From Nymphaea colorata (lineage: Eukaryota; Streptophyta; Magnoliopsida; Nymphaeales; Nymphaeaceae): a stretch of 64,000 nucleotides of DNA. Below are positions 1 to 64,000 of the stretch, piece after piece. The DNA lies in the NCBI RefSeq assembly GCF_008831285.2, contig NC_045149.1, positions 19,111,035 through 19,175,034 on the forward strand, in the 5' to 3' direction. The position numbers were made by a program, and so were the translations under genes. Under the pieces are notes generated by a model. The model ran no database searches and had not been told where the DNA came from. It saw only the letters and a list, made by a program, of their open reading frames with translations. The first letter of the stretch is position 1. Every line of letters starts with the position of its first letter.

Positions 1-607
1 TAAATAGCGCTGTGAAACTGAATTAAAAGACAATCAATAAGTTAAAAAGTATTATAAGATTGGAAAGAAGTTAATCTACCACACCATTTAAAAGCACTAT
101 GAAATTGGAAAGCTCAATCAAAATGGACACAATGTCGTGGTTATGTGTACCTATTGTAGGATAATTACTAAATATTTGTCAAATTAGTTATTTATTAAAG
201 TAATAACCCGTAGTTTCAAAAGCAACAACTTTGATGATGGAAACATTAAAAAAGAATGGTAAAGGCTGGCATTGATACATGAGTGTATTTTAAAGTAAGA
301 TTTGTGTATTAATAGTATTAGATTAGAAGCATATAGTGAGATCGATGGACTTTCAGATTGGATCCAAGAACAATCAGATTTTCATTATTTACTGATGCAA
401 ATTATTATTGGTAAGCCATATTTATCTTCTAGTGCCTTGAAGTTATTATAGAATAATTTTAGGAGAATCCCAGTCAAGCATCATGGTGACTGCGGCATGG
501 GCATTTATGAGATAATTCAGTGTAGAGTTTTGAAAATCATTCAAAAATTAATACTTCGGGATCAATCAGTCTTTGATTAGAAATTTTTTTTCTATGAAAT
601 GTTGCAG
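1..607 (+). other. Intronic sequence of PEX12, no exon recognised
   Basis: AT-rich sequence ending in the acceptor GTTGCAG at 601-607 just before the first visible PEX12 exon. No reading frame here matches the part of PEX12 that should precede TIQKIVLSS, so the upstream exons probably lie before the window. Confidence 0.5.
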
Positions 608-2035
608 ACTATCCAGAAAATAGTGCTTTCCTCTGTATATGCTGCCCTGGATTACGCTCAGACTGGACTAATAGCCTCTGTGTTCTTTTTCAAAGTGAGT
701 GCATTTTGATCGTTTTAAAATTAATGCAATGGTTGGCAACTTGCACACACACAATACATGTACAGATTCTATTGGTAAACAAATGGCTGGACTAAGTTCA
801 TTTGCATAAAATGCAAAGTGATTACCCACTAGGTAGTGGATTCCCAGCTTCTGTCTCTTGCATGCGGATGTTTTTCATGCTATCATGCATGTGCTATCTA
901 TGGATTCTTCTGTGTGCCTTACTGAATTTTTAATTTCTTTATTACTTACTGGTTGCAAGCTATTATCTGTTTACCAGCAAATTGTCCACTTCATCATGGA
1001 AGATTTGTTGAGTTCCCTTTGATGCTTTCCTCGTTTAAGTATTGTCTTTTGTACAATTTTTGGTTAGATTCTCCTTGTCTGCTTCATTTTTTCTCCTTCT
1101 TTTCTAAATGTTCTTTATGTTTGTGTGCATGCATGCGTTTGCTGAAGTTCTTAGTAGAGCGATTTTAAGTTCAGGCTAGTGTTGGGCCTTTGATTCACAT
1201 ATTAAATTTTACAGATGATGGAATGGTGGTACCAGTCTGCTGAAGAGAGAATGTCTGCTCCAACTGTGTATCCTCCTCCGCCACCACCACCACCACCAAA
1301 GGTGAGTCTTTTTCCATGTGAGAATATGTAAAGCGACTGGCACAGAACTGCTGTTTGATTCCTACCATCTTTTTGCTTAATCACACATTGCATGAACAAG
1401 TTGTATAGTTGTTGTTTATTTGTCAGTCTGGTTCTTTTTGCAGCTTAGAACCTCTCGTTCTGATTTTTACATGGGTTTTTGGCGAGAAGGCCTTTTGGAA
1501 TTATCTGGATGGGACCCATGGTTTTTCCTTAGGTTCTAGTGAATCACGCAACTATATATAACTTTGTAACTGCTTGCAGGTTGCCGAAGGAGGGATTTCC
1601 TTGCCACCAGATAGGTCTCTGTGTCCTTTGTGCACACAGAAGCGCGCAAATCCATCTGTAGTTTCAGTCTCAGGGTTTGTCTTCTGCTATGCATGCATAT
1701 TTAAGTACGTTTCCCAGGTGAGTGATTCATTTCGTTTTACATCAAAAGCAATTTATTGAATTAGGTTGTCGCCATGAGTTTAATGAATTTTTTTTATTTG
1801 CACAGTTGCTAATCAATGTAAAAAATTGGAAGACCATTGGTGAATAAAGTTATAAACTAACATTAACCTGATTGAAGTTTTTACAATAGCCAAATTTAAT
1901 TTGAGATGCATTTACTACTGTCGTTTAATGTCCATTTAACCCTTTGCTTTATTTCATCTGCAGTATAAGCGATGTCCCATTACGTTGATGCCCGTGAATA
2001 TTGATCAGATAAGGAGGCTCTTTCATGACGCCTAG
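608..2035 (+). CDS. PEX12: PEX12, peroxisome biogenesis RING-type peroxin (3' part; 5' exons outside window)
   Basis: Four coding exons are visible: 608-694, 1215-1301, 1580-1717 and 1964-2035, each a whole number of codons with GT/AG borders, ending at TAG 2033-2035. They give the last 127 residues. PEX12 is a peroxisomal membrane protein that works with PEX2 and PEX10 as the ubiquitin ligase needed to recycle the PEX5 import receptor. The sequence shows the membrane-proximal motif LDYAQTGLIASVFFFK, then MMEWWYQSAEERMSAPTVYP, a proline run, and the C-terminal zinc-binding domain with CPLC and CYAC pairs followed by YKRCPIT and the terminal motif DQIRRLFHDA. Only two CxxC pairs are evident, as usual for PEX12, whose RING binds one zinc. 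No earlier exon was recognised in bases 1-607. The gene converges on PGR5. Confidence 0.93.
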
Positions 2036-3110
2036 AAATTGTGTAGATGGTACGAGTCGAAGCAGAGCATGCTGATCCTAGGGCAGGTTCCTTTGTGGGC
2101 CTCCCAAACACTCATTTAGCTATATTCATTAGCACGTGCCAATGAAATTCTTCCAATATTTCCTTATTTTATACCGGGGAAATGTGATGTGATATATTGG
2201 TTTCAAATTTTGTTCCCCGACTTAACAAAAAGCATGAGTTTAACATGCACTGAAAGTAAGCAACTCGTGGCCTTTATGTGTGTGTGTGTGTGTGTAACAC
2301 AGCTAAGGGGCTGACCGGATTTTGGTTTTACCTGATCTTCTGTTGCCAATGGGCTTGAGCTGGCTGGAGAATGTTGGTGACGAGTTGGCCTAGGGGACAT
2401 TTAGAGGCTTCTAGTAGGAAAATGCACAAGGCATCAACTATCCCTTTTGTTAAGGATAATTGAAGACGTTCTTTTTGGAGGACTATCGAATATGGCCGTC
2501 TTTTAGGTTACAGCCTTATTCAGCGCTATCTGGTTCCTCTACTTTTATCTGTGACGTTGCAGTGGATGAGATTCAGGAACGCAGGTACTACGGGAAATGG
2601 AGAAAGCAATGTAGGGACTGTTGAGCTAAACTCCACTTGACTATCACAGAAGATGCTTTTCTTAAAATAGTGATTCTAAAATTGTACAGAGGTCACCAAT
2701 TGGAGCTGTGAAGGGTACGTCAAACTGATGTTGAAGTTTGTTGCTTTTTCATACTTTCCATATCTCTATAATCAAAACGTTGTGTGTTGTATATTTGACG
2801 CTGTACCCTCTTATGCGGAGCCGTGAATGACAATCTGCTTTCTCACTCTTAAGATGGATACGAGTTACATTGCAGGAGGTTTCTATGGTACGACCATCGG
2901 GAACTGTTTACAAAACATGAGATATTCTGTGCGTTGAAATCAAGCTTAGCCGATATCTTACTTAGCTGTTACCTTGGTGACGCCCTGTAGAAGATGTCTT
3001 GCAAAATTTTAGTTGGAACAAGTGTCTCATTAGGAAAGATGACCAGTTATTTGCATCTCGTACACTATAAGCACCATTAAACTACATAAGAAAAGCTGTA
3101 ACTGCTCATG
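2036..3110. other. Intergenic gap between the convergent PEX12 and PGR5 3' ends
   Basis: This should contain both 3' UTRs. A (TG)n microsatellite lies at 2277-2295. No further coding sequence was found on either strand. Confidence 0.6.
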
Positions 3111-4974
3111 TCAGGCCAGCATTCCAAGTCTCTCTCCGTTCTTCTTTGCCAACTGAATCAAGCCTTGCCTCTGTTTGCTGTCCGCACCGATTGATTTACA
3201 GAACTCAGTAATAATCTAGGAGGACCAACAGCATCACGCGTTAAATGATCATGTAAGATACAGATGAGCATTTTAATCTATTACAGATTGCGGGGAGTTA
3301 TATTTTAAAGCGATGGATGTATTGTTGGTTTTCATGATCAGACCATTCAAGTGGACCTCGATTTCCTTTACGTACGGGCCTAAACACAAAGTGATGACAT
3401 TGAACTCGATTTCCTTTACGTACAGGCCTAAACACAACGTGATAACATTGAACTCGGTATGAGCTACCATTCTTTAATGTACAAAGAGTGGTTGGTACCA
3501 AGGTAGTTTAATAAGGCCAGTAACAAGCAAGTTAGTTCAGTCATTAGACTAAACTGGGCCCATCAAACTCTTCCAGGATATATGAAAAACTGATCGGTCT
3601 AAGGGCCTTCCGGATATATAGCCTTTATATTTTTCTGGCAGATCGCTTACCAAGTATTGGGGAGGAAGCAAGCAAATTTGTATTTGAATCGGTCTGAGTG
3701 GGATGATTCTCTTTCATTCCCAGGTCTGGTCCATGGTACATCAGTTAGAATTACATTGTTTAAACTTTTGTAAAAGTAGATGGTGTTATGCAGCCACAAA
3801 ATGCATATTTCTTATTATATCTAGCAGTAATAATCTAACGAGTGTCTGTATTCATCTTTAAATAGTTTCTCAGTTTTTGTATTTCTAAGCAGACAGGTCC
3901 TTTTGAATCTTTAATTAAAAAATTTCGGTTCAGATATCAGATATCGCAAAAAAGAAAAAATTGTCATTAGCTTCTCTCTATGATACGAGACAAATGCTTT
4001 GGCATCATATGATGTTAGACCGAGTTCAAAATATCCAGTTGAAAATGAAAAAAATTCCCTGAACTAGGTTGAATCCTACCAAATGAAATATGATAAGAAA
4101 GATAAAGTGTGCCATTTCTTTTTCTCTTGAACAAGGTTAAAGGAAACCCATACAGAACCTCTTGGGGTTCTTCGGATGTTCTTCCTTCAGCCCAGGTGAT
4201 TCACCAGAGCTTGGGCATGGAGTGACGCTCATAGAACTTGAAGCATCGCCTGCCCACATGATAGCCAAGGCCCATTCTCTTATGCCCAACACCTTCGGGT
4301 CTAATCATGTACAATTTAGACAAGTAAGAAATCAACATTTCCAGGCATAATTCATTGAGTAAACAATCAATCTGTGTAAGCTAAAATCAATTTGAATCGA
4401 AGCACGCTTTGTGGATCAACAGGTTTCAATTGTTTTACTGCATCTATGATTGTTCAACAACTATTCTTTATTCTTTTTGAATTGGTCGACTGTATATTTC
4501 GTTTTAGTCTGTAACCCTTTCGGCTTATTCGAAAATCTTTTTATTGTTTTCATTTTTCGATGCTTTTCCAAAATCCAATTTTTTTTTGGTTTCATGGATT
4601 CAATGGTGGTTGCTTCGCAAAGAAGAGGACGGTCAGTGGAGTGAATCATTATGGCGGGAGAGAGAGAGAGAGAGAGAGAGTATGAGAGTATGATATGAAC
4701 TATGAAGTACCCGAGAGTGCAGGGCAATTGCTTTTCCCCTGAGTTGGTTGAAATGCTTCTTGCCGATGATGTTTCTCGTCAGCACCACCAGCGGCGCGAA
4801 CACGCCCTTCCCTTCGTTCCCATTCTTCATGACAGGGGTGCATCGGCCGGGCCTGGTTTGCCGCACCGACGCCGGCGGTACCAACCTTGCCAACTTGCTG
4901 CATTCCTCCCCCGCTATTGACGAACCCCAGCTTCCACGCAAAGACGAAGTCAGGCTCATGGAAGACGCTGCCAT
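3111..4974 (-). CDS. PGR5: PGR5, proton gradient regulation 5 (thylakoid cyclic electron flow)
   Basis: Two exons on the minus strand: 4974-4711 (88 codons) and 3215-3111 (34 codons plus TGA at 3113-3111), making 122 residues; Arabidopsis PGR5 has 133. The intron (4710-3216) has GT/AG ends and falls between codons. PGR5 is a small stromal and thylakoid-associated protein needed, with PGRL1, for antimycin A-sensitive cyclic electron flow around photosystem I and for photoprotection under changing light. Exon 1 carries a Ser/Arg-rich plastid transit region (GSWGSSIAGEE) and the conserved core MKNGNEGKGVFAPLVVLTRN, then FNQLRGKAIALHS. Exon 2 carries ITEFCKSIGAD, KQRQGLI and LAKKNGERLGMLA. The short second exon lies 1.5 kb from the first and is easily missed. 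A good TATA box sits 40 bp upstream of the ATG. Confidence 0.95.
3357..3452. repeat. 48-bp tandem duplication in the PGR5 intron
   Basis: Two adjacent 48-bp copies, 3357-3404 and 3405-3452, differ at only a few bases and are followed by a 4-base start of a third (CTCG). The core contains ATTTCCTTTACGTAC and CCTAAACACAA. They lie about 140 bp from the 3' splice site of the PGR5 intron. Minus-strand reading frames through them look repetitive but are intronic. Confidence 0.9.
4144..4350 (-). other. Unclassified ORF-like segment inside the PGR5 intron
   Basis: The minus strand holds a 40-codon frame containing RPEGVGHKRMGLGYHVGRRC and ending PKLW then a stop. The plus strand is open as well. 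Base composition is less AT-rich than the rest of the intron. No family is recognised and there is no sign that it joins the PGR5 frame. It could be a transposon relic or an untranslated alternative exon. Confidence 0.25.
4657..4681. repeat. (GA)n microsatellite near the PGR5 5' splice site
   Basis: About 25 bases of GA, read as CT on the PGR5 strand, starting about 30 bases into the intron. Confidence 0.9.
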
Positions 4975-5013
4975 CTTTCTTCCTCTACAATGCTTGAAGG
5001 AGAGGACCTTCAG

Positions 5014-5022
5014 CTTTTATAA
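5014..5022 (-). promoter_or_regulatory. TATA box of PGR5
   Basis: The minus strand reads CTTATAAAAGC about 40 bases upstream of the PGR5 ATG, which implies a very short 5' UTR. The consensus match is good and the position is right, but the transcription start was not observed. Confidence 0.6.
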
Positions 5023-5924
5023 GGTCTGACCTTCGCCTGGTTCGGTGGGCTGCTGGCCGGCTTTTAGTGGGAGCAAGTTCGGTCACAGGAAGCAAGCAAG
5101 GAAGGCCACAGAAGTAGTGGGCTGCAGAGGGGGATCTAAGTAAGCGATGACGTGGGCAGAGCGAGATTGGTAGCCATGGCGTCTGGGACTAGTCGTCTTC
5201 GCTATATTTGGCCCCGCACCTTCTGCAACCACAGAGAATCTGAGAGCCACGTTCGTAACTATGAGACCCCACCGAATTCATGACTTTCTGGACTCTTTCA
5301 TGGGAAGTTCATGAAGGCTCTCGAGGATGGTAAAGTTGCAGAAAAATTGCGGTTACCTTGTTCACATTTTCTTCTCCGTGTAATATTGAGTAAGATTTCG
5401 GCCGTAATAACATGAACTGACTAAAATTTAAGCCAATAAAAAAGCGTGTACAACTTCATTATCGCAGGTCGAGCCAAAGCCAAGGAGACCTTGTTCGAGT
5501 TCGATTATTTGGAATGAAGACCCTTAATTGAATGCATCGTTAATGAACAGAAACGAGTTTAAAATTTAGGAGTCAAAAAAGCAGAGAGTGATCTCTTCTG
5601 CAGTGCTTCACAAGAGCCCGATTAGCGCATTTGAACAAGACGAGCTCATTTTCAAAAGGAAGATTTGCTTTTTAACTTATTTTTATAAAACTTAATTACC
5701 ATAACATCGACAGGTGTAGCACATGTACATTATTAATGTATTGCAGAAAGTATACAGAATGCAAGAAAATAAATGTGGCCGTAATGCAAGTCTATTTTTC
5801 CTCCAAGGGCCGATATGTAACCATAACATGTGCCATTTACTCATTTAAATAGGTCATCTCGCACTCTCATCATTAAAAAATATACAATTGATAAATTAAG
5901 GAAATGTAAACGCGTACAAAGGTC

Positions 5925-5957
5925 AGAGAGAGAGAGAGACAGAGAGAGAGAGAGACA
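5925..5957. repeat. Interrupted (GA)n microsatellite
   Basis: GA repeat broken by single C bases, 200 bp downstream of the INT2 stop codon and possibly within its 3' UTR. Confidence 0.85.
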
Positions 5958-6159
5958 GTAAGTTTGACTAATAATCGAAACGTAACTGTCCAACAACAGA
6001 GAAAATCATGTAAAGAAAAAAAATGCCGCCTTCGCGGCAGGCCGGCAGCTTCTTTATCAGCCACCAGCGATTTTCTCAAGTTCTCCAGCCCAAAAGAACT
6101 TTAGCAAACTTGAGAACCTTCAAGAAAGTTGTGAGACCGAAGCCTCTACGCTTTGCTAT

Positions 6160-9100
6160 TCACTTGGGCAGGACGATGTCATCTTCCCTGTTCCAACGTC
6201 CCACTCTTCCGTGCTCTAACATCTTCTCCACCTCTTCAAATGGTAGCCCTTTGGTTTCAGGAACAAACAGGGAGATGAAGCCGAGAGAAATGAACGCAAA
6301 AACACCGAACAGTAGAAAGGTATACGCAGACCCAAGCGCTTCTGTTAGTGACAGGAAGGTCTGTGAAACAATGAGGTTGGAGATCCAGTTGGCAGTAGCA
6401 GCAATCCCTCCACAGACTCCCCTGTACCTCAATGGGTAGATCTCTGAGTTGATGATCCAGGGGATAGTGCCCATGCCCGGCGCATAGAAGATGATGTAGA
6501 GGCCAAGGCAAGTCAAGGCAAACCATCCGAAGCTGCTGGGGCATCCCCTTGTGTACCACTGCCGATGTTCTACGTTGCATGCGTTCTTTGCTCCATCATT
6601 TACTATTAAGCAGGCACCAGGGTTAAGCTGCACCAAGATCCGAAGCTGGAGTTAGCACAGTGAGAATTTAGTCTCGAATAGAACTTGACTTTGTCCAAGA
6701 GGTATGCTCAGTCTAGTTTCAGGTTGCACATCCTACAGAATCTGAATCTGTTTGGTTATTTTTGGCTATTATAACCATGCCTTTGTCCTGAATTCAGACT
6801 TGGTACCATATTTTTACAACTGAACTGTAATCTGTAGTTAGACGGAAAAAGCATTTAAACGTCAATTTCAGTGGAGCTGGGTTGGGATCAGGTTTCAAAG
6901 ACCATTGCAAGTGCTAGAAGAAGCAAAAAAACAAGCACCAATTTGAAGACAACCAAGGGCTACGTAACAAGACAAACTTGAGGAAATGAATGTGAGGAGA
7001 CTGTCATGGTGGTTCAAAAAGTGTACTGCGATAAAAACCTGACGTGTTGTATGGAAAGAAAATACAGTAAACAAAAAATAGAGCATATTTCTTCATGCTT
7101 TGAATTGAAAGAGTTTTTAATTTCTAAATCAACAACTAACCTTATTTGAACTGTCAGCACAAAACCCGCAGTCAGCTGAAGCCTTCAAACAGGAAATGCA
7201 GTTCCATTTTGCTGCAGGCATTGCTTTGTAGTTGGGACATGTAAAGTTTCCAAAGTGAGCAGTCTGTGAGACTCCAATGGCTGGTGAATGTGTTGAACTT
7301 TCATGGAAAATAATGGTTAGGGATATTAGAGTTAATATCATGCCCACTAAACTTATGATCATAAGCTTTTTCCTCCCAGTTCTATCGACGAAGAACATGC
7401 TAATTATAGTCCCAACGGCATTCAAGCCAGAGGTGATGAGAGAGAGTGCCAAAGCTGTCTTGTTCGAAGCAAACCCAGCCAACTGGACTATGGTTGGGCT
7501 ATAGTACATGACAGAATTAATTCCCACAAATTGCTGAGCCACCTGAACCCCGATTCCAGCTGTTAGACCCCGGCGGACAATTTTTGTTTTCAGGAGTTTA
7601 AAAATACTGATCTTTCCCACAGCACCTTCATCTTCACGTTCGGCTTGAACAGATTTTTGCAGAGCTGCAATCTCATTCTCAGCTTCAGATGGTGGATAAA
7701 TTTTTCTCAAGGTTGAAGCTGCTTCCTCATCTCTGTTCTGTACATGCAGAATTCCACGAAATAAGGGTGAGGGGCTGACTTGGCGAAAGAAATCATATGC
7801 TACAGTTAGATGGAGCTGTTTTAACCTTAATAAACTTTTTGAGGAAGGAAATCTGAACCAACCTTTCTGAAGAGCCACCTTGGGGATTCTGGAAGAGAGA
7901 ACATCAGCACAAACTGCACCAAGGCAGGCAGCCCTGCAACTCCAAGCATCCAACGCCATGTGCCAGGAGCCTAAATGAAGACAAAATCAAATGCTATTGA
8001 CAGACTCCAGCATCTTTCATTTACGGGTGCTCCCACAAACAGATCCACATAAATTTTCTCAAAGGACACAGTAAGATTCACCTTAACAAAGAATTTGACA
8101 AGATGGAAGCAGCTAGTACTCACCCTAGTAAAGGCCAAATTAATGAGATATGACAAAAATTGGCCTCCAGTAATAAGCAAGCCGTTTGTGGCTACCAATG
8201 CACCTCTGACCTTAGCAGGAGAAGCTTCTGATATATATAAAGGTGAAGTCATAGAAGCCATTCCAACTCCCAGACCCACAAAAATCCTTCCAAGAATGAT
8301 CACACCCGGTGACGGGGCAACAGCCATGACGATTGCACCAACAAAGAACAAAACATCAGCAATCATTATTGATTTCTTCCGGCCAATTCGATCATTCATG
8401 TAGCCGCCTAGGGCAGCACCAATTATAGCACCAGCTACAGCCATGCTAACGATGGTTTCCTGCAAAATAGTATCAAAATTTATTCCACTTCAGCCAGATT
8501 TCAAACGGATCATACCGGAGCTCACTTAGGGAAAGCTGATCTGCTCATTGCTTATAGCAGTTCTAAATTGTTTGGATCGAGCTACTCTTAGTTTCACACT
8601 TCACAAAGTGCTGATCCTTAATGCTCAGTAATGTTAGAAAGAGTTTTACCTGTAGAACAGTATGACGGTCCACAGATCGGAAATCATCTCGAATATACAA
8701 AAGAGCACCAGAGATCACACCTGCCAATGTAAGCACAATCCGAGAATTGGATCACAAAATCTACAAACTACAACATGCTGACATAAAAACAAGTTACCCT
8801 CCTGCTATGCTGCCGATACTAAAAACCAAGGTGTACGACGGTTGAGGAATTTACACCAAAATGTCGTATGTGAAAACTGACGGTCAAGAGATTGGAAGAG
8901 CTTGACATTTTTTACACACCTACGTCTAGAGCTTTATCCACCATGAGAATGTAACATGAAGGCTGAGTCAATCGGTCATGGATAGAGATCTTAAATCTTT
9001 GGTTTCTCTTAATGTATGACAAATTGTGCCTCAATTAAGCAAGGTGGAATTTATCCTATTGCTTGTGTCTGTCATCAAGTGAAAAAGAACCAAGCTCACG

Positions 9101-9448
9101 AACTAAGGTATTTCTTCAGGTAAAAACATTAGAATGAAGACGATGGCCACATTCTCCACGACTCATTTTCTGAACATTTAGGCACATACTCCGGCCCCAC
9201 AGAGAGACAGGCAGTAAGCAGCAAACTGGCAACATTTCACTGATTACCCAGAACAAGAGAAAAAGATAGACTTAGTCACTGGCACCAATTTCATTCAATC
9301 CAAAATAATCTCTACCTGTGTCATAGCCGAAGAGGAGGCCTCCAAGCCCGGCAGAAAAAGCAAGCCTGAGAACATACGGGTTCTTCAGCATCAAAGTTGA
9401 GTATTCATTGAACTCGGTTTTACTTGGTTTGTGAACTGGACCCTCCAT
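6160..9448 (-). CDS. INT2: Inositol transporter, INT2-type H+/myo-inositol symporter (MFS)
   Basis: Six minus-strand exons: 9448-9316, 8720-8650, 8459-8124, 7970-7863, 7737-7141 and 6627-6160 (stop at 6162-6160). They total 1713 nt, or 570 residues; Arabidopsis INT2 and INT4 have about 580. All borders are GT/AG and in phase. Sugar-porter hallmarks are [29 protein letters not shown] in the first cytosolic loop, [24 protein letters not shown] and [12 protein letters not shown]. The extended cysteine-rich loop before the last membrane segments ([14 protein letters not shown], then RQWYTRGCP) is the PSI-like insertion of the plasma-membrane INT2/3/4 group. [20 protein letters not shown] resembles INT2 most closely. 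The predicted role is proton-coupled uptake of inositols at the plasma membrane; the substrate range is inferred from the family. Confidence 0.93.
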
Positions 9449-10375
9449 CTTTCCCTATATTGTTGCCAAACTCCTTGGCGCCTGATTCTCTCTTTGTGTG
9501 ACTCTAGTTGTTACAACAAAGAAATTCTTTCAGACTATATGTATGTAGAAAACTTGTGTCCCTCGTCCTGCCTTACCAGAAACGAACCAATGCTTCACCT
9601 ATCGATCAAATGTCAAGAGAAAATCATGTTGGTCATGGTTTCATTTATCTGACAAATCAAACCCAGAGAAAGTTACAGCAACAAAATGTAAAAAGTTAAT
9701 GCGAGCAGGAACGTAAGGATTTTCATGACGCAGCGAGATAAAACAAATAGTAATTCAGCAACAAGAAAAGGAGAGGGTGGCACCATTATTTCTGAATGGC
9801 AATAACCGTTGCTATAAGCTCCAATATGAGGAGCTATGAATTGTTGATAAAGACTATAGCCCAAAATTAAAACCCCCAACAAAGAGAAAGTCCAGAACGA
9901 GGAGCACGCATTAACAAAACAATGGGAAAGGAAGAGTTCTCGATACAACAAATAAGTCTGCAGTTACCCTTTGCTGTAACACCTTGAAATCTCTAGCGGC
10001 AACAGATCAACAAGAACACAAAATAACTTTTATTAGTTTTCACAGAACAACCGAATAACCAATTACACTTCCATATGAATTCGAAAATCTATGGAACCGC
10101 AAGTCGTGACTCATGCCTACGTAAAAAATAGTACCCGCACTACAAGGAACGGAGAAAAGGAAAAAGAGACGAGTTTCAAGACCGCGTGACATGTGAAGAA
10201 TGATAACTTCATCCAAAAATCACAACAAAGAACATTAAAAGCCGACGTTCTCGATCATGTGAAAAGTACACCCAAAAGTAGAAACGACGCCAATATGAAA
10301 GAAAATAAAATGGACACCCCATGATGCAAAACAGAATAGAAGAAAGGGAAAAAAGCAGAGAGCACCACACAACTT

Positions 10376-10378
10376 ACC
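10376..10378 (-). promoter_or_regulatory. Probable 5' splice site of an INT2 5'-UTR intron
   Basis: The minus strand reads GTGAG|GTAAGTTG here, a near-perfect plant donor. It lies about 55-60 bases downstream of the likely transcription start set by the TATA box at 10463-10471. It implies a non-coding first exon and a leader intron ending between about 9.95 and 9.45 kb. The acceptor was not fixed. Confidence 0.45.
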
Positions 10379-10462
10379 TCACTCTGCTTCTCCAACCCAG
10401 CCACCTCCACTTTTCTCCGTTCTGCACTCTCGACACGCGCTCAAAAAATCGGAGCAGTCTCC

Positions 10463-10471
10463 TTTATAAAG
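10463..10471 (-). promoter_or_regulatory. Candidate TATA box of INT2
   Basis: CTTTATAAAG is palindromic, so strand is ambiguous, but no plus-strand gene follows while INT2 lies downstream on the minus strand. Together with the donor at 10378 it fits a promoter about 1 kb upstream of the INT2 ATG. Confidence 0.4.
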
Positions 10472-12049
10472 AAGGGGATGAAAATGAATTCAATGCGTGC
10501 ATATCTATCCCACAGAGAGGAGGCTACCCAAATTAAGGATGTGAAAGCTGGTACATTCCTTTTTGGAAAAGGCCTATCGCTTGCACTTGCCAGCGTCTCT
10601 CGTCCATAAAACACGAAACAATCGGTTAGTATTTGGATCAACACTCCTAAATTATTGGCGATCGTCTTCTACCCCCACCCAGCTAAAGCTGATCCATAAT
10701 CATGGAAAAGAACAGGTTAGTTCTCTGATTCTATGCCGGCGGCTAAACCGGATAAAAAGTTTCATACTTCTGAAACGTGTCACTCAACAGTCAAGTCACA
10801 AGCTTTTAGGTGAAGCTTGACCCTCCCAATTTCTTTTCTTGTCCCAAACGTAAGATCAGAAAATGAATCCGATTGGCCGGGTTATCAATCAGCTATGAAA
10901 AGGTGAAAAGTATTACCATATTTATATTTTTTCAAAAATAGATAGATGCTCTAAAGAAAATGATTAAATAATAAGAAATAACCACCGGATGGCACACCCA
11001 TGTTGACCAATATTGCACTGGTTTCATTTTAATATGCCTACAAAAAATAATAGTTTCGAATATTTTTACATTGAAAATAAAGGAAAAGTAAAAAAAAAAA
11101 AAAAAACTTTTGATATTTAACTTTATGCATTGCAGCCTACTAGAATCCAAAAGGCGCCAATTATGCACCGACCTCAATAACAGTGCCAGAAGCGTTTTGT
11201 CTATGTATATAGTTTCAAAGAACTTTTCAACAATTTATATACATTAATAATTAGATTCCGTCAAATTTAGTAGAGAAGTATTGGTACATCCAAGACCACA
11301 TAAGTCAAACACAAAGAGGTGACAGGATCATTAAGATCAGTTTGCAAACTGAATTGGCAGATTCCATGGATCGGCCAAAAAACCGTGAGTGATGGAACTT
11401 AATTAGCGTCCGGAGCTGATTGGAACTTCCAAGCCAATTTTGCTTCGGTCTGCACTGAATGCAGACAAAATGACAGACGAAGTAAGATTCGAGATAAAAT
11501 TGTCCTCATCTAAAGTTTTCCCGTGTGCGGGAAACGACTCGTGAGACAATTATACCTTCCCTTCCTCTCAAAATTACAATTACAGTTACATCTTCAATTC
11601 GAGTTTGCAGTTCAAAAGAGTAGCAGATCCAATCCAAACATGGCAGCGATCACCTGGATTCGAAACCCATATCATAAGTTAACGCTGTGTTTGTAGGTGG
11701 ACAATATGATACTTGATAGGAAACAATACTTGATAAGAAGTGGATAAGCTTTAAATAGATAAGTCCAATATCTCCCCGGATTTACAGGAGAGAAATGAGA
11801 TTCTTTAGCAAAAAAAATATTTTGGCATCTAACTGTGCAAGCTGTTGTGGATCAGATCATTTCAACAAGGTCTGGGTGCGTGGTCCGATCGCATCCAGGG
11901 TTCAAGGTAGTTCTACATCTGCCCGGATGAGAGAACAGATCCAACCCAAACGATACATGGTCTCCGTAAATAGATTCAGTTCTATTATGTTTTCTCTAAT
12001 ACATCCTGTTTCACCTCAAGTCAAAGGTTTAGGTTCGGACCCACTGTCC

Positions 12050-12243
12050 AGGGGTGAAACCAAAAATTTTTCATGATGCGGGCCTAATTAAAGTTTTTAA
12101 ATTTTGATTAGGGTTAAAATATTATTTTTTTCAAAATTTTTATATAGAACAAATGAATTTTTTTTAAAATTTACATGTAAATTAAAAAAAAAATTTGAGG
12201 TGGGGCAAAGGCCCATGCGGGCCTACCTTGGCACTGCCCTTGC
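12050..12243. repeat. Dispersed AT-rich repeat, copy 1
   Basis: Starts near GGGGTGAAACCAAAAATTTT and ends near GGGCCTACCTTGGCACTGCC. The middle contains the shared block AAATTTTTATATA, then a run near AAATTTACATGTAAATT. Related copies lie at 35743-35915, 36301-36495 and 53679-53805. The two ends resemble degenerate inverted repeats of the GGGCGGAGCCAG type common in plant MITE-like elements. Confidence 0.6.
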
Positions 12244-14002
12244 CATTGTCAGACCTGTTTATGCAGTAGCCAGCACTCCATGACAAATTGCTGTCGTCGA
12301 AGTCTTTGACATCGCTGTTGTCAGGCTAACCCTCAAGAATGTAGCATAACTTGTTGAGTTGGTAGGTCGGTAAAGTTTGGTCGTCAGTTTAATTCTTATA
12401 TATGCTACTCATTTGACTTGTAAACAATGGCAATGTGATACTCTAATTTATATATCATAAATCCATTCAAGTCTTGAAGCGGCCTTGGGGAAAATGGTTT
12501 CAGCCTTTGTTTGAGCAGCTTATGTTGACTGGAATGCTAATGCTGCTAGCTTAACAGTTGACATTTATTTCAAATATTTTTTTTTGTTGACATGAATATA
12601 AATAATAAATAATTATTTGTGAACTTTATTCTATACATTTTTTTTTCTATATCATGGCTTTGTTTAGAACCTAATTTTTTTTTTCCAACAATAGGAACAA
12701 GCATCTATCGGAAATTGTGGCAATTTGTCTTTATCCAACAATGCTTACCTCCTTTTTGACGTTGTCGATTTGATCTTATCTTATCCTCAATATAAAATGT
12801 TTTCGATGTATGAAAAATGCCAAAATGTCTTTATTTGGTCCTATTAGTCAAGCTCACTAAGTTTCAAATTAAGCAAACTGGCGTTAATATTTATATATTT
12901 TTTTTGAAATTGGAGATTCGAAAATTCACACTTATAATTTTTTCTTTAAAATAACCATATTGGCTGAGATCAGGATATTAAAAAAGCTAGAGATCAGTAC
13001 CATGTGGGCATTTTGTAAGGAGTCGGAACAATCCAGTAGCTCCCAGAAGTTTCTAGACGTGGCTTCATTCTCATTTTACAGAAAACCTCAAAGGGGCACT
13101 GTTTCATTATATTTCATTCATATCCATTACTGAAGGCCATTAAATGGTTATAATATTTCTTAAATATGTACATAAAATTTTATAAATTTTTAAAATCAAT
13201 GGTATAAATGCGTTTGGCTTCTAAAACTTATTTTATGTATCTGCAAACACGATTTTTATATTGATTGTTACGTCACAACCGTTTTCTATAAATAAACCTT
13301 TAAAATAGAAGGTCTAGAGAGATTTGTCTCAACATGAGCCAACTTAACATATCTTGAATATATAATGTTTTAAAATTTGTCGACATTAATATTGAGCATC
13401 TACATCGAATGTCTTGAATGCCATATAAACACATAAAGTATACTCAAAAAAAGTAAAAATACATGAAGATCCTTGTTAAATCGATCTTTTTAAATCTAAC
13501 AACAAGTTAAAATCGATGAATAATGACTTAAATCTCATTCATATTGGAGTTGAGTTGATTGTTGTTAAATTACAACCAGAAATGCACCATGCTGATACGA
13601 ACACCCATTCCTTGCATCAGCGTGGAGGTGGAAACTTGTTATTGAGGGTCCTCATAAATAGTAATCCAAATTAAAATCTTTCAAAAAATTTTAGACCCTT
13701 TAAATGCATAATAAAAATAACAATTACAATTTTAGTTTTCTTTTTTATTTTTTTCCGAATTAAAAGGCAGATGCGTGATCCATTCAATGTTACAACCATA
13801 TTATATTAACTATTTTTTTCACCACGTGGGCAAATTCACAGTAGCTCTTTCTCTCTCCCCGCCAGCCCTTTGGACCAAAACAGTAGTGCTTTATTTTTTT
13901 TTGGGTTCTTTTGTCACTGGAGAAGGATAAGGCGCTAGCAATTCATGAGACTTTTTATCTCTCAAGGATTCTCTCTACTTTACTTGATGCAAAGTAACGT
14001 CA

Positions 14003-14400
14003 AAAGCTCGTTAAGTCACTCGAGATGAGGTTAGGGGGCCCCATCTGAATGACACGAGCTTGTTGTAGGGATACAACGAGTGAGCGGAGCTCAAGATCGA
14101 CCAGCTGGAACTTGACTCAACGTCGACCTTGCTTAACTAGTGTACCTTAATATTTATTTTTTCCTTAAAAATTTCATGTTTTTATTTAAGCCATTTTAAG
14201 TTTTTCAAAATTACAAAAATAAATATTAGTATAATCCAACTCGAACCCAACTCGTTTACAAGCTCAAGTTATCAATTAAGTTCGAACTCGACTCATTTAA
14301 AGTACGAGTCGAGTTATAATCGAGCCTAACGGAGCAAGTTTAAGTCGAGCCCAAGTTGGCTTGACTCTTTGAACATTCTTAGCCCCTTGGCTTACCCTGC
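14003..14400. repeat. Degenerate GAGCTCG/GAGTCGA-rich repeat
   Basis: Repeated short words such as CTCGAACTCG, GAGTCGAG and CTCGTTTACAAGCTC recur over about 400 bases. The same style of sequence is at 37867-38322 and briefly at 28007-28050. This copy is diverged and its ends are unclear. Confidence 0.45.
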
Positions 14401-14540
14401 ACCTCCCTTTCTGGTGCTCGTGTTATACAATTTTTTTTTTTAGATGAGTAGAGACCGGAATAAAGACGGTAGCCCTCCCTCCTTCTTCTTAGAACCAATA
14501 TGGCTCAACATTTGAAATAGCTACAGGGCAACAACTGCTG

Positions 14541-14765
14541 ATGCCACACATCCTTGTTACTCAGGAAAAGAAAAAACTACAATTGCCTACCAGTTTGTCA
14601 GAGAATGACCAAAAGAGACGAAACTCGTCAAGACATTCTTGCATAAAGCTATCAAAAAGATTAAAAAGTGAGCTGATGAAGATCAGCAACCTATTGAATT
14701 TTGAGTTGGAGACCAAGTACTCGTGAAACTTTATCATGATCCCGCATAACGATCTCGAATATCGT
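14541..14765 (+). pseudogene. Decayed retrotransposon integrase C-terminal fragment (Ty3/Gypsy-like)
   Basis: In one frame around 14660-14765 the sequence reads ADEDQQPIEF, stop, VGDQVLVKLYHDPA, stop. This resembles the end of Gypsy-type integrases, where a basic adenylate-rich stretch precedes VGDxVLVKL. In-frame stops and frame changes show it is dead. No LTRs, reverse transcriptase or other domains were seen nearby. The assignment rests on this short motif. Confidence 0.45.
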
Positions 14766-15433
14766 GCCGGTAAGACTGACTAAACCAGATAACACAGAGA
14801 AGAAAAAGAAGAGGAAAAGTTGAAGGTGGCCAATGATAGGTGGAGAGTTGGAAGTAGAGACCTATGCCCACTTCTATTCTAGAATTCCATTTACGGATTT
14901 GGACTTCTCAACTACCGAATCCCTCACTTCAAGGCACAAATTTCAAACTTGGGAATAAAAGAGTAAGAAGTTTGTTAGATTCCCAGAGTTAGAAGCCCTC
15001 GAGTTCACATCTTTTGTCATCTTGCATTGAAAGGAGTTATGGCGGCTTTGGGATACGCGGTCTGATCAGGTGGATTGGATCAGATCTCACTCAAAATGGA
15101 TCCGAGCATCATCAGAACTATTTTTTTATGCTATGGTTGTTGGCAGAACAATCTTGACCTAATGGATCGCGGCGACCCGATCCGACCAGTGGTGAATCCA
15201 AATTTCAGTTTGGAGCTATATCAAAAAAATAAAGATCCAAACCATGGGTGGGCATTAACCTTGGAATTAAAAGAGTGGTTTGGCTGTAACCCTCCAGAAA
15301 GACTTAGTTTGGAAGCCATGGTGGTGGAACTGCCACCCTGCACATGACTTCTCTTCGACTCAACTCGACCTCCCAACTCACTGTTAGGTATGGGGAAGAA
15401 GGCAGTACACCTTTCCCTCCGCCTGCTTTCCCA

Positions 15434-15440
15434 TTTAAAA
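15434..15440 (+). promoter_or_regulatory. TATA-like box of CESA4
   Basis: CCATTTAAAAGCC lies 42-48 bases upstream of the chosen ATG at 15482, which supports that start over the in-frame ATG at 15344. It is a weak TATA variant. Confidence 0.4.
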
Positions 15441-15481
15441 GCCAATATGCCACCACCAAGCCCCTCGTCCTCTCACAGGCC

Positions 15482-18400
15482 ATGGCTTCCACCAACCTTC
15501 CATTTGTTGCAGCATCACCTGGAAGAGACGACCTGCATGCCTTCCACAGCCATGATCAAGGGGTAAGTTCTTAATCTACAAATGTCTCAACTACCTCGGT
15601 TTGCTGATTGGCTTTCTGCGAGTTCTCTGAGAAACGTTTAGTGTTATATTAAAGATTCATGAAAAATTTCGAGGCGTTACAAAGTTGTCCTAACGGACAA
15701 AAACCAAGTTGTTAGGGGGCCGGTTGTGATCCGTCAGAGTACAGTGGGTTAGGTTTGTATTAGGCTAGCTCATGCCCATGCAGCAACATGAATCTTATAT
15801 AACAGGTTAGGTTGAAGATTGGTAGGCCAAGTTGGCGAGGTTTGAGTCAAGAAATTTGAGGTGGGTCCAGTCTCCTCCTGCTTGCTTTGCATTAGATCTC
15901 TCTCTCTCTCTCTCTCTCTTTTGAATGATTTTTCTTTGTGATCTTCTCATAATTAGCTTGTAATAACTTTTGTGTTTGCTGGCTTGTTGACGTTAATTGG
16001 TGACATGAACTTGCACAGACGGTGGTGGGGAATTCATCATCAACGGCATGTAGGATTTGTGGTGACGAGATCGGCCGGAATGAAAATGGAGAGATGTTTG
16101 TGGCTTGCCGGCAATGCGGCTTCCCGGTATGCCGTCCTTGCTATGAATATGAAAGGAGGGAAGGCAACCAGACTTGTCCCAAATGCCATGCCCGCTACAA
16201 GCGCCACAAAGGTAGTCTTTATTGACATAAAAAAAGAGAAAAACGGGTAGCTACTAGTCCCTCATGTGCCAGATTTGATGAAAATTATCCAAGCTACTGG
16301 CTTTAAAGAAATTCAAAGATAGAGATTAAGTTGAAAAAGAAAATAAAAATTCAGTTGTGTTTTCAAGAGACTGAAATACTTTTTGATGGAAGAAACAAAT
16401 GAGTTTTTTTTAATTGAGATTTTATCCTTTTCGAGGGGAATTTCAATCTTTTGAAAACACAACTAAGTTTTCATTTTTTTTCAACTCAATCTCCAGTTTA
16501 TGATCATCTTAAAATCAATGAACCAAACAATTTCCATTTCCATCATCAAATCTGACACCTTGAAGTCTGCAACTTGTTTTCCTACAAAAACATGATTCAG
16601 AAATGGTCTCTTCACAAAAGACGGCTAAAAACAAGTTAAAGAAAAATGGTTTCTTGTTTAACAGCATACTTTTGTTTGAAAACCAAATTAAGTGCATTAA
16701 AAGAATCATGAGATGAGACTCAGGGGAGCACTCCGCTGTCATATTTTATGTTGCCAAAATGTTCACAAACAGAAGCCCTTTCTACCATTGCAGGGAGCCC
16801 ACGAGTTGAAGGCGATGAAGAGGACGATGTCGATTATAATGACTTGGAAGATGAATTTCAGATTAAGAACACCAAAGAAGCACATGAACTACACCAATCT
16901 TCACCTTTTACTCAATCGGTATCAATTAATTATAGTATCTATCATAAAATATAATCTTTGACATTAATTGGCAGCAACAGTACCAATCATATTTCATTTC
17001 ATTCTTATCACAGGGAAATGGAGATCATCATGCCCCGCTGTGGCAGCCCACTCGTGGTGCCTTTTCATCCATTGCTGGGAGCAGTACGTTAAATCTTTTT
17101 GCTTTTTAATCGTAAATCATTTGGTTCACATGCCCCTTGGTGTTCTTACAAGAATCTTTCATAGCCTAAACTTATAAATAGTTAGATGGTAAAGTATTGG
17201 TCATTTCTAAGTCGAAGGCCCTTGTCTCCGAATAGCTGTATTTTTGTATTATTTTGTGCTCAGTTTCGATTACGATCTACTCTCTTTATCTTGTTTAATA
17301 CTAGAAGTTCATGCATTCAAACGTTTCCTAACACGCTTCCCATGCACATGGGTCGCTTCTCGCTTCCGCTTCTCACTCTGGCAGCCATGGCATGTGCAGT
17401 TGTAAGCAAGGACTTCGAGGGGGAGAAGGAGATGTATGGGAATGCAGAGTGGGAGGAGAGGGTGGAGAAGTGGAAAGCGCGCCAAGAGAAGAAGGGATCG
17501 TCGGTGCATCACGACGGCAAAACCGGCGATGATCCAGTGGATGCAGATGACTACTTGTATGTATATAGTTTCAACTCCTAAGCATATCGAGTCTCATCTC
17601 TCTCAAACAACTCAACCCACTCTTTGACTTGGGTCCGGCTGATTCCAAGCTTATCTCTAATAGTTTTGATTCTAACCCTAAAAAAGTTAACAACCAAGCC
17701 AATAATCTCATTAATGACCCCTCTATAAGTAAAACTTTTGAGACATCACAATATCCCATAAGTTTCAAAGCAAATGACACATTCATAGTTGAGATTTGAT
17801 TTATGATATTCAATTTGGCACCCTTTACCTTAAATTATTTTTCATTTTAACTTTTTTTTTTTTAAAAAAAAAAAAACAGGATAGCTGAAGCCCGTCAGCC
17901 TATGTGGAGAAAGGTCCCAGTTCCGTCAAGGTTGGTCAACCCGTACCGAATCGTGATCGTGCTCCGGCTCGTGATCCTCTGCTTCTTTTTCCGGTTCCGG
18001 ATCCTCAACCCGGCCAAGGATGCATACGCCCTCTGGCTTATTTCCATCATTTGTGAGATCTGGTTCGCGCTCTCATGGATCTTGGATCAGTTCCCCAAAT
18101 GGTTCCCGATCAACCGGGAAACCTACCTGGACCGGCTGACGGCTCGGTATGAGCAGGAAGGCGAACCGGACCGGCTCGCAGCGGTGGACGTCTTCGTGAG
18201 CACGGTGGACCCGAGCAAGGAGCCACCGCTGATCACAGCCAACACGGTGCTGTCCATACTGGGCGTTGACTACCCGGTTCAGAAGGTGAGCTGCTACGTC
18301 TCGGACGACGGAGCGTCCATGCTGCTGTTCGATACGCTGTCCGAGACGGCCGAGTTCGCAAGGAGGTGGGTGCCGTTCTGCAAGAAGTTCAGCATAGAGC

Positions 18401-20314
18401 CGCGGGCCCCGGAGTTTTATTTCTCCCAAAAGATCGACTATCTTAAGGATAAGGTCCAGCCCACATTCGTCAAGGAGCGGAGGGCCATGAAGGTACACAC
18501 CTCACCAACACGGAACCTTTTTTTGTTTTTTAGTTTCAAAGGTTTAATTCAGTTTAAAGTAATTTATGATTATTTAATATAATTAAAACTAAGAATGAGT
18601 TTGGTTCTGCCTGATTCACCAAATCATTCATCTTGTTACCCAAAATAAGCATGAAAAATATTATGCATAAATAAAACAAAATTAAAATCCCGGAAAAAAT
18701 ATCAAAGTTCGAGAAAGTAATTTTTTATTTTGGGCAGCGAGAATATGAAGAGTTCAAGGTGAGGATCAACGCATTGGTGGCCAAGTCCCAGAAAGCGCCG
18801 GAAGAGGGCTGGGTGATGCAGGATGGCACTCCATGGCCCGGAAACAACACCAGAGACCACCCTGGAATGATCCAAGTATTACCCCTTTTCCCTCCCTTAA
18901 ATTTGCTTGTAAATCATGATATTTTGCAAGATTTTGTTTGTTTAGGAACTACCACTTAAAACCAATATTTCAAGTGTTTTTGTTCCATGTAAAACGTGAT
19001 ATTTGTCATGTTTTTGTGAGTAAGCTTCATTAAGAAAACGACATGATGTCTGCCCCAGGTTCATCTGGGAAGCGAAGGTGCGCGTGACATAGATGGGAAT
19101 GAGCTCCCTAGACTAGTGTATGTGTCGCGAGAGAAGCGACCCGGCTACCAACATCATAAGAAGGCTGGTGCTATGAATGCACTGGTGAGTGTTCTTTGCA
19201 CTTGCTTTATCCAGAAAAGCGGGATAATCTTGGATATATTAGACCAAATTTTCGTCTTTTGCATGAAATTGGCTAGACCAAGTTTGAGAATTCTCATCGA
19301 AAACACAATCATGTTTCTGTATGAAGCCAAACGTTCGCTTTGGTTTTGCTGGTTATTTTGCTGCTTGTCTGATGAATGTTGTTTATGGGGGTGTTTGATG
19401 GTAGGTTCGAGTTTCAGCAGTGCTCACAAACTCACCCTTCATGCTCAATCTTGACTGCGATCACTACATAAACAACAGCAAGGCAGTGAGGGAAGCCATG
19501 TGCTTCTTAATGGATCCCCAACTGGGGAAGAAACTTTGCTATGTTCAGTTTCCCCAAAGATTCGATGGGATCGATCTTCACGATCGATACGCAAATCGCA
19601 ACATCGTCTTCTTTGATGTAAGTCCACGAAATAATTATTGATTCACACGCTTCTCCCTCAAATTCTCAGTGTTCTCATGTTCATGAACTGCTGCATTTCT
19701 TCGAAGAGTAGTAGTAACTAAGAATGGATCAGTGTAACTAAGAAGAAATTGTAACATGCCCTTAACATGGTGGTTTTTCTGATCTGCAGATCAACATGAG
19801 AGGTCTTGATGGAATTCAAGGACCTGTTTATGTAGGTACAGGATGTGTGTTCAATCGCCAGGCTCTATATGGCTATGAACCCCCTGTCTCAGAGAAGCCT
19901 CCCAAGATGACATGTGACTGCTGGCCTTCATGGTGCTGTTGCTGCTGTTGCTTCACCAAATCAAGAAGAAAGACCAAGGCCAAGGCCAAGTCCAAAAAAT
20001 TAGGAGGCCTCTTGGGACTGTTTGGAAGGAAGAAGAAGAAGGCCATTTCCAAGTTCTCCAGAAGAAGAGAGAAATTCATACAGCTTGAAGAGATTGAGGA
20101 AGGGCTTGAAGGGTATGAAGAACTCGAAAAATCGTCATTGATGTCGCAGAAGAACTTTGAGAAGAGATTCGGCCAGTCGCCTGTTTTCATCGCTTCGACT
20201 CTCATGGAAGATGGAGGCATTCCGGCCGGCACCAACCCCAGTTCACTCATAAAGGAAGCTATTCATGTCATCAGCTGTGGCTATGAGGAGAAAACAGAGT
20301 GGGGCAAAGAGGTC

Positions 20315-20382
<68 letters not shown>

Positions 20383-21705
20383 CATACACACACACATAAC
20401 TAAACTATATGCATGCATACTATGTGGGTATATAGAAATGGGGAATACATGCATGCTATGTAAGGAAAATATAAAAAGGTTATGTCATGTGTGCAGATTG
20501 GCTGGATATATGGATCAGTAACAGAGGATATATTGACTGGATTCAAGATGCATTGTAGGGGATGGAAGTCAGTTTATTGCATGCCTTCAAGGGCTGCATT
20601 TAAGGGTTCTGCGCCCATCAACCTGTCAGATAGGCTGCACCAAGTCCTTAGGTGGGCGCTGGGCTCGGTGGAAATCTTCCTCAGCAGGCATTGCCCACTG
20701 TGGTATGGTTATGGTGGCAACCTCAAATGGCTGGAGCGCTTGGCCTACATCAACACCATCGTCTACCCTTTCACATCCATCCCCCTACTCGCCTACTGCA
20801 CCATTCCAGCAGTATGCCTTCTCACAGGAAAATTCATCATCCCAACGGTAATTTTTCCTCTCGCCGCAAGACTTGTGCTACCAGCATGAAAAGATCAAGA
20901 ATGAATACTTTTTTGCTTCCTGAGAACGAAGATTGATAAAAAGATTGCGGTAATGATAAGTTATTATATATAATTTGTGTTTGTATGTGATGCTCGATCA
21001 TGTTTATTGGATAGATCCATGAGGGTACTCGTGATGCTCATCTTTTCTAGAGATCGTATCTCAAAAACCATATAAGCCTATTACTGTGACTAACATGTTC
21101 CAACTCTTTTTATACAACAGCTTACTAGCTTTGCTAGCTTGTGGTTCATTGGGCTTTTCCTCTCCATCATAGCCACTGGAGTGCTGGAACTTCGGTGGAG
21201 CAAAGTAAGCATCCAAGATTGGTGGCGAAATGAGCAATTCTGGGTGATTGGTGGCGTCTCTGCACACCTCTTCGCAGTCTTCCAGGGCTTACTCAAGGTG
21301 CTAGGAGGTGTGGATACAAACTTCACAGTTACAGCAAAAGCATCTGGTGACGAAGACGAGTTTGGAGAGCTTTACCTCTTCAAGTGGACTACTCTGCTGA
21401 TCCCGCCGACGACCTTGATCATCCTGAACATGGTTGGAGTTGTTGCAGGTGTTGCAGATGCCATTAACAATGGGTACAGCTCCTGGGGACCCCTGTTTGG
21501 GAAGCTCTTCTTCGCCTTCTGGGTCATAGTTCACCTGTACCCTTTCCTCAAGGGGCTCATGGGCAGGCAGAACAGGACTCCTACCATTGTTGTCCTGTGG
21601 TCTGTTCTCTTGGCATCGATCTTCTCTCTGGTTTGGGTCCGCATTGACCCCTTCCTGCCCAAGCAAGAAGGCCCCATTCTCAGACAGTGTGGTGTTGAGT
21701 GTTAG
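15482..21705 (+). CDS. CESA4: CESA4, secondary-wall cellulose synthase catalytic subunit
   Basis: Twelve exons: 15482-15562, 16019-16211, 16794-16918, 17014-17083, 17400-17556, 17880-18492, 18738-18875, 19059-19184, 19405-19617, 19790-20311, 20497-20847 and 21121-21705. They total 3174 nt, or 1057 residues, closing in frame at TAG; Arabidopsis CESA4/IRX5 has 1049. CESA4 polymerises UDP-glucose into cellulose in plasma-membrane rosettes with CESA7 and CESA8 in xylem and fibres. Visible features are the N-terminal RING-type zinc finger ([39 protein letters not shown]), two early membrane segments, catalytic DDG (about residue 350), DCD (about 518), TED (about 756) and QVLRW (about 795), six further C-terminal membrane segments and the end QCGVEC. 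The CDCWPSW block and the sequence as a whole match CESA4 rather than CESA7 or CESA8. Confidence 0.95.
15897..15919. repeat. (CT)n microsatellite in CESA4 intron 1
   Basis: About 23 bases of CT roughly 100 bases upstream of the exon 2 acceptor; part of a pyrimidine-rich region. Confidence 0.9.
20312..20396. repeat. Compound (CT)n(TA)n(CA)n microsatellite at the start of CESA4 intron 10
   Basis: The intron begins GTCTCCCTCC and runs straight into CT, TA and then CA repeats. The repeat abuts the weak donor GAG|GTCTCC. The reading frame stays open through the repeat, but the intron is 185 bases long, so retention would shift the frame. Confidence 0.9.
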
Positions 21706-22211
21706 GTAGTCTCTCAAGAGAAAGAGACCGCTTCTTTTTGCTTCGCTCCATTGCAGCTTCTATTGTCACTCATGGTGAGGATGATCATCAGCTTTTTTCC
21801 ACTTTTTTGGGCACCTGGCCATGCTATTAATGTAATACAATGCGAAATTTACTTATTCAAATGCAAGTAAATTGGTACTTGACTACTTGGACAAGTGGAG
21901 AATTTTGCAAATGCAAGTTGCCTCTCTGATAGGGGATAACAACATCCAAGATTATCAAAGATCATAGAATGTTCCAGTGGGGCTTTCTACAAATCCACAA
22001 GCAAGTGAAGATTTGTGCAGATACAAGTGACATCAGACACAAGGGTAACACATCCAAGTTTTTTGAAACACCACTGAAAACAATCGAAATCCAATCTCAA
22101 AACCATCCTCACAACTTCACGTAAGTAAATATTTACACTACAAAAGCATAGTTACAAATCGGCTTGATATTCAAAAGGCACGTGAAGAAAAAAAACAACA
22201 GAGAACACACA
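21706..22211. other. Convergent 3' region between CESA4 and LRR-RLK 1
   Basis: Should hold both 3' UTRs. Two diverged copies of a segment of about 70 bp (near 21890-21960 and 22000-22070) share words like TTTTGCAAATGCAAGT versus TTGTGCAGATACAAGT, and ACATCCAAG. The second copy also matches the region downstream of LRR-RLK 2 (29140-29210), so it marks the 3' edge of the tandem duplication. Confidence 0.5.
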
Positions 22212-25200
22212 CTAGGTCATGTTGTAGCTTAAATCGTTCAGTGTGATCGATTCGAGTGGTTCAGAGAGGTTGGGCTGAGCACGAGCAGAGAGATCTTGAG
22301 ACACATGCCGCATGGTGGGCCGAGCGGCAGGCCTGGTCCGAGTGCATGCAAGTGCAACGGAGACCGCGAAGACTACCTCCTCGGCGAGATGGCCGGTCGG
22401 TAGGGGCAACCGCCGGTCCAGCACATCCTTTAGCAAGAACTCCTCCGCGCTGCCGCCAGGAATTTGTGCCGCCGCCATCGATGACAAGATGGAGATGATG
22501 TTGCCGGGGTGCTTCCCCATCATCAACTCTAACGCCACAACTCCAAAGCTATAGACATCACACTTCTCCGTCGCCTTCATTGTATATGCCAATTCTGCAG
22601 AAAACCAGAACAGAGATGGTTAGCAGATCTCTTCCATCCCAGCTGCCACTCAAAGGAAAAAGGGAATTGTTTTCAGTGAGACAATTTGTCACATGTAAAC
22701 AAACACGTTTTAAAGGAAAGCATACAAACCAGGTGCCATGTAGCCGTAGGACCCAGCGGCGGCGGTCAAGCTGCTGGTGTCGGGTCCAAGAACCTTTGCG
22801 GTGCCGAAGTCGGAGACCCGGGCCTCGAGATCCTTATCCAACAAAATGTTGTTGATGGAGATGTCCCTATGCAGGATGGGAGGCGAGCAGTCGTGGTGAA
22901 GGTAGGAGAGGGCATGAGCCATTCCCTTCACGATCCGGACCCGAACCTCCCAACTCAGACCCTCCCACTCTCCTTGGGTCCCGTACAACATGCCCTCCAA
23001 GCTGCCGCAATCCAGATACTCGTACACCAGAAACATGCTCCTCTCCCTCGTGCAGAACCCATGCAACGTCACTATGTTCCGGTGCCGGGCCTCCGTCAGC
23101 GCCCGGATCTCATTCTGGAAGCTCTTCTCCTCCACCGCCTCATAACCTTCCTCTGACCCCCGCAGCCTTTTCACGGCGAGTATTTGGCCGGACGGCAGTG
23201 CGGCACGGTAGACGCTCCCGAACCCGCCCTTGCCTATGCAATACTCGTCGCTGAAGTTGTCTGTCGCTGCGGCGATCTGGTTCAAGGTCAGTTCCCATCT
23301 CACGTTCCAAATCTCGATGTCCCGGCCTTGATTTCGGTTAGTCATGGCGGAGCTTTCCTCTCGCCTATAGATTATGCAAAAGAAGGCAAACAGCAGGATG
23401 AAGACTAGTATTGCCGGGAGCAGAATGGCCAGGATAAGGATAAGGATTTTCAAGCGCGAGTTATTGTTTCCGGTGGAGGTAGGGCATTCGGTTAAGCCCT
23501 TTGCCTTCCCACATAGTCCGGGGTTTCCGATGAACGCTGAAAAGGGTGAGTCCAGAATGTGCCTGTTGTCTGGTAGTGCGCCGGATAGTTGGTTGTAGGA
23601 GAAGTCGACGCTTTGCAAACTTCTCAGGTCACTGAAGTCATCAGGGATTTTTCCGGAGAGTTGATTTCTTGAAAGGTTCAGGCTCATTAATGACACTAGC
23701 TTCCCCAATTGTGACGGTATCTTTCCGATGAGGTCATTGGAGCTTAGATCAAGCAGTGATTGCAACCAAACCAGGTTGCCAATCTCGAACGGAATCTCCC
23801 CATTGAGATGGTTGTGGTTGAGGTTCAATAACTGCAGTTTCGAACACTTGCCGACCTCTCCGGGGATTGGTCCGCTCAGATTGTTGTAAGATAGATCGAG
23901 CGTTTCCAGATTGGATAATTGGCCTATGTCAGGCGGGATGATGCCGGAGAGCCCGTTGTTGCTCAAATTTAGCTGGAAGATGGTCCTTAAATTGAACAAT
24001 TCTACTGGAATTTTACCCGAAAGGGAATTGGAGCCCAGGCTGAGGATGCGCAGCATGGATAACCGGCCAATCTCTGGCGGTATGCTTCCAGATATTTTGT
24101 TGTCCGCTAGGTTGAGAAAAGTGAGGTTGCTGCACTGCGCCCAAGCTGGGGAAATATTGCCGAAGAGGTTGTTATTGCTCACATCCATGTACACCAAATT
24201 TGGGTACCCTCCGAACGATTCAGAGATATCTCCAGTGAAATGATTCTTCTCCAGTCGAATTCTTGTCAGAAGAGAGCAGTTCTTCAAAGTTGACGGCAGC
24301 GGCCCACTGAAATTGTTCTGACTTGCGGTGAAGTAAATCAGCTTCCCACCAGCACAGATCCCGGAAGGCAAGGAGCCGGAGAAGCTATTGTTCGAGAAGC
24401 CCACGTTAACCAGGCTTCCAGATGATCCAAAGTTCGACGGTATTTCTCCGGACAAGTTATTAGTGTATATGAAAAGGAGCTCGAGATTATGAAGTTTGGA
24501 GATGGACTGGGGTAGCAAGCCCTGCAAATTGTTGGTATTCATGTCCAATTGCTGCAAAGAACTCATGTTTCCGATCTCAGGCGGGATAATTCCGTTGAGT
24601 TTGTTGTTGAAGAGGTTGAGTAGGTTGAGCTCCGTCAGCTTTCCAATTGTGGGTGGTATAGGGCCGGTGAGCTGGTTCTCTGAGAGGTCAAGTTGTACCA
24701 GATTGATTAGGTTTCCTATGGACAGTGGAATTGAGCCCGTAATCATATTTTTGAACAAGTAGAGATACGTGAGATTCTTCAGCAATCCGATCTCCATTGG
24801 GATGCTTCCCGTCAGCTGATTGCTCTGAAGTTGCAGAGAAGTTAGTTGAGTCCAGTTGGTGAGGAAGATGGGTTCTATCACCCCTGTTAGTGAATTACCA
24901 GACATGCCCAACTCCCTCATCTTTGTCCAGTTAGCGAGGCTCTGAGGGAGGGGACCGGTTAGCTTAGTCTCGGACAAATTCACCCATGCAAGATTCCCCA
25001 GTAAGCCAAGCTCCGGGGGAATGGTTGAATTCAGAACTGTTTGGTGCAGGTCGAGCTGCTCGAGAGACTTGAGCTGGCCGATCGACGCAAGGATGCTACC
25101 ATATAAGCTGTTTTCATAGAGCTCGAGGATGCGTAGGCTCTGCAACGAGGCGATCCACTCAGGAATCTGACCTGAAAAGTTGTTTCTACCCAATTGCAAG

Positions 25201-26012
25201 GCTTCTAGCTTGGCTAGTTTTGATAACTGTTGTGGTATTGGGCCTTGGAAGCCATTATTGGTGATGTTGAAGAAACGGAGCTTGGGGAGTCGTGTGGCAA
25301 TCTCATCCGGAATTTTGCCGGTCAGGTTGTTCAAAGACAAGTCAAGGAACTCCACTTTGGGGCACCGGAGCACGAAGGCCGGGAACTCACCGGTCAGGCT
25401 GTTCAGGTAGAGACCAAGGTATGTCACCGATGGCAAGTCGGAGACCTTTGATGGGTCCGGCGCGGTGAGAAAGTTGGAGCCCAAATCGAAGATCACGACA
25501 TTGGTGAGATTGGTGAGTTGGTAAGGAATAGCACCTGCAAGGGTGTTGTTGTAGAGCCTAAGGATTGTGAGGCGGTTCAGGTTTCCGACCTCCGGCGGCA
25601 CCGTGCCGTTGAACAAGTTGCTGCCCAAGTCGAGATAAACGAGCTTGGTCAGGGAGCCGATGCCCCGTGGTATGCTGCCGGAGAGGGAGTTCAGATTGAG
25701 GTTGAGGTGCGAGAGGTAGGGGAAGGCAGAGAAGTTGAGGGAGGCAAGGGTGCCCGTCAAGGAAAATCCGGCGAGGTTTATCTGGGTGACGGAGCCGGAA
25801 GTGCTGCAGACGATGCCCTTCCAATTGCAGGGGCTGGTCTTGCTGGAGGTGGTGTTACTGGTCCAGGAGGAAAGCGAATCTGCTCGTTGGAGTGAGGTTT
25901 TCCATCTCAGAAGGGCCTCTGCTTCGAGATTGGCTAAGCTGAATGTGGAGAATAACGAAAAGAAGATGAGGCTGAGGAAGAAGGGAAGGAGGGAAGGCGG
26001 TAGTGACTTCAT
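22212..26012 (-). CDS. LRR receptor-like kinase 1 (MIK2-like family), tandem copy
   Basis: Two minus-strand exons, 26012-22730 and 22594-22212, total 3666 nt, or 1221 residues, with no break. Order: signal peptide (hydrophobic [16 protein letters not shown]), N-terminal cap with CNWKGIVC, about 30 plant-type LRRs of 24 residues, a [11 protein letters not shown] cap, one membrane helix near residue 855, then a Ser/Thr kinase. The kinase has [30 protein letters not shown] and APELAY, so it looks active and of the RD class. The intron splits the APE codon in phase 1, as in the other two kinases here. It resembles receptors annotated as MDIS1-interacting receptor-like kinase 2-like or At1g35710-like. 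The ligand is unknown; defence or peptide-signal perception at the plasma membrane is inferred from the family. Confidence 0.92.
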
Positions 26013-26050
26013 GGTGGTGGGCGGGTGGTGCGGTGGAGGCCGAAATGGAG

Positions 26051-26060
26051 GGTTTTAAAA
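26051..26060 (-). promoter_or_regulatory. TATA-like box upstream of LRR-RLK 1
   Basis: TTTTAAAACC on the minus strand about 40 bases upstream of the ATG. The same motif at the same spacing is kept upstream of LRR-RLK 2 (33185-33194). Conservation may simply reflect recent duplication. Confidence 0.3.
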
Positions 26061-26391
26061 AGGGTGGTAGGCCAGATTCTGACTGCATATGAAAACGAGT
26101 ATGAACATGTTGCAGGAAATGATATTGTGCCTGAGTGTGAACGATTGAATTTGACTGTCGTTTGGACTTTCAACAATGAGAAGAATTTATTAGTTTCAAT
26201 TGCAATTATTTTGGAGCCACCAGCATCTGTTAGAAGAATCCGCGGGCGCCCATGAAAGAGGCAGCCTTTTTGCAGCGGAAGATCCGACATAATCCATCGC
26301 TGTGGCACGATATAGAAAAGAAAATCTGTTTTTATTGTGCTGTCTAGTAAAGAATCTAATAGAATAAAGAGCTTGTCCTTACTGTTTGATG

Positions 26392-26842
26392 TATCTATCA
26401 TGCATGGATTCAATCCCTTCAAACCCCTGTTCACAAATATCTACCGATTCAACCCCCTGTTTTCACAAAGAAACTTATCTATCACCCTCTTCACAAGGAG
26501 ACGTATCCATCAATCCTTGATTCAATCACTTTGCACCCCTCTTCACAAAGAGACTTATCTATCGTGGATTTCATCCTTTTGCATATCGATCATGCATGGA
26601 TTCAATCCCTTCGCACACCTGTTCACAAAGAGACGTATCTATCATGCATGGATTCAATCCCTTCGCAACCCTCTTCACAAAGAAACGTATCTATCATACA
26701 TGGATTCAATCCCTTCTTACCCTTGTTCACAAAGAGACTATCTATTATGCATGGATTCAATCCCTTGGATCCCCTCTTCACAAAGAGAAGTATCTACCAT
26801 GCATGGATTCATTTCCTTCGCATCCCTGTTCACAAAGAGATG
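26392..26842 (+). repeat. 52-bp minisatellite, about ten units
   Basis: Tandem units built on TATCTATCATGCATGGATTC, AATCCCTTCGCA, CCCTGTTCACAAAGAGACG. Units from about 26584 to 26842 are full length; earlier ones are partly truncated. Because 52 is not a multiple of three, the array is open in all three plus frames, giving three overlapping false reading frames with HGFNPF-like peptide repeats. The array ends 380 bp upstream of the LRR-RLK 1 start. A single diverged unit lies at 35490-35548. Confidence 0.92.
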
Positions 26843-28669
26843 AATGCATGTCATTAATTTCCTTGTTATCCAAACAGAATGAAGCTTTGTTATACATTAT
26901 AAAGATCGTATATACAAATTCAAGGATTCTAATTTCGTAAATGTGATGTTGATTATGCATGCATCCACACGCTCAGAATCTTTTGAAATGAGACAAACAA
27001 TGTCGTTTCCCTCGCTCATGTAAACCTAACCTAAACGGCAAGATGGATTAGTTTTATCATACTAAGTACTATACTTGTAAAAATTAGAATATGAACTGAC
27101 CCTAAGTCAAGGAAATTTTAGCTTATTTAAACTAAATAACTAATATCCTATTAAAAAAACCTTCTTAAATAAAAAGTACAATTTTAAAAAATAATTTGAT
27201 ATAAAATTTCATTAAGCAAACAATTTTAATTATGTGAATATAATAATTTATTTTGAATATTTGAAACTTTTATATGGTTTCAATTTTATTGAATGCCTCT
27301 CAAGATAATATTTAAAACTTAAAATTGATATTTCAAATAAGCCTTTTGTGATGCCAACAAAATTTTTAATTAGTTAATTGATAAAAAAGGCATACTTTGT
27401 AAGTAATTGGATCATTTGATCAACTAAATTGAAAAAAGATTAATTAGTCAAAATAAAAACAAAGGGATGGTTTGCCAAATAACAGAAATTAATATAAATC
27501 TTTTCAATCAAGAATTGTTAAAACTTAATTTTTTTTTATAATGGATAACTAATAGTATAAAAATAACATTAATATTGAAAGCTAATATGTTTTATCAAAT
27601 GTTTGCCAAAGAAAATTTGTTATTATTTTAAAATGTATAAATCAATGTTCAATATGTACATTCAATATGAAAAAAAATACGAAAATCATATGAAAATTTG
27701 TTTATTGAAAAAAAATATTTAGCTAATTAATCGAACACATCATTTTGTGTAAACATGTAACCTCTGAAAAATTTCATTCAGTTGATAAACTAGTTGTTTT
27801 AGATAAGTATTTAAAAAAAAAAAATTAATCAAAGAAAGTATTTGAAAATAACATAAAACTTCTAAATCTAGAATTAGGTTGACTGGCATAGGTGATATGG
27901 GTTTAATAGTTTCTTTTTCTTTTATTTCTATTATTCACTCCATGCTGATATAAAAATTGTTTGTTTTGAAAAACTTGTTGATTGAAGAAACTATATCGAG
28001 GGAGTTGAGCTGCAGAGCTCGAGCTCGGTCAGCCCGAACTCGATGAGATGAACCGTTTCCCGCCCCACCGTTTGCCCCTTTTCATCGCTTCCGATTTCAC
28101 CCTGTAGCCGCAAAAGCAGCAAACAGGGGGGCTGTGGATGATTCTCCGTCAACGAGTTCAGGAGATCATGTAAGATTTATCACCGTCTGCTGCTCTTTCT
28201 TTAGAGGCATTTCCACCGTTTTCCCATGAGCTCTGCCCACTTTTCTCACAGTTCCACCGGTGAGCGCCTATTTCAGGCGACTGGATTGCCGAGGATGTTG
28301 GATGCTAATGGCGAAGGAGCTACACTTCCGGCGATCACAAAATTGACGATGTCTCTGGTTTTATGTGATTGTAAACCTGATCGTTCAAGCCTCAATTCTT
28401 AGTTCCTTGTTTTGAGATTTTTTTTCCTTGTAATTAAGAATGATTTTTTTTTTTCAGATTTTATGCAAATTACCTTATGTTTTTTTTTTTTACTTATTGT
28501 AAAGTGTTATTTAGAAGATTAGATATTTATATAAATGGATTTAACCCTTGTTAAGTTCTCAATATTGCTGCTAAAATCATTGTGCTTTAGTTTCTTCTCA
28601 AATATTATTGGTCAAATTTGTGTGGCAATTTAAAGTTTTGGATATCAAATTTGAAACTCTTCCAATCAT

Positions 28670-28910
28670 AATCGGTTTTTTGAATATACAATTTGGATTC
28701 ATATTGAAATTGGATATTCAATTAGAAAGTCGGATTCAGAATCGGATTTTTGAATTTGAAAGTTCGATTCGGATCAGAATCGGATTTTGATTCAAAATTC
28801 TGATTCGGATCAGAACAGGATTTGGTTTTGAAAGTCGGATTCGGATATTATATAGATTTTTTTTTTGTCATCCACATTCATATGAATTCGAATCCGAATA
28901 TCTAAATTTC
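28670..28910. repeat. Degenerate TCGGATTCGGAT-type repeat
   Basis: Recurring words TCGGATTC, GAATCGGATTTT and GATTCGGATCAGAA, turning to the reverse-complement sense (ATTCGAATCCGAA) at about 28882. This may be a small fold-back element. The ends are not defined. Confidence 0.5.
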
Positions 28911-29350
28911 CACATTCATATATGAATTCACTTCCTTGAATGATTAACATACCTCTCATAAAGTGTTAAAAAAAAGTTTTGAAATGGACAAAAAATATAT
29001 GTAGAGCCCTTGATTCTATGGAACCTTGAGGACCATTTCGATCTCCTGCCTATTTCTAACAATGAACCACATTTGCACTCTAGAAAAGATTTTGTTTTTT
29101 TTTTCGGCATTTAAGTTTTACTATTCAAGTGGGCTTCATATACAAATGAAGAGTTCTGCAAATACAAGTGACCTCAGATCCAAAGTTAACGCATCCAGCT
29201 TCATCAAACACCACTGAAGACAATCTCAACCCAATCTCTCAAACTCTTAACCATCCTGACAACCTCAGATAAGTGAATATTGACGCTACAAAGGTACAAA
29301 ACCATGGTTACAAATCGGCTTGATATTCAGAAGCCAAAAGAGATGACACA

Positions 29351-32300
29351 CTAGGTCTTGCTGTAGCTTAATTTGTTCAGTGTGATCGATTCCAGTGGTT
29401 GAGAGAGGTAAGGCAGCGTAGAAGCAGAGAGCTCTTGAGACACATGCCGCATGGTCGGCCGAGCGTCAGGCCTTGACCGAGTGCAAGCAAGAGCTACGGA
29501 GACCACGAAGACTACCTCCTCTGCGAGCTGGCCCGTCGGTAGGGGCAACCGCGGGTCCAGCACGTCGTTTAGCAAGAACTCCTCCGCGCTGCCGCCGGGA
29601 ATTTGTGCCGCCGCCATCGACAAGATGGAGATGACGTTGCCAGGGTGCTTCCCCATCATCAACTCTAACGCCACAACTCCAAAGCTATAGACATCACACT
29701 TCTCCGTCGCCTTCATTGTATATGCCAATTCTGCAGAAAATCAGAACAGAGATGATGGTTAGCAGATCTCTTCCATCCCAGCTGCCACTCAAAGGAAAAA
29801 GGGAATTGTTTTCAGTGAGACAATTTGTCACACGTAAACAAACACGTTTTAAGGAAAAGCATACTAACCAGGTGCCATGTAGCCGTAGGACCCAGCGGCG
29901 GCGGTGAAGCTGCTGGTATTGGGTCCAAGAACCTTTGCTGTACCGAAGTCTGAGACCCGGGCCTCAAGATCCGAATCCAACAAAACGTTGTTGATGGAGA
30001 TGTCCCTATGCAGGATGGGAGGCGAGCAGTCGTGGTGAAGGTAGGAGAGCGCATGAGCCACGCCCCTCAAAATCCGGACCCGAACCTCCCAACTCAGATC
30101 CTCCCACTCGCCATGGATCCCGTACAGCAAGCCCCCCAAGCTGCCCCGATCCAAATACTCATACACCAGATACATGCTCCTCTCCTTGGTGCAGAACCCA
30201 TACAGCGTCACTATGTTCCGGTGCCGGGCCTCCGTCAGCGCCCTGATCTCGTTCCGGAAGCTCTTCTGCTCAACCGCCTGAAAACCTTCCTCCGACGGAA
30301 GCAGCCTTTTCACGGCGAGTATTTGGCCGGACGGCAGTGCGGCACGGTAGACGCTCCCGAACCCGCCCTTGCCTATGCAGTACTTGTCGCTGAAGTTTTC
30401 TGTCGTTGCGGCGATCTCGGTGAAGCTCAGTTTCCCTTTCACGTTCCAAATCTTGATCTCCCGCCCGTGATTTCGGTCGATTATGGCGGACCATTCGTCT
30501 CGCCTGTAGATTAGGCATAAGAAGGCGAGCAGCAGGATGAAGACTAGTATTGCCGGGAGCAGAATGGCTAGGATCAGGATTTTCGAGCGCGAGTTCCTTT
30601 TTCCGATCGAGATAGGACATTCGGTTAAGCCCTTTGCCTTCCCACATAGGCCGGGGTTTCCGATGAATGCTGAAAAGGGTGAGTCCAGAATGTGCCTGTT
30701 GTCCGGTAGTGGGCCGGAGAGTTGGTTGTAGGAGAAGTCGACGCTTTGCAAACTTCTCAGGTCACTGAAGTCATCAGGGATTTGGCCGGAGAGTTGATTT
30801 CTTGAAAGGTTCAGGCTCATTAACGACACTAGCTTCCCCAATTGTGACGGTATCTTTCCGATGAGGTCATTGGAGCTTAGATCAAGCAGTGATTGCAACG
30901 AAACCAGGTTGCCAATCTCGAACGGGATCTCCCCGTTCAGATGGTTGTGGTTGAGGTTCAATAACTGCAGTTTCGAACACTTGCCGACCTCTCCGGGGAT
31001 TGGTCCGCTCAGATTGTTGTAAGACAGATCGAGCGTTTCCAGATTGGATAATTGGCCTATGTCAGGCGGGATGACACCGGAGAGTCCGTTGTTGCTCAAA
31101 TTTAGCTTGAAGACGGTCCTTAAATTGAACAATTCTACCGGAATTTTACCTGAAAGGGAATTCGAGCCCAGGCTGAGGCTGCGCAGCATGGATAACCGGC
31201 CAATCTCCGGGGGTATGCTTCCAGAGATTTTGTTGTCCGCTAGGTTGAGAAAAGTGAGGTTGCTGCACTGCGCCCAAGCTGGGGAAATCTTGCCGAAGAG
31301 GTTGTTATTGCTCACATCCATGTACACCAAATTTGGGTACACTCCGAACGATTCAGAGATATCTCCAGTGAAATGATTCTTCTCCAGTCGAATTCTTGTC
31401 AGAAGAGAGCAGTTCTTCAATGTTGACGGCAGCGGCCCACTGAAATTGTTCTGACTTGCGGTGAAGTAAATCAGCTTCCCACCAGCACAGATCCCGGAAG
31501 GCAAGGAGCCGGAGAAGCTATTGTTCGAGAAGCTCACGTTAACCAGGCTTCCAGAGGATCCAAAGTTCGACGGTATTTCTCCGGACAAGTTATTAGTGTA
31601 TATGAAAAGGAGCTCGAGATTCTGAAGTTTGGAGATGGACTGGGGTAGCAAGCCCTGCAAATTGTTGGTATTCATGTCCAATTGCTGCAAAGAACTCGTG
31701 TTTCCGATCTCAGGCGGGATACTTCCGTTGAGTTTGTTGTTGAAGAGGTTGAGTAGGTTGAGCTGCGTCAGCTTTCCAATTGTGGGCGGTATGGGGCCGG
31801 TGAGCTGGTTCTCTGAGAGGTCAAGTTGTACCAGATTGGTTAGGTTTCCTATGGACAGTGGAATTGAACCCGTAATCATATTTTTGAACAAGTAGAGATA
31901 CGTGAGATTCTTCAGCAATCCGATCTCCATTGGGATGCTTCCCGTCAGCTGATTGCTCTGAAGTTGCAGAGAAGTTAGTTGAGTCCAGTTGGTGAGGAAG
32001 ATGGGTTCTATCACCCCTGTTAGTGAATTACCAGACATGCCCAAGTCCCTCATCTTTGTCCAGTTAGCGAGGGTCTGAGGGAGGGGACCGGTTAGCTTAT
32101 TATCGGACAAATTCAGCGTGGTAAGATTCCTCAATTGGCCCAGCTCCGGGGGAATGGTTGAATTCAGACCTGTTTGGTGCAGGTCGAGCCGCTCAAGAGA
32201 CTTGAGATGGCCGAACGACGCAAGGATGCTGCCATATAGGCTGTTTTCATAGAGCTCGAGGATGCGTAGGCTCTGCAACGAGGCGATCCACTCTGGAATC

Positions 32301-33145
32301 TGACCTGAAAAGTTGTTTCTACCCAATTGCAAGGCTTCTAGCTTGGCTAGTTTTGATAACTGTTGTGGTATTGGGCCTTGGAAGCCATTATTGGTGATGT
32401 TGAAGAAACGGAGCTTGGGGAGTCGTGTGGCAATCTCATCCGGAATTTTGCCGGTCAGGTTGTTCAAAGACAAGTCAAGGAACTCCACTTTGGGGCACCG
32501 GAGCACGAAGGCCGGGAACTCACCGGTCAGGCTGTTCAGGTAGAGACCAAGGTATGTCACCGATGGCAAGTCGGAGACCTTTGATGGGTCCGGCGCGGTG
32601 AGAAAGTTGGAGCCCAAATCGAAGATCACGACATTGGTGAGATTGGTGAGTTGGTAAGGAATAGCACCTGCAAGGGTGTTGTTGTAGAGCCTAAGGATTG
32701 TGAGGCGGTTCAGGTTTCCGACCTCCGGCGGCACCGTGCCGTTGAACAAGTTGCTGCCCAAGTCGAGATAGACAAGCTGTGTCAGGGAGCCGATCCCCTG
32801 TGGTATGCTGCCGGAGAGCGAGTTCAGGTTGAGGTCGAGGCGCGAGAGGTTGGGGAAGGCAGAGAAGTTGAAGGAGGCAAGGGTGCCCGTCAAGGAAAAT
32901 CCGGCGAGGTTTATCTCGGTGATGGAGTCGGAGGCGCTGCAGACGATGCCTTTCCATTTGCAGGGGTTGGTCTTGCTAGATGTGCCGTTGCTGGTCCAGG
33001 AGGAGAGCGAATCTCTTCCTTGGAGTGAGGTTTTCCATCCCAAAAGGGCCTCTGCTTCGAGATTGGCTAAGCTGAATGTGGAGAATAATGAAAAGAAGAC
33101 GAGGATGAGGAAGAAGGGGAGGAGGGAAGGCGGTGGTGACTTCAT
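29351..33145 (-). CDS. LRR receptor-like kinase 2 (MIK2-like family), tandem copy
   Basis: Two minus-strand exons, 33145-29869 and 29730-29351, total 3657 nt, or 1218 residues. Architecture matches LRR-RLK 1: signal peptide, CKWKGIVC cap, about 30 LRRs, membrane helix near residue 855 and an apparently active kinase ([36 protein letters not shown]). The start lies exactly 7133 bases from that of LRR-RLK 1 with no net indel over the 5' part. One 476-bp tract (32295-32770) is identical to LRR-RLK 1. Differences cluster in LRRs 10-11 and around the membrane/juxtamembrane region (for example [17 protein letters not shown] versus [17 protein letters not shown]). This suggests ectodomain homogenisation with divergence elsewhere. 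Function is inferred as for copy 1. Confidence 0.92.
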
Positions 33146-35742
33146 GGTGGTGGGCGGGTTGTGCGGTGGAGGCCGAAATGGAGGGTTTTAAAAGGGGTTG
33201 TAGTCCAGATTTTGACTGCATATGAAAACGAGTATGAATATGTTGCAGGAAATGATCATGTGAGGAAGCGTGAATGGTGAGTTGGGAAGGCCTGGATTTA
33301 ATAGATTTAGTTTTTGGATACTCGACTGTGGTGTTTGGACTTTCGACGATGAAATAATTTATTAGTTTCGATTGCAACTAGTTTGAACCTGGAAGGTTTC
33401 AGCGGGAGTCATGGGATTTACTGCATCTGTTAGAAGAAAAGTCGGAACTGTGTTTCCTTAAAACTGTGGATAGAATTCATTAAGTTTAAAGGAATCCAAC
33501 ATTCAATGCGACTATGAGGACAAGGACAGGAGAGAAGGGGGTCTTTTTTATAAGCAACGTAGAAACTGTTCTTTCCTGTGGTGCCTTGAATCAACTTAAT
33601 CTTTCTGCTGTTTGACAGAGGGCAGCCATTCTCCAACCTAAAGAAATTGGTTTCCCACTTAGCTAGGGAAAATGGGACTGCCGGAACTGACGAATTCCTT
33701 TCCCCATTGAAGCCCCTTTCCCATTAGCAGAAGGCGATTGTCTCAGAAGCAACAGCAGAATCCCACAGTTCTCTTCTTTGCACACGGATAATGTACTGAA
33801 TAGAAGCAGTTGCACAAGAACTGAGGATAATGAGTTCCATTTCTCATCTTCACAATCTCATCCTGACCTACAAAATAGGTGCCGACCACCGTTAGTCATT
33901 CTCTTCCAATTGATGCACAATTGCTTCAGTTTTTTTATTATTGTGTTGCCGAACCATATTATATTTTACTATATATGTATGCCAATGACGGAAAGGCAAC
34001 TCGGCGCTGAGATGGTCTAAATTGGAGGCGGCCTAAATTGGAAGGCCGCATCTGGCAAAGCCGCGTGCGGGACGGGAGGAAGGGAGGAAGAAGGAAGACA
34101 TGTGAGCAGATTTCCGGTTCTTCTTTCGGAAACTTGTAGCCTCGCGAGCAGACTGTATTCAGTATGGTTCAAAACTAAACTCCCCAAAACCAGTTTGGTG
34201 TTTTGATGATGAAGTAAGTTTTTGTAAAGATACAAGACTCCTTTTGCAACCTAACGAAAATCATTCTTACCTGTCAGATAAATCTAAAACAAACAGTTGC
34301 ATTGAATTCTTCCGCCCGAAGACTTGCCAAGTCTACGGTTTATCTGTTAGCTTTACAAGAGGACCAACCACCATGACCAGGCCCACTTCAACAATAAAAG
34401 GTGTTTGATATCTTTGAATTTGAGATCCTTAAGATTTGACAGTAGCAGGCTTAAGCCCAGACCCTCTCCCCTTCAATCTTAAATCCAATTTTTTCACAAT
34501 ACAAAGAAGTAAAATATGGATCTTAAGTGTGCATCTTAACTCCGACCAATGATCTTTATTTTGATGAATTGTAGATTTTACCGTGGATCTTTTGTCACAT
34601 CAGCAAAAGTTTGACAGATCCATAGATTTTAAACCTGAAGCAATCGAATGGGGTTCTGGAGTTCTAGGAACGAATTGATGAATCCAACAAGTGGCAAGCC
34701 GGTTTGTTCAATAAGCGAATATGAAAGTAGCCACATGTCGCGTACTATTCACTTTTTTATTAATTTTATTACAATTTAGAAGCTTTTGTCTTTTCAATTA
34801 CTTTTCAAAGTACACACAATAATATCTTTGTCAATTCATGGCACTCTTATCTTTGGCAACTTCATCTGTTTTCTTGAGCTAAGGACAAGAATTTTTGTGT
34901 TTCATTGGACGGAGCGAGACAAAAGTATATGAGGAAAAATTCTCTGTCCAAACTAGGAAGCTTTCTGGATGAAAGTGAAATCATTGACAGGTTAGGGGTG
35001 TGTTTAAGAGTCAAATTGAAGTCTCGAAGCTATAAGATGTGATAGGATATTATATATAATCTCCATGATGTATCGCCTGACAAACAATACATTTCATTTT
35101 TATTGTAAATATGAATTATAAGAACAAAAAAAATCAATTTCCCAATTTTTTTTCGCTTATAAAACACTTTTTGTACATTAAAGATGATTTTTCTGTTTTC
35201 CCAATGAGCGTCTTGCAAGATAGCTCATGAGTAATTCATATCTTATCTATGTGTTAAGTGCCGGGAAAAATTATTAGCCAAAGTATCTTTTTCTGCCCTA
35301 CCAAGCTAATGCCATTTATTTCTGAATTAACATTGATAGACACATAGATAAACATTAAGATGAGAAAGAAAGAAGAAAAATAAAATAAAATGGAAAATAT
35401 GCGTAAAGAAAAAGAAAATAAAGAAGAAACCAAATAAAATGTAAAGAAAATAGTAGTGGAGGATAAAGTATGTCTGATGATTTTGACGCATCGATCATGC
35501 ATGTTACCAAATTTCAATGCCTTTGCACCCTTGTCCACAAGAAAGGAGTCAACGTCTGCAACTTTAAGAAACGTCGGCAAAAGAGGAAAAGAACGTTTAT
35601 CGATTAGGTGTGGGCTTCTGTGGGCAGTAGCCCACACAGCCCCCCCACATAATTCTATTTGTTTGTTTATTACATATTACTGCCCCTTAAAATTTCTTGT
35701 ATTAGAAAGGAAACTCTTCATGATTACCATGCCTTAGAAACA
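33146..35742. other. Intergenic upstream of LRR-RLK 2
   Basis: The first 300 bases match the LRR-RLK 1 upstream region and include the conserved TATA-like box. The rest is AT-rich without a recognisable gene. A lone minisatellite unit lies at 35490-35548, and a 7-bp perfect hairpin (TGTGGGC-AGTA-GCCCACA) at about 35619-35636. Confidence 0.5.
35490..35548 (+). repeat. Lone diverged unit of the 52-bp minisatellite
   Basis: ATCGATCATGCATG, then TTTCAATGCCTTTGCACCC, then TTGTCCACAAGAAAGGAG: the same order of words and the same strand as the array at 26.4-26.8 kb, with an internal insertion. It lies about 2.3 kb upstream of LRR-RLK 2. Confidence 0.6.
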
Positions 35743-35915
35743 AGGGCGGAACCAGATATTTTTCATAAAGAGAGTTGAAACAAACTTTTTAAATTTTGAA
35801 TATTATTTTTTAAAATTTTTATATAAAACAAGTGAACTCTTTTTATTGCATATAAATTTAAAAAAATATATATTTGAAATGGGGCCAAACCCATGCAGAC
35901 CCTACCTTTGACAAT
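35743..35915. repeat. Dispersed AT-rich repeat, copy 2
   Basis: Begins GGGCGGAACCAGATATTTTT and ends near CCCATGCAGACCCTACCTTT. Shares the core AAAATTTTTATATAAAACAA with copies 1, 3 and 4. Confidence 0.6.
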
Positions 35916-36300
35916 ACAAAAGAAAGTTTAAAGCTATCTCTGAATTCGCATGAATTTGCTTTTCAAAGCTTAGATTAAGGTGCAGCTCTGCTTTTCAATG
36001 GCAAGACCCTTGGAAGGTTCATACCGCCTAATGGTTGATCGCTTCTTTTTCAAAGCTTCATACCTTTGAACTTCAAAGGTATTCAATGGACAACTCGACC
36101 TCCAAGAAGAAAAAATGGATAATAAAAACAATAAAGATGAGACTTGATCTTCCAAGGTTTTGGTTTTTTTCAATTCCATATCATTTACTTCGCAAATCAA
36201 AAACCATTTTTTCAACGCAAGACTACAAGATGAGACAATGTTTACCTTACATTTGAGATCTGAGGTGATATTGGCTACATATACATTATGTATGCGGTCC

Positions 36301-36495
36301 AGGAGCAAAGCTAGAAATTTTTTCATGAGAGAGACAGAATTAAAGTTTTTAATTTTTAACTAGAATCAAAATATCATTTTTTAAAATTTTTATATAAACA
36401 AGCGAAATCTTTTAAGATTTACATATAATTTTTTTTTTTAAAAAAAAATTAAGATGAACCCAAAGTCTACACAGGCCATACCTTGACTTTGCCCG
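36301..36495. repeat. Dispersed AT-rich repeat, copy 3
   Basis: Begins AGGAGCAAAGCTAGAAATTT and ends CCTTGACTTTGCCCGTG. The ends pair as imperfect inverted repeats (GGAGCAAAG against CTTTGCCC). Same core as the other copies. Confidence 0.6.
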
Positions 36496-37866
36496 TGCGC
36501 AAATATGGTACTATTTGTTTAATCTGGAAGTGCCATATGAAAAGAATTCCGGTCAGCCTTAAATATCACACACTTCCTCATTTAAAATTATATAAGACCG
36601 GATCTTATACTGAAATTGATAATTTATTCAAATTTTTGAGAATCTCGAGATTAGATAAGATGAGGTAAACAGACATTACCTAAAGATTTGTGTGAGACAA
36701 TTGGAGTTGAACAACTCCAATAGGAACAAGTCCAACTGCGACTTATGACCGTTAAGAAAACTTAAAGAAAAGATTACAAATGATCGCGTAACAAATGAGT
36801 AATTAACAATCAGCCGTCTGACTAACCTGATAACCACAAAAAGGCTCTCATCTTTTCCCGCAAATTCACAAAACAGGTGCCTTTATTTAAAAAATAGTTA
36901 ATGCCTAAAACAACCCCACATTTTATATGTTAAACCAAATCCGAACTGCATTCTGAATTCTTAAGAACCGCTTTCATAATATATGGATATTCGTTATAGT
37001 GTATTTAGTTGAAACTGACTCTGAATTCGGATCCAATCTGTCCAGATGCTTGAAAAAATCTTTTGCAAGGTTTAAAATTATTTAGAACAAATAAAAAAAA
37101 AAACCCTCACAGAACCACTTCTAGTTAGGAATGTAATTCAGATTCAGTTATGAGACTAGATACAGAGTCCAAAATCCAATTAGTAATTGGATCGAGATTT
37201 TTGTCGAAATCATCTAAATAGATTTTAAATCAAATCGGTAATCCAACTCATTGTTAGGTGGATTTTTTTTTTTTATGCGCACACTAAAATTTCTTCCTTG
37301 GGGTTTTCACATAATTAATATTTCCCTTTCATCCCTAATTATTTGCGGCTGTCAAGCTTTGCATACTTATGTTGTTGTTTTTTTTTTTAAATACGACACA
37401 TTTTTTTTAGTTACTTTAGCAAGGTTTTTCATCCACCTCATTTCATAGGGTACAAAGCTTACTTTCGATGTTTTAAAGTATCGTTTTTATCATGCTTCAA
37501 CTTGCAACACATGATGTTATGTTGATGCCACACACCAAAAATTTATTAGTTAAAGAAAAAGGTTGATGACTATGGAAAAAAGATCAATGAACTTGAAAAT
37601 TAATTATAAGATGAAAAAGTAGACGGTTAATGTCAACTCATTTATAAGGGGGATTTGAATATTTGATAAAAGATTAAAAAAAAAAATCCAACAACACACA
37701 CATATATATATATAAAAGCTTTAAAAGGGTTTACCTTACATATAGTAAATGTAGTTGTCTGGATGGCTAACATTTAAATTTTGATTATAAAAAAATCATA
37801 AAACATCACTATAACGACCATAAATCATTGTGATATTATAAATAATGGCTAATACCAATTTAGTGA
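36496..37866. other. AT-rich intergenic, nothing recognised
   Basis: Homopolymer-rich, AT-rich sequence with a short (TA)n near 37702. No open frame has family features. Confidence 0.5.
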
Positions 37867-38322
37867 TTATATTTGAACACGAGCCCGAGCTCGGTCAGCT
37901 CGAACTCGGCTCGACTAAGTAAGACACGAGCTCGACTCGGCTCGAGCTCGAATATAGCTCGACTATCCTAGCTCGAACTCGACTCGATAGTCACTTGTCG
38001 AGCTCGAGCTCGATTAAGCTCGATAAGCTCGTTTACAGTCATCCATACTTGTTGAGCTTGAGCTCGACCGTGAGCTCGACTAAGGCTCGAATACGTGAGC
38101 TCGATTAAGGCCCGACTAAGGCTCGAACCGGTTTTTTTAAAACCAGTATTTTAATGACGAGCCGAGTCGAGCTTTAACGAGTCCACTCGAGTGAACTTGA
38201 ACTCGACTCGATTAGTTAAACGAGTCGGCTCGTGAACTCGAGCTCGACTCGTTTAACTAATGAAGCAGCTCGAACTCGCTTATGAGTCAAGCTTAAACGA
38301 GTCGACTCGTTGTACACCCCTA
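37867..38322. mobile_element. GAGCTCG-rich MITE-like element with probable 7-bp target-site duplication
   Basis: Dense repetition of CGAGCTCG, CTCGACTCG and GAGTCGA words, ending GTTGTACACCCCTA. TTAGTGA flanks it on both sides (37860-37866 and 38323-38329), which fits a target-site duplication. It has no coding capacity. The composition lets it fold extensively. Similar but degraded sequence lies at 14003-14400. Confidence 0.55.
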
Positions 38323-38329
38323 TTAGTGA

Positions 38330-39022
38330 CTGTTATTCAACGACACATTTTAAAATTTTAATCACTAAATCAGTATTATCATGGTTAATAGTGTAGTAAT
38401 AGTTTATGGTGTCTTTAATTAGTGTTACCGACCCACATGTGTGTGTGAGTGAAAGCAGAGATGATTAAGGTTAGTCAGCCACCTAACTAATACTATTCAT
38501 GTAAAGGATGATTGAAAGAAAATGTACTAATCAATATTAAACAACGAAAATACCTGTCATTTTTTTATTGTTTTTCTCTTAATTAAATAAAAGAAAGATA
38601 GGCCCCCTTTGAGTGAAATTTTCAATCTATACTTTTGACTTACTCTGCACTTCCATGTTTACTTGATATGAACGCCATTGTTGCCGCCGCTGTAGCACGA
38701 ATTCCGGCGGCGCGTAGCTTCAAAGGGATGAATGTGCTTAATTTATCGGCTACAGAGTTGAGGATCGAGAGTCAACGGGATGAAGGTTGCATCTTTGTGT
38801 ACGTCCACGAGACGCCTAATAATAACAAGCAGTCTTCACGCGTTAGTTTGACATTATCTGTAGACAGTGCAGCCCACCATCGCCATTTCCAAAAGAAGAA
38901 GCCTCTCTCCATCCTTCTGACTTTGGCTTCTCTCCTTCAAAGAGAAGAGACCTTCTATCGATAAATTCAGGCTCGTCACCACTTCCGCCGCAGCCGCCGC
39001 CATTACCACCATCACCGGCACT
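38330..39022. other. Promoter and 5' region of LRR-RLK 3
   Basis: AT-rich to about 38.6 kb, then more GC-rich with CTTCTC-type words just before the start codon, as expected for a leader. No convincing TATA box. Small open frames on both strands overlap the leader and show no family features. Confidence 0.4.
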
Positions 39023-42000
39023 ATGAGTTCGACGATGGGAAGGTTGAAGCCGAAAATGAAGCCCCTCTTGCGTCTCCTCGTGCTGCTTTGCCTCGAGGTG
39101 TCGCTCAGATTAGAAGGAGCGGCAGCAGCAGAGGCGGAGGCACTGCTCAAGTGGAAAGCCACCCTCAAAACGAGAGCCCTCGACGACTCATGGTCTCCTC
39201 TCAACTCCACAAACAAGCCTTGCAATTGGTTTGGAATCTCCTGCAACAACAATGGAAGCGTCGTGGAGATGAACATCCAAAACGTGAGCCTTGGAGGTAC
39301 ACTGGACTCCTTCGACTTCTTGTCGCTCCCCAACCTTGAGGTGCTCATTCTCACCTCTGACTATCTGTATGGCCAGATTCCTGCGGGGATCGGCCACCTC
39401 CCCAAGCTCACCACCCTCGATCTCTCCTCAAACGGATTCTCCGGCCACCTGCCACCTGCTCTGGCCAACCTCACTGAGATCGCTGTTCTGCGACTAAGTA
39501 AAAATATGCTGACAGGGGAGCCTGAACCAAGGCTCTTCACCAAGTTGGTACATCTCACTGAGCTTGCACTGGACGGTAACAACCTCACTGGTGTGATTCC
39601 ATCCGAAATCGGACGTCTGTCAAGACTCGAGTTGTTAACTCTGTCGGAAAATGGATTCACTGGCTCGATTCCAGGTGAGATCGGCAACCTGACTAGCTTG
39701 TCTGTATTGTTCATGAATAACAACCAGCTCACTGGTACACTGCCTTCTACTCTGGGGTACTTGTTCAAGCTCTCTGCACTGGATATTTCTCAGAACAAAA
39801 TTGCTGGGGTAATTCCTGCTGAGATTTGTAACGTGACTAGCTTAACCTTATTAGATTTATCAAGGAACCGCCTTACAGGATCAATCCCCTCCGCAATAGG
39901 GAAGCTCGATACACTCACTTCATTGTTCTTGTATGGCAACTTCCTCACAGGCCCCATTCCATCTTCTGTGGGAAACATGGCAGAGCTCACTATGATTGGA
40001 TTATTCCAAAACCGGCTCTGGGGATCGATACCATCGGAGATAGGGAAGCTTAAGAGGCTCACTAATTTGTACCTCTTCAGCAACTTCCTCTCGGGGTCGA
40101 TTCCTTCATCCATAGGAGATCTGCATAGTCTTGAGGATCTGAACTTCTCGAGCAACAACCTCACAGGTGGGATCCCGCCAGAGGTAGGAAACTTAACTAA
40201 CCTGACCATTATGTCATTGCATCAGAATTCTCTCGTAGGTCCTATCCCGGCTAGCATTGGCAACCTGCACAAACTTCAGTTTCTGGCCCTTTCTTCCAAT
40301 CAACTTTCTGGTCCCATCCCTCATGAGATAGGAAGCATGAGGAACCTCTCTGTTCTATCACTCTTTACCAACAGTTTCTCAGGCCCAATTCCTCCCGTGA
40401 TCACCAGCCTAACCGAACTCACGGTCTTGCTCCTCCAAGGGAACAAGCTTACTGGCTCAATCCCTTCAGAGATAGGGAGGCTTGTGAACCTCAATAGACT
40501 CCTTCTTTCTTACAATCAATTTAGTGGCGTGATCCCATCAAGTCTCTGGAGCCTGACACAACTCAATGATTTGCAGATCGATGGAAACATGTTTTCTGGT
40601 CCCATTTCACCAATGATAGCAGACTTGAGAAACCTGAACATTCTGAATATGGGTGAGAATGACTTCTCGGGCCCCATTCCATCGAGCATCGGAAACCTGA
40701 CTGAGCTGCAAGTCTTAGGCCTCTATACCAACCAACTTTCAGGTCCCATACCACACCAGCTGGGGAGATTAGCCAATTTGACAATAATAAATATCGGAGG
40801 AAATTATCTGACTGGAGAAATACCTCCATCACTAGCGAACCTCACCAAGCTTACTGTTCTTGGACTGTGGAGGAATAGACTAGTTGGTCGGATTCCTGCT
40901 GAGCTTGCCAGTATGGTTAACTTACAAATGCTAAGCTTGTATTCGAACACCCTCTTCGGAATAATCCCCAAGTCGTTAGGAAACCTGACAAATCTTCAGC
41001 TCCTTGATCTCAGCCAAAACAGAATTTCAGGGCCAATTCCACCCGAGTTGGGGAATTTGGTGAACCTGAGAAATCTTACCCTCGCCATGAATGATCTCAG
41101 TGGACCGATTCCTCCCACTTTGGGAAAATTACATATGCTGGTGGACCTTACTCTTTTCGACAATCATCTCTCTGGATTTGTCCCCACACAGATAGAGGAT
41201 TTGACAAGTCTAGTCGTGCTTCAGCTAGCAAATAATAGCTTGTCCGGATCAATCCCATCACAAATTTGCAAAGGGGGGACACTTGCTTTCTTCAGTGCCT
41301 ACGGGAACCGTTTCACTGGGACCATACCAGAAGGCCTGAAAAACTGTCCAAGTTTATACTCGGCAGCATTACAAAATAACCAACTGATTGGGAACATATC
41401 AGACGCCTTTGGACTGACTCCAAATCTGCAGTATTTGTACCTAAATCGAAACAAGTTCTCTGGAGAACTCTCGCCGAATTGGAGAGAATGCTGCACCAAA
41501 CTGATTTACCTGGACCTTAGCCACAATCAAATAAGTGGCCGAATTCCATCATCCATCAGTGCTGCAGAGAATCTGCAGGACCTAAGACTATCCGTCACTT
41601 TTTTGACTGGCGAAATTCCAGCAGAGATTGGCGAGCTGAGGAATCTTTTCAAGTTGAATCTAAGTCACAATCAGTTGTCTGGTTCACTACCACAAGAATT
41701 TGGAAAGTTGGTCGAACTACAGTCACTTGATCTGTCAAACAATAATCTTAGTGGGAAGCTACCAAAACAACTTGGGGACTGCACGAACTTGCAGTTCTTG
41801 AAGCTGAGCAACAACTATTTCAATGGAAGCATCCCTCCTCAGATTGGGAATCTGGTTTTACTGCAGAGTTTGCTGGATCTCAGCTGGAACTTTCTCACAG
41901 GCCCCATACCACCCGAACTTGGAAAGCTGACATCCTTGGAAAATCTCAATCTCTCCCACAACAAACTCTTCGGACAAATTCCTTCTTCTTTGGAAGGAAT

Positions 42001-43386
42001 GGTGAGCCTAACTAGTGTCAATTTATCGTACAACAATCTTGCGGGTCCGCTGCCAAATAGTAAAGCCTTTAACGAAGCTCCATGGGATGCGTTTGTGGGG
42101 AACATTGGCTTATGTGGTAGTAAGCAGGGCTTGCGTCCTTGCAATTCCACAACCAGACACAGGGGCAGTCACCAAAAAGTGATCATACTAAGTGTAGCTT
42201 TATCTGGAGGGCTATTAATCTTTGCCATCCTCATAGTAAGCATCACTGCCTACCAAAAATTGGAGAAAGGTGATAGACAAATTTCAATCATAGAGGCATC
42301 GCAGCATGGAAATTTGTTTTCCATATGGAACTTTGACGGAAAGCTCGTCTATGAAGATATCATTGAAGCAACAGAAAATTTTGATGACAAATACTGCATT
42401 GGCAGAGGTGGATATGGCAGTGTTTATAGAGCAGAGCTGCCAACAGGACAAACTGTGGCTGTTAAGAAACTAATCCAATCAGAAGAAGATGCACTAGTTG
42501 ATCGTCGAACCTTCATCAACGAAATCAGCACTCTGACAGAAATACGCCACCGTAACATTGTCAAGCTTTATGGATTCTGTTCACACTCGCAATGCATGTT
42601 CTTGGTATATGAATACATGGACAAAGGAAGCTTGGCAGACATGCTGAAGAGTCATGAAGGGGCTGTAGAACTGCACTGGGCAAGAAGGGTGAACATCATT
42701 TCAGGCGTTGCCCGTGCTTTGGCCTACATGCATCATGGCCGCGAATCACCTATTGTTCATCGTGACATCTCTAGCAATAATGTTCTGCTTGATTCAAATT
42801 TTGAAGCTTGTCTCTCCGACTTCGGCACCGCAAGGTTGTTGCAGCCAAACTCATCCAACAGGACTATGCCTGCAGGAACTTATGGCTACATAGCACCAGG
42901 TAAAACCGTAAAAGCCAGATACAAAACTTTGAGAGCAGGAAGAAATCGTTATATTCAATTGATCTCTCTCTTTCTCTCTTTCTTTCTCTTTTAACTGGAT
43001 ATAACCATTAAACTGTAGAGCTAGCCTATATCATGCAAGTGACGGAGAAATGCGACGTATACAGCTTCGGCGTACTTGCTTTGGAAGTCGTAAAGGGAAC
43101 CCATCCGGGAGAACTCTTATCATCCTTATCGACCCAGCGAGGATCATCTTTATTGCTGAAAGACATGCTTGATCGCCGTCTTCCGGTTCCAGAAAACAGC
43201 AATGCAATAGATATTGTCTCAGTCGTGAGATGTGCACTCCTCTGTATATGCTCCGACCCGAAGATGAGACCCACAATGGAGGATGTAAGCCATTGGTTAT
43301 CTATTAGGCGTTTATCTCCCGTCCAGAAGAATTTTGACACGATTTCCTTTGGTTCTCTTACCAATCTTGTGAAGGAGGAAATTTGA
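39023..43386 (+). CDS. LRR receptor-like kinase 3 (MIK2-like family), extra-long ectodomain
   Basis: Two exons, 39023-42899 and 43019-43386, total 4245 nt, or 1414 residues, with stop TGA at 43384-43386. A hydrophobic signal peptide ([20 protein letters not shown]) precedes the CNWFGISC cap, about 38 consecutive 24-residue LRRs, a [11 protein letters not shown] cap, one membrane helix near residue 1060 and an intact RD kinase: GRGGYGSVY (about 1128), [13 protein letters not shown] (about 1246), DFGTARLL (about 1266) and APELAY. The intron splits the APE codon in phase 1, as in LRR-RLK 1 and 2. It is clearly the same family but diverged and on the opposite strand. About eight more LRRs than its neighbours suggests internal repeat expansion. 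The first ATG was used; in-frame ATGs at codons 5 and 12 are also possible. Confidence 0.92.
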
Positions 43387-45653
43387 TCAACAAGATTGGG
43401 ACTGATGAAGGAATTAGTGTGGCTTTCCTGCTCTGTGAACATGATTGATTTGACCGAGAAATGTTTTCTGCTGTCATAACCCGATGACGGAGCCAACCAT
43501 TCCCATGCTTTAGTGATTGTGGCGCAAAAGTTGATGAAAAGGTTGCTCATGTTCGACTTCAATCCCAGCATCATTTTCTGTTATCAACGTCAAGACCGCG
43601 CTACTCTTGGAAGGAATTGACGCCAAGAAGATGGGTTGGGTTCAATTGATCTTGCAGTTTTGGTCCACCATTTTTTTTTTCTATCAAGCCAATCGTGATT
43701 AAGATGGAAAGATCTTGCATACTGCTAGGAGCCAGACATGTTTGGTTGATCTTTTCAGTATAAAAAGCTGGATTTCTAACTGCCCATTTTAAGTTCCTAC
43801 TCATCATGCTGTCATCTGCTCATCTGCATCTGGGAACAAATTTCCTAATTATTATTAGCATTTGAGAATTAAAATGATGGTTAGACTTGGTTGGGAGCCC
43901 GTTAGATCTCACATCTAAATGTGAATATTGCAAACGGCACAATCAAAGTTGTGAATAAATGGCTGTTCTCAACAGAAACGGAACTTGGACAAAAGTTGGC
44001 TACAGGAATATAAATAATTCAGAGAGGACCAAAACAAATCGAAATCGAACGCTTCGTGTGCATAATAATGTGCTTCTTGCCTCTGTGATACGTGAAATCA
44101 AAAGAAATTGAATTCCCCTCAACAAATTAAAATGTTAAATGAGGACAGTATTCGGAACATGGCACATGATGCTCCTGCTGCTATTCGTGGCTTCAAATAC
44201 ATTCATGGATTTCTCACTGGCGGCGTCACCTGGTGTCTACGCCCTTCCGCAGAGCGCTGCGCTTTATTAAGAATCAAACCGACCACTTGATCTTTTCATA
44301 AAGGGACATTCTTATTTAGAGGCCTGTCTTTTCCCATTTTCGCTGACAACTATCAAATAGGAGCTTACTTTTGTTGCTGTCGCTTACTTCTGGTTGGAGT
44401 ATCAATAAGTTGAAAGAAATGACAGTGATGTCAACTTCAAAGGACAACAATTGAAGGCATCATATATCGTCTTCCAGTCAAGGTCGTCACTAACAACATG
44501 TTGAAGGGGATCTGACCATTTTACCGTTGGTCCTTATTTTTCATGTATTTAGCATACAATGACTTAACTTCTGCACATATATTTTTATGTTATTAAAGAA
44601 AGGATCCCCAAGGTTCCATTGGAAACTTCTATTTGGTAGTTTTCAGCGAAGCCGGAGCTTGTACCATAAAAATCGGGAATGAGAGGCAGCTTGTAAATAC
44701 GAACCCAAATAAATTATATAGTCAATCAATGACCCGTTGCAAAGAATACAGATCTATTTAGGAAAGCCAGAGGAGGTTAGATAGAAATCTGGAGCTTTAT
44801 GTCAATCCGTTGCAAAAATTATAGCCCTATAATATTAAACTGAGGTTCAGATTCTAGTGTCATAATTGTCAGAATAAGTCGGTACTACTAATTCATGAAA
44901 CTGAAAGTCGCTAGCCCCAAGGGATTCCTGAGGCCGAGGGTAGAGCGTGGTAAGAAGAAAATGTAAATAAGTGTCAAGTTGAAGACGTGAATCAAGTGTC
45001 AACCTTGTTAGTCTGTTCTCCAAGCTTTCCCATAATACTGTCCACGGCGGCTCAACCAGCTAAAAAAAAAAAAGATGCTAAAAAGCCTCTGGTCACATTA
45101 TACCAACGGGCTTCATTGGAAATTATACCTATGGGTTGTCAGATGGAGAAGAAACAATATTCAGATCGGTTAGAATTGTTGATACCAAAGTTCCTGCAGG
45201 ATGCATGACAAAATATATTCAGAACAGGACATTGACAAAGCAAGTCCAGCCCTAACATCTCACCTAACATGATGGAGAAGCTCCTCACTGCAACTGTTCA
45301 AAAGCTGAAAGTATTGCAGCTCAACAAATTGACAGTAACCTTTCAATAAATATTTTAATCGACGATACAGATATTTTGCATGCCTTGGAATTTATATATT
45401 GATCCTTAGAATGAAGCGCAGAACAAAAACCACAAAAAAACTTTGCAAAAAACGACAGAGCACAGGAGAGGAAAGTGCTTTAAAGCTTCAGACCATGTAC
45501 AAAGTATTAACGTCCAGACTTCCAAGAAAAAAGCAAAAAAATTCTTGCACTATCAAACAACCGGAAAAAGAAAAAAATACAGTCAAGTATGTATTTCCCC
45601 AACTTTGGCAGATACTTTCATAGCTTGCTAGCAATACCTCCAAATTAGTTACT
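43387..45653. other. Intergenic, convergent 3' ends of LRR-RLK 3 and the F-box/LRR gene
   Basis: No coding sequence was recognised. Contains A- and T-rich stretches and the two presumed 3' UTRs. Confidence 0.5.
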
Positions 45654-48600
45654 TTACGAGAATACCATATGGACTTCACCATGGTATGATCCATCACTTC
45701 CAAACACGTACTCTTCATAGATGAGGCCTCTAACGGGCCTAGTATCTTCTTCATCATCACTTTCAATACACCCATACTTGAAGTCCTTAAGATGTGAAGC
45801 CTTATCAAGTATCTCATCATCAATTTTAACATGAGAACAGTTGCTGATATCTAGGTATTCCAAAGCTCTGCATTCATTTAAAAGAGTCAATAGACCATTA
45901 TTAGTTAATGAAGAAAAGCTCAAATTGAGCACTCTCAAATTTCGAAGCTCCGAAGCCACAGCGAATACTTCTTCTTCTGATATCAGTCCCCTTGTTCTAA
46001 GCTGAACAAGATTTTCACAACATTTACCCATCTCTGAGATTGTCTCTTTGCAAAGCAGTGGAGGAGTAATCAAGTTAATGACCTCAAGTTCCTTCCAGTT
46101 ACAGAGCGCCTTGCAGAAGGCTCCTTTAGAAATATCACACCGGCCCTGAAAATCAAGGCTTTTAAGCCGAGGACAACTGCACACAAAGTCAAATAAGCTT
46201 AAGTTAATTTGTGGTCGTAGTTTCATTCTAAATTGTAAGTATAGTACTGACCATGTTCAATTTTCTAAGAGAACATTCTTCAGCTTCTGAGATGTGAATT
46301 CTATCAATATTTATGTCAACAGTCAACATTTTTGGAATAACTGTTCTATCAAATTGTAACTAGTCAGAGTTAAAGACAGTTCAGTCTTTTATAATCTTTC
46401 ATGCACTGAAATTATATAAAGAGTTTGTCAGTTAGCTGAGCTGAACAACATACCAATTGTATCATTCCTTCTTCCTCTTTTTCCAAAGACAGAGTAATAA
46501 CAGAAAAGGGCCATAACAGAATTGAAAAAATACTTTTTTTCATCAGAAAGATGCTTAAATTTGGTTTTTGAGTCTTCAGTGCATGGTTATGGAGAGTTTC
46601 TTATGGCTCAGGATGAACAATGGTGGCATCCTTAACACATGCAAGTTATTTATACCAAGCATTCTTCTTATGGCTAGATCCAATCTCTTGGTCCCTGTGG
46701 AAAAAGAGGCCCTTGGAAGCTGTAAATGGCCAGAACTCACTGAGCCACTGTAGGTAGGTGTATTCTAGGTCTGGATAATCCATATGCTAAGATGCAAACA
46801 AACATGATCCCTTCAAGAGGGTCTTTGACCTATTTGGAGAGGGAAGGTTCTTAAGATTTGTTTTGGCCAATTTTCTGACGGTAGACACCAGATTTGATTT
46901 TTCAATATTTTGAGGATACTTTGGTCCTGTTGAACACATCAGTGCACCCTATGATGGTCATGTTTTATTCAAATTTTAAAGATCTCATTAATTGGTTTTA
47001 GCAAAATACTTGCTCACTTATATCTTATCTTTTTCTATTGATTCTGATCAAAGTTGTAAATTGACTCGTATCAAAGACCTTAAAAGATTATGTACAGGCG
47101 ATACCATCACTCTGTATCGGCCTGTATCAGCCTTAAACAAATGATTTAAGAGTCTAAATTATATATATAATATTAGTTTTATTGCTTTATCAACCCATAA
47201 TGATATCGGCCAATTTCTGAAAGGGGCTATCAGCCCCCATGTTGCATAAGCTAGGTGTCATTACGATATGTATCAGCTGACACATCTGATATTGATAAAA
47301 TTGGTTTTGGTTGAAAGGGTCTGTGTACTTCATGGATGTTGTGGGAGTTGTGAAATGACTTGGTCGGCATAAGGATTTGGCCAATCAGGTGTTTTGAGGA
47401 AGTAATGAATGAGGTGATCAATTCAAGTGGGAACCTTGATAACAAACAATAGTATATCACCTGGCTTGGGATTTAGGAGAGACTGCGCTGGGGTGTGCTT
47501 GAGCCATGGAAGGGGTGTGCAACATCCCACGTAAGATTCTCTGTCTGAGACAAGGCATTTTCCATATTCTAAAACTTTTTCTTCCACCTCCCAAGGTGCA
47601 ACAGGAAAACATGACTGGTTGACACAATAACATATTTGATTTTCAGGATGTACTTTTTAGATAGAGTGCCTCAAAGTTACTTTTTGAGATACTCGATCCA
47701 CCCCATCAAGAGCACTCTGAAGGCAGGAAGCTGCGAGTATTCACAAATGGAGTCAAAGATTGGCAAGTCCGTTAACAACAAGAGAAAGCAATGACTACCT
47801 TTTTGCATTTCTCGTGCATAACAGTTCAAGTGAGTTTATGTGAGGGTTGGTGGACTGCAGATAATATGCAACCCAACTCTATGAAAGTTGTTTTTGAAGG
47901 AAGGAGAATGAGAGGATCCCTAAAATGGTACCAAGCATAAAGTAAAGGTACATCACGAAGACTAACAATGAAAAGGTTTGATCGGCACAACCATTTCAGT
48001 TTACCATAATTTCTGCAACTAACCTGGTCAAGTTTGAGGAGCCCGAATAGGGTCGTTGCTCACGTACCAGGCATTCAAGGTTATCCATTTGTAGAGGACT
48101 TGAGAGAATTTGGACAAGGAAAGTAAATATTGGGATTTTTATTTAGATACCATGTATCTGAGATATGTATTTGATATCTAAGGTTCTAAAGTGTGTTCTG
48201 AAGATCCCAAATCATTCAAAGGTGAAGATAACAAATCAACAACAGAGACAGAATGACTCTCAGACCTATTTCAGGTAGATCATAATCCGAAGAACAAAAA
48301 GATATCAAAATCCCATATTGCATCCAAGCACAAGAAAACACTACAAATGTGCAGTAAAATATTTCCTTGGTAAGCATTCTTTGAGAGGTTGGTTAATTGT
48401 CTGAGGCAAAGAATTTGGGAGCACTAGGATCATCTTTTGGCCTAGAAATTGCATGGGCCAGCTGTTCTAACGGCTCAAATGTGCTGCAACCCTTCATAAT
48501 ATAACATAGGCTTGCAAAAAGAGCACCAGTGAAAGTGAAGTGAAAATTTTAAGCACCACCAAACAAAATCATTCAGCCTGTCAGAAGCCACTTTAATAGT

Positions 48601-50082
48601 AGACAACTTGTTGGAAGCCTCATATACCAAACAACCTCACAACCAGATTATAAGTGTGTACTAGTTTGTACATTACAAATGGAAGTATGCATATGTAGTA
48701 TAAGTATTACTAGTATCATGTTGTCGCTTCTTGAACTAGAGGAGCAACGTAACTCAACCGCCAATTATTAAACTACATTAGAACAGGAATGTTTTAGTCT
48801 TTTTTGAGATCTTCTCGCATAGTAACGTAATAAGTGGCTCCAAGTTTTGATTTCTTTTTGTATACTAGCCTAGATAAGCAATTCCGAAAATCTGAATAAT
48901 GACTATAAAATGAGACTAGTACACTCCACCCTTAGTGCATATACTCTTCCATCTTGACCACACTACATGGTCATGTTCCCGGACGTTACATGTTTTTAGA
49001 TTTTATAGTGCTTTCTGAAGGACTGCTTTCGCTTCTAAGTTCTAAACCATATCCATCCTCAAGCAAACGGGTGAAGTAAGAGGATTACACGTTGAAAGAA
49101 CTGAAAGCAGCTGTGGATCGACAAGGATTAAGATGGATCAAAGTAGAGCCAAAACAACAGAGTATGTATCGGCTACCAAGCAATCGGACTCGCGAACAAC
49201 AAAAAGAAACAAGATACAGAAGCTAAAACTCGATGGGAAAACCAATGCGTCGCCGTTCCCCCCATATATAGTTAAAGTTTAAACCAATCATTGGGGATTT
49301 TTTATTCAAGGGAGAAAAAACAAAATATTGATAAATGGATCAGCATAACTTAACATTCAAAGCGGTGATTTCTGGCCACCTGCTCCCGCTAACCTAATCC
49401 CGCCTAAAACCGAAGAACCAAAACAATTTTATGCCAATAGCAAGACCCCAGTTCCCCCACAAATTGTCACGCCCTTCGTCCAATTTCATATAATTAGCAA
49501 ACCAAAGAAAACGAAAAAACTTATAGTAGTGCTAGAACATAAAAGATCGTCGATGAACGCCGATGGCTTAATCGCACCTACATACCGTTGGGAGACATAG
49601 AGTAGGGTTCTGTCGGTGACGTCGCGCCTGGGGAAGACAATGGACCTCAGATTGTCGCCGGTCTTGTCAACCACGTATCTGAGCAGCTTGGAGAAGTCGA
49701 GCACGATCCGCTCCGCGGGCTGGGAGAAGTACCTACGGAAAAGACGCTCCCAGGACCGGAAGTTCAGGGACCTCCAGCAGAGTGGGTGCTTGGACGCCTC
49801 CCTCCACGAGCGGCAGACGAACGGCACACCAAGCAGCAAGTCCTCGAGATCGATCTTCTGGAAGATGACGATCAGGATGTCCTCGTCCATCTCGTCCCAC
49901 TTCCTCTTCTCACTCTCGTCCTCCTCGTCCTCGTCCACCTCATCGTCCTCCGTCCAGTTCAGCTGGAAAACGTGTCCCCTCGAGCTCGGGCTGGGGTCCA
50001 GGGGTGGTCGAAAGACGACACCACCGTCCCTCTTCGCGCTCCCCTCGTCCTCGTCCTCCTCGTCTTCCTCCGCACGTTTCAT
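45654..50082 (-). CDS. F-box/LRR-repeat protein (SCF substrate adaptor)
   Basis: Two minus-strand exons, 50082-49586 and 46176-45654 (TAA 45656-45654), total 1020 nt, or 339 residues, joining in phase across a 3.4 kb intron (CAACG|GTATG ... TGTGCAG|TTGTCC). The N-terminal 60 residues are acidic and low in complexity (EEDEEDEDEG, EDDEVDEDEEDESE). The F-box follows at about 61-108 (WDEMDEDILIVIFQKIDLED, then PFVCRSWREASKHPLCWRSL), then leucine-rich repeats (CPRLKSLDFQG, NLRVLNLSFSSLTNNGLL, ALEYLDISNC). It should dock on SKP1 (ASK) in an SCF ubiquitin ligase; the target is unknown. The architecture resembles At3g48880-like proteins. An in-frame ATG at 50235 would add 51 residues but would make the telo-box coding, so 50082 is preferred. 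Confidence 0.85.
47040..47290. repeat. Degenerate CGATAC/TATCGGCC-type repeat in the F-box/LRR intron
   Basis: Words such as CTGTATCGGCCTGTATCAG, GATATCGGCC and ACGATATGTATCAGCTGACA recur. A similar patch is at 53335-53400 (GATACGACTCGATACG). Boundaries are unclear. The rest of the intron (46177-49585) shows no coding signal. Confidence 0.4.
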
Positions 50083-50105
50083 CTGCAACCAGAAACCCTC
50101 CGGAG

Positions 50106-50121
50106 TTAGGGTTAGGGTTTT
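50106..50121 (-). promoter_or_regulatory. Double telo-box in the leader of the F-box/LRR gene
   Basis: The minus strand reads AAAACCCTAACCCTAA 24 bases before the chosen ATG. AAACCCTAA is the plant telo-box, found near transcription starts of genes expressed in dividing cells. Identification is by motif only. Confidence 0.5.
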
Positions 50122-51205
50122 GCGGACAGGAACGCACGTAGACGAAAGAAGGTGAGAGATCTTAACGAGACGAAGGAGACGAGGGATTTCTCTGCACTTT
50201 TGGATTTGGGCTTTTCCTTTTTCTCGTTTTACCATCGTCTACTTTCTGCAAGTGGGCTTCCATGGCACGGTGAGTCGGTGACGGTGAGAGGTGGGAACCG
50301 TCCATCGGAAATTACCGACTTCTACTCTGAAAACTCAATAAGGACGTCCATCTCCTTTCTGGGGGATCCCTACGAAATTCTTTCGTTCTTAAGAAGATGG
50401 AACAGAATCGGAGCAGAGACCACGTGAAACTTATTATTTCTGCATTTCGAGTTCGTCGTATATCTCTCTTTTTTCACTTTATTTTGAAGGGATCTTCTTA
50501 CGGTTTATGTGTTTCTACATCATTTACAAGCACTTGAACGGTTTTTCTCTTTTCAGGGCAAAATAAAAAACTTCTTCGGCTTAAATTCGGTTCTAAAATT
50601 CAAGTTTGTGGGGTGTTTAATCGTCTGGAATGTTGATTGAACAATGAAAATTTTAGAACTATAATTCCTCTTCAAATTGAAATGGCAACAAAGTTTCAGG
50701 TTTTAGTTTACTGATTCCAAAAACAAAATATCAACGATTGTTTAATAATTTAAATTTTGAAAAAATAAGCATTTTGATTCTAAAATTTAATGATTCTAGT
50801 ATATAAAATGCCATCTAAATGAATCGGTTGAGGTATAAATCATGAGATATTCCGCAGATCGAGTAAAACTGGAGGCCGCCACTCTTCTCTTCATCCCTCT
50901 CGAGGTGACACTCCACTTATATTCCAACTTTTGCATTGTTAATATAGCATAGAAAATTGACCCCATGGCAGTTCTAAATGAAAACTCGACTAATCCTTAT
51001 TACGTCCATTGTATCAACCTCCTAAAGATTTAGTGACGATACCTTTTGACTCCTCTTTCTTGTTCTTCTTTCTTCTTTCTTCTTCCACTTCTCCTAAAAA
51101 TTTAGGTTCAATTCACAAACTTAATCGCTTCAGAGTTTTGAGTTTGACAGCAATTTTACTTTTACTTCAGTTCTCGTATATTCTCAGAAGAAATGGATAT
51201 ACTAA

Positions 51206-51416
51206 GTTGTGTTTGATGGCCTCGGATTTTAAATCCGACGATAAAAATGTGTGTTTTAAGAAGCCCTCAGTTTGTTAAAACTGAAGATCTTAATAGCATA
51301 TATTTAAAACTCACGTTACAAGTTCAAAATTATGGATTTAAAGTTGGATAATGGGGAGATCCAATCTTAAATCCATAAAACTGCAGATCTCAAATCTGCA
51401 ATGGAACAAACACAAC
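51206..51416. mobile_element. MITE with terminal inverted repeats
   Basis: The left end GTTGTGTTTGATGG is matched in inverse by the right end AATGGAACAAACACAAC (reverse complement GTTGTGTTTGTTCCATT). TAA lies just outside the left end and TTAA two bases beyond the right end, which hints at a TWA-type target site. About 211 bp, no coding capacity, with inner inverted words GGATTTTAAATCC and GGATTTAAAG/CTTAAATCC. Confidence 0.65.
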
Positions 51417-52100
51417 CTTAATATAAAGTGAAGTTCGGTACCAACTAATATTGGATCCAGTAATGGAAGGCTTGAAATAATAAGTGTTAACTATTGTAAA
51501 GTGTCTGATATGAAGTTCCTTTTCGGTGAAAAATAAACTAGTTGTCACTTTCTTCATAAAAAATTTGCAACTTTACACGTAACATCTCTGCAAGGATCGT
51601 ATCAATTAAATTAATTATGCACATAATAGCTTGGATGATCAGCAAATTGGAAACAAAAAAAAGCACCGGAAGGACGTGCTAAGTGCTAACATAAAAATAA
51701 AATCAATAATTTTAAAACAATCCTGTGGGGGCAGTAAGAGTCGTCCGGCCAACCGCTTCACCAAGTCAGTACTCAGTAGGGTGCAAATTTTCTTGTGCGT
51801 GGAAAAGATCTCCCTGATTTCCCTTTTTGTTCCTTTTTTTTTTTTTTCTCTTAGGGCACGTTTGGTCGCCTGGAATTTCACTATAGACACGGAATCAAAA
51901 TTCAGATTTCTGATCTTCATATCTAACTATTTCCAAAATTCTCGTTCCACCTGAAGGGATGCGATGAGAATTCCAAAAACAATTATCTGACCTTTGCTTG
52001 CGCCTCACTTCATCTTTTTGAGCGAGCGACGGCCTCTGCACAGAGAGCAACACCGAAGAGAAAAAATGGCCGTCCATGGAAAGGACTGCGATGGACTCTT

Positions 52101-52101
52101 C

Positions 52102-52146
<45 letters not shown>
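52101..52146. repeat. (CT)n(TA)n microsatellite
   Basis: CT tract followed directly by a TA tract, the same compound design as in CESA4 intron 10. A (GA)n stretch follows near 52290-52308. Confidence 0.9.
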
Positions 52147-53678
52147 CAAGTTTTAACAAAGACACAGAGAGCTTCCTTTGCCCTTTGTGTTGAGGCAGAG
52201 GGTTTCAAACTCTCAGCTTCGATGCAGAGGTTGTACGTGAAACCATCTGCATCGACACGGAGGCCTTCCTCTGCCTCCACTTCGACGGGGGGAGAGAGAG
52301 AGAGAGAGACAAGTACCTGGAACGAACTGACCACCGGAAACTCCAGCAAATGTTCAGCGAAGCATGACGAGCAACCCACGATCGGCGGCCGATGGAGAGC
52401 AGAAGAGAGGTGTCGAGTGAACGAGAGAAGAAGACGGTGCAAATGAAATCCTCTACATGAACCGCACCTACTCTTCATGTGAAATTTCCCTTTCGACCCA
52501 ACAGTTTACACGACAAGGCGTTTTATAACAAAATCACCTCTACGCTCCCATAATTTTGAAAATATTTCAAAACACTTCTTAGTTTCCAAACATTCTGATT
52601 TTTATCCTTCAATGCCTACCAAACAAGTGATCTCGTTTTGAGAAATCCAAATCCAAATCTGGCAAACATGATCAGGATTTTACGCTTTATTAACAAAAAC
52701 ATACTTATATAGAAATTTAAAAAAAAAACTTTTTTTTTAAATAATGACAAAAACAGCAGTTAACTGAATTTTTTATTAAGTTTGAGGACCTCACTTTGTA
52801 AAGAGTGGGGTTCACGTGGGCTGGAAATTTCCAGGAAACAAACCAATCCTCACTCCCATGGTGTAAAGTTTGCCACCTTACTTGAGTGGGCCAAAAATGG
52901 AAACTTATTTTTTTTTCAAATATAAAATCAAAATTAATGTTTAAATGCCAACTAAAAATTTAAAAATATAAATTGCTCACAAATTTGATTCGAATACTAA
53001 AATATGCAAAAAGAAAGAGCACAAGACGTTCACTCAATTACGAGAAGACAGATGGAGTAGACAATGTTGTGAGAACTGAGAAGCCATATGGCCCCTTGTT
53101 TTGCTTTATTTGCGAATCTGAAGAACATTGTATTCTTAAACTTTTATAGAACGAATAGTTTGAAAATATTTTTTTGTTATTTTAAGAAATATAATGTAAT
53201 TTTTGTTAATATTTATTTAAGAAAAATTGCTTTTATTGAAAAACAAACTCTAAGGTTTTGACACATAATTCAACTCGGGAGTCTTACTTGCCATCTTTTA
53301 AATATATTGCTTTATGGGTTTATTGCAGCGAGTAGGTGATACGACTCGATACGAATGTTGTCAAAATCAGCATGATTCGGCCAATATACGATTCAATTCA
53401 AGGGTGCCATATGTTAGTTCTTACCTTGTTTAATGTTTTAAGATTTTTCTTATATCGTTAACTAATATTATATATCGAAGTGCATAGTAGAATGCGAATA
53501 TGGAAGTGTATAAAAATGGAGAAATCCAATATTTATATGGAGATTTAAAGTCGAGAGAGTTAAACTGATTTGAAACATTTGCAAATACTCTGATTTGCGT
53601 ATGGAATTTTCAGAGTTTCTTTTTGAACAAATGATTTTCAATATTTTGCGTCCACAGATGTAACCATCTCGCTACAGT

Positions 53679-53805
53679 GGGAGATCATAAAATATTATTT
53701 TTAAAATTTTTATATAAGACAAGTGAAATTTTTTAAAATTTACATGTAATTTAAAAAAAAGGGAAGAGGGAGAGGTTCAGGGGACCCCTCTGCCCCTGCA
53801 CAGAC
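53679..53805. repeat. Dispersed AT-rich repeat, copy 4 (partial)
   Basis: Core ATATTATTTTTAAAATTTTT, ATATAAGACAAGTGAAATTT and AAAATTTACATGTAATTTAA matches copies 1-3; the 5' end appears missing. Confidence 0.55.
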
Positions 53806-54884
53806 GCGATAGGAACATGAAACTGCCATGTCATTTGCAGTGGACCTCACATTATGAGCATTAGTGATATGCTTTTGGCGGCTCCCAACCTCTGCATTGG
53901 ACGCTGACAGGAGGGTCTAAGATCACTGTGAAGTTTGAAGGACCATTTCTGCAGATAAACATACCTTTCTCTACGCACAAACCCCACAAGAGTGAGGGAC
54001 AGGAAAGAGGGGACTTTCCTGGAAAGAACCATCACATAATTGCAAAATGACTTGAGGGAGAGATGTGGAAAGGAGACCTTCCTAGAAAGCGTCAGACATA
54101 ATTGTGGAATTACTTTGAAGCAAGAAGCACGCTGCCATGGGCATCAAGCTTTGACGCTAAGGGTCGTGCAATTATTTCCATTGCCGGATCCACATGCTAC
54201 AGACGCATGATGTTTCTGCATTTGAAATTACTCTGCAATTCCACGTAGCATAGGTGCACTTCCTTTGGTGCTGCTGCCATTTAATTCTTGTGGTGCCCAA
54301 AACAAAGAAGCTATTATTCTTGCAAATTGCAATTTACATGGCAACCTCTGCTCCGCGTTGGTATTGGAAAGCCCTTGAGTCTCAGAAAGAATCGGTCTGC
54401 AGTCGGCAAGATCTACTGACTCGGCATTTGGCAAAAGAACACTTTCAATAAGTGCAGCCCCGTTGATCAATTGAAGATACACCTGTATCATGCATCATTA
54501 AGCATTGTCAGGGAACTCATGGGAGAACCTATTCAGTAATAAAAAATGCCTGATACTTTACTAGTAGGGCTTATAAAGGTAACAAAGCCATATGATTGCA
54601 GTGATGTTACAACAGGACCCACCACTAGAGGTGGGAGCACCAGCACCATCATTTCAGTTGAAACCTATGGCCGTATGCTTGCCTCATCCACAGAGACAGC
54701 ACTTTAGCTGAATCATCATGTGTTGAATAAGCGTTTGTGTGCATTCTTGTAGTCCAAGAATAAACATTATGCTTACATTATGTCCCAATGTGAAAGCTGA
54801 CACTCCACGCACTCCATGAAGTCCACCAAGATAAATTTTGTTGCACCCAGACATGTCAAACCTAACTACCAAACTGCTTCAACC

Positions 54885-57800
54885 ATGGCTTGCTTGCAAA
54901 AACACTCCCCTGCACTAATGGAGATACTGCTAAGTAGACTACAAAGGTATTTGTAATGCTTCCCATCTCTTCTTTACTCTTTCTATCACAATCTATGGCC
55001 TTTCTAGATGTGCTTTCAGTCAATGCCGAATCCTGAAATGTTAGCATCCAGTACTGAAATTCAAGAACAATGAAACACACAATCTCATCCATGATTTAAA
55101 GATTGTTTACAAACATTTTTTGAGATAAAATGTGATTTAACTGTTAATGTGGCCTTTGTTATTGTCCTTCATAGATCAGGTGGACACAGACAGATATAGA
55201 TTGTTAAACATTTCATTTAAGTACTTTTCTCCTCAACTACATCCTGCTTCTTGGATATTAACTATATGGATGTTGTCTTTATCGATCAGCATGTTATAGA
55301 CTTAGTCATCATGAGATTTTGTCATATCAGTGCATCTCCTATATCTGGACATTGTCATGAAGTCAGTAGACACAGAAAACCTGTGATAGTTTTCATTCCT
55401 TTGCATGATATGCACGCTCTGCCTTCATGAGCTTCATGAATCTCACATTTCGGTTTGATGTAGAAGTAATTTTAGCTCTGGTCCCCCATGACATGGATGA
55501 ACCCACACAAGGCCGTGATTTATATAGTTCTTAAACTTTAATAACTTGTAGTATCATTCCAATAAAATAGCAAAAAATCAAAAGATGTTTATGCAATGCA
55601 TATGGACAGTTTAGAAACACACCTGAATCTTGTTTATCCAAAGAGAAGAGAAATAAAAATGTCTGAAAGTTTTATTAGAATGATATTCAACTTCACTCTC
55701 TACTGTCACCTGTTAGCCTGTACAACTCCCAGCAATACAGTGCAGGAAACAGCTAGCCTTACAGCATAAGATGGACATTTCCTTGAAATATATTTTCTGA
55801 CTATTTGTTATTTATGACAGCATTGATACAGCTTCGAAAATGGATCATCATTTATATGAATATGGAGCTGTCAAATATCATATTCAGGTACTTCAGTATT
55901 CAATGAAACAAGGCTTTCTTATCATATTCACATAATGAATTTCATATGGATGTGCACAAAACTTGCAAATGACAGTTTTTATTTCTGTACAGAGCATATT
56001 GTGATTACCATAACCTTACCCACATTAGTTAATTTAGCACTTCCTAGTCCCTTAACAGCTTACAGGCCTTGAATCCTTCAGTCATATAAGCAGCTTATAT
56101 TTCATGCAGCAGTCCTGAAAAAGAATTTCTTAAATTCTACCATTCACTTCATAATTCATATAACAAAGTCATGTACTATCAGCAGCAAGCTAAAAGGTGA
56201 AAGCAGACTAAGATCAGCAGCAAGTTAAAAGGTGAAAGCAGACTAAGATCTTATCAACATAAAGGAAAACAAGAACCATAAGCACTAGAATCATCATTTA
56301 TTCGAATTCAAGGGCAGAAGGTATGTCTCATGAGTGTGGGTAGAAGCATGAAAAAATTTAGAAAAGCCTACAGACGTATGGCACTAATGAATAGGATGAC
56401 TATGTTCACTAATGATAATAGCACTTTAACTTTGAAAAGGTAATTTTACAGATAGCAACTTATGAACCATCAATTTGATCGACTGGAAGGTTCATTACCC
56501 CTGCAGATAGTCTTCCTATTTATTTAGTCCACATATTTCATGAACTATATATATATATATATATTATTTACTGCATTAATAAAAAATTATCATGAAAACT
56601 TCATAGCTAAAAAATTTTAAGAGGAAGAAAGACAAGGAATATGTGACCAAATTTTGGCACCAACATCGATTACCACATTGAATGAACACTCTTTTCCAAT
56701 GTGAAAGTTACATAGTGCCTATTTTTCTTTGTGAAGGGGTATTTCCATGGGTTTGCATTGGTATCGTGTTCATACTGTCGTATTGAATGATCCTGGTTGC
56801 TTGCTTTCTATCCATATATTGCATACAGCGCTATTTTCTGGTTGGGCTGTCATTATGGTTCTATATGAGTAAGCTGTTTTTGATCCCTCTGATCGCATTC
56901 TTGATCCAATGTGGCGACAAGGTATGTTCGTTATACCCTTTATGACTTGTTGAGGAATAACCAATTCATGGGTTGAAAGTGAACAAGTTTTGATGCCTAA
57001 AAAGTCCTGCACTGATGCTAGCCAGTGCAAGTAATATGAAAGGAACAAAGAATCTATATATTTTTGTTGGATTTATAAATGAAACTGCATATCACATGGC
57101 TTACTGATCTCTGTCTTTTGTAATATATGTAAGCAGGCATCAGGTCTGAACCCAAAGATAATTCAACTATCAATATCTGTTGCACCACTTTCTCCGTTTG
57201 TAAGGATTGCAAAAGACCTCTCAACTGATGTAATACGAGAAATAAGAGAACTGTGTGCAGATTTAGTGGAGATTGTTGAACCTACAGAAGAAGGATATCA
57301 ACTCACACTGAGATTTGACTTCTCAAGGTTTCCAGCTAACAAAGGTCTGACACTAAATTTTAAGTATTCATTCCTATTGATTGTCCTTGTCAACAAGCAT
57401 GTTACTGCTACCTTTAGGTGCATGCATAATCGCCCATCTTGATGAGTTGGTTAAAACACCAAGCAAAAAGTCAATCGGCCTACTCAAGAACATCAATGGA
57501 ATATCATCAATGAACAGAACCAACCAAGCATGATGAATCATGATCCTTCCTGCCAATAGTATATCGATGATTCGATAGAGATCTCTTCCCAGAGAAGGGG
57601 GATAAAGCAGCTTATCATGATTCCTTTCTTGAAAGAAAAAAATTTTTTTTAAAAAAAAAAAGAAAGGAAAAGAAAAACAGAAGAAATGATGATATGTCCA
57701 CATACACCAGCTTCCCGAGTAGACCAAAAAAAAGGCAACTTTATGAAATAGAGTATGACCACTATATTAAGTTCACTTTCTTTAGTCATTAACAGGAACA

Positions 57801-60800
57801 TTCTCAATTAACGTCTATTCATTAGATAGCCAGCTGACAATTATTTTCCAACAAATTGACCCCATCAAGGTTGTTCAGTCTTGAGATTATTTGATCTCTA
57901 CTGTTCAAGCTATGCAAAATAGTTGGAGAAGACAAACCTGAGAAAGACAGTGAAATGGAAAAAAAAAAAAAAAGAAATTGCAAAATATGCCTGTACTGAA
58001 AAGATTAAAAATTAAGAACCCTATACATAAATTTACAAACAGTAGGTAATTAAGCATCCAAGAGGATCTCCAGGCCTTTATGAAGGGCTATGTTAACCAA
58101 ATTCATGCTTGTGCAATTCAAACCTAAAGTTAGGAATATTCCTTCTACTTTCTCTTTTGGGTCTTGTTGATTTTGTTTTGTTTTACCATTATGTTGTTCC
58201 TGTAGAAATGGAACACAGCTTAACAATGTCTCTGCCACTTGATCACCTTCAATCTTGCATTTTTTTCACATATTGTTTTATCTGAATTCTCAATATTTTC
58301 CCAATTCAGTTCATTCTTTGGTCTGCTTTCCTTGTTCTTAATCAGATTCAGAAGGATATCTTCAAAACCAATTTGGGCCAAAATAACCACCAGATTCTAA
58401 GCATTTAGACCTAGAAGCTGGGCCTGAAGAATTAACACTCTAAGTGGGACTCCACTTCAAACAGGACCCCGAACGGGCCATTTGGCATCAGGGCCACTCT
58501 GTGAATATCCCTGCTGCCAAACGACCCCGAACAAGCAGATTCATGGGACACTTACAAAGGGTCCCTGCTGCCAAACGACCCTTGAGATCTCATTTTTATC
58601 AGCATAAATATTATTTATATGCATAAGTACACAGTTTATGGAATTTCACCATCCTCATCTACACAAACTATACACGCATGGTAATAATGTCAAAAAAATG
58701 TAAACAAGAAAAAAAAACTATGTGGTCAAACAACATTTATATCCCTAACAGGGAATGCACTGTATCCATCATTCTGTTTTTCAGTTATTTTACTTGTTTC
58801 TTTCTTCACCATGCAACCCAGATATCCTCTCGCTGTCTCCCAATGAGTGACCTCCTAAAGTCATGTATATTTCATACTAATCAAGCCAGTCACTGGCCTT
58901 TTATCTGTTGGACTTTGTTGGCTTTTGCTAAGGTACTGTTCCAGAAAAATATTATTGCCTCCATAATACATTGCCAGAACATGTAAATCTTGGAGGATGT
59001 TATTATGGTGATACATCTTCAAGCTCTTTACTTTCTTTGTAAATTAATGAGCTTACCATGATATCCATTTTTGTTTGGTATCAGAGGAGAGCATGAAGCT
59101 GATCAAGAGCATTTCTTCACTGAGAACAACAATATTAGCATCACAACTTAGAGACATGCTGAGGAATGAAAAGAACCTAAAAGGAATATCCAGGCCGATC
59201 AAAATTGCCTACCATCCAAGAGAATACTTCTTCATTGTTAGACAGGTAAAAGTTCCTGTTGAACAGTTAATTTAGCTAGTTATACAGAATATGCATTCAG
59301 ATGCACAAGAATAATTAGGAAGCTTGCCTACTTTAAAAACTAAAGGTGAATGTCCCTTGATAGGTCACAAGATGCCAAACTATTTAAACGATTGCAAAAA
59401 TCAAGATAGTAGTTTTTAGTTGGTTAGGCACTCCCAATAGGTTCCTCTGGCAAAGTCGTCAAATAAGAGCATGATCTTGGTTGAATTGTTAACCTGCTCA
59501 AAAAAAAAAAAGATAACTATTTATTTGAGTAATAGAAAATCCTTTTACAAAATTTACCAGGTTATGCTTCTTTCTTTAAACACCAACCCATATAGGGACC
59601 CAACCATTGCCACCAGCATATTTCAACTACATCTTACTTAAAATTGACAACGTTTCATGAAAAGTATGAGTTGCTTTAGTCATGATGGCTTTTCCTTTAC
59701 CAATTTACCAACAAAGAGACTTCATAATTCCAAAAGGATACCTCAATCACTTCAAATTCAAGGGAAATAGAGAGCTTAGACTTAAATGCATAAACACAAG
59801 TAACGTTATAGAACTTAATGGTATACTAGCATATCAACCTTATTTCACACATAAGGACGATGCTATGAGAGTTTCTGTTTCTGGCAGGCTGAGAAGACTA
59901 CAGTGATATTTCCTATGCACTTCAAGGACGACCTAGATGTGGTTATTGCAACAGCTCTTTTCCAGGTACTGCAGAGTGAGGTAATTGATAATTGAAATCA
60001 TCACATGTTGCTTCTCATTCAGCTTATCTTACAGGCAGTCATGGATATGAGATGCACCACAAATTGGAAGAAAGCACCCTTTTGCACATGGTCACCAATT
60101 CCTCCTAGAGAGCTAAGAGGAGAACATATCAAAGATTTGATCACAAATGGTGGATTTGTCTCATTTGGTACAGCTTAAATTTAGTCTCCTTGTTAAAAGT
60201 AGCATTAGGTCATAGAAAAATAAGCTGCAGAAGTTTCTATGCAATGATTTTTGTGATTACTAGACATTATATTCAAATTAAATGCAGAGATATTGCCATG
60301 TCACACGGAGAGAGAAAAAATAGACAAGACTATCTGGAGCTTGTTGAATTTCTGTGCCTATGTGAAACGTCATGTAAAGGTTGGTGGCTTTGTTAAAGCA
60401 TAAAACAACGGCAAAACTTTAAAAGCACCTTCATATTGGATAAAGTAAAACACCTAATCATCTGTGCAGCACTCAAAAGGTTTCATAGGAAGACAGATGA
60501 ATAGTCGTTTGGATTGCATGGTGAAGGTGATGAAATCGTTTAAATTTTGTCATTTCTGCTAAACACTGCACAGTAACTAAAGGCTTCTCTTGCCAGTTCA
60601 GGTATTGCAGTGTGCAAAAAATGTGGGAAAAGAACATAAACCCAATCGAGGTGAGAAAAACTTGAAAATTGGTGCATGTCAACAACTTAGACTTATGAAG
60701 GGAAGAGAACAAGGCTGCTAATAACAACTATCACCCACATTTTCAACACAGGTTGCAAGCAAATGAGGAATTTGATCAATATCTCAAAGTCGAAGAGAAT

Positions 60801-60933
60801 CAAAAGAAGTTGCACTCTATTTAAAAGTAAGTTGAAGAAAAGACGAATGAGAATCAAAATTCATGGATTTGCTCAGTTGCGACGCCGCTGGATGAAGATA
60901 ATGAAATTCACTTCCTCGAGAAAATTTGAGTAA
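54885..60933 (+). CDS. ARPC2B: ARPC2B, Arp2/3 complex subunit 2 (p34)
   Basis: Ten exons: 54885-54946, 55821-55887, 57137-57344, 59085-59245, 59888-59965, 60035-60167, 60288-60379, 60470-60526, 60602-60650 and 60752-60933. They total 1089 nt, or 362 residues, ending TAA. Most exons are under 170 bp, which hides the gene from ORF searches. ARPC2 forms the structural core of the actin-branching Arp2/3 complex with ARPC4, downstream of SCAR/WAVE. Family motifs are [95 protein letters not shown] and [20 protein letters not shown]. These match the plant ARPC2B form better than ARPC2A (DIS2). The last exon encodes a very basic tail ([30 protein letters not shown]). Exon 7 has tandem acceptors two bases apart; only 60288 keeps the frame. 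Confidence 0.9.
56178..56247. repeat. 35-bp tandem duplication in ARPC2B intron 2
   Basis: Two copies of ATCAGCAGCAAGCTAAAAGG, TGAAAGCAGACTAAG, nearly identical (AAGC versus AAGT). A recent local duplication. Confidence 0.9.
56545..56564. repeat. (TA)n microsatellite in ARPC2B intron 2
   Basis: About 20 bases of TA, in an AT-rich part of the intron. Confidence 0.85.
58475..58581. mobile_element. Small fold-back element in ARPC2B intron 3
   Basis: Arm GGGCCATTTGGCATCAGGG (58475-58493) is the imperfect reverse complement of CCCTGCTGCCAAACGACCC, which occurs twice (58509-58527 and 58563-58581). The GGGTCGTTTGGCAGCAGGG end resembles plant MITE termini. The three-arm structure suggests a truncated or nested insertion. 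Confidence 0.55.
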
Positions 60934-61468
60934 GACAATTGTAAGAAAGAGAAATTTGAGAAGAAACATGTATGGCATATTCTTTTGCACAAGCAGCAAC
61001 ATTTCGGCATATAATTTATGCTAACATGAACAGCAAAACCAGCTACTGTCTGTGTGCGTTAAAAACTTAAAATGAATGTATCACAGTAGCTGCAATGTTG
61101 TTTGTACTTTGTCACATACAAATCTTAACCTACAATCAGAGATTGATGAACAGGAACATAAGACCGAAATAAGGTTAGTTGGTGAACCTATTATATATAT
61201 ATATATATTATCGGAAACTGACTGCAGAACTCGAGTCAGACAAATGTAATTGAGAATTTTTTGGCAGTGCTATATCTGAGGCCTGTCTGTCCCCGAACTA
61301 ATCACATAAGCAAAACCGAACAAGACCGGAACTGGCTCGCCAAGCGGCACAAAGTCAGAGCATATTCTTCCATCATCGTAATTGATTACACCGAGCACAA
61401 GCCCCAATAATAAACTACCAGGAAGGGTAAAAGGTTTTAACAAAACAAGCAGTCATTTTGGAACAATT
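60934..61468. other. Intergenic between the convergent ARPC2B and TMEM45-like 3' ends
   Basis: Presumed 3' UTRs; a (TA)n microsatellite lies at 61190-61209. No coding sequence. Confidence 0.55.
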
Positions 61469-62323
61469 TCACTCGAGTTCGAAGGTCGGAAGCGGGTGCA
61501 TCAACATAGCCTCTGACTCTCTCTCTCCCAGAGATAATCCACCAGCCGTGAATCTAGAGTCGTGCTTACGAGAGATCATTCCAAACATGGCGACGCTCAG
61601 AATCAACACCCCAAGGGCGTGCCCCACAAACAAAAGATCGATTATAGCCATTCCCCTCAAACCATCCTCCTCCAATTCACACTTCACGCTACCATTCAGC
61701 CCCCCAGCTCGATGGCATCCGCTAGGCAAGAAGCCCGACGAAAACAACGAGAGGCCCGACTGCAAGAACCACGTCCCTTTGAGCACAAGCCCCGCCGAAA
61801 GCGCAAACTCAGCGACGAATGCCCTCGGCTGGTAGGAAAGCAGAAGGCAAGAAGCCGAGCAGACGAGGCTCAGCCCCGCAAGAATCTGGTAAGACCGGCC
61901 GGCGAGGCCTGAGCCGGCGTCCTTGCCGAGGGTGGCGCAATCGACCAAGAAGGCGACGCCGGCAAAAAGGAAGAGAACGTTCTCATGGAAGAAGGGAACA
62001 TCCAAATTCTCGCGGATCAGCACGATGAGGACGATCAGCCAGAAGAGAAGGATGACGGCAGCTTCCTGGAAGAAGGAGAACCGATAGGCTCCTTGGCCGT
62101 TGAAGGTGAGGAACCAGAAGACCTCAGAGAAGGCGGCGAGGGGGAGGGTGACGCAGAGGACGTAAAGGTCAAGGTTCTTCCATTTGGGCTCGGAAATGTA
62201 CCATGTCCGCGATTGGTAATGGGGAGGAGACCTAAGGTAGAGGGAGAAGGCGCAGACGAGGCGCCGGACGCCCAGCGGAAAGAGGAAGAGGAAGGCCGAG
62301 AAATGAGTTGCTAGCGAGCCCAT
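61469..62323 (-). CDS. TMEM45/DUF716 family multi-pass membrane protein
   Basis: A single-exon frame of 284 codons (stop 61471-61469). Start MGSLATHFSAFLFLFPLGVR matches the usual MGSFxGHxxPGxxFxxxGxx opening of the family. Several hydrophobic segments are visible (for example LYVLCVTLPLAAFSEVFWFL, ILLFWLIVLIVLI, VLFLFAGVAFLVDC, IDLLFVGHALGVLILSVAMF). Conserved family features include FHENVLFLFAGVAFLVD and the long C-terminal tail. Plant members of DUF716 (TMEM45A-like) have been linked to responses to virus infection, but the biochemical role is unknown. Intronless structure and about 285 residues are typical for plant members. It converges on ARPC2B. Confidence 0.85.
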   Translation of the reverse strand: MGSLATHFSAFLFLFPLGVRRLVCAFSLYLRSPPHYQSRTWYISEPKWKNLDLYVLCVTLPLAAFSEVFWFLTFNGQGAYRFSFFQEAAVILLFWLIVLIVLIRENLDVPFFHENVLFLFAGVAFLVDCATLGKDAGSGLAGRSYQILAGLSLVCSASCLLLSYQPRAFVAEFALSAGLVLKGTWFLQSGLSLFSSGFLPSGCHRAGGLNGSVKCELEEDGLRGMAIIDLLFVGHALGVLILSVAMFGMISRKHDSRFTAGGLSLGERESEAMLMHPLPTFELE

Positions 62324-62451
62324 CGAGTCCTCCTGCCGCTCATGGAAGACAGATTAAGACTTCGGAAGTTCGACGGAAGAGAATAAGGAACAGAATGGAG
62401 CAACGGTGGCTGGTGGAAGAAATGAAGGATGAAGACGACGACCCGCAGAGT

Positions 62452-62476
62452 CAGAGAGAGAGAGAGAGAGAGAGAG
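62452..62476. repeat. (GA)n microsatellite upstream of the TMEM45-like gene
   Basis: GA tract 130 bases upstream of the ATG, reading as CT on the gene strand; it probably lies in the promoter or 5' UTR. Confidence 0.85.
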
Positions 62477-62601
62477 GGTGGCGACTCAGTCGTCGTGGAA
62501 TATGTTTCGGGTCGAATCGGGTCTCGTCTAATGTACAGGTTTTTATCTGGATCATACGGACTTTGAGTTTTTTTACCGTCACAAATGACTGCTGCTCAAC
62601 T

Positions 62602-62628
62602 CTATATATATATATATATATATATATA
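62602..62628. repeat. (TA)n microsatellite
   Basis: About 27 bases of TA, 280 bases upstream of the TMEM45-like start codon. Confidence 0.85.
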
Positions 62629-64000
62629 ACAGCTGCATACATGTACGGAGCAGGTTATTATTCACGCTTTATGAACGAAAATATTAAAATATGATTTCAC
62701 CCTTAATAAAATGATAATTTCTGCAAATATATATATAAATCGTATTGTTTTAAGGCGACTAGACATTAATTTATCATTTGTCACGTACACTTCTTCATCT
62801 TTGGACTTCACATCATACTCAAATAAGTGTACAACAAAATGGTGAAAAGACCAATTAAAAATGGTGTAGCTTGTGAAAAATTTTCCATTTAAATGTTCTC
62901 GTATAAGAGAAAAACGTTTTTAAGTTCTTCGAAAATTTCCGTTCGTAAAGCATGTGTTTTGTAAATCATTTTATAAACTTAGTGAGGTATTTATAATTTC
63001 TCGAGCAGATCTTTATAAGCACATCAAAAGAATAATTTTTTGTGTGAATTTCTTTTTTTCTCGAATACAACCTTGAACTATTGACAAACCCACCATCCAC
63101 ATTTGCACATTTTTATTTTTTAAATTTAGTCACAGCTAGTAGCTCGCCATACACGCATGAATGAACTTCATATCATTTGACTCTTTTTACAACTCCTTTT
63201 TCGATGTTATTTTATGACCGACATAATTGGAAGACAAGTTTAATTTTAAAAATTAATTAAGGAGTAAGGCTGAATAAATGTGAACAATAAGCCAGAGATG
63301 CAGTTGGACCCAGTACTTGAATTTGATTATCCTCCCCCCCCCCCCCCCCCCCCTCATATTTATATGGATCATATTCATAAATTTGAATTAGTTGCGGGAC
63401 AAACACCCCAATGGTGGAAACAGAAATTTCTAGCTAATGGGCACTAATAACTTAACTTTTAATCATTAAGGAGTACTTATATGAAAATAAATACAAAATT
63501 GAAGACGTACCAATAAAAAAATAAAACATTTTTATGGGCTAGTGTGGTCAATTGCACACACCACCCTACATGTGCCAGTGGGTATGTACATTCATAACCC
63601 AAAATTGAATTAGATATCATAAAATTGGATAGCATTCTCAATTATCGATTCCGTAAGTTGGATTTATTGTTTAATGTGTGAGGTTTAAGTGATCAGTAAA
63701 CTGCCTCAAGGGGCATAGAGTGGTTGATTGGCATATTAGCGATGCGTCACCGATTCACCTTATGAAGATAGAGTGTAGCGCCAAGATAATGGTATACTAA
63801 CTTTTGGTTAGGTGCCAACCAAGCTCTGGACCCTATTGCAATAGTGTTGTTTACCCAAAAGTAAAAAACTGTAAAAGTAGTTGGTAGATTGTATAGGTTG
63901 GACCCTAGCGCTATTGAATCCGATACCTTCATTTAGGGAACTACATGCACCAACGAGGTCTGGTTAGTTTGTTTCTGGCTGGGTCCAGCATTTATCGTGT
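62629..64000. other. AT-rich end of window, no gene recognised
   Basis: No open frame with family features on either strand; only the poly-C run and scattered A/T tracts stand out. Confidence 0.5.
63334..63353. repeat. Poly-C run of 20
   Basis: An uninterrupted run of about 20 C in an otherwise AT-rich region. It may be real or an assembly-sensitive homopolymer. Confidence 0.9.

What the first reader, a model, noticed from the sequence alone, without database searches (positions are those of the whole stretch)
25162..25637. Perfectly identical 476-bp tract between two tandem LRR receptor kinases: likely gene conversion
By eye, 25162-25637 and 32295-32770 match at every base at a constant offset of 7133, while the flanks of the same exon differ every few to tens of bases and the juxtamembrane and N-lobe regions differ strongly. 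The tract encodes LRRs 2-8 (and ends), the ectodomain part normally expected to diverge. A shorter identical tract of about 178 bp lies at 24737-24913. This mosaic fits recent gene conversion that homogenised part of the ligand-binding region.
Basis: seen in the sequence. Interest (0 to 1): 0.6.

Follow-up and report, generated by a model that had tools for sequence, protein, structure and literature searches.

The report
Gene conversion between tandem receptor kinases
Two neighbouring copies of a plant cell-surface receptor gene share a perfectly identical 476-base stretch inside otherwise 6-7% diverged sequence, almost certainly because one copy recently overwrote part of the other (gene conversion), a well-known process in such gene clusters.

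Summary
The shorter tract is 24736-24911 (176 bp), not 24737-24913. Both lie in the first exon of two intact, same-strand, MIK2-like LRR receptor kinase genes (1221 and 1218 aa) in a plant genome. The identity is not conservation: in the tract the two genes have 0 differences at about 116 synonymous sites, while both differ from their only other close paralog (contig C11) at dS 0.51, which is typical of the gene. Unconverted parts have dS of about 0.13-0.18. A GENECONV-style permutation test gives 0 of 10,000 for the main tract and P=0.025 for the second. Change-point analysis finds a broader mosaic: 25637-25107 (1/531 differences), 24966-23485 (2.7%) and 22693-22429 (1.5%, including part of an intron), separated by blocks at 9-15%. 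Recent, probably repeated, interlocus gene conversion is the best explanation. Direction cannot be decided, and an assembly or polishing artefact is unlikely but was not testable. The 'ligand-binding region' part of the claim is unproven. The process is well documented in plant RLK tandem arrays, including a published 2.7-kb identical tract in Arabidopsis OAK, so interest is low.

The parts
25162..25637 (-). Main converted tract in gene A: 476 bp identical to 32295-32770; encodes aa 126-283 (LRR units 3-9 by my motif count, 2-8 if the first unit is counted as cap)
32295..32770 (-). Identical partner tract in gene B
25107..25161 (-). Probable continuation of the main tract (1 difference in 55 bp; the block 25637-25107 has 1/531 differences)
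24736..24911 (-). Second identical tract, 176 bp (partner 31869-32044); 31 consecutive informative sites agree, global P=0.025
23485..24966 (-). Low-divergence block (2.7%), contains the second tract; consistent with older or repeated conversion
22429..22693 (-). Third low-divergence block (1.5%) across most of the kinase intron and the start of exon 2; candidate conversion tract
24967..25106 (-). Unconverted island inside the LRR region (13.6% different, LRRs 11-12), including 10 differences in 26 bp at 24983-25008
22694..23484 (-). Unconverted juxtamembrane and kinase N-terminal region (10.8%)
22212..26012 (-). Gene A: MIK2-like LRR receptor kinase, 1221 aa; exon 1 26012 to about 22730, short intron, exon 2
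29351..33145 (-). Gene B: tandem paralog, 1218 aa, same exon structure

Best explanation
Genes A and B are an old tandem duplicate pair (dS about 0.13-0.18 where unconverted). A recent non-reciprocal repair event between the two copies 7.1 kb apart, most likely double-strand-break repair by synthesis-dependent strand annealing, copied 476-531 bp of exon 1 from one gene into the other. Earlier or repeated events of the same kind partly homogenised 24966-23485 and 22693-22429. Shown: sharp mosaic divergence, zero synonymous differences in the tract, ordinary divergence of the tract from a third paralog, and no other donor found in the genome. Inferred: the repair pathway, the number of events and their ages. 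The direction is unknown. With 0 of 116 synonymous sites changed, the event is younger than about 15% of the age of the duplication (95% upper limit dS 0.026 against about 0.17).
For: Exact identity. dS A-B is 0 in the tract against 0.181 upstream, 0.128 downstream, 0.173 in JM/kinase and 0.155 in exon 2, while A-C dS in the tract is 0.51, so constraint is excluded. A run of 99 informative sites occurs in 0 of 10,000 permutations; the silent-sites-only test gives P=0.0135. Expected differences given C-calibrated rates are 27.6, P(0)=3.7e-13. A 7-segment change-point model has the best BIC, 1826 against 1919 for uniform. Local A-B divergence is uncorrelated with divergence from C (r=0.07). Only three places in the assembly carry the tract: A, B and C at 80%. 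The copies are in direct orientation and close together, where rice conversion is most frequent (PMC2277409).
Against: No reads, alleles or related species could be examined, so the tract is known from one assembly only. Direction is undetermined. The second tract is only modestly significant, and the third rests on change-point statistics alone.
Confidence: 0.88

Rival explanations
1. Assembly or polishing artefact: read correction, consensus or short-read polishing wrote one paralog's sequence over the other in this stretch.
For: If the genome is the water lily N. colorata (inferred from total size only), it was built from noisy PacBio RSII reads with Canu, Arrow and Pilon (PMC7015852), a setting in which paralog mixing is possible. 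Near-identical blocks elsewhere on C1 (97.6-99.5%) suggest haplotype or duplication problems in the assembly.
Against: Differences of about 9% are kept right up to the tract boundary and inside the same exon. Both copies keep open frames, with no residual indels. A collapse would remove a copy rather than duplicate a 476-bp patch. No tool here reads raw data, so this is reasoning, not a test.
Confidence: 0.08
2. Strong local sequence conservation (selection on protein or nucleotide sequence) kept the tract identical.
For: The tract is coding and in a receptor ectodomain.
Against: Paralog C differs from both at dS 0.51 and dN 0.177 in the same tract, typical of the gene; 99 sites in the tract are A=B and different from C.
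Confidence: 0.01
3. Reverse mosaic: the duplication itself is young, and the divergent blocks were imported into one copy from other paralogs.
For: One 26-bp cluster with 10 differences (24983-25008) looks too dense for ordinary substitution.
Against: No donor for the divergent blocks was found in the genome; the best outside match to either gene is C at 79-80%. In divergent blocks, A=C and B=C sites are mixed (7 v 10; 29 v 40), not one-sided. dS in all divergent blocks is similar (0.13-0.18), as expected for one duplication age. The dense cluster has no close match elsewhere in 21000-43000 or in L003.
Confidence: 0.03

Closest known systems
OAK / At5g59670a tandem RLK pair in Arabidopsis accession Sha (PMC3136440)
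   Same: Two tandem receptor-kinase paralogs share a perfectly identical tract (2.7 kb) covering ectodomain sequence, attributed to recent gene conversion.
   Different: That tract is longer and runs from before the start codon into the kinase; the genes are malectin/LRR RLKs with population data and a phenotype. Here the tract is a 0.5-kb internal part of the LRRs, in one genome.
Genome-wide gene conversions in rice multigene families (PMC2277409)
   Same: GENECONV-detected tracts of 4-1237 nt, mean 130 nt; receptor-like kinases are among the affected families; conversion is most frequent between close neighbours.
   Different: 476 bp is longer than the rice mean but within its range.
MIK2 (MDIS1-interacting receptor like kinase 2) and related LRR receptor kinases
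   Same: Best solved-structure match of the ectodomain (8yaa, E 1.4e-166); LRRNT, LRRs, transmembrane region and RD kinase.
   Different: About 30 LRR units against 24 in MIK2; the SCOOP pocket residues D246/N268/S292/H294/H316 align to Q/Y/D/S/N, and MIK2 proper is reported as Brassicales-specific (PMC11331138).

Membership tests
Interlocus (ectopic) gene conversion | Tract of unusually high identity between paralogs with sharp boundaries and diverged flanks | tested here: met
Interlocus (ectopic) gene conversion | Excess identity at silent sites, not explained by local constraint | tested here: met
   dS 0 against 0.51 to the third paralog; silent-site permutation P=0.0135
Interlocus (ectopic) gene conversion | Significant GENECONV-type permutation test | tested here: met
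   0/10,000 for the main tract; P=0.025 for the second (own implementation, not the GENECONV program)
Interlocus (ectopic) gene conversion | Non-reciprocal transfer with identifiable donor and recipient | not testable with these tools
   Needs orthologs or alleles; both copies are identical in the tract and the only outgroup is too distant
Interlocus (ectopic) gene conversion | Real in the DNA rather than an assembly product | not testable with these tools
   No reads or second assembly available
MIK2-like LRR receptor kinase | LRRNT + many LRRs + kinase with HRD and DFG motifs | tested here: met
   motifs in the translations
MIK2 SCOOP receptor (ortholog) | 24 LRRs and conserved SCOOP pocket residues | tested here: not met
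   About 30 LRR units; pocket residues not conserved in the C-terminally anchored alignment

The most novel reading that the evidence does not exclude
Selection keeps the N-terminal LRRs of the two receptors identical through repeated conversion (shared recognition) while the juxtamembrane and kinase N-lobe are spared and diverge, giving two receptors with the same specificity and different outputs.
Probability: 0.07. Interest if true: 0.45.

Novelty: new member of a known kind. Interest (0 to 1): 0.2.

Why it matters
It is a clear example of ongoing sequence exchange between tandem receptor genes, probably in an early-diverging angiosperm. It warns that trees or selection tests on these paralogs will be misleading unless segments are treated separately. 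It does not reveal a new mechanism.

Tried and rejected
Constraint as the cause was rejected with the third paralog. Import of the divergent blocks from another paralog: genome searches with both genes found no donor and site patterns are mixed. Donor search for the dense 26-bp difference cluster: no close match. Direction of transfer could not be polarised: only A, B and distant C exist in this genome, and plant relatives are not in the searchable collections. As a baseline, the C1 MIK2-like pair L004/L006, of similar divergence (4.9-5.0%), shows only weak evidence of a tract (P=0.03-0.12), so the C12 tract is not simply typical of every pair here. No structure prediction was run, because it would not decide between the explanations.

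Full report
Observation. The claim is exact. Window 25162-25637 equals 32295-32770 at all 476 bases, at offset 7133, and is the longest exact repeat in the window. The second tract is 24736-24911 (176 bp), slightly different from the stated coordinates. Downstream of the main tract only one base (25161) differs before 25106, so the nearly identical block is 531 bp long.

What the genes are. Both lie on the minus strand and encode complete LRR receptor kinases: A, 1221 aa, and B, 1218 aa, each with one short intron in the kinase region. Pfam finds LRRNT_2, many LRRs and Pkinase, and the best solved relatives are MIK2 ectodomains. In the 407.8-Mb assembly only one other close paralog (C) was found, at C11:9820783-9824055, 79-80% identical in DNA. 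The size is consistent with the water lily Nymphaea colorata (409 Mb, 14 chromosomes; PMC7015852), but the species was not tested, and contig C15 (7.3 Mb) does not fit simply with 14 pseudo-chromosomes plus small scaffolds.

Test of the interpretation. A three-way codon alignment gives A-B dS of 0.181 upstream of the tract, 0 in the tract (115.7 synonymous sites), 0.128 in 25161-24912, 0.070 in 24911-23571, 0.173 in the juxtamembrane and kinase N-terminal part and 0.155 in exon 2. A-C dS in the tract is 0.51, so the tract is not intrinsically slow. Permuting informative sites gives a longest run of 99 for the tract (0 of 10,000 shuffles) and 31 for the second tract (P=0.025); with silent sites only the main tract still has P=0.0135. 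Rates calibrated on C predict 27.6 differences in the tract (P(0)=3.7e-13). The best change-point model has seven segments: 8.9%, 0.2% (25637-25107), 13.6%, 2.7% (24966-23485), 10.8%, 1.5% (22693-22429, across most of the intron), 15.2%. The last low block is partly non-coding, and the intron of C differs in length, which speaks against protein constraint there.

Mechanism. The pattern fits interlocus gene conversion between directly repeated neighbours, probably by synthesis-dependent strand annealing (inferred from established knowledge). The main event is recent: 0 of 116 synonymous sites gives an upper 95% limit of dS 0.026, under about 15% of the unconverted divergence. The other blocks suggest older or repeated events. 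Direction is unknown.

Function. The tract encodes aa 126-283, N-terminal LRRs. By the C-terminally anchored alignment the MIK2 SCOOP-pocket equivalents are aa 396, 418, 442, 444 and 466, outside the main tract, the first two inside the second tract; A and B share all five residues, none of which match MIK2 at those positions (the residue numbering of the solved chain was matched to the published residues by me). By counting LRRs from the N-terminus the pocket would instead fall near the main tract, so the claim that the ligand-binding region was homogenised is undecided. Amino-acid differences between A and B are 19/125 in the signal peptide/N-cap part, 13/83 in aa 285-367 (about LRRs 10-12), 26/75 in the juxtamembrane part and 40/301 in the kinase, against 0/158 in the tract.

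Comparison with what is known. Identical tracts between tandem plant RLK genes are published: a 2.7-kb identical fragment between OAK and At5g59670a in Arabidopsis Sha was attributed to recent conversion (PMC3136440), and rice conversions range to 1237 nt with RLKs among the affected families (PMC2277409). This is therefore a new instance of a known phenomenon.

Caveat. No raw reads or second assembly were available. If this is the PacBio/Canu/Arrow/Pilon assembly, paralog mixing is conceivable, but sharp boundaries and preserved differences within the same exon make it unlikely.

Noticed in passing
window 39023-42994 (+): A third, more distant MIK2-like LRR receptor kinase gene (exon 1 of 1323 aa) on the opposite strand; about 47% identical to A in the LRR/kinase part, with no conversion tract shared with A or B.
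   Followed up: partly
L033-L036 (C1 about 24.16, 32.64, 34.85 and 34.83 Mb): Blocks of 6.3-9.7 kb carrying MIK2-like genes are 97.6-99.5% identical at places up to 10.7 Mb apart on C1, one beside a 3.6-kb run of N: recent segmental duplications or uncollapsed haplotypes misplaced in the assembly.
   Followed up: partly
window 24983-25008: Ten A/B differences in 26 bp inside an LRR, far denser than elsewhere; no source found in 21000-43000 or L003; possibly a multi-nucleotide event.
   Followed up: partly
window 25796-26012: Signal peptide/N-cap: B is unusually close to paralog C on another contig (dS 0.14-0.17, against 0.56 for the whole gene), as close as it is to A; possible inter-chromosomal exchange or slow synonymous change.
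   Followed up: partly
window 26584-26840: Tandem repeat of 5 copies of a 52-bp unit in the spacer between genes A and B.
   Followed up: no
window 17902-20521 (+) and 7129-7959 (-): Exons of a cellulose-synthase-family gene and of a sugar transporter gene.
   Followed up: no
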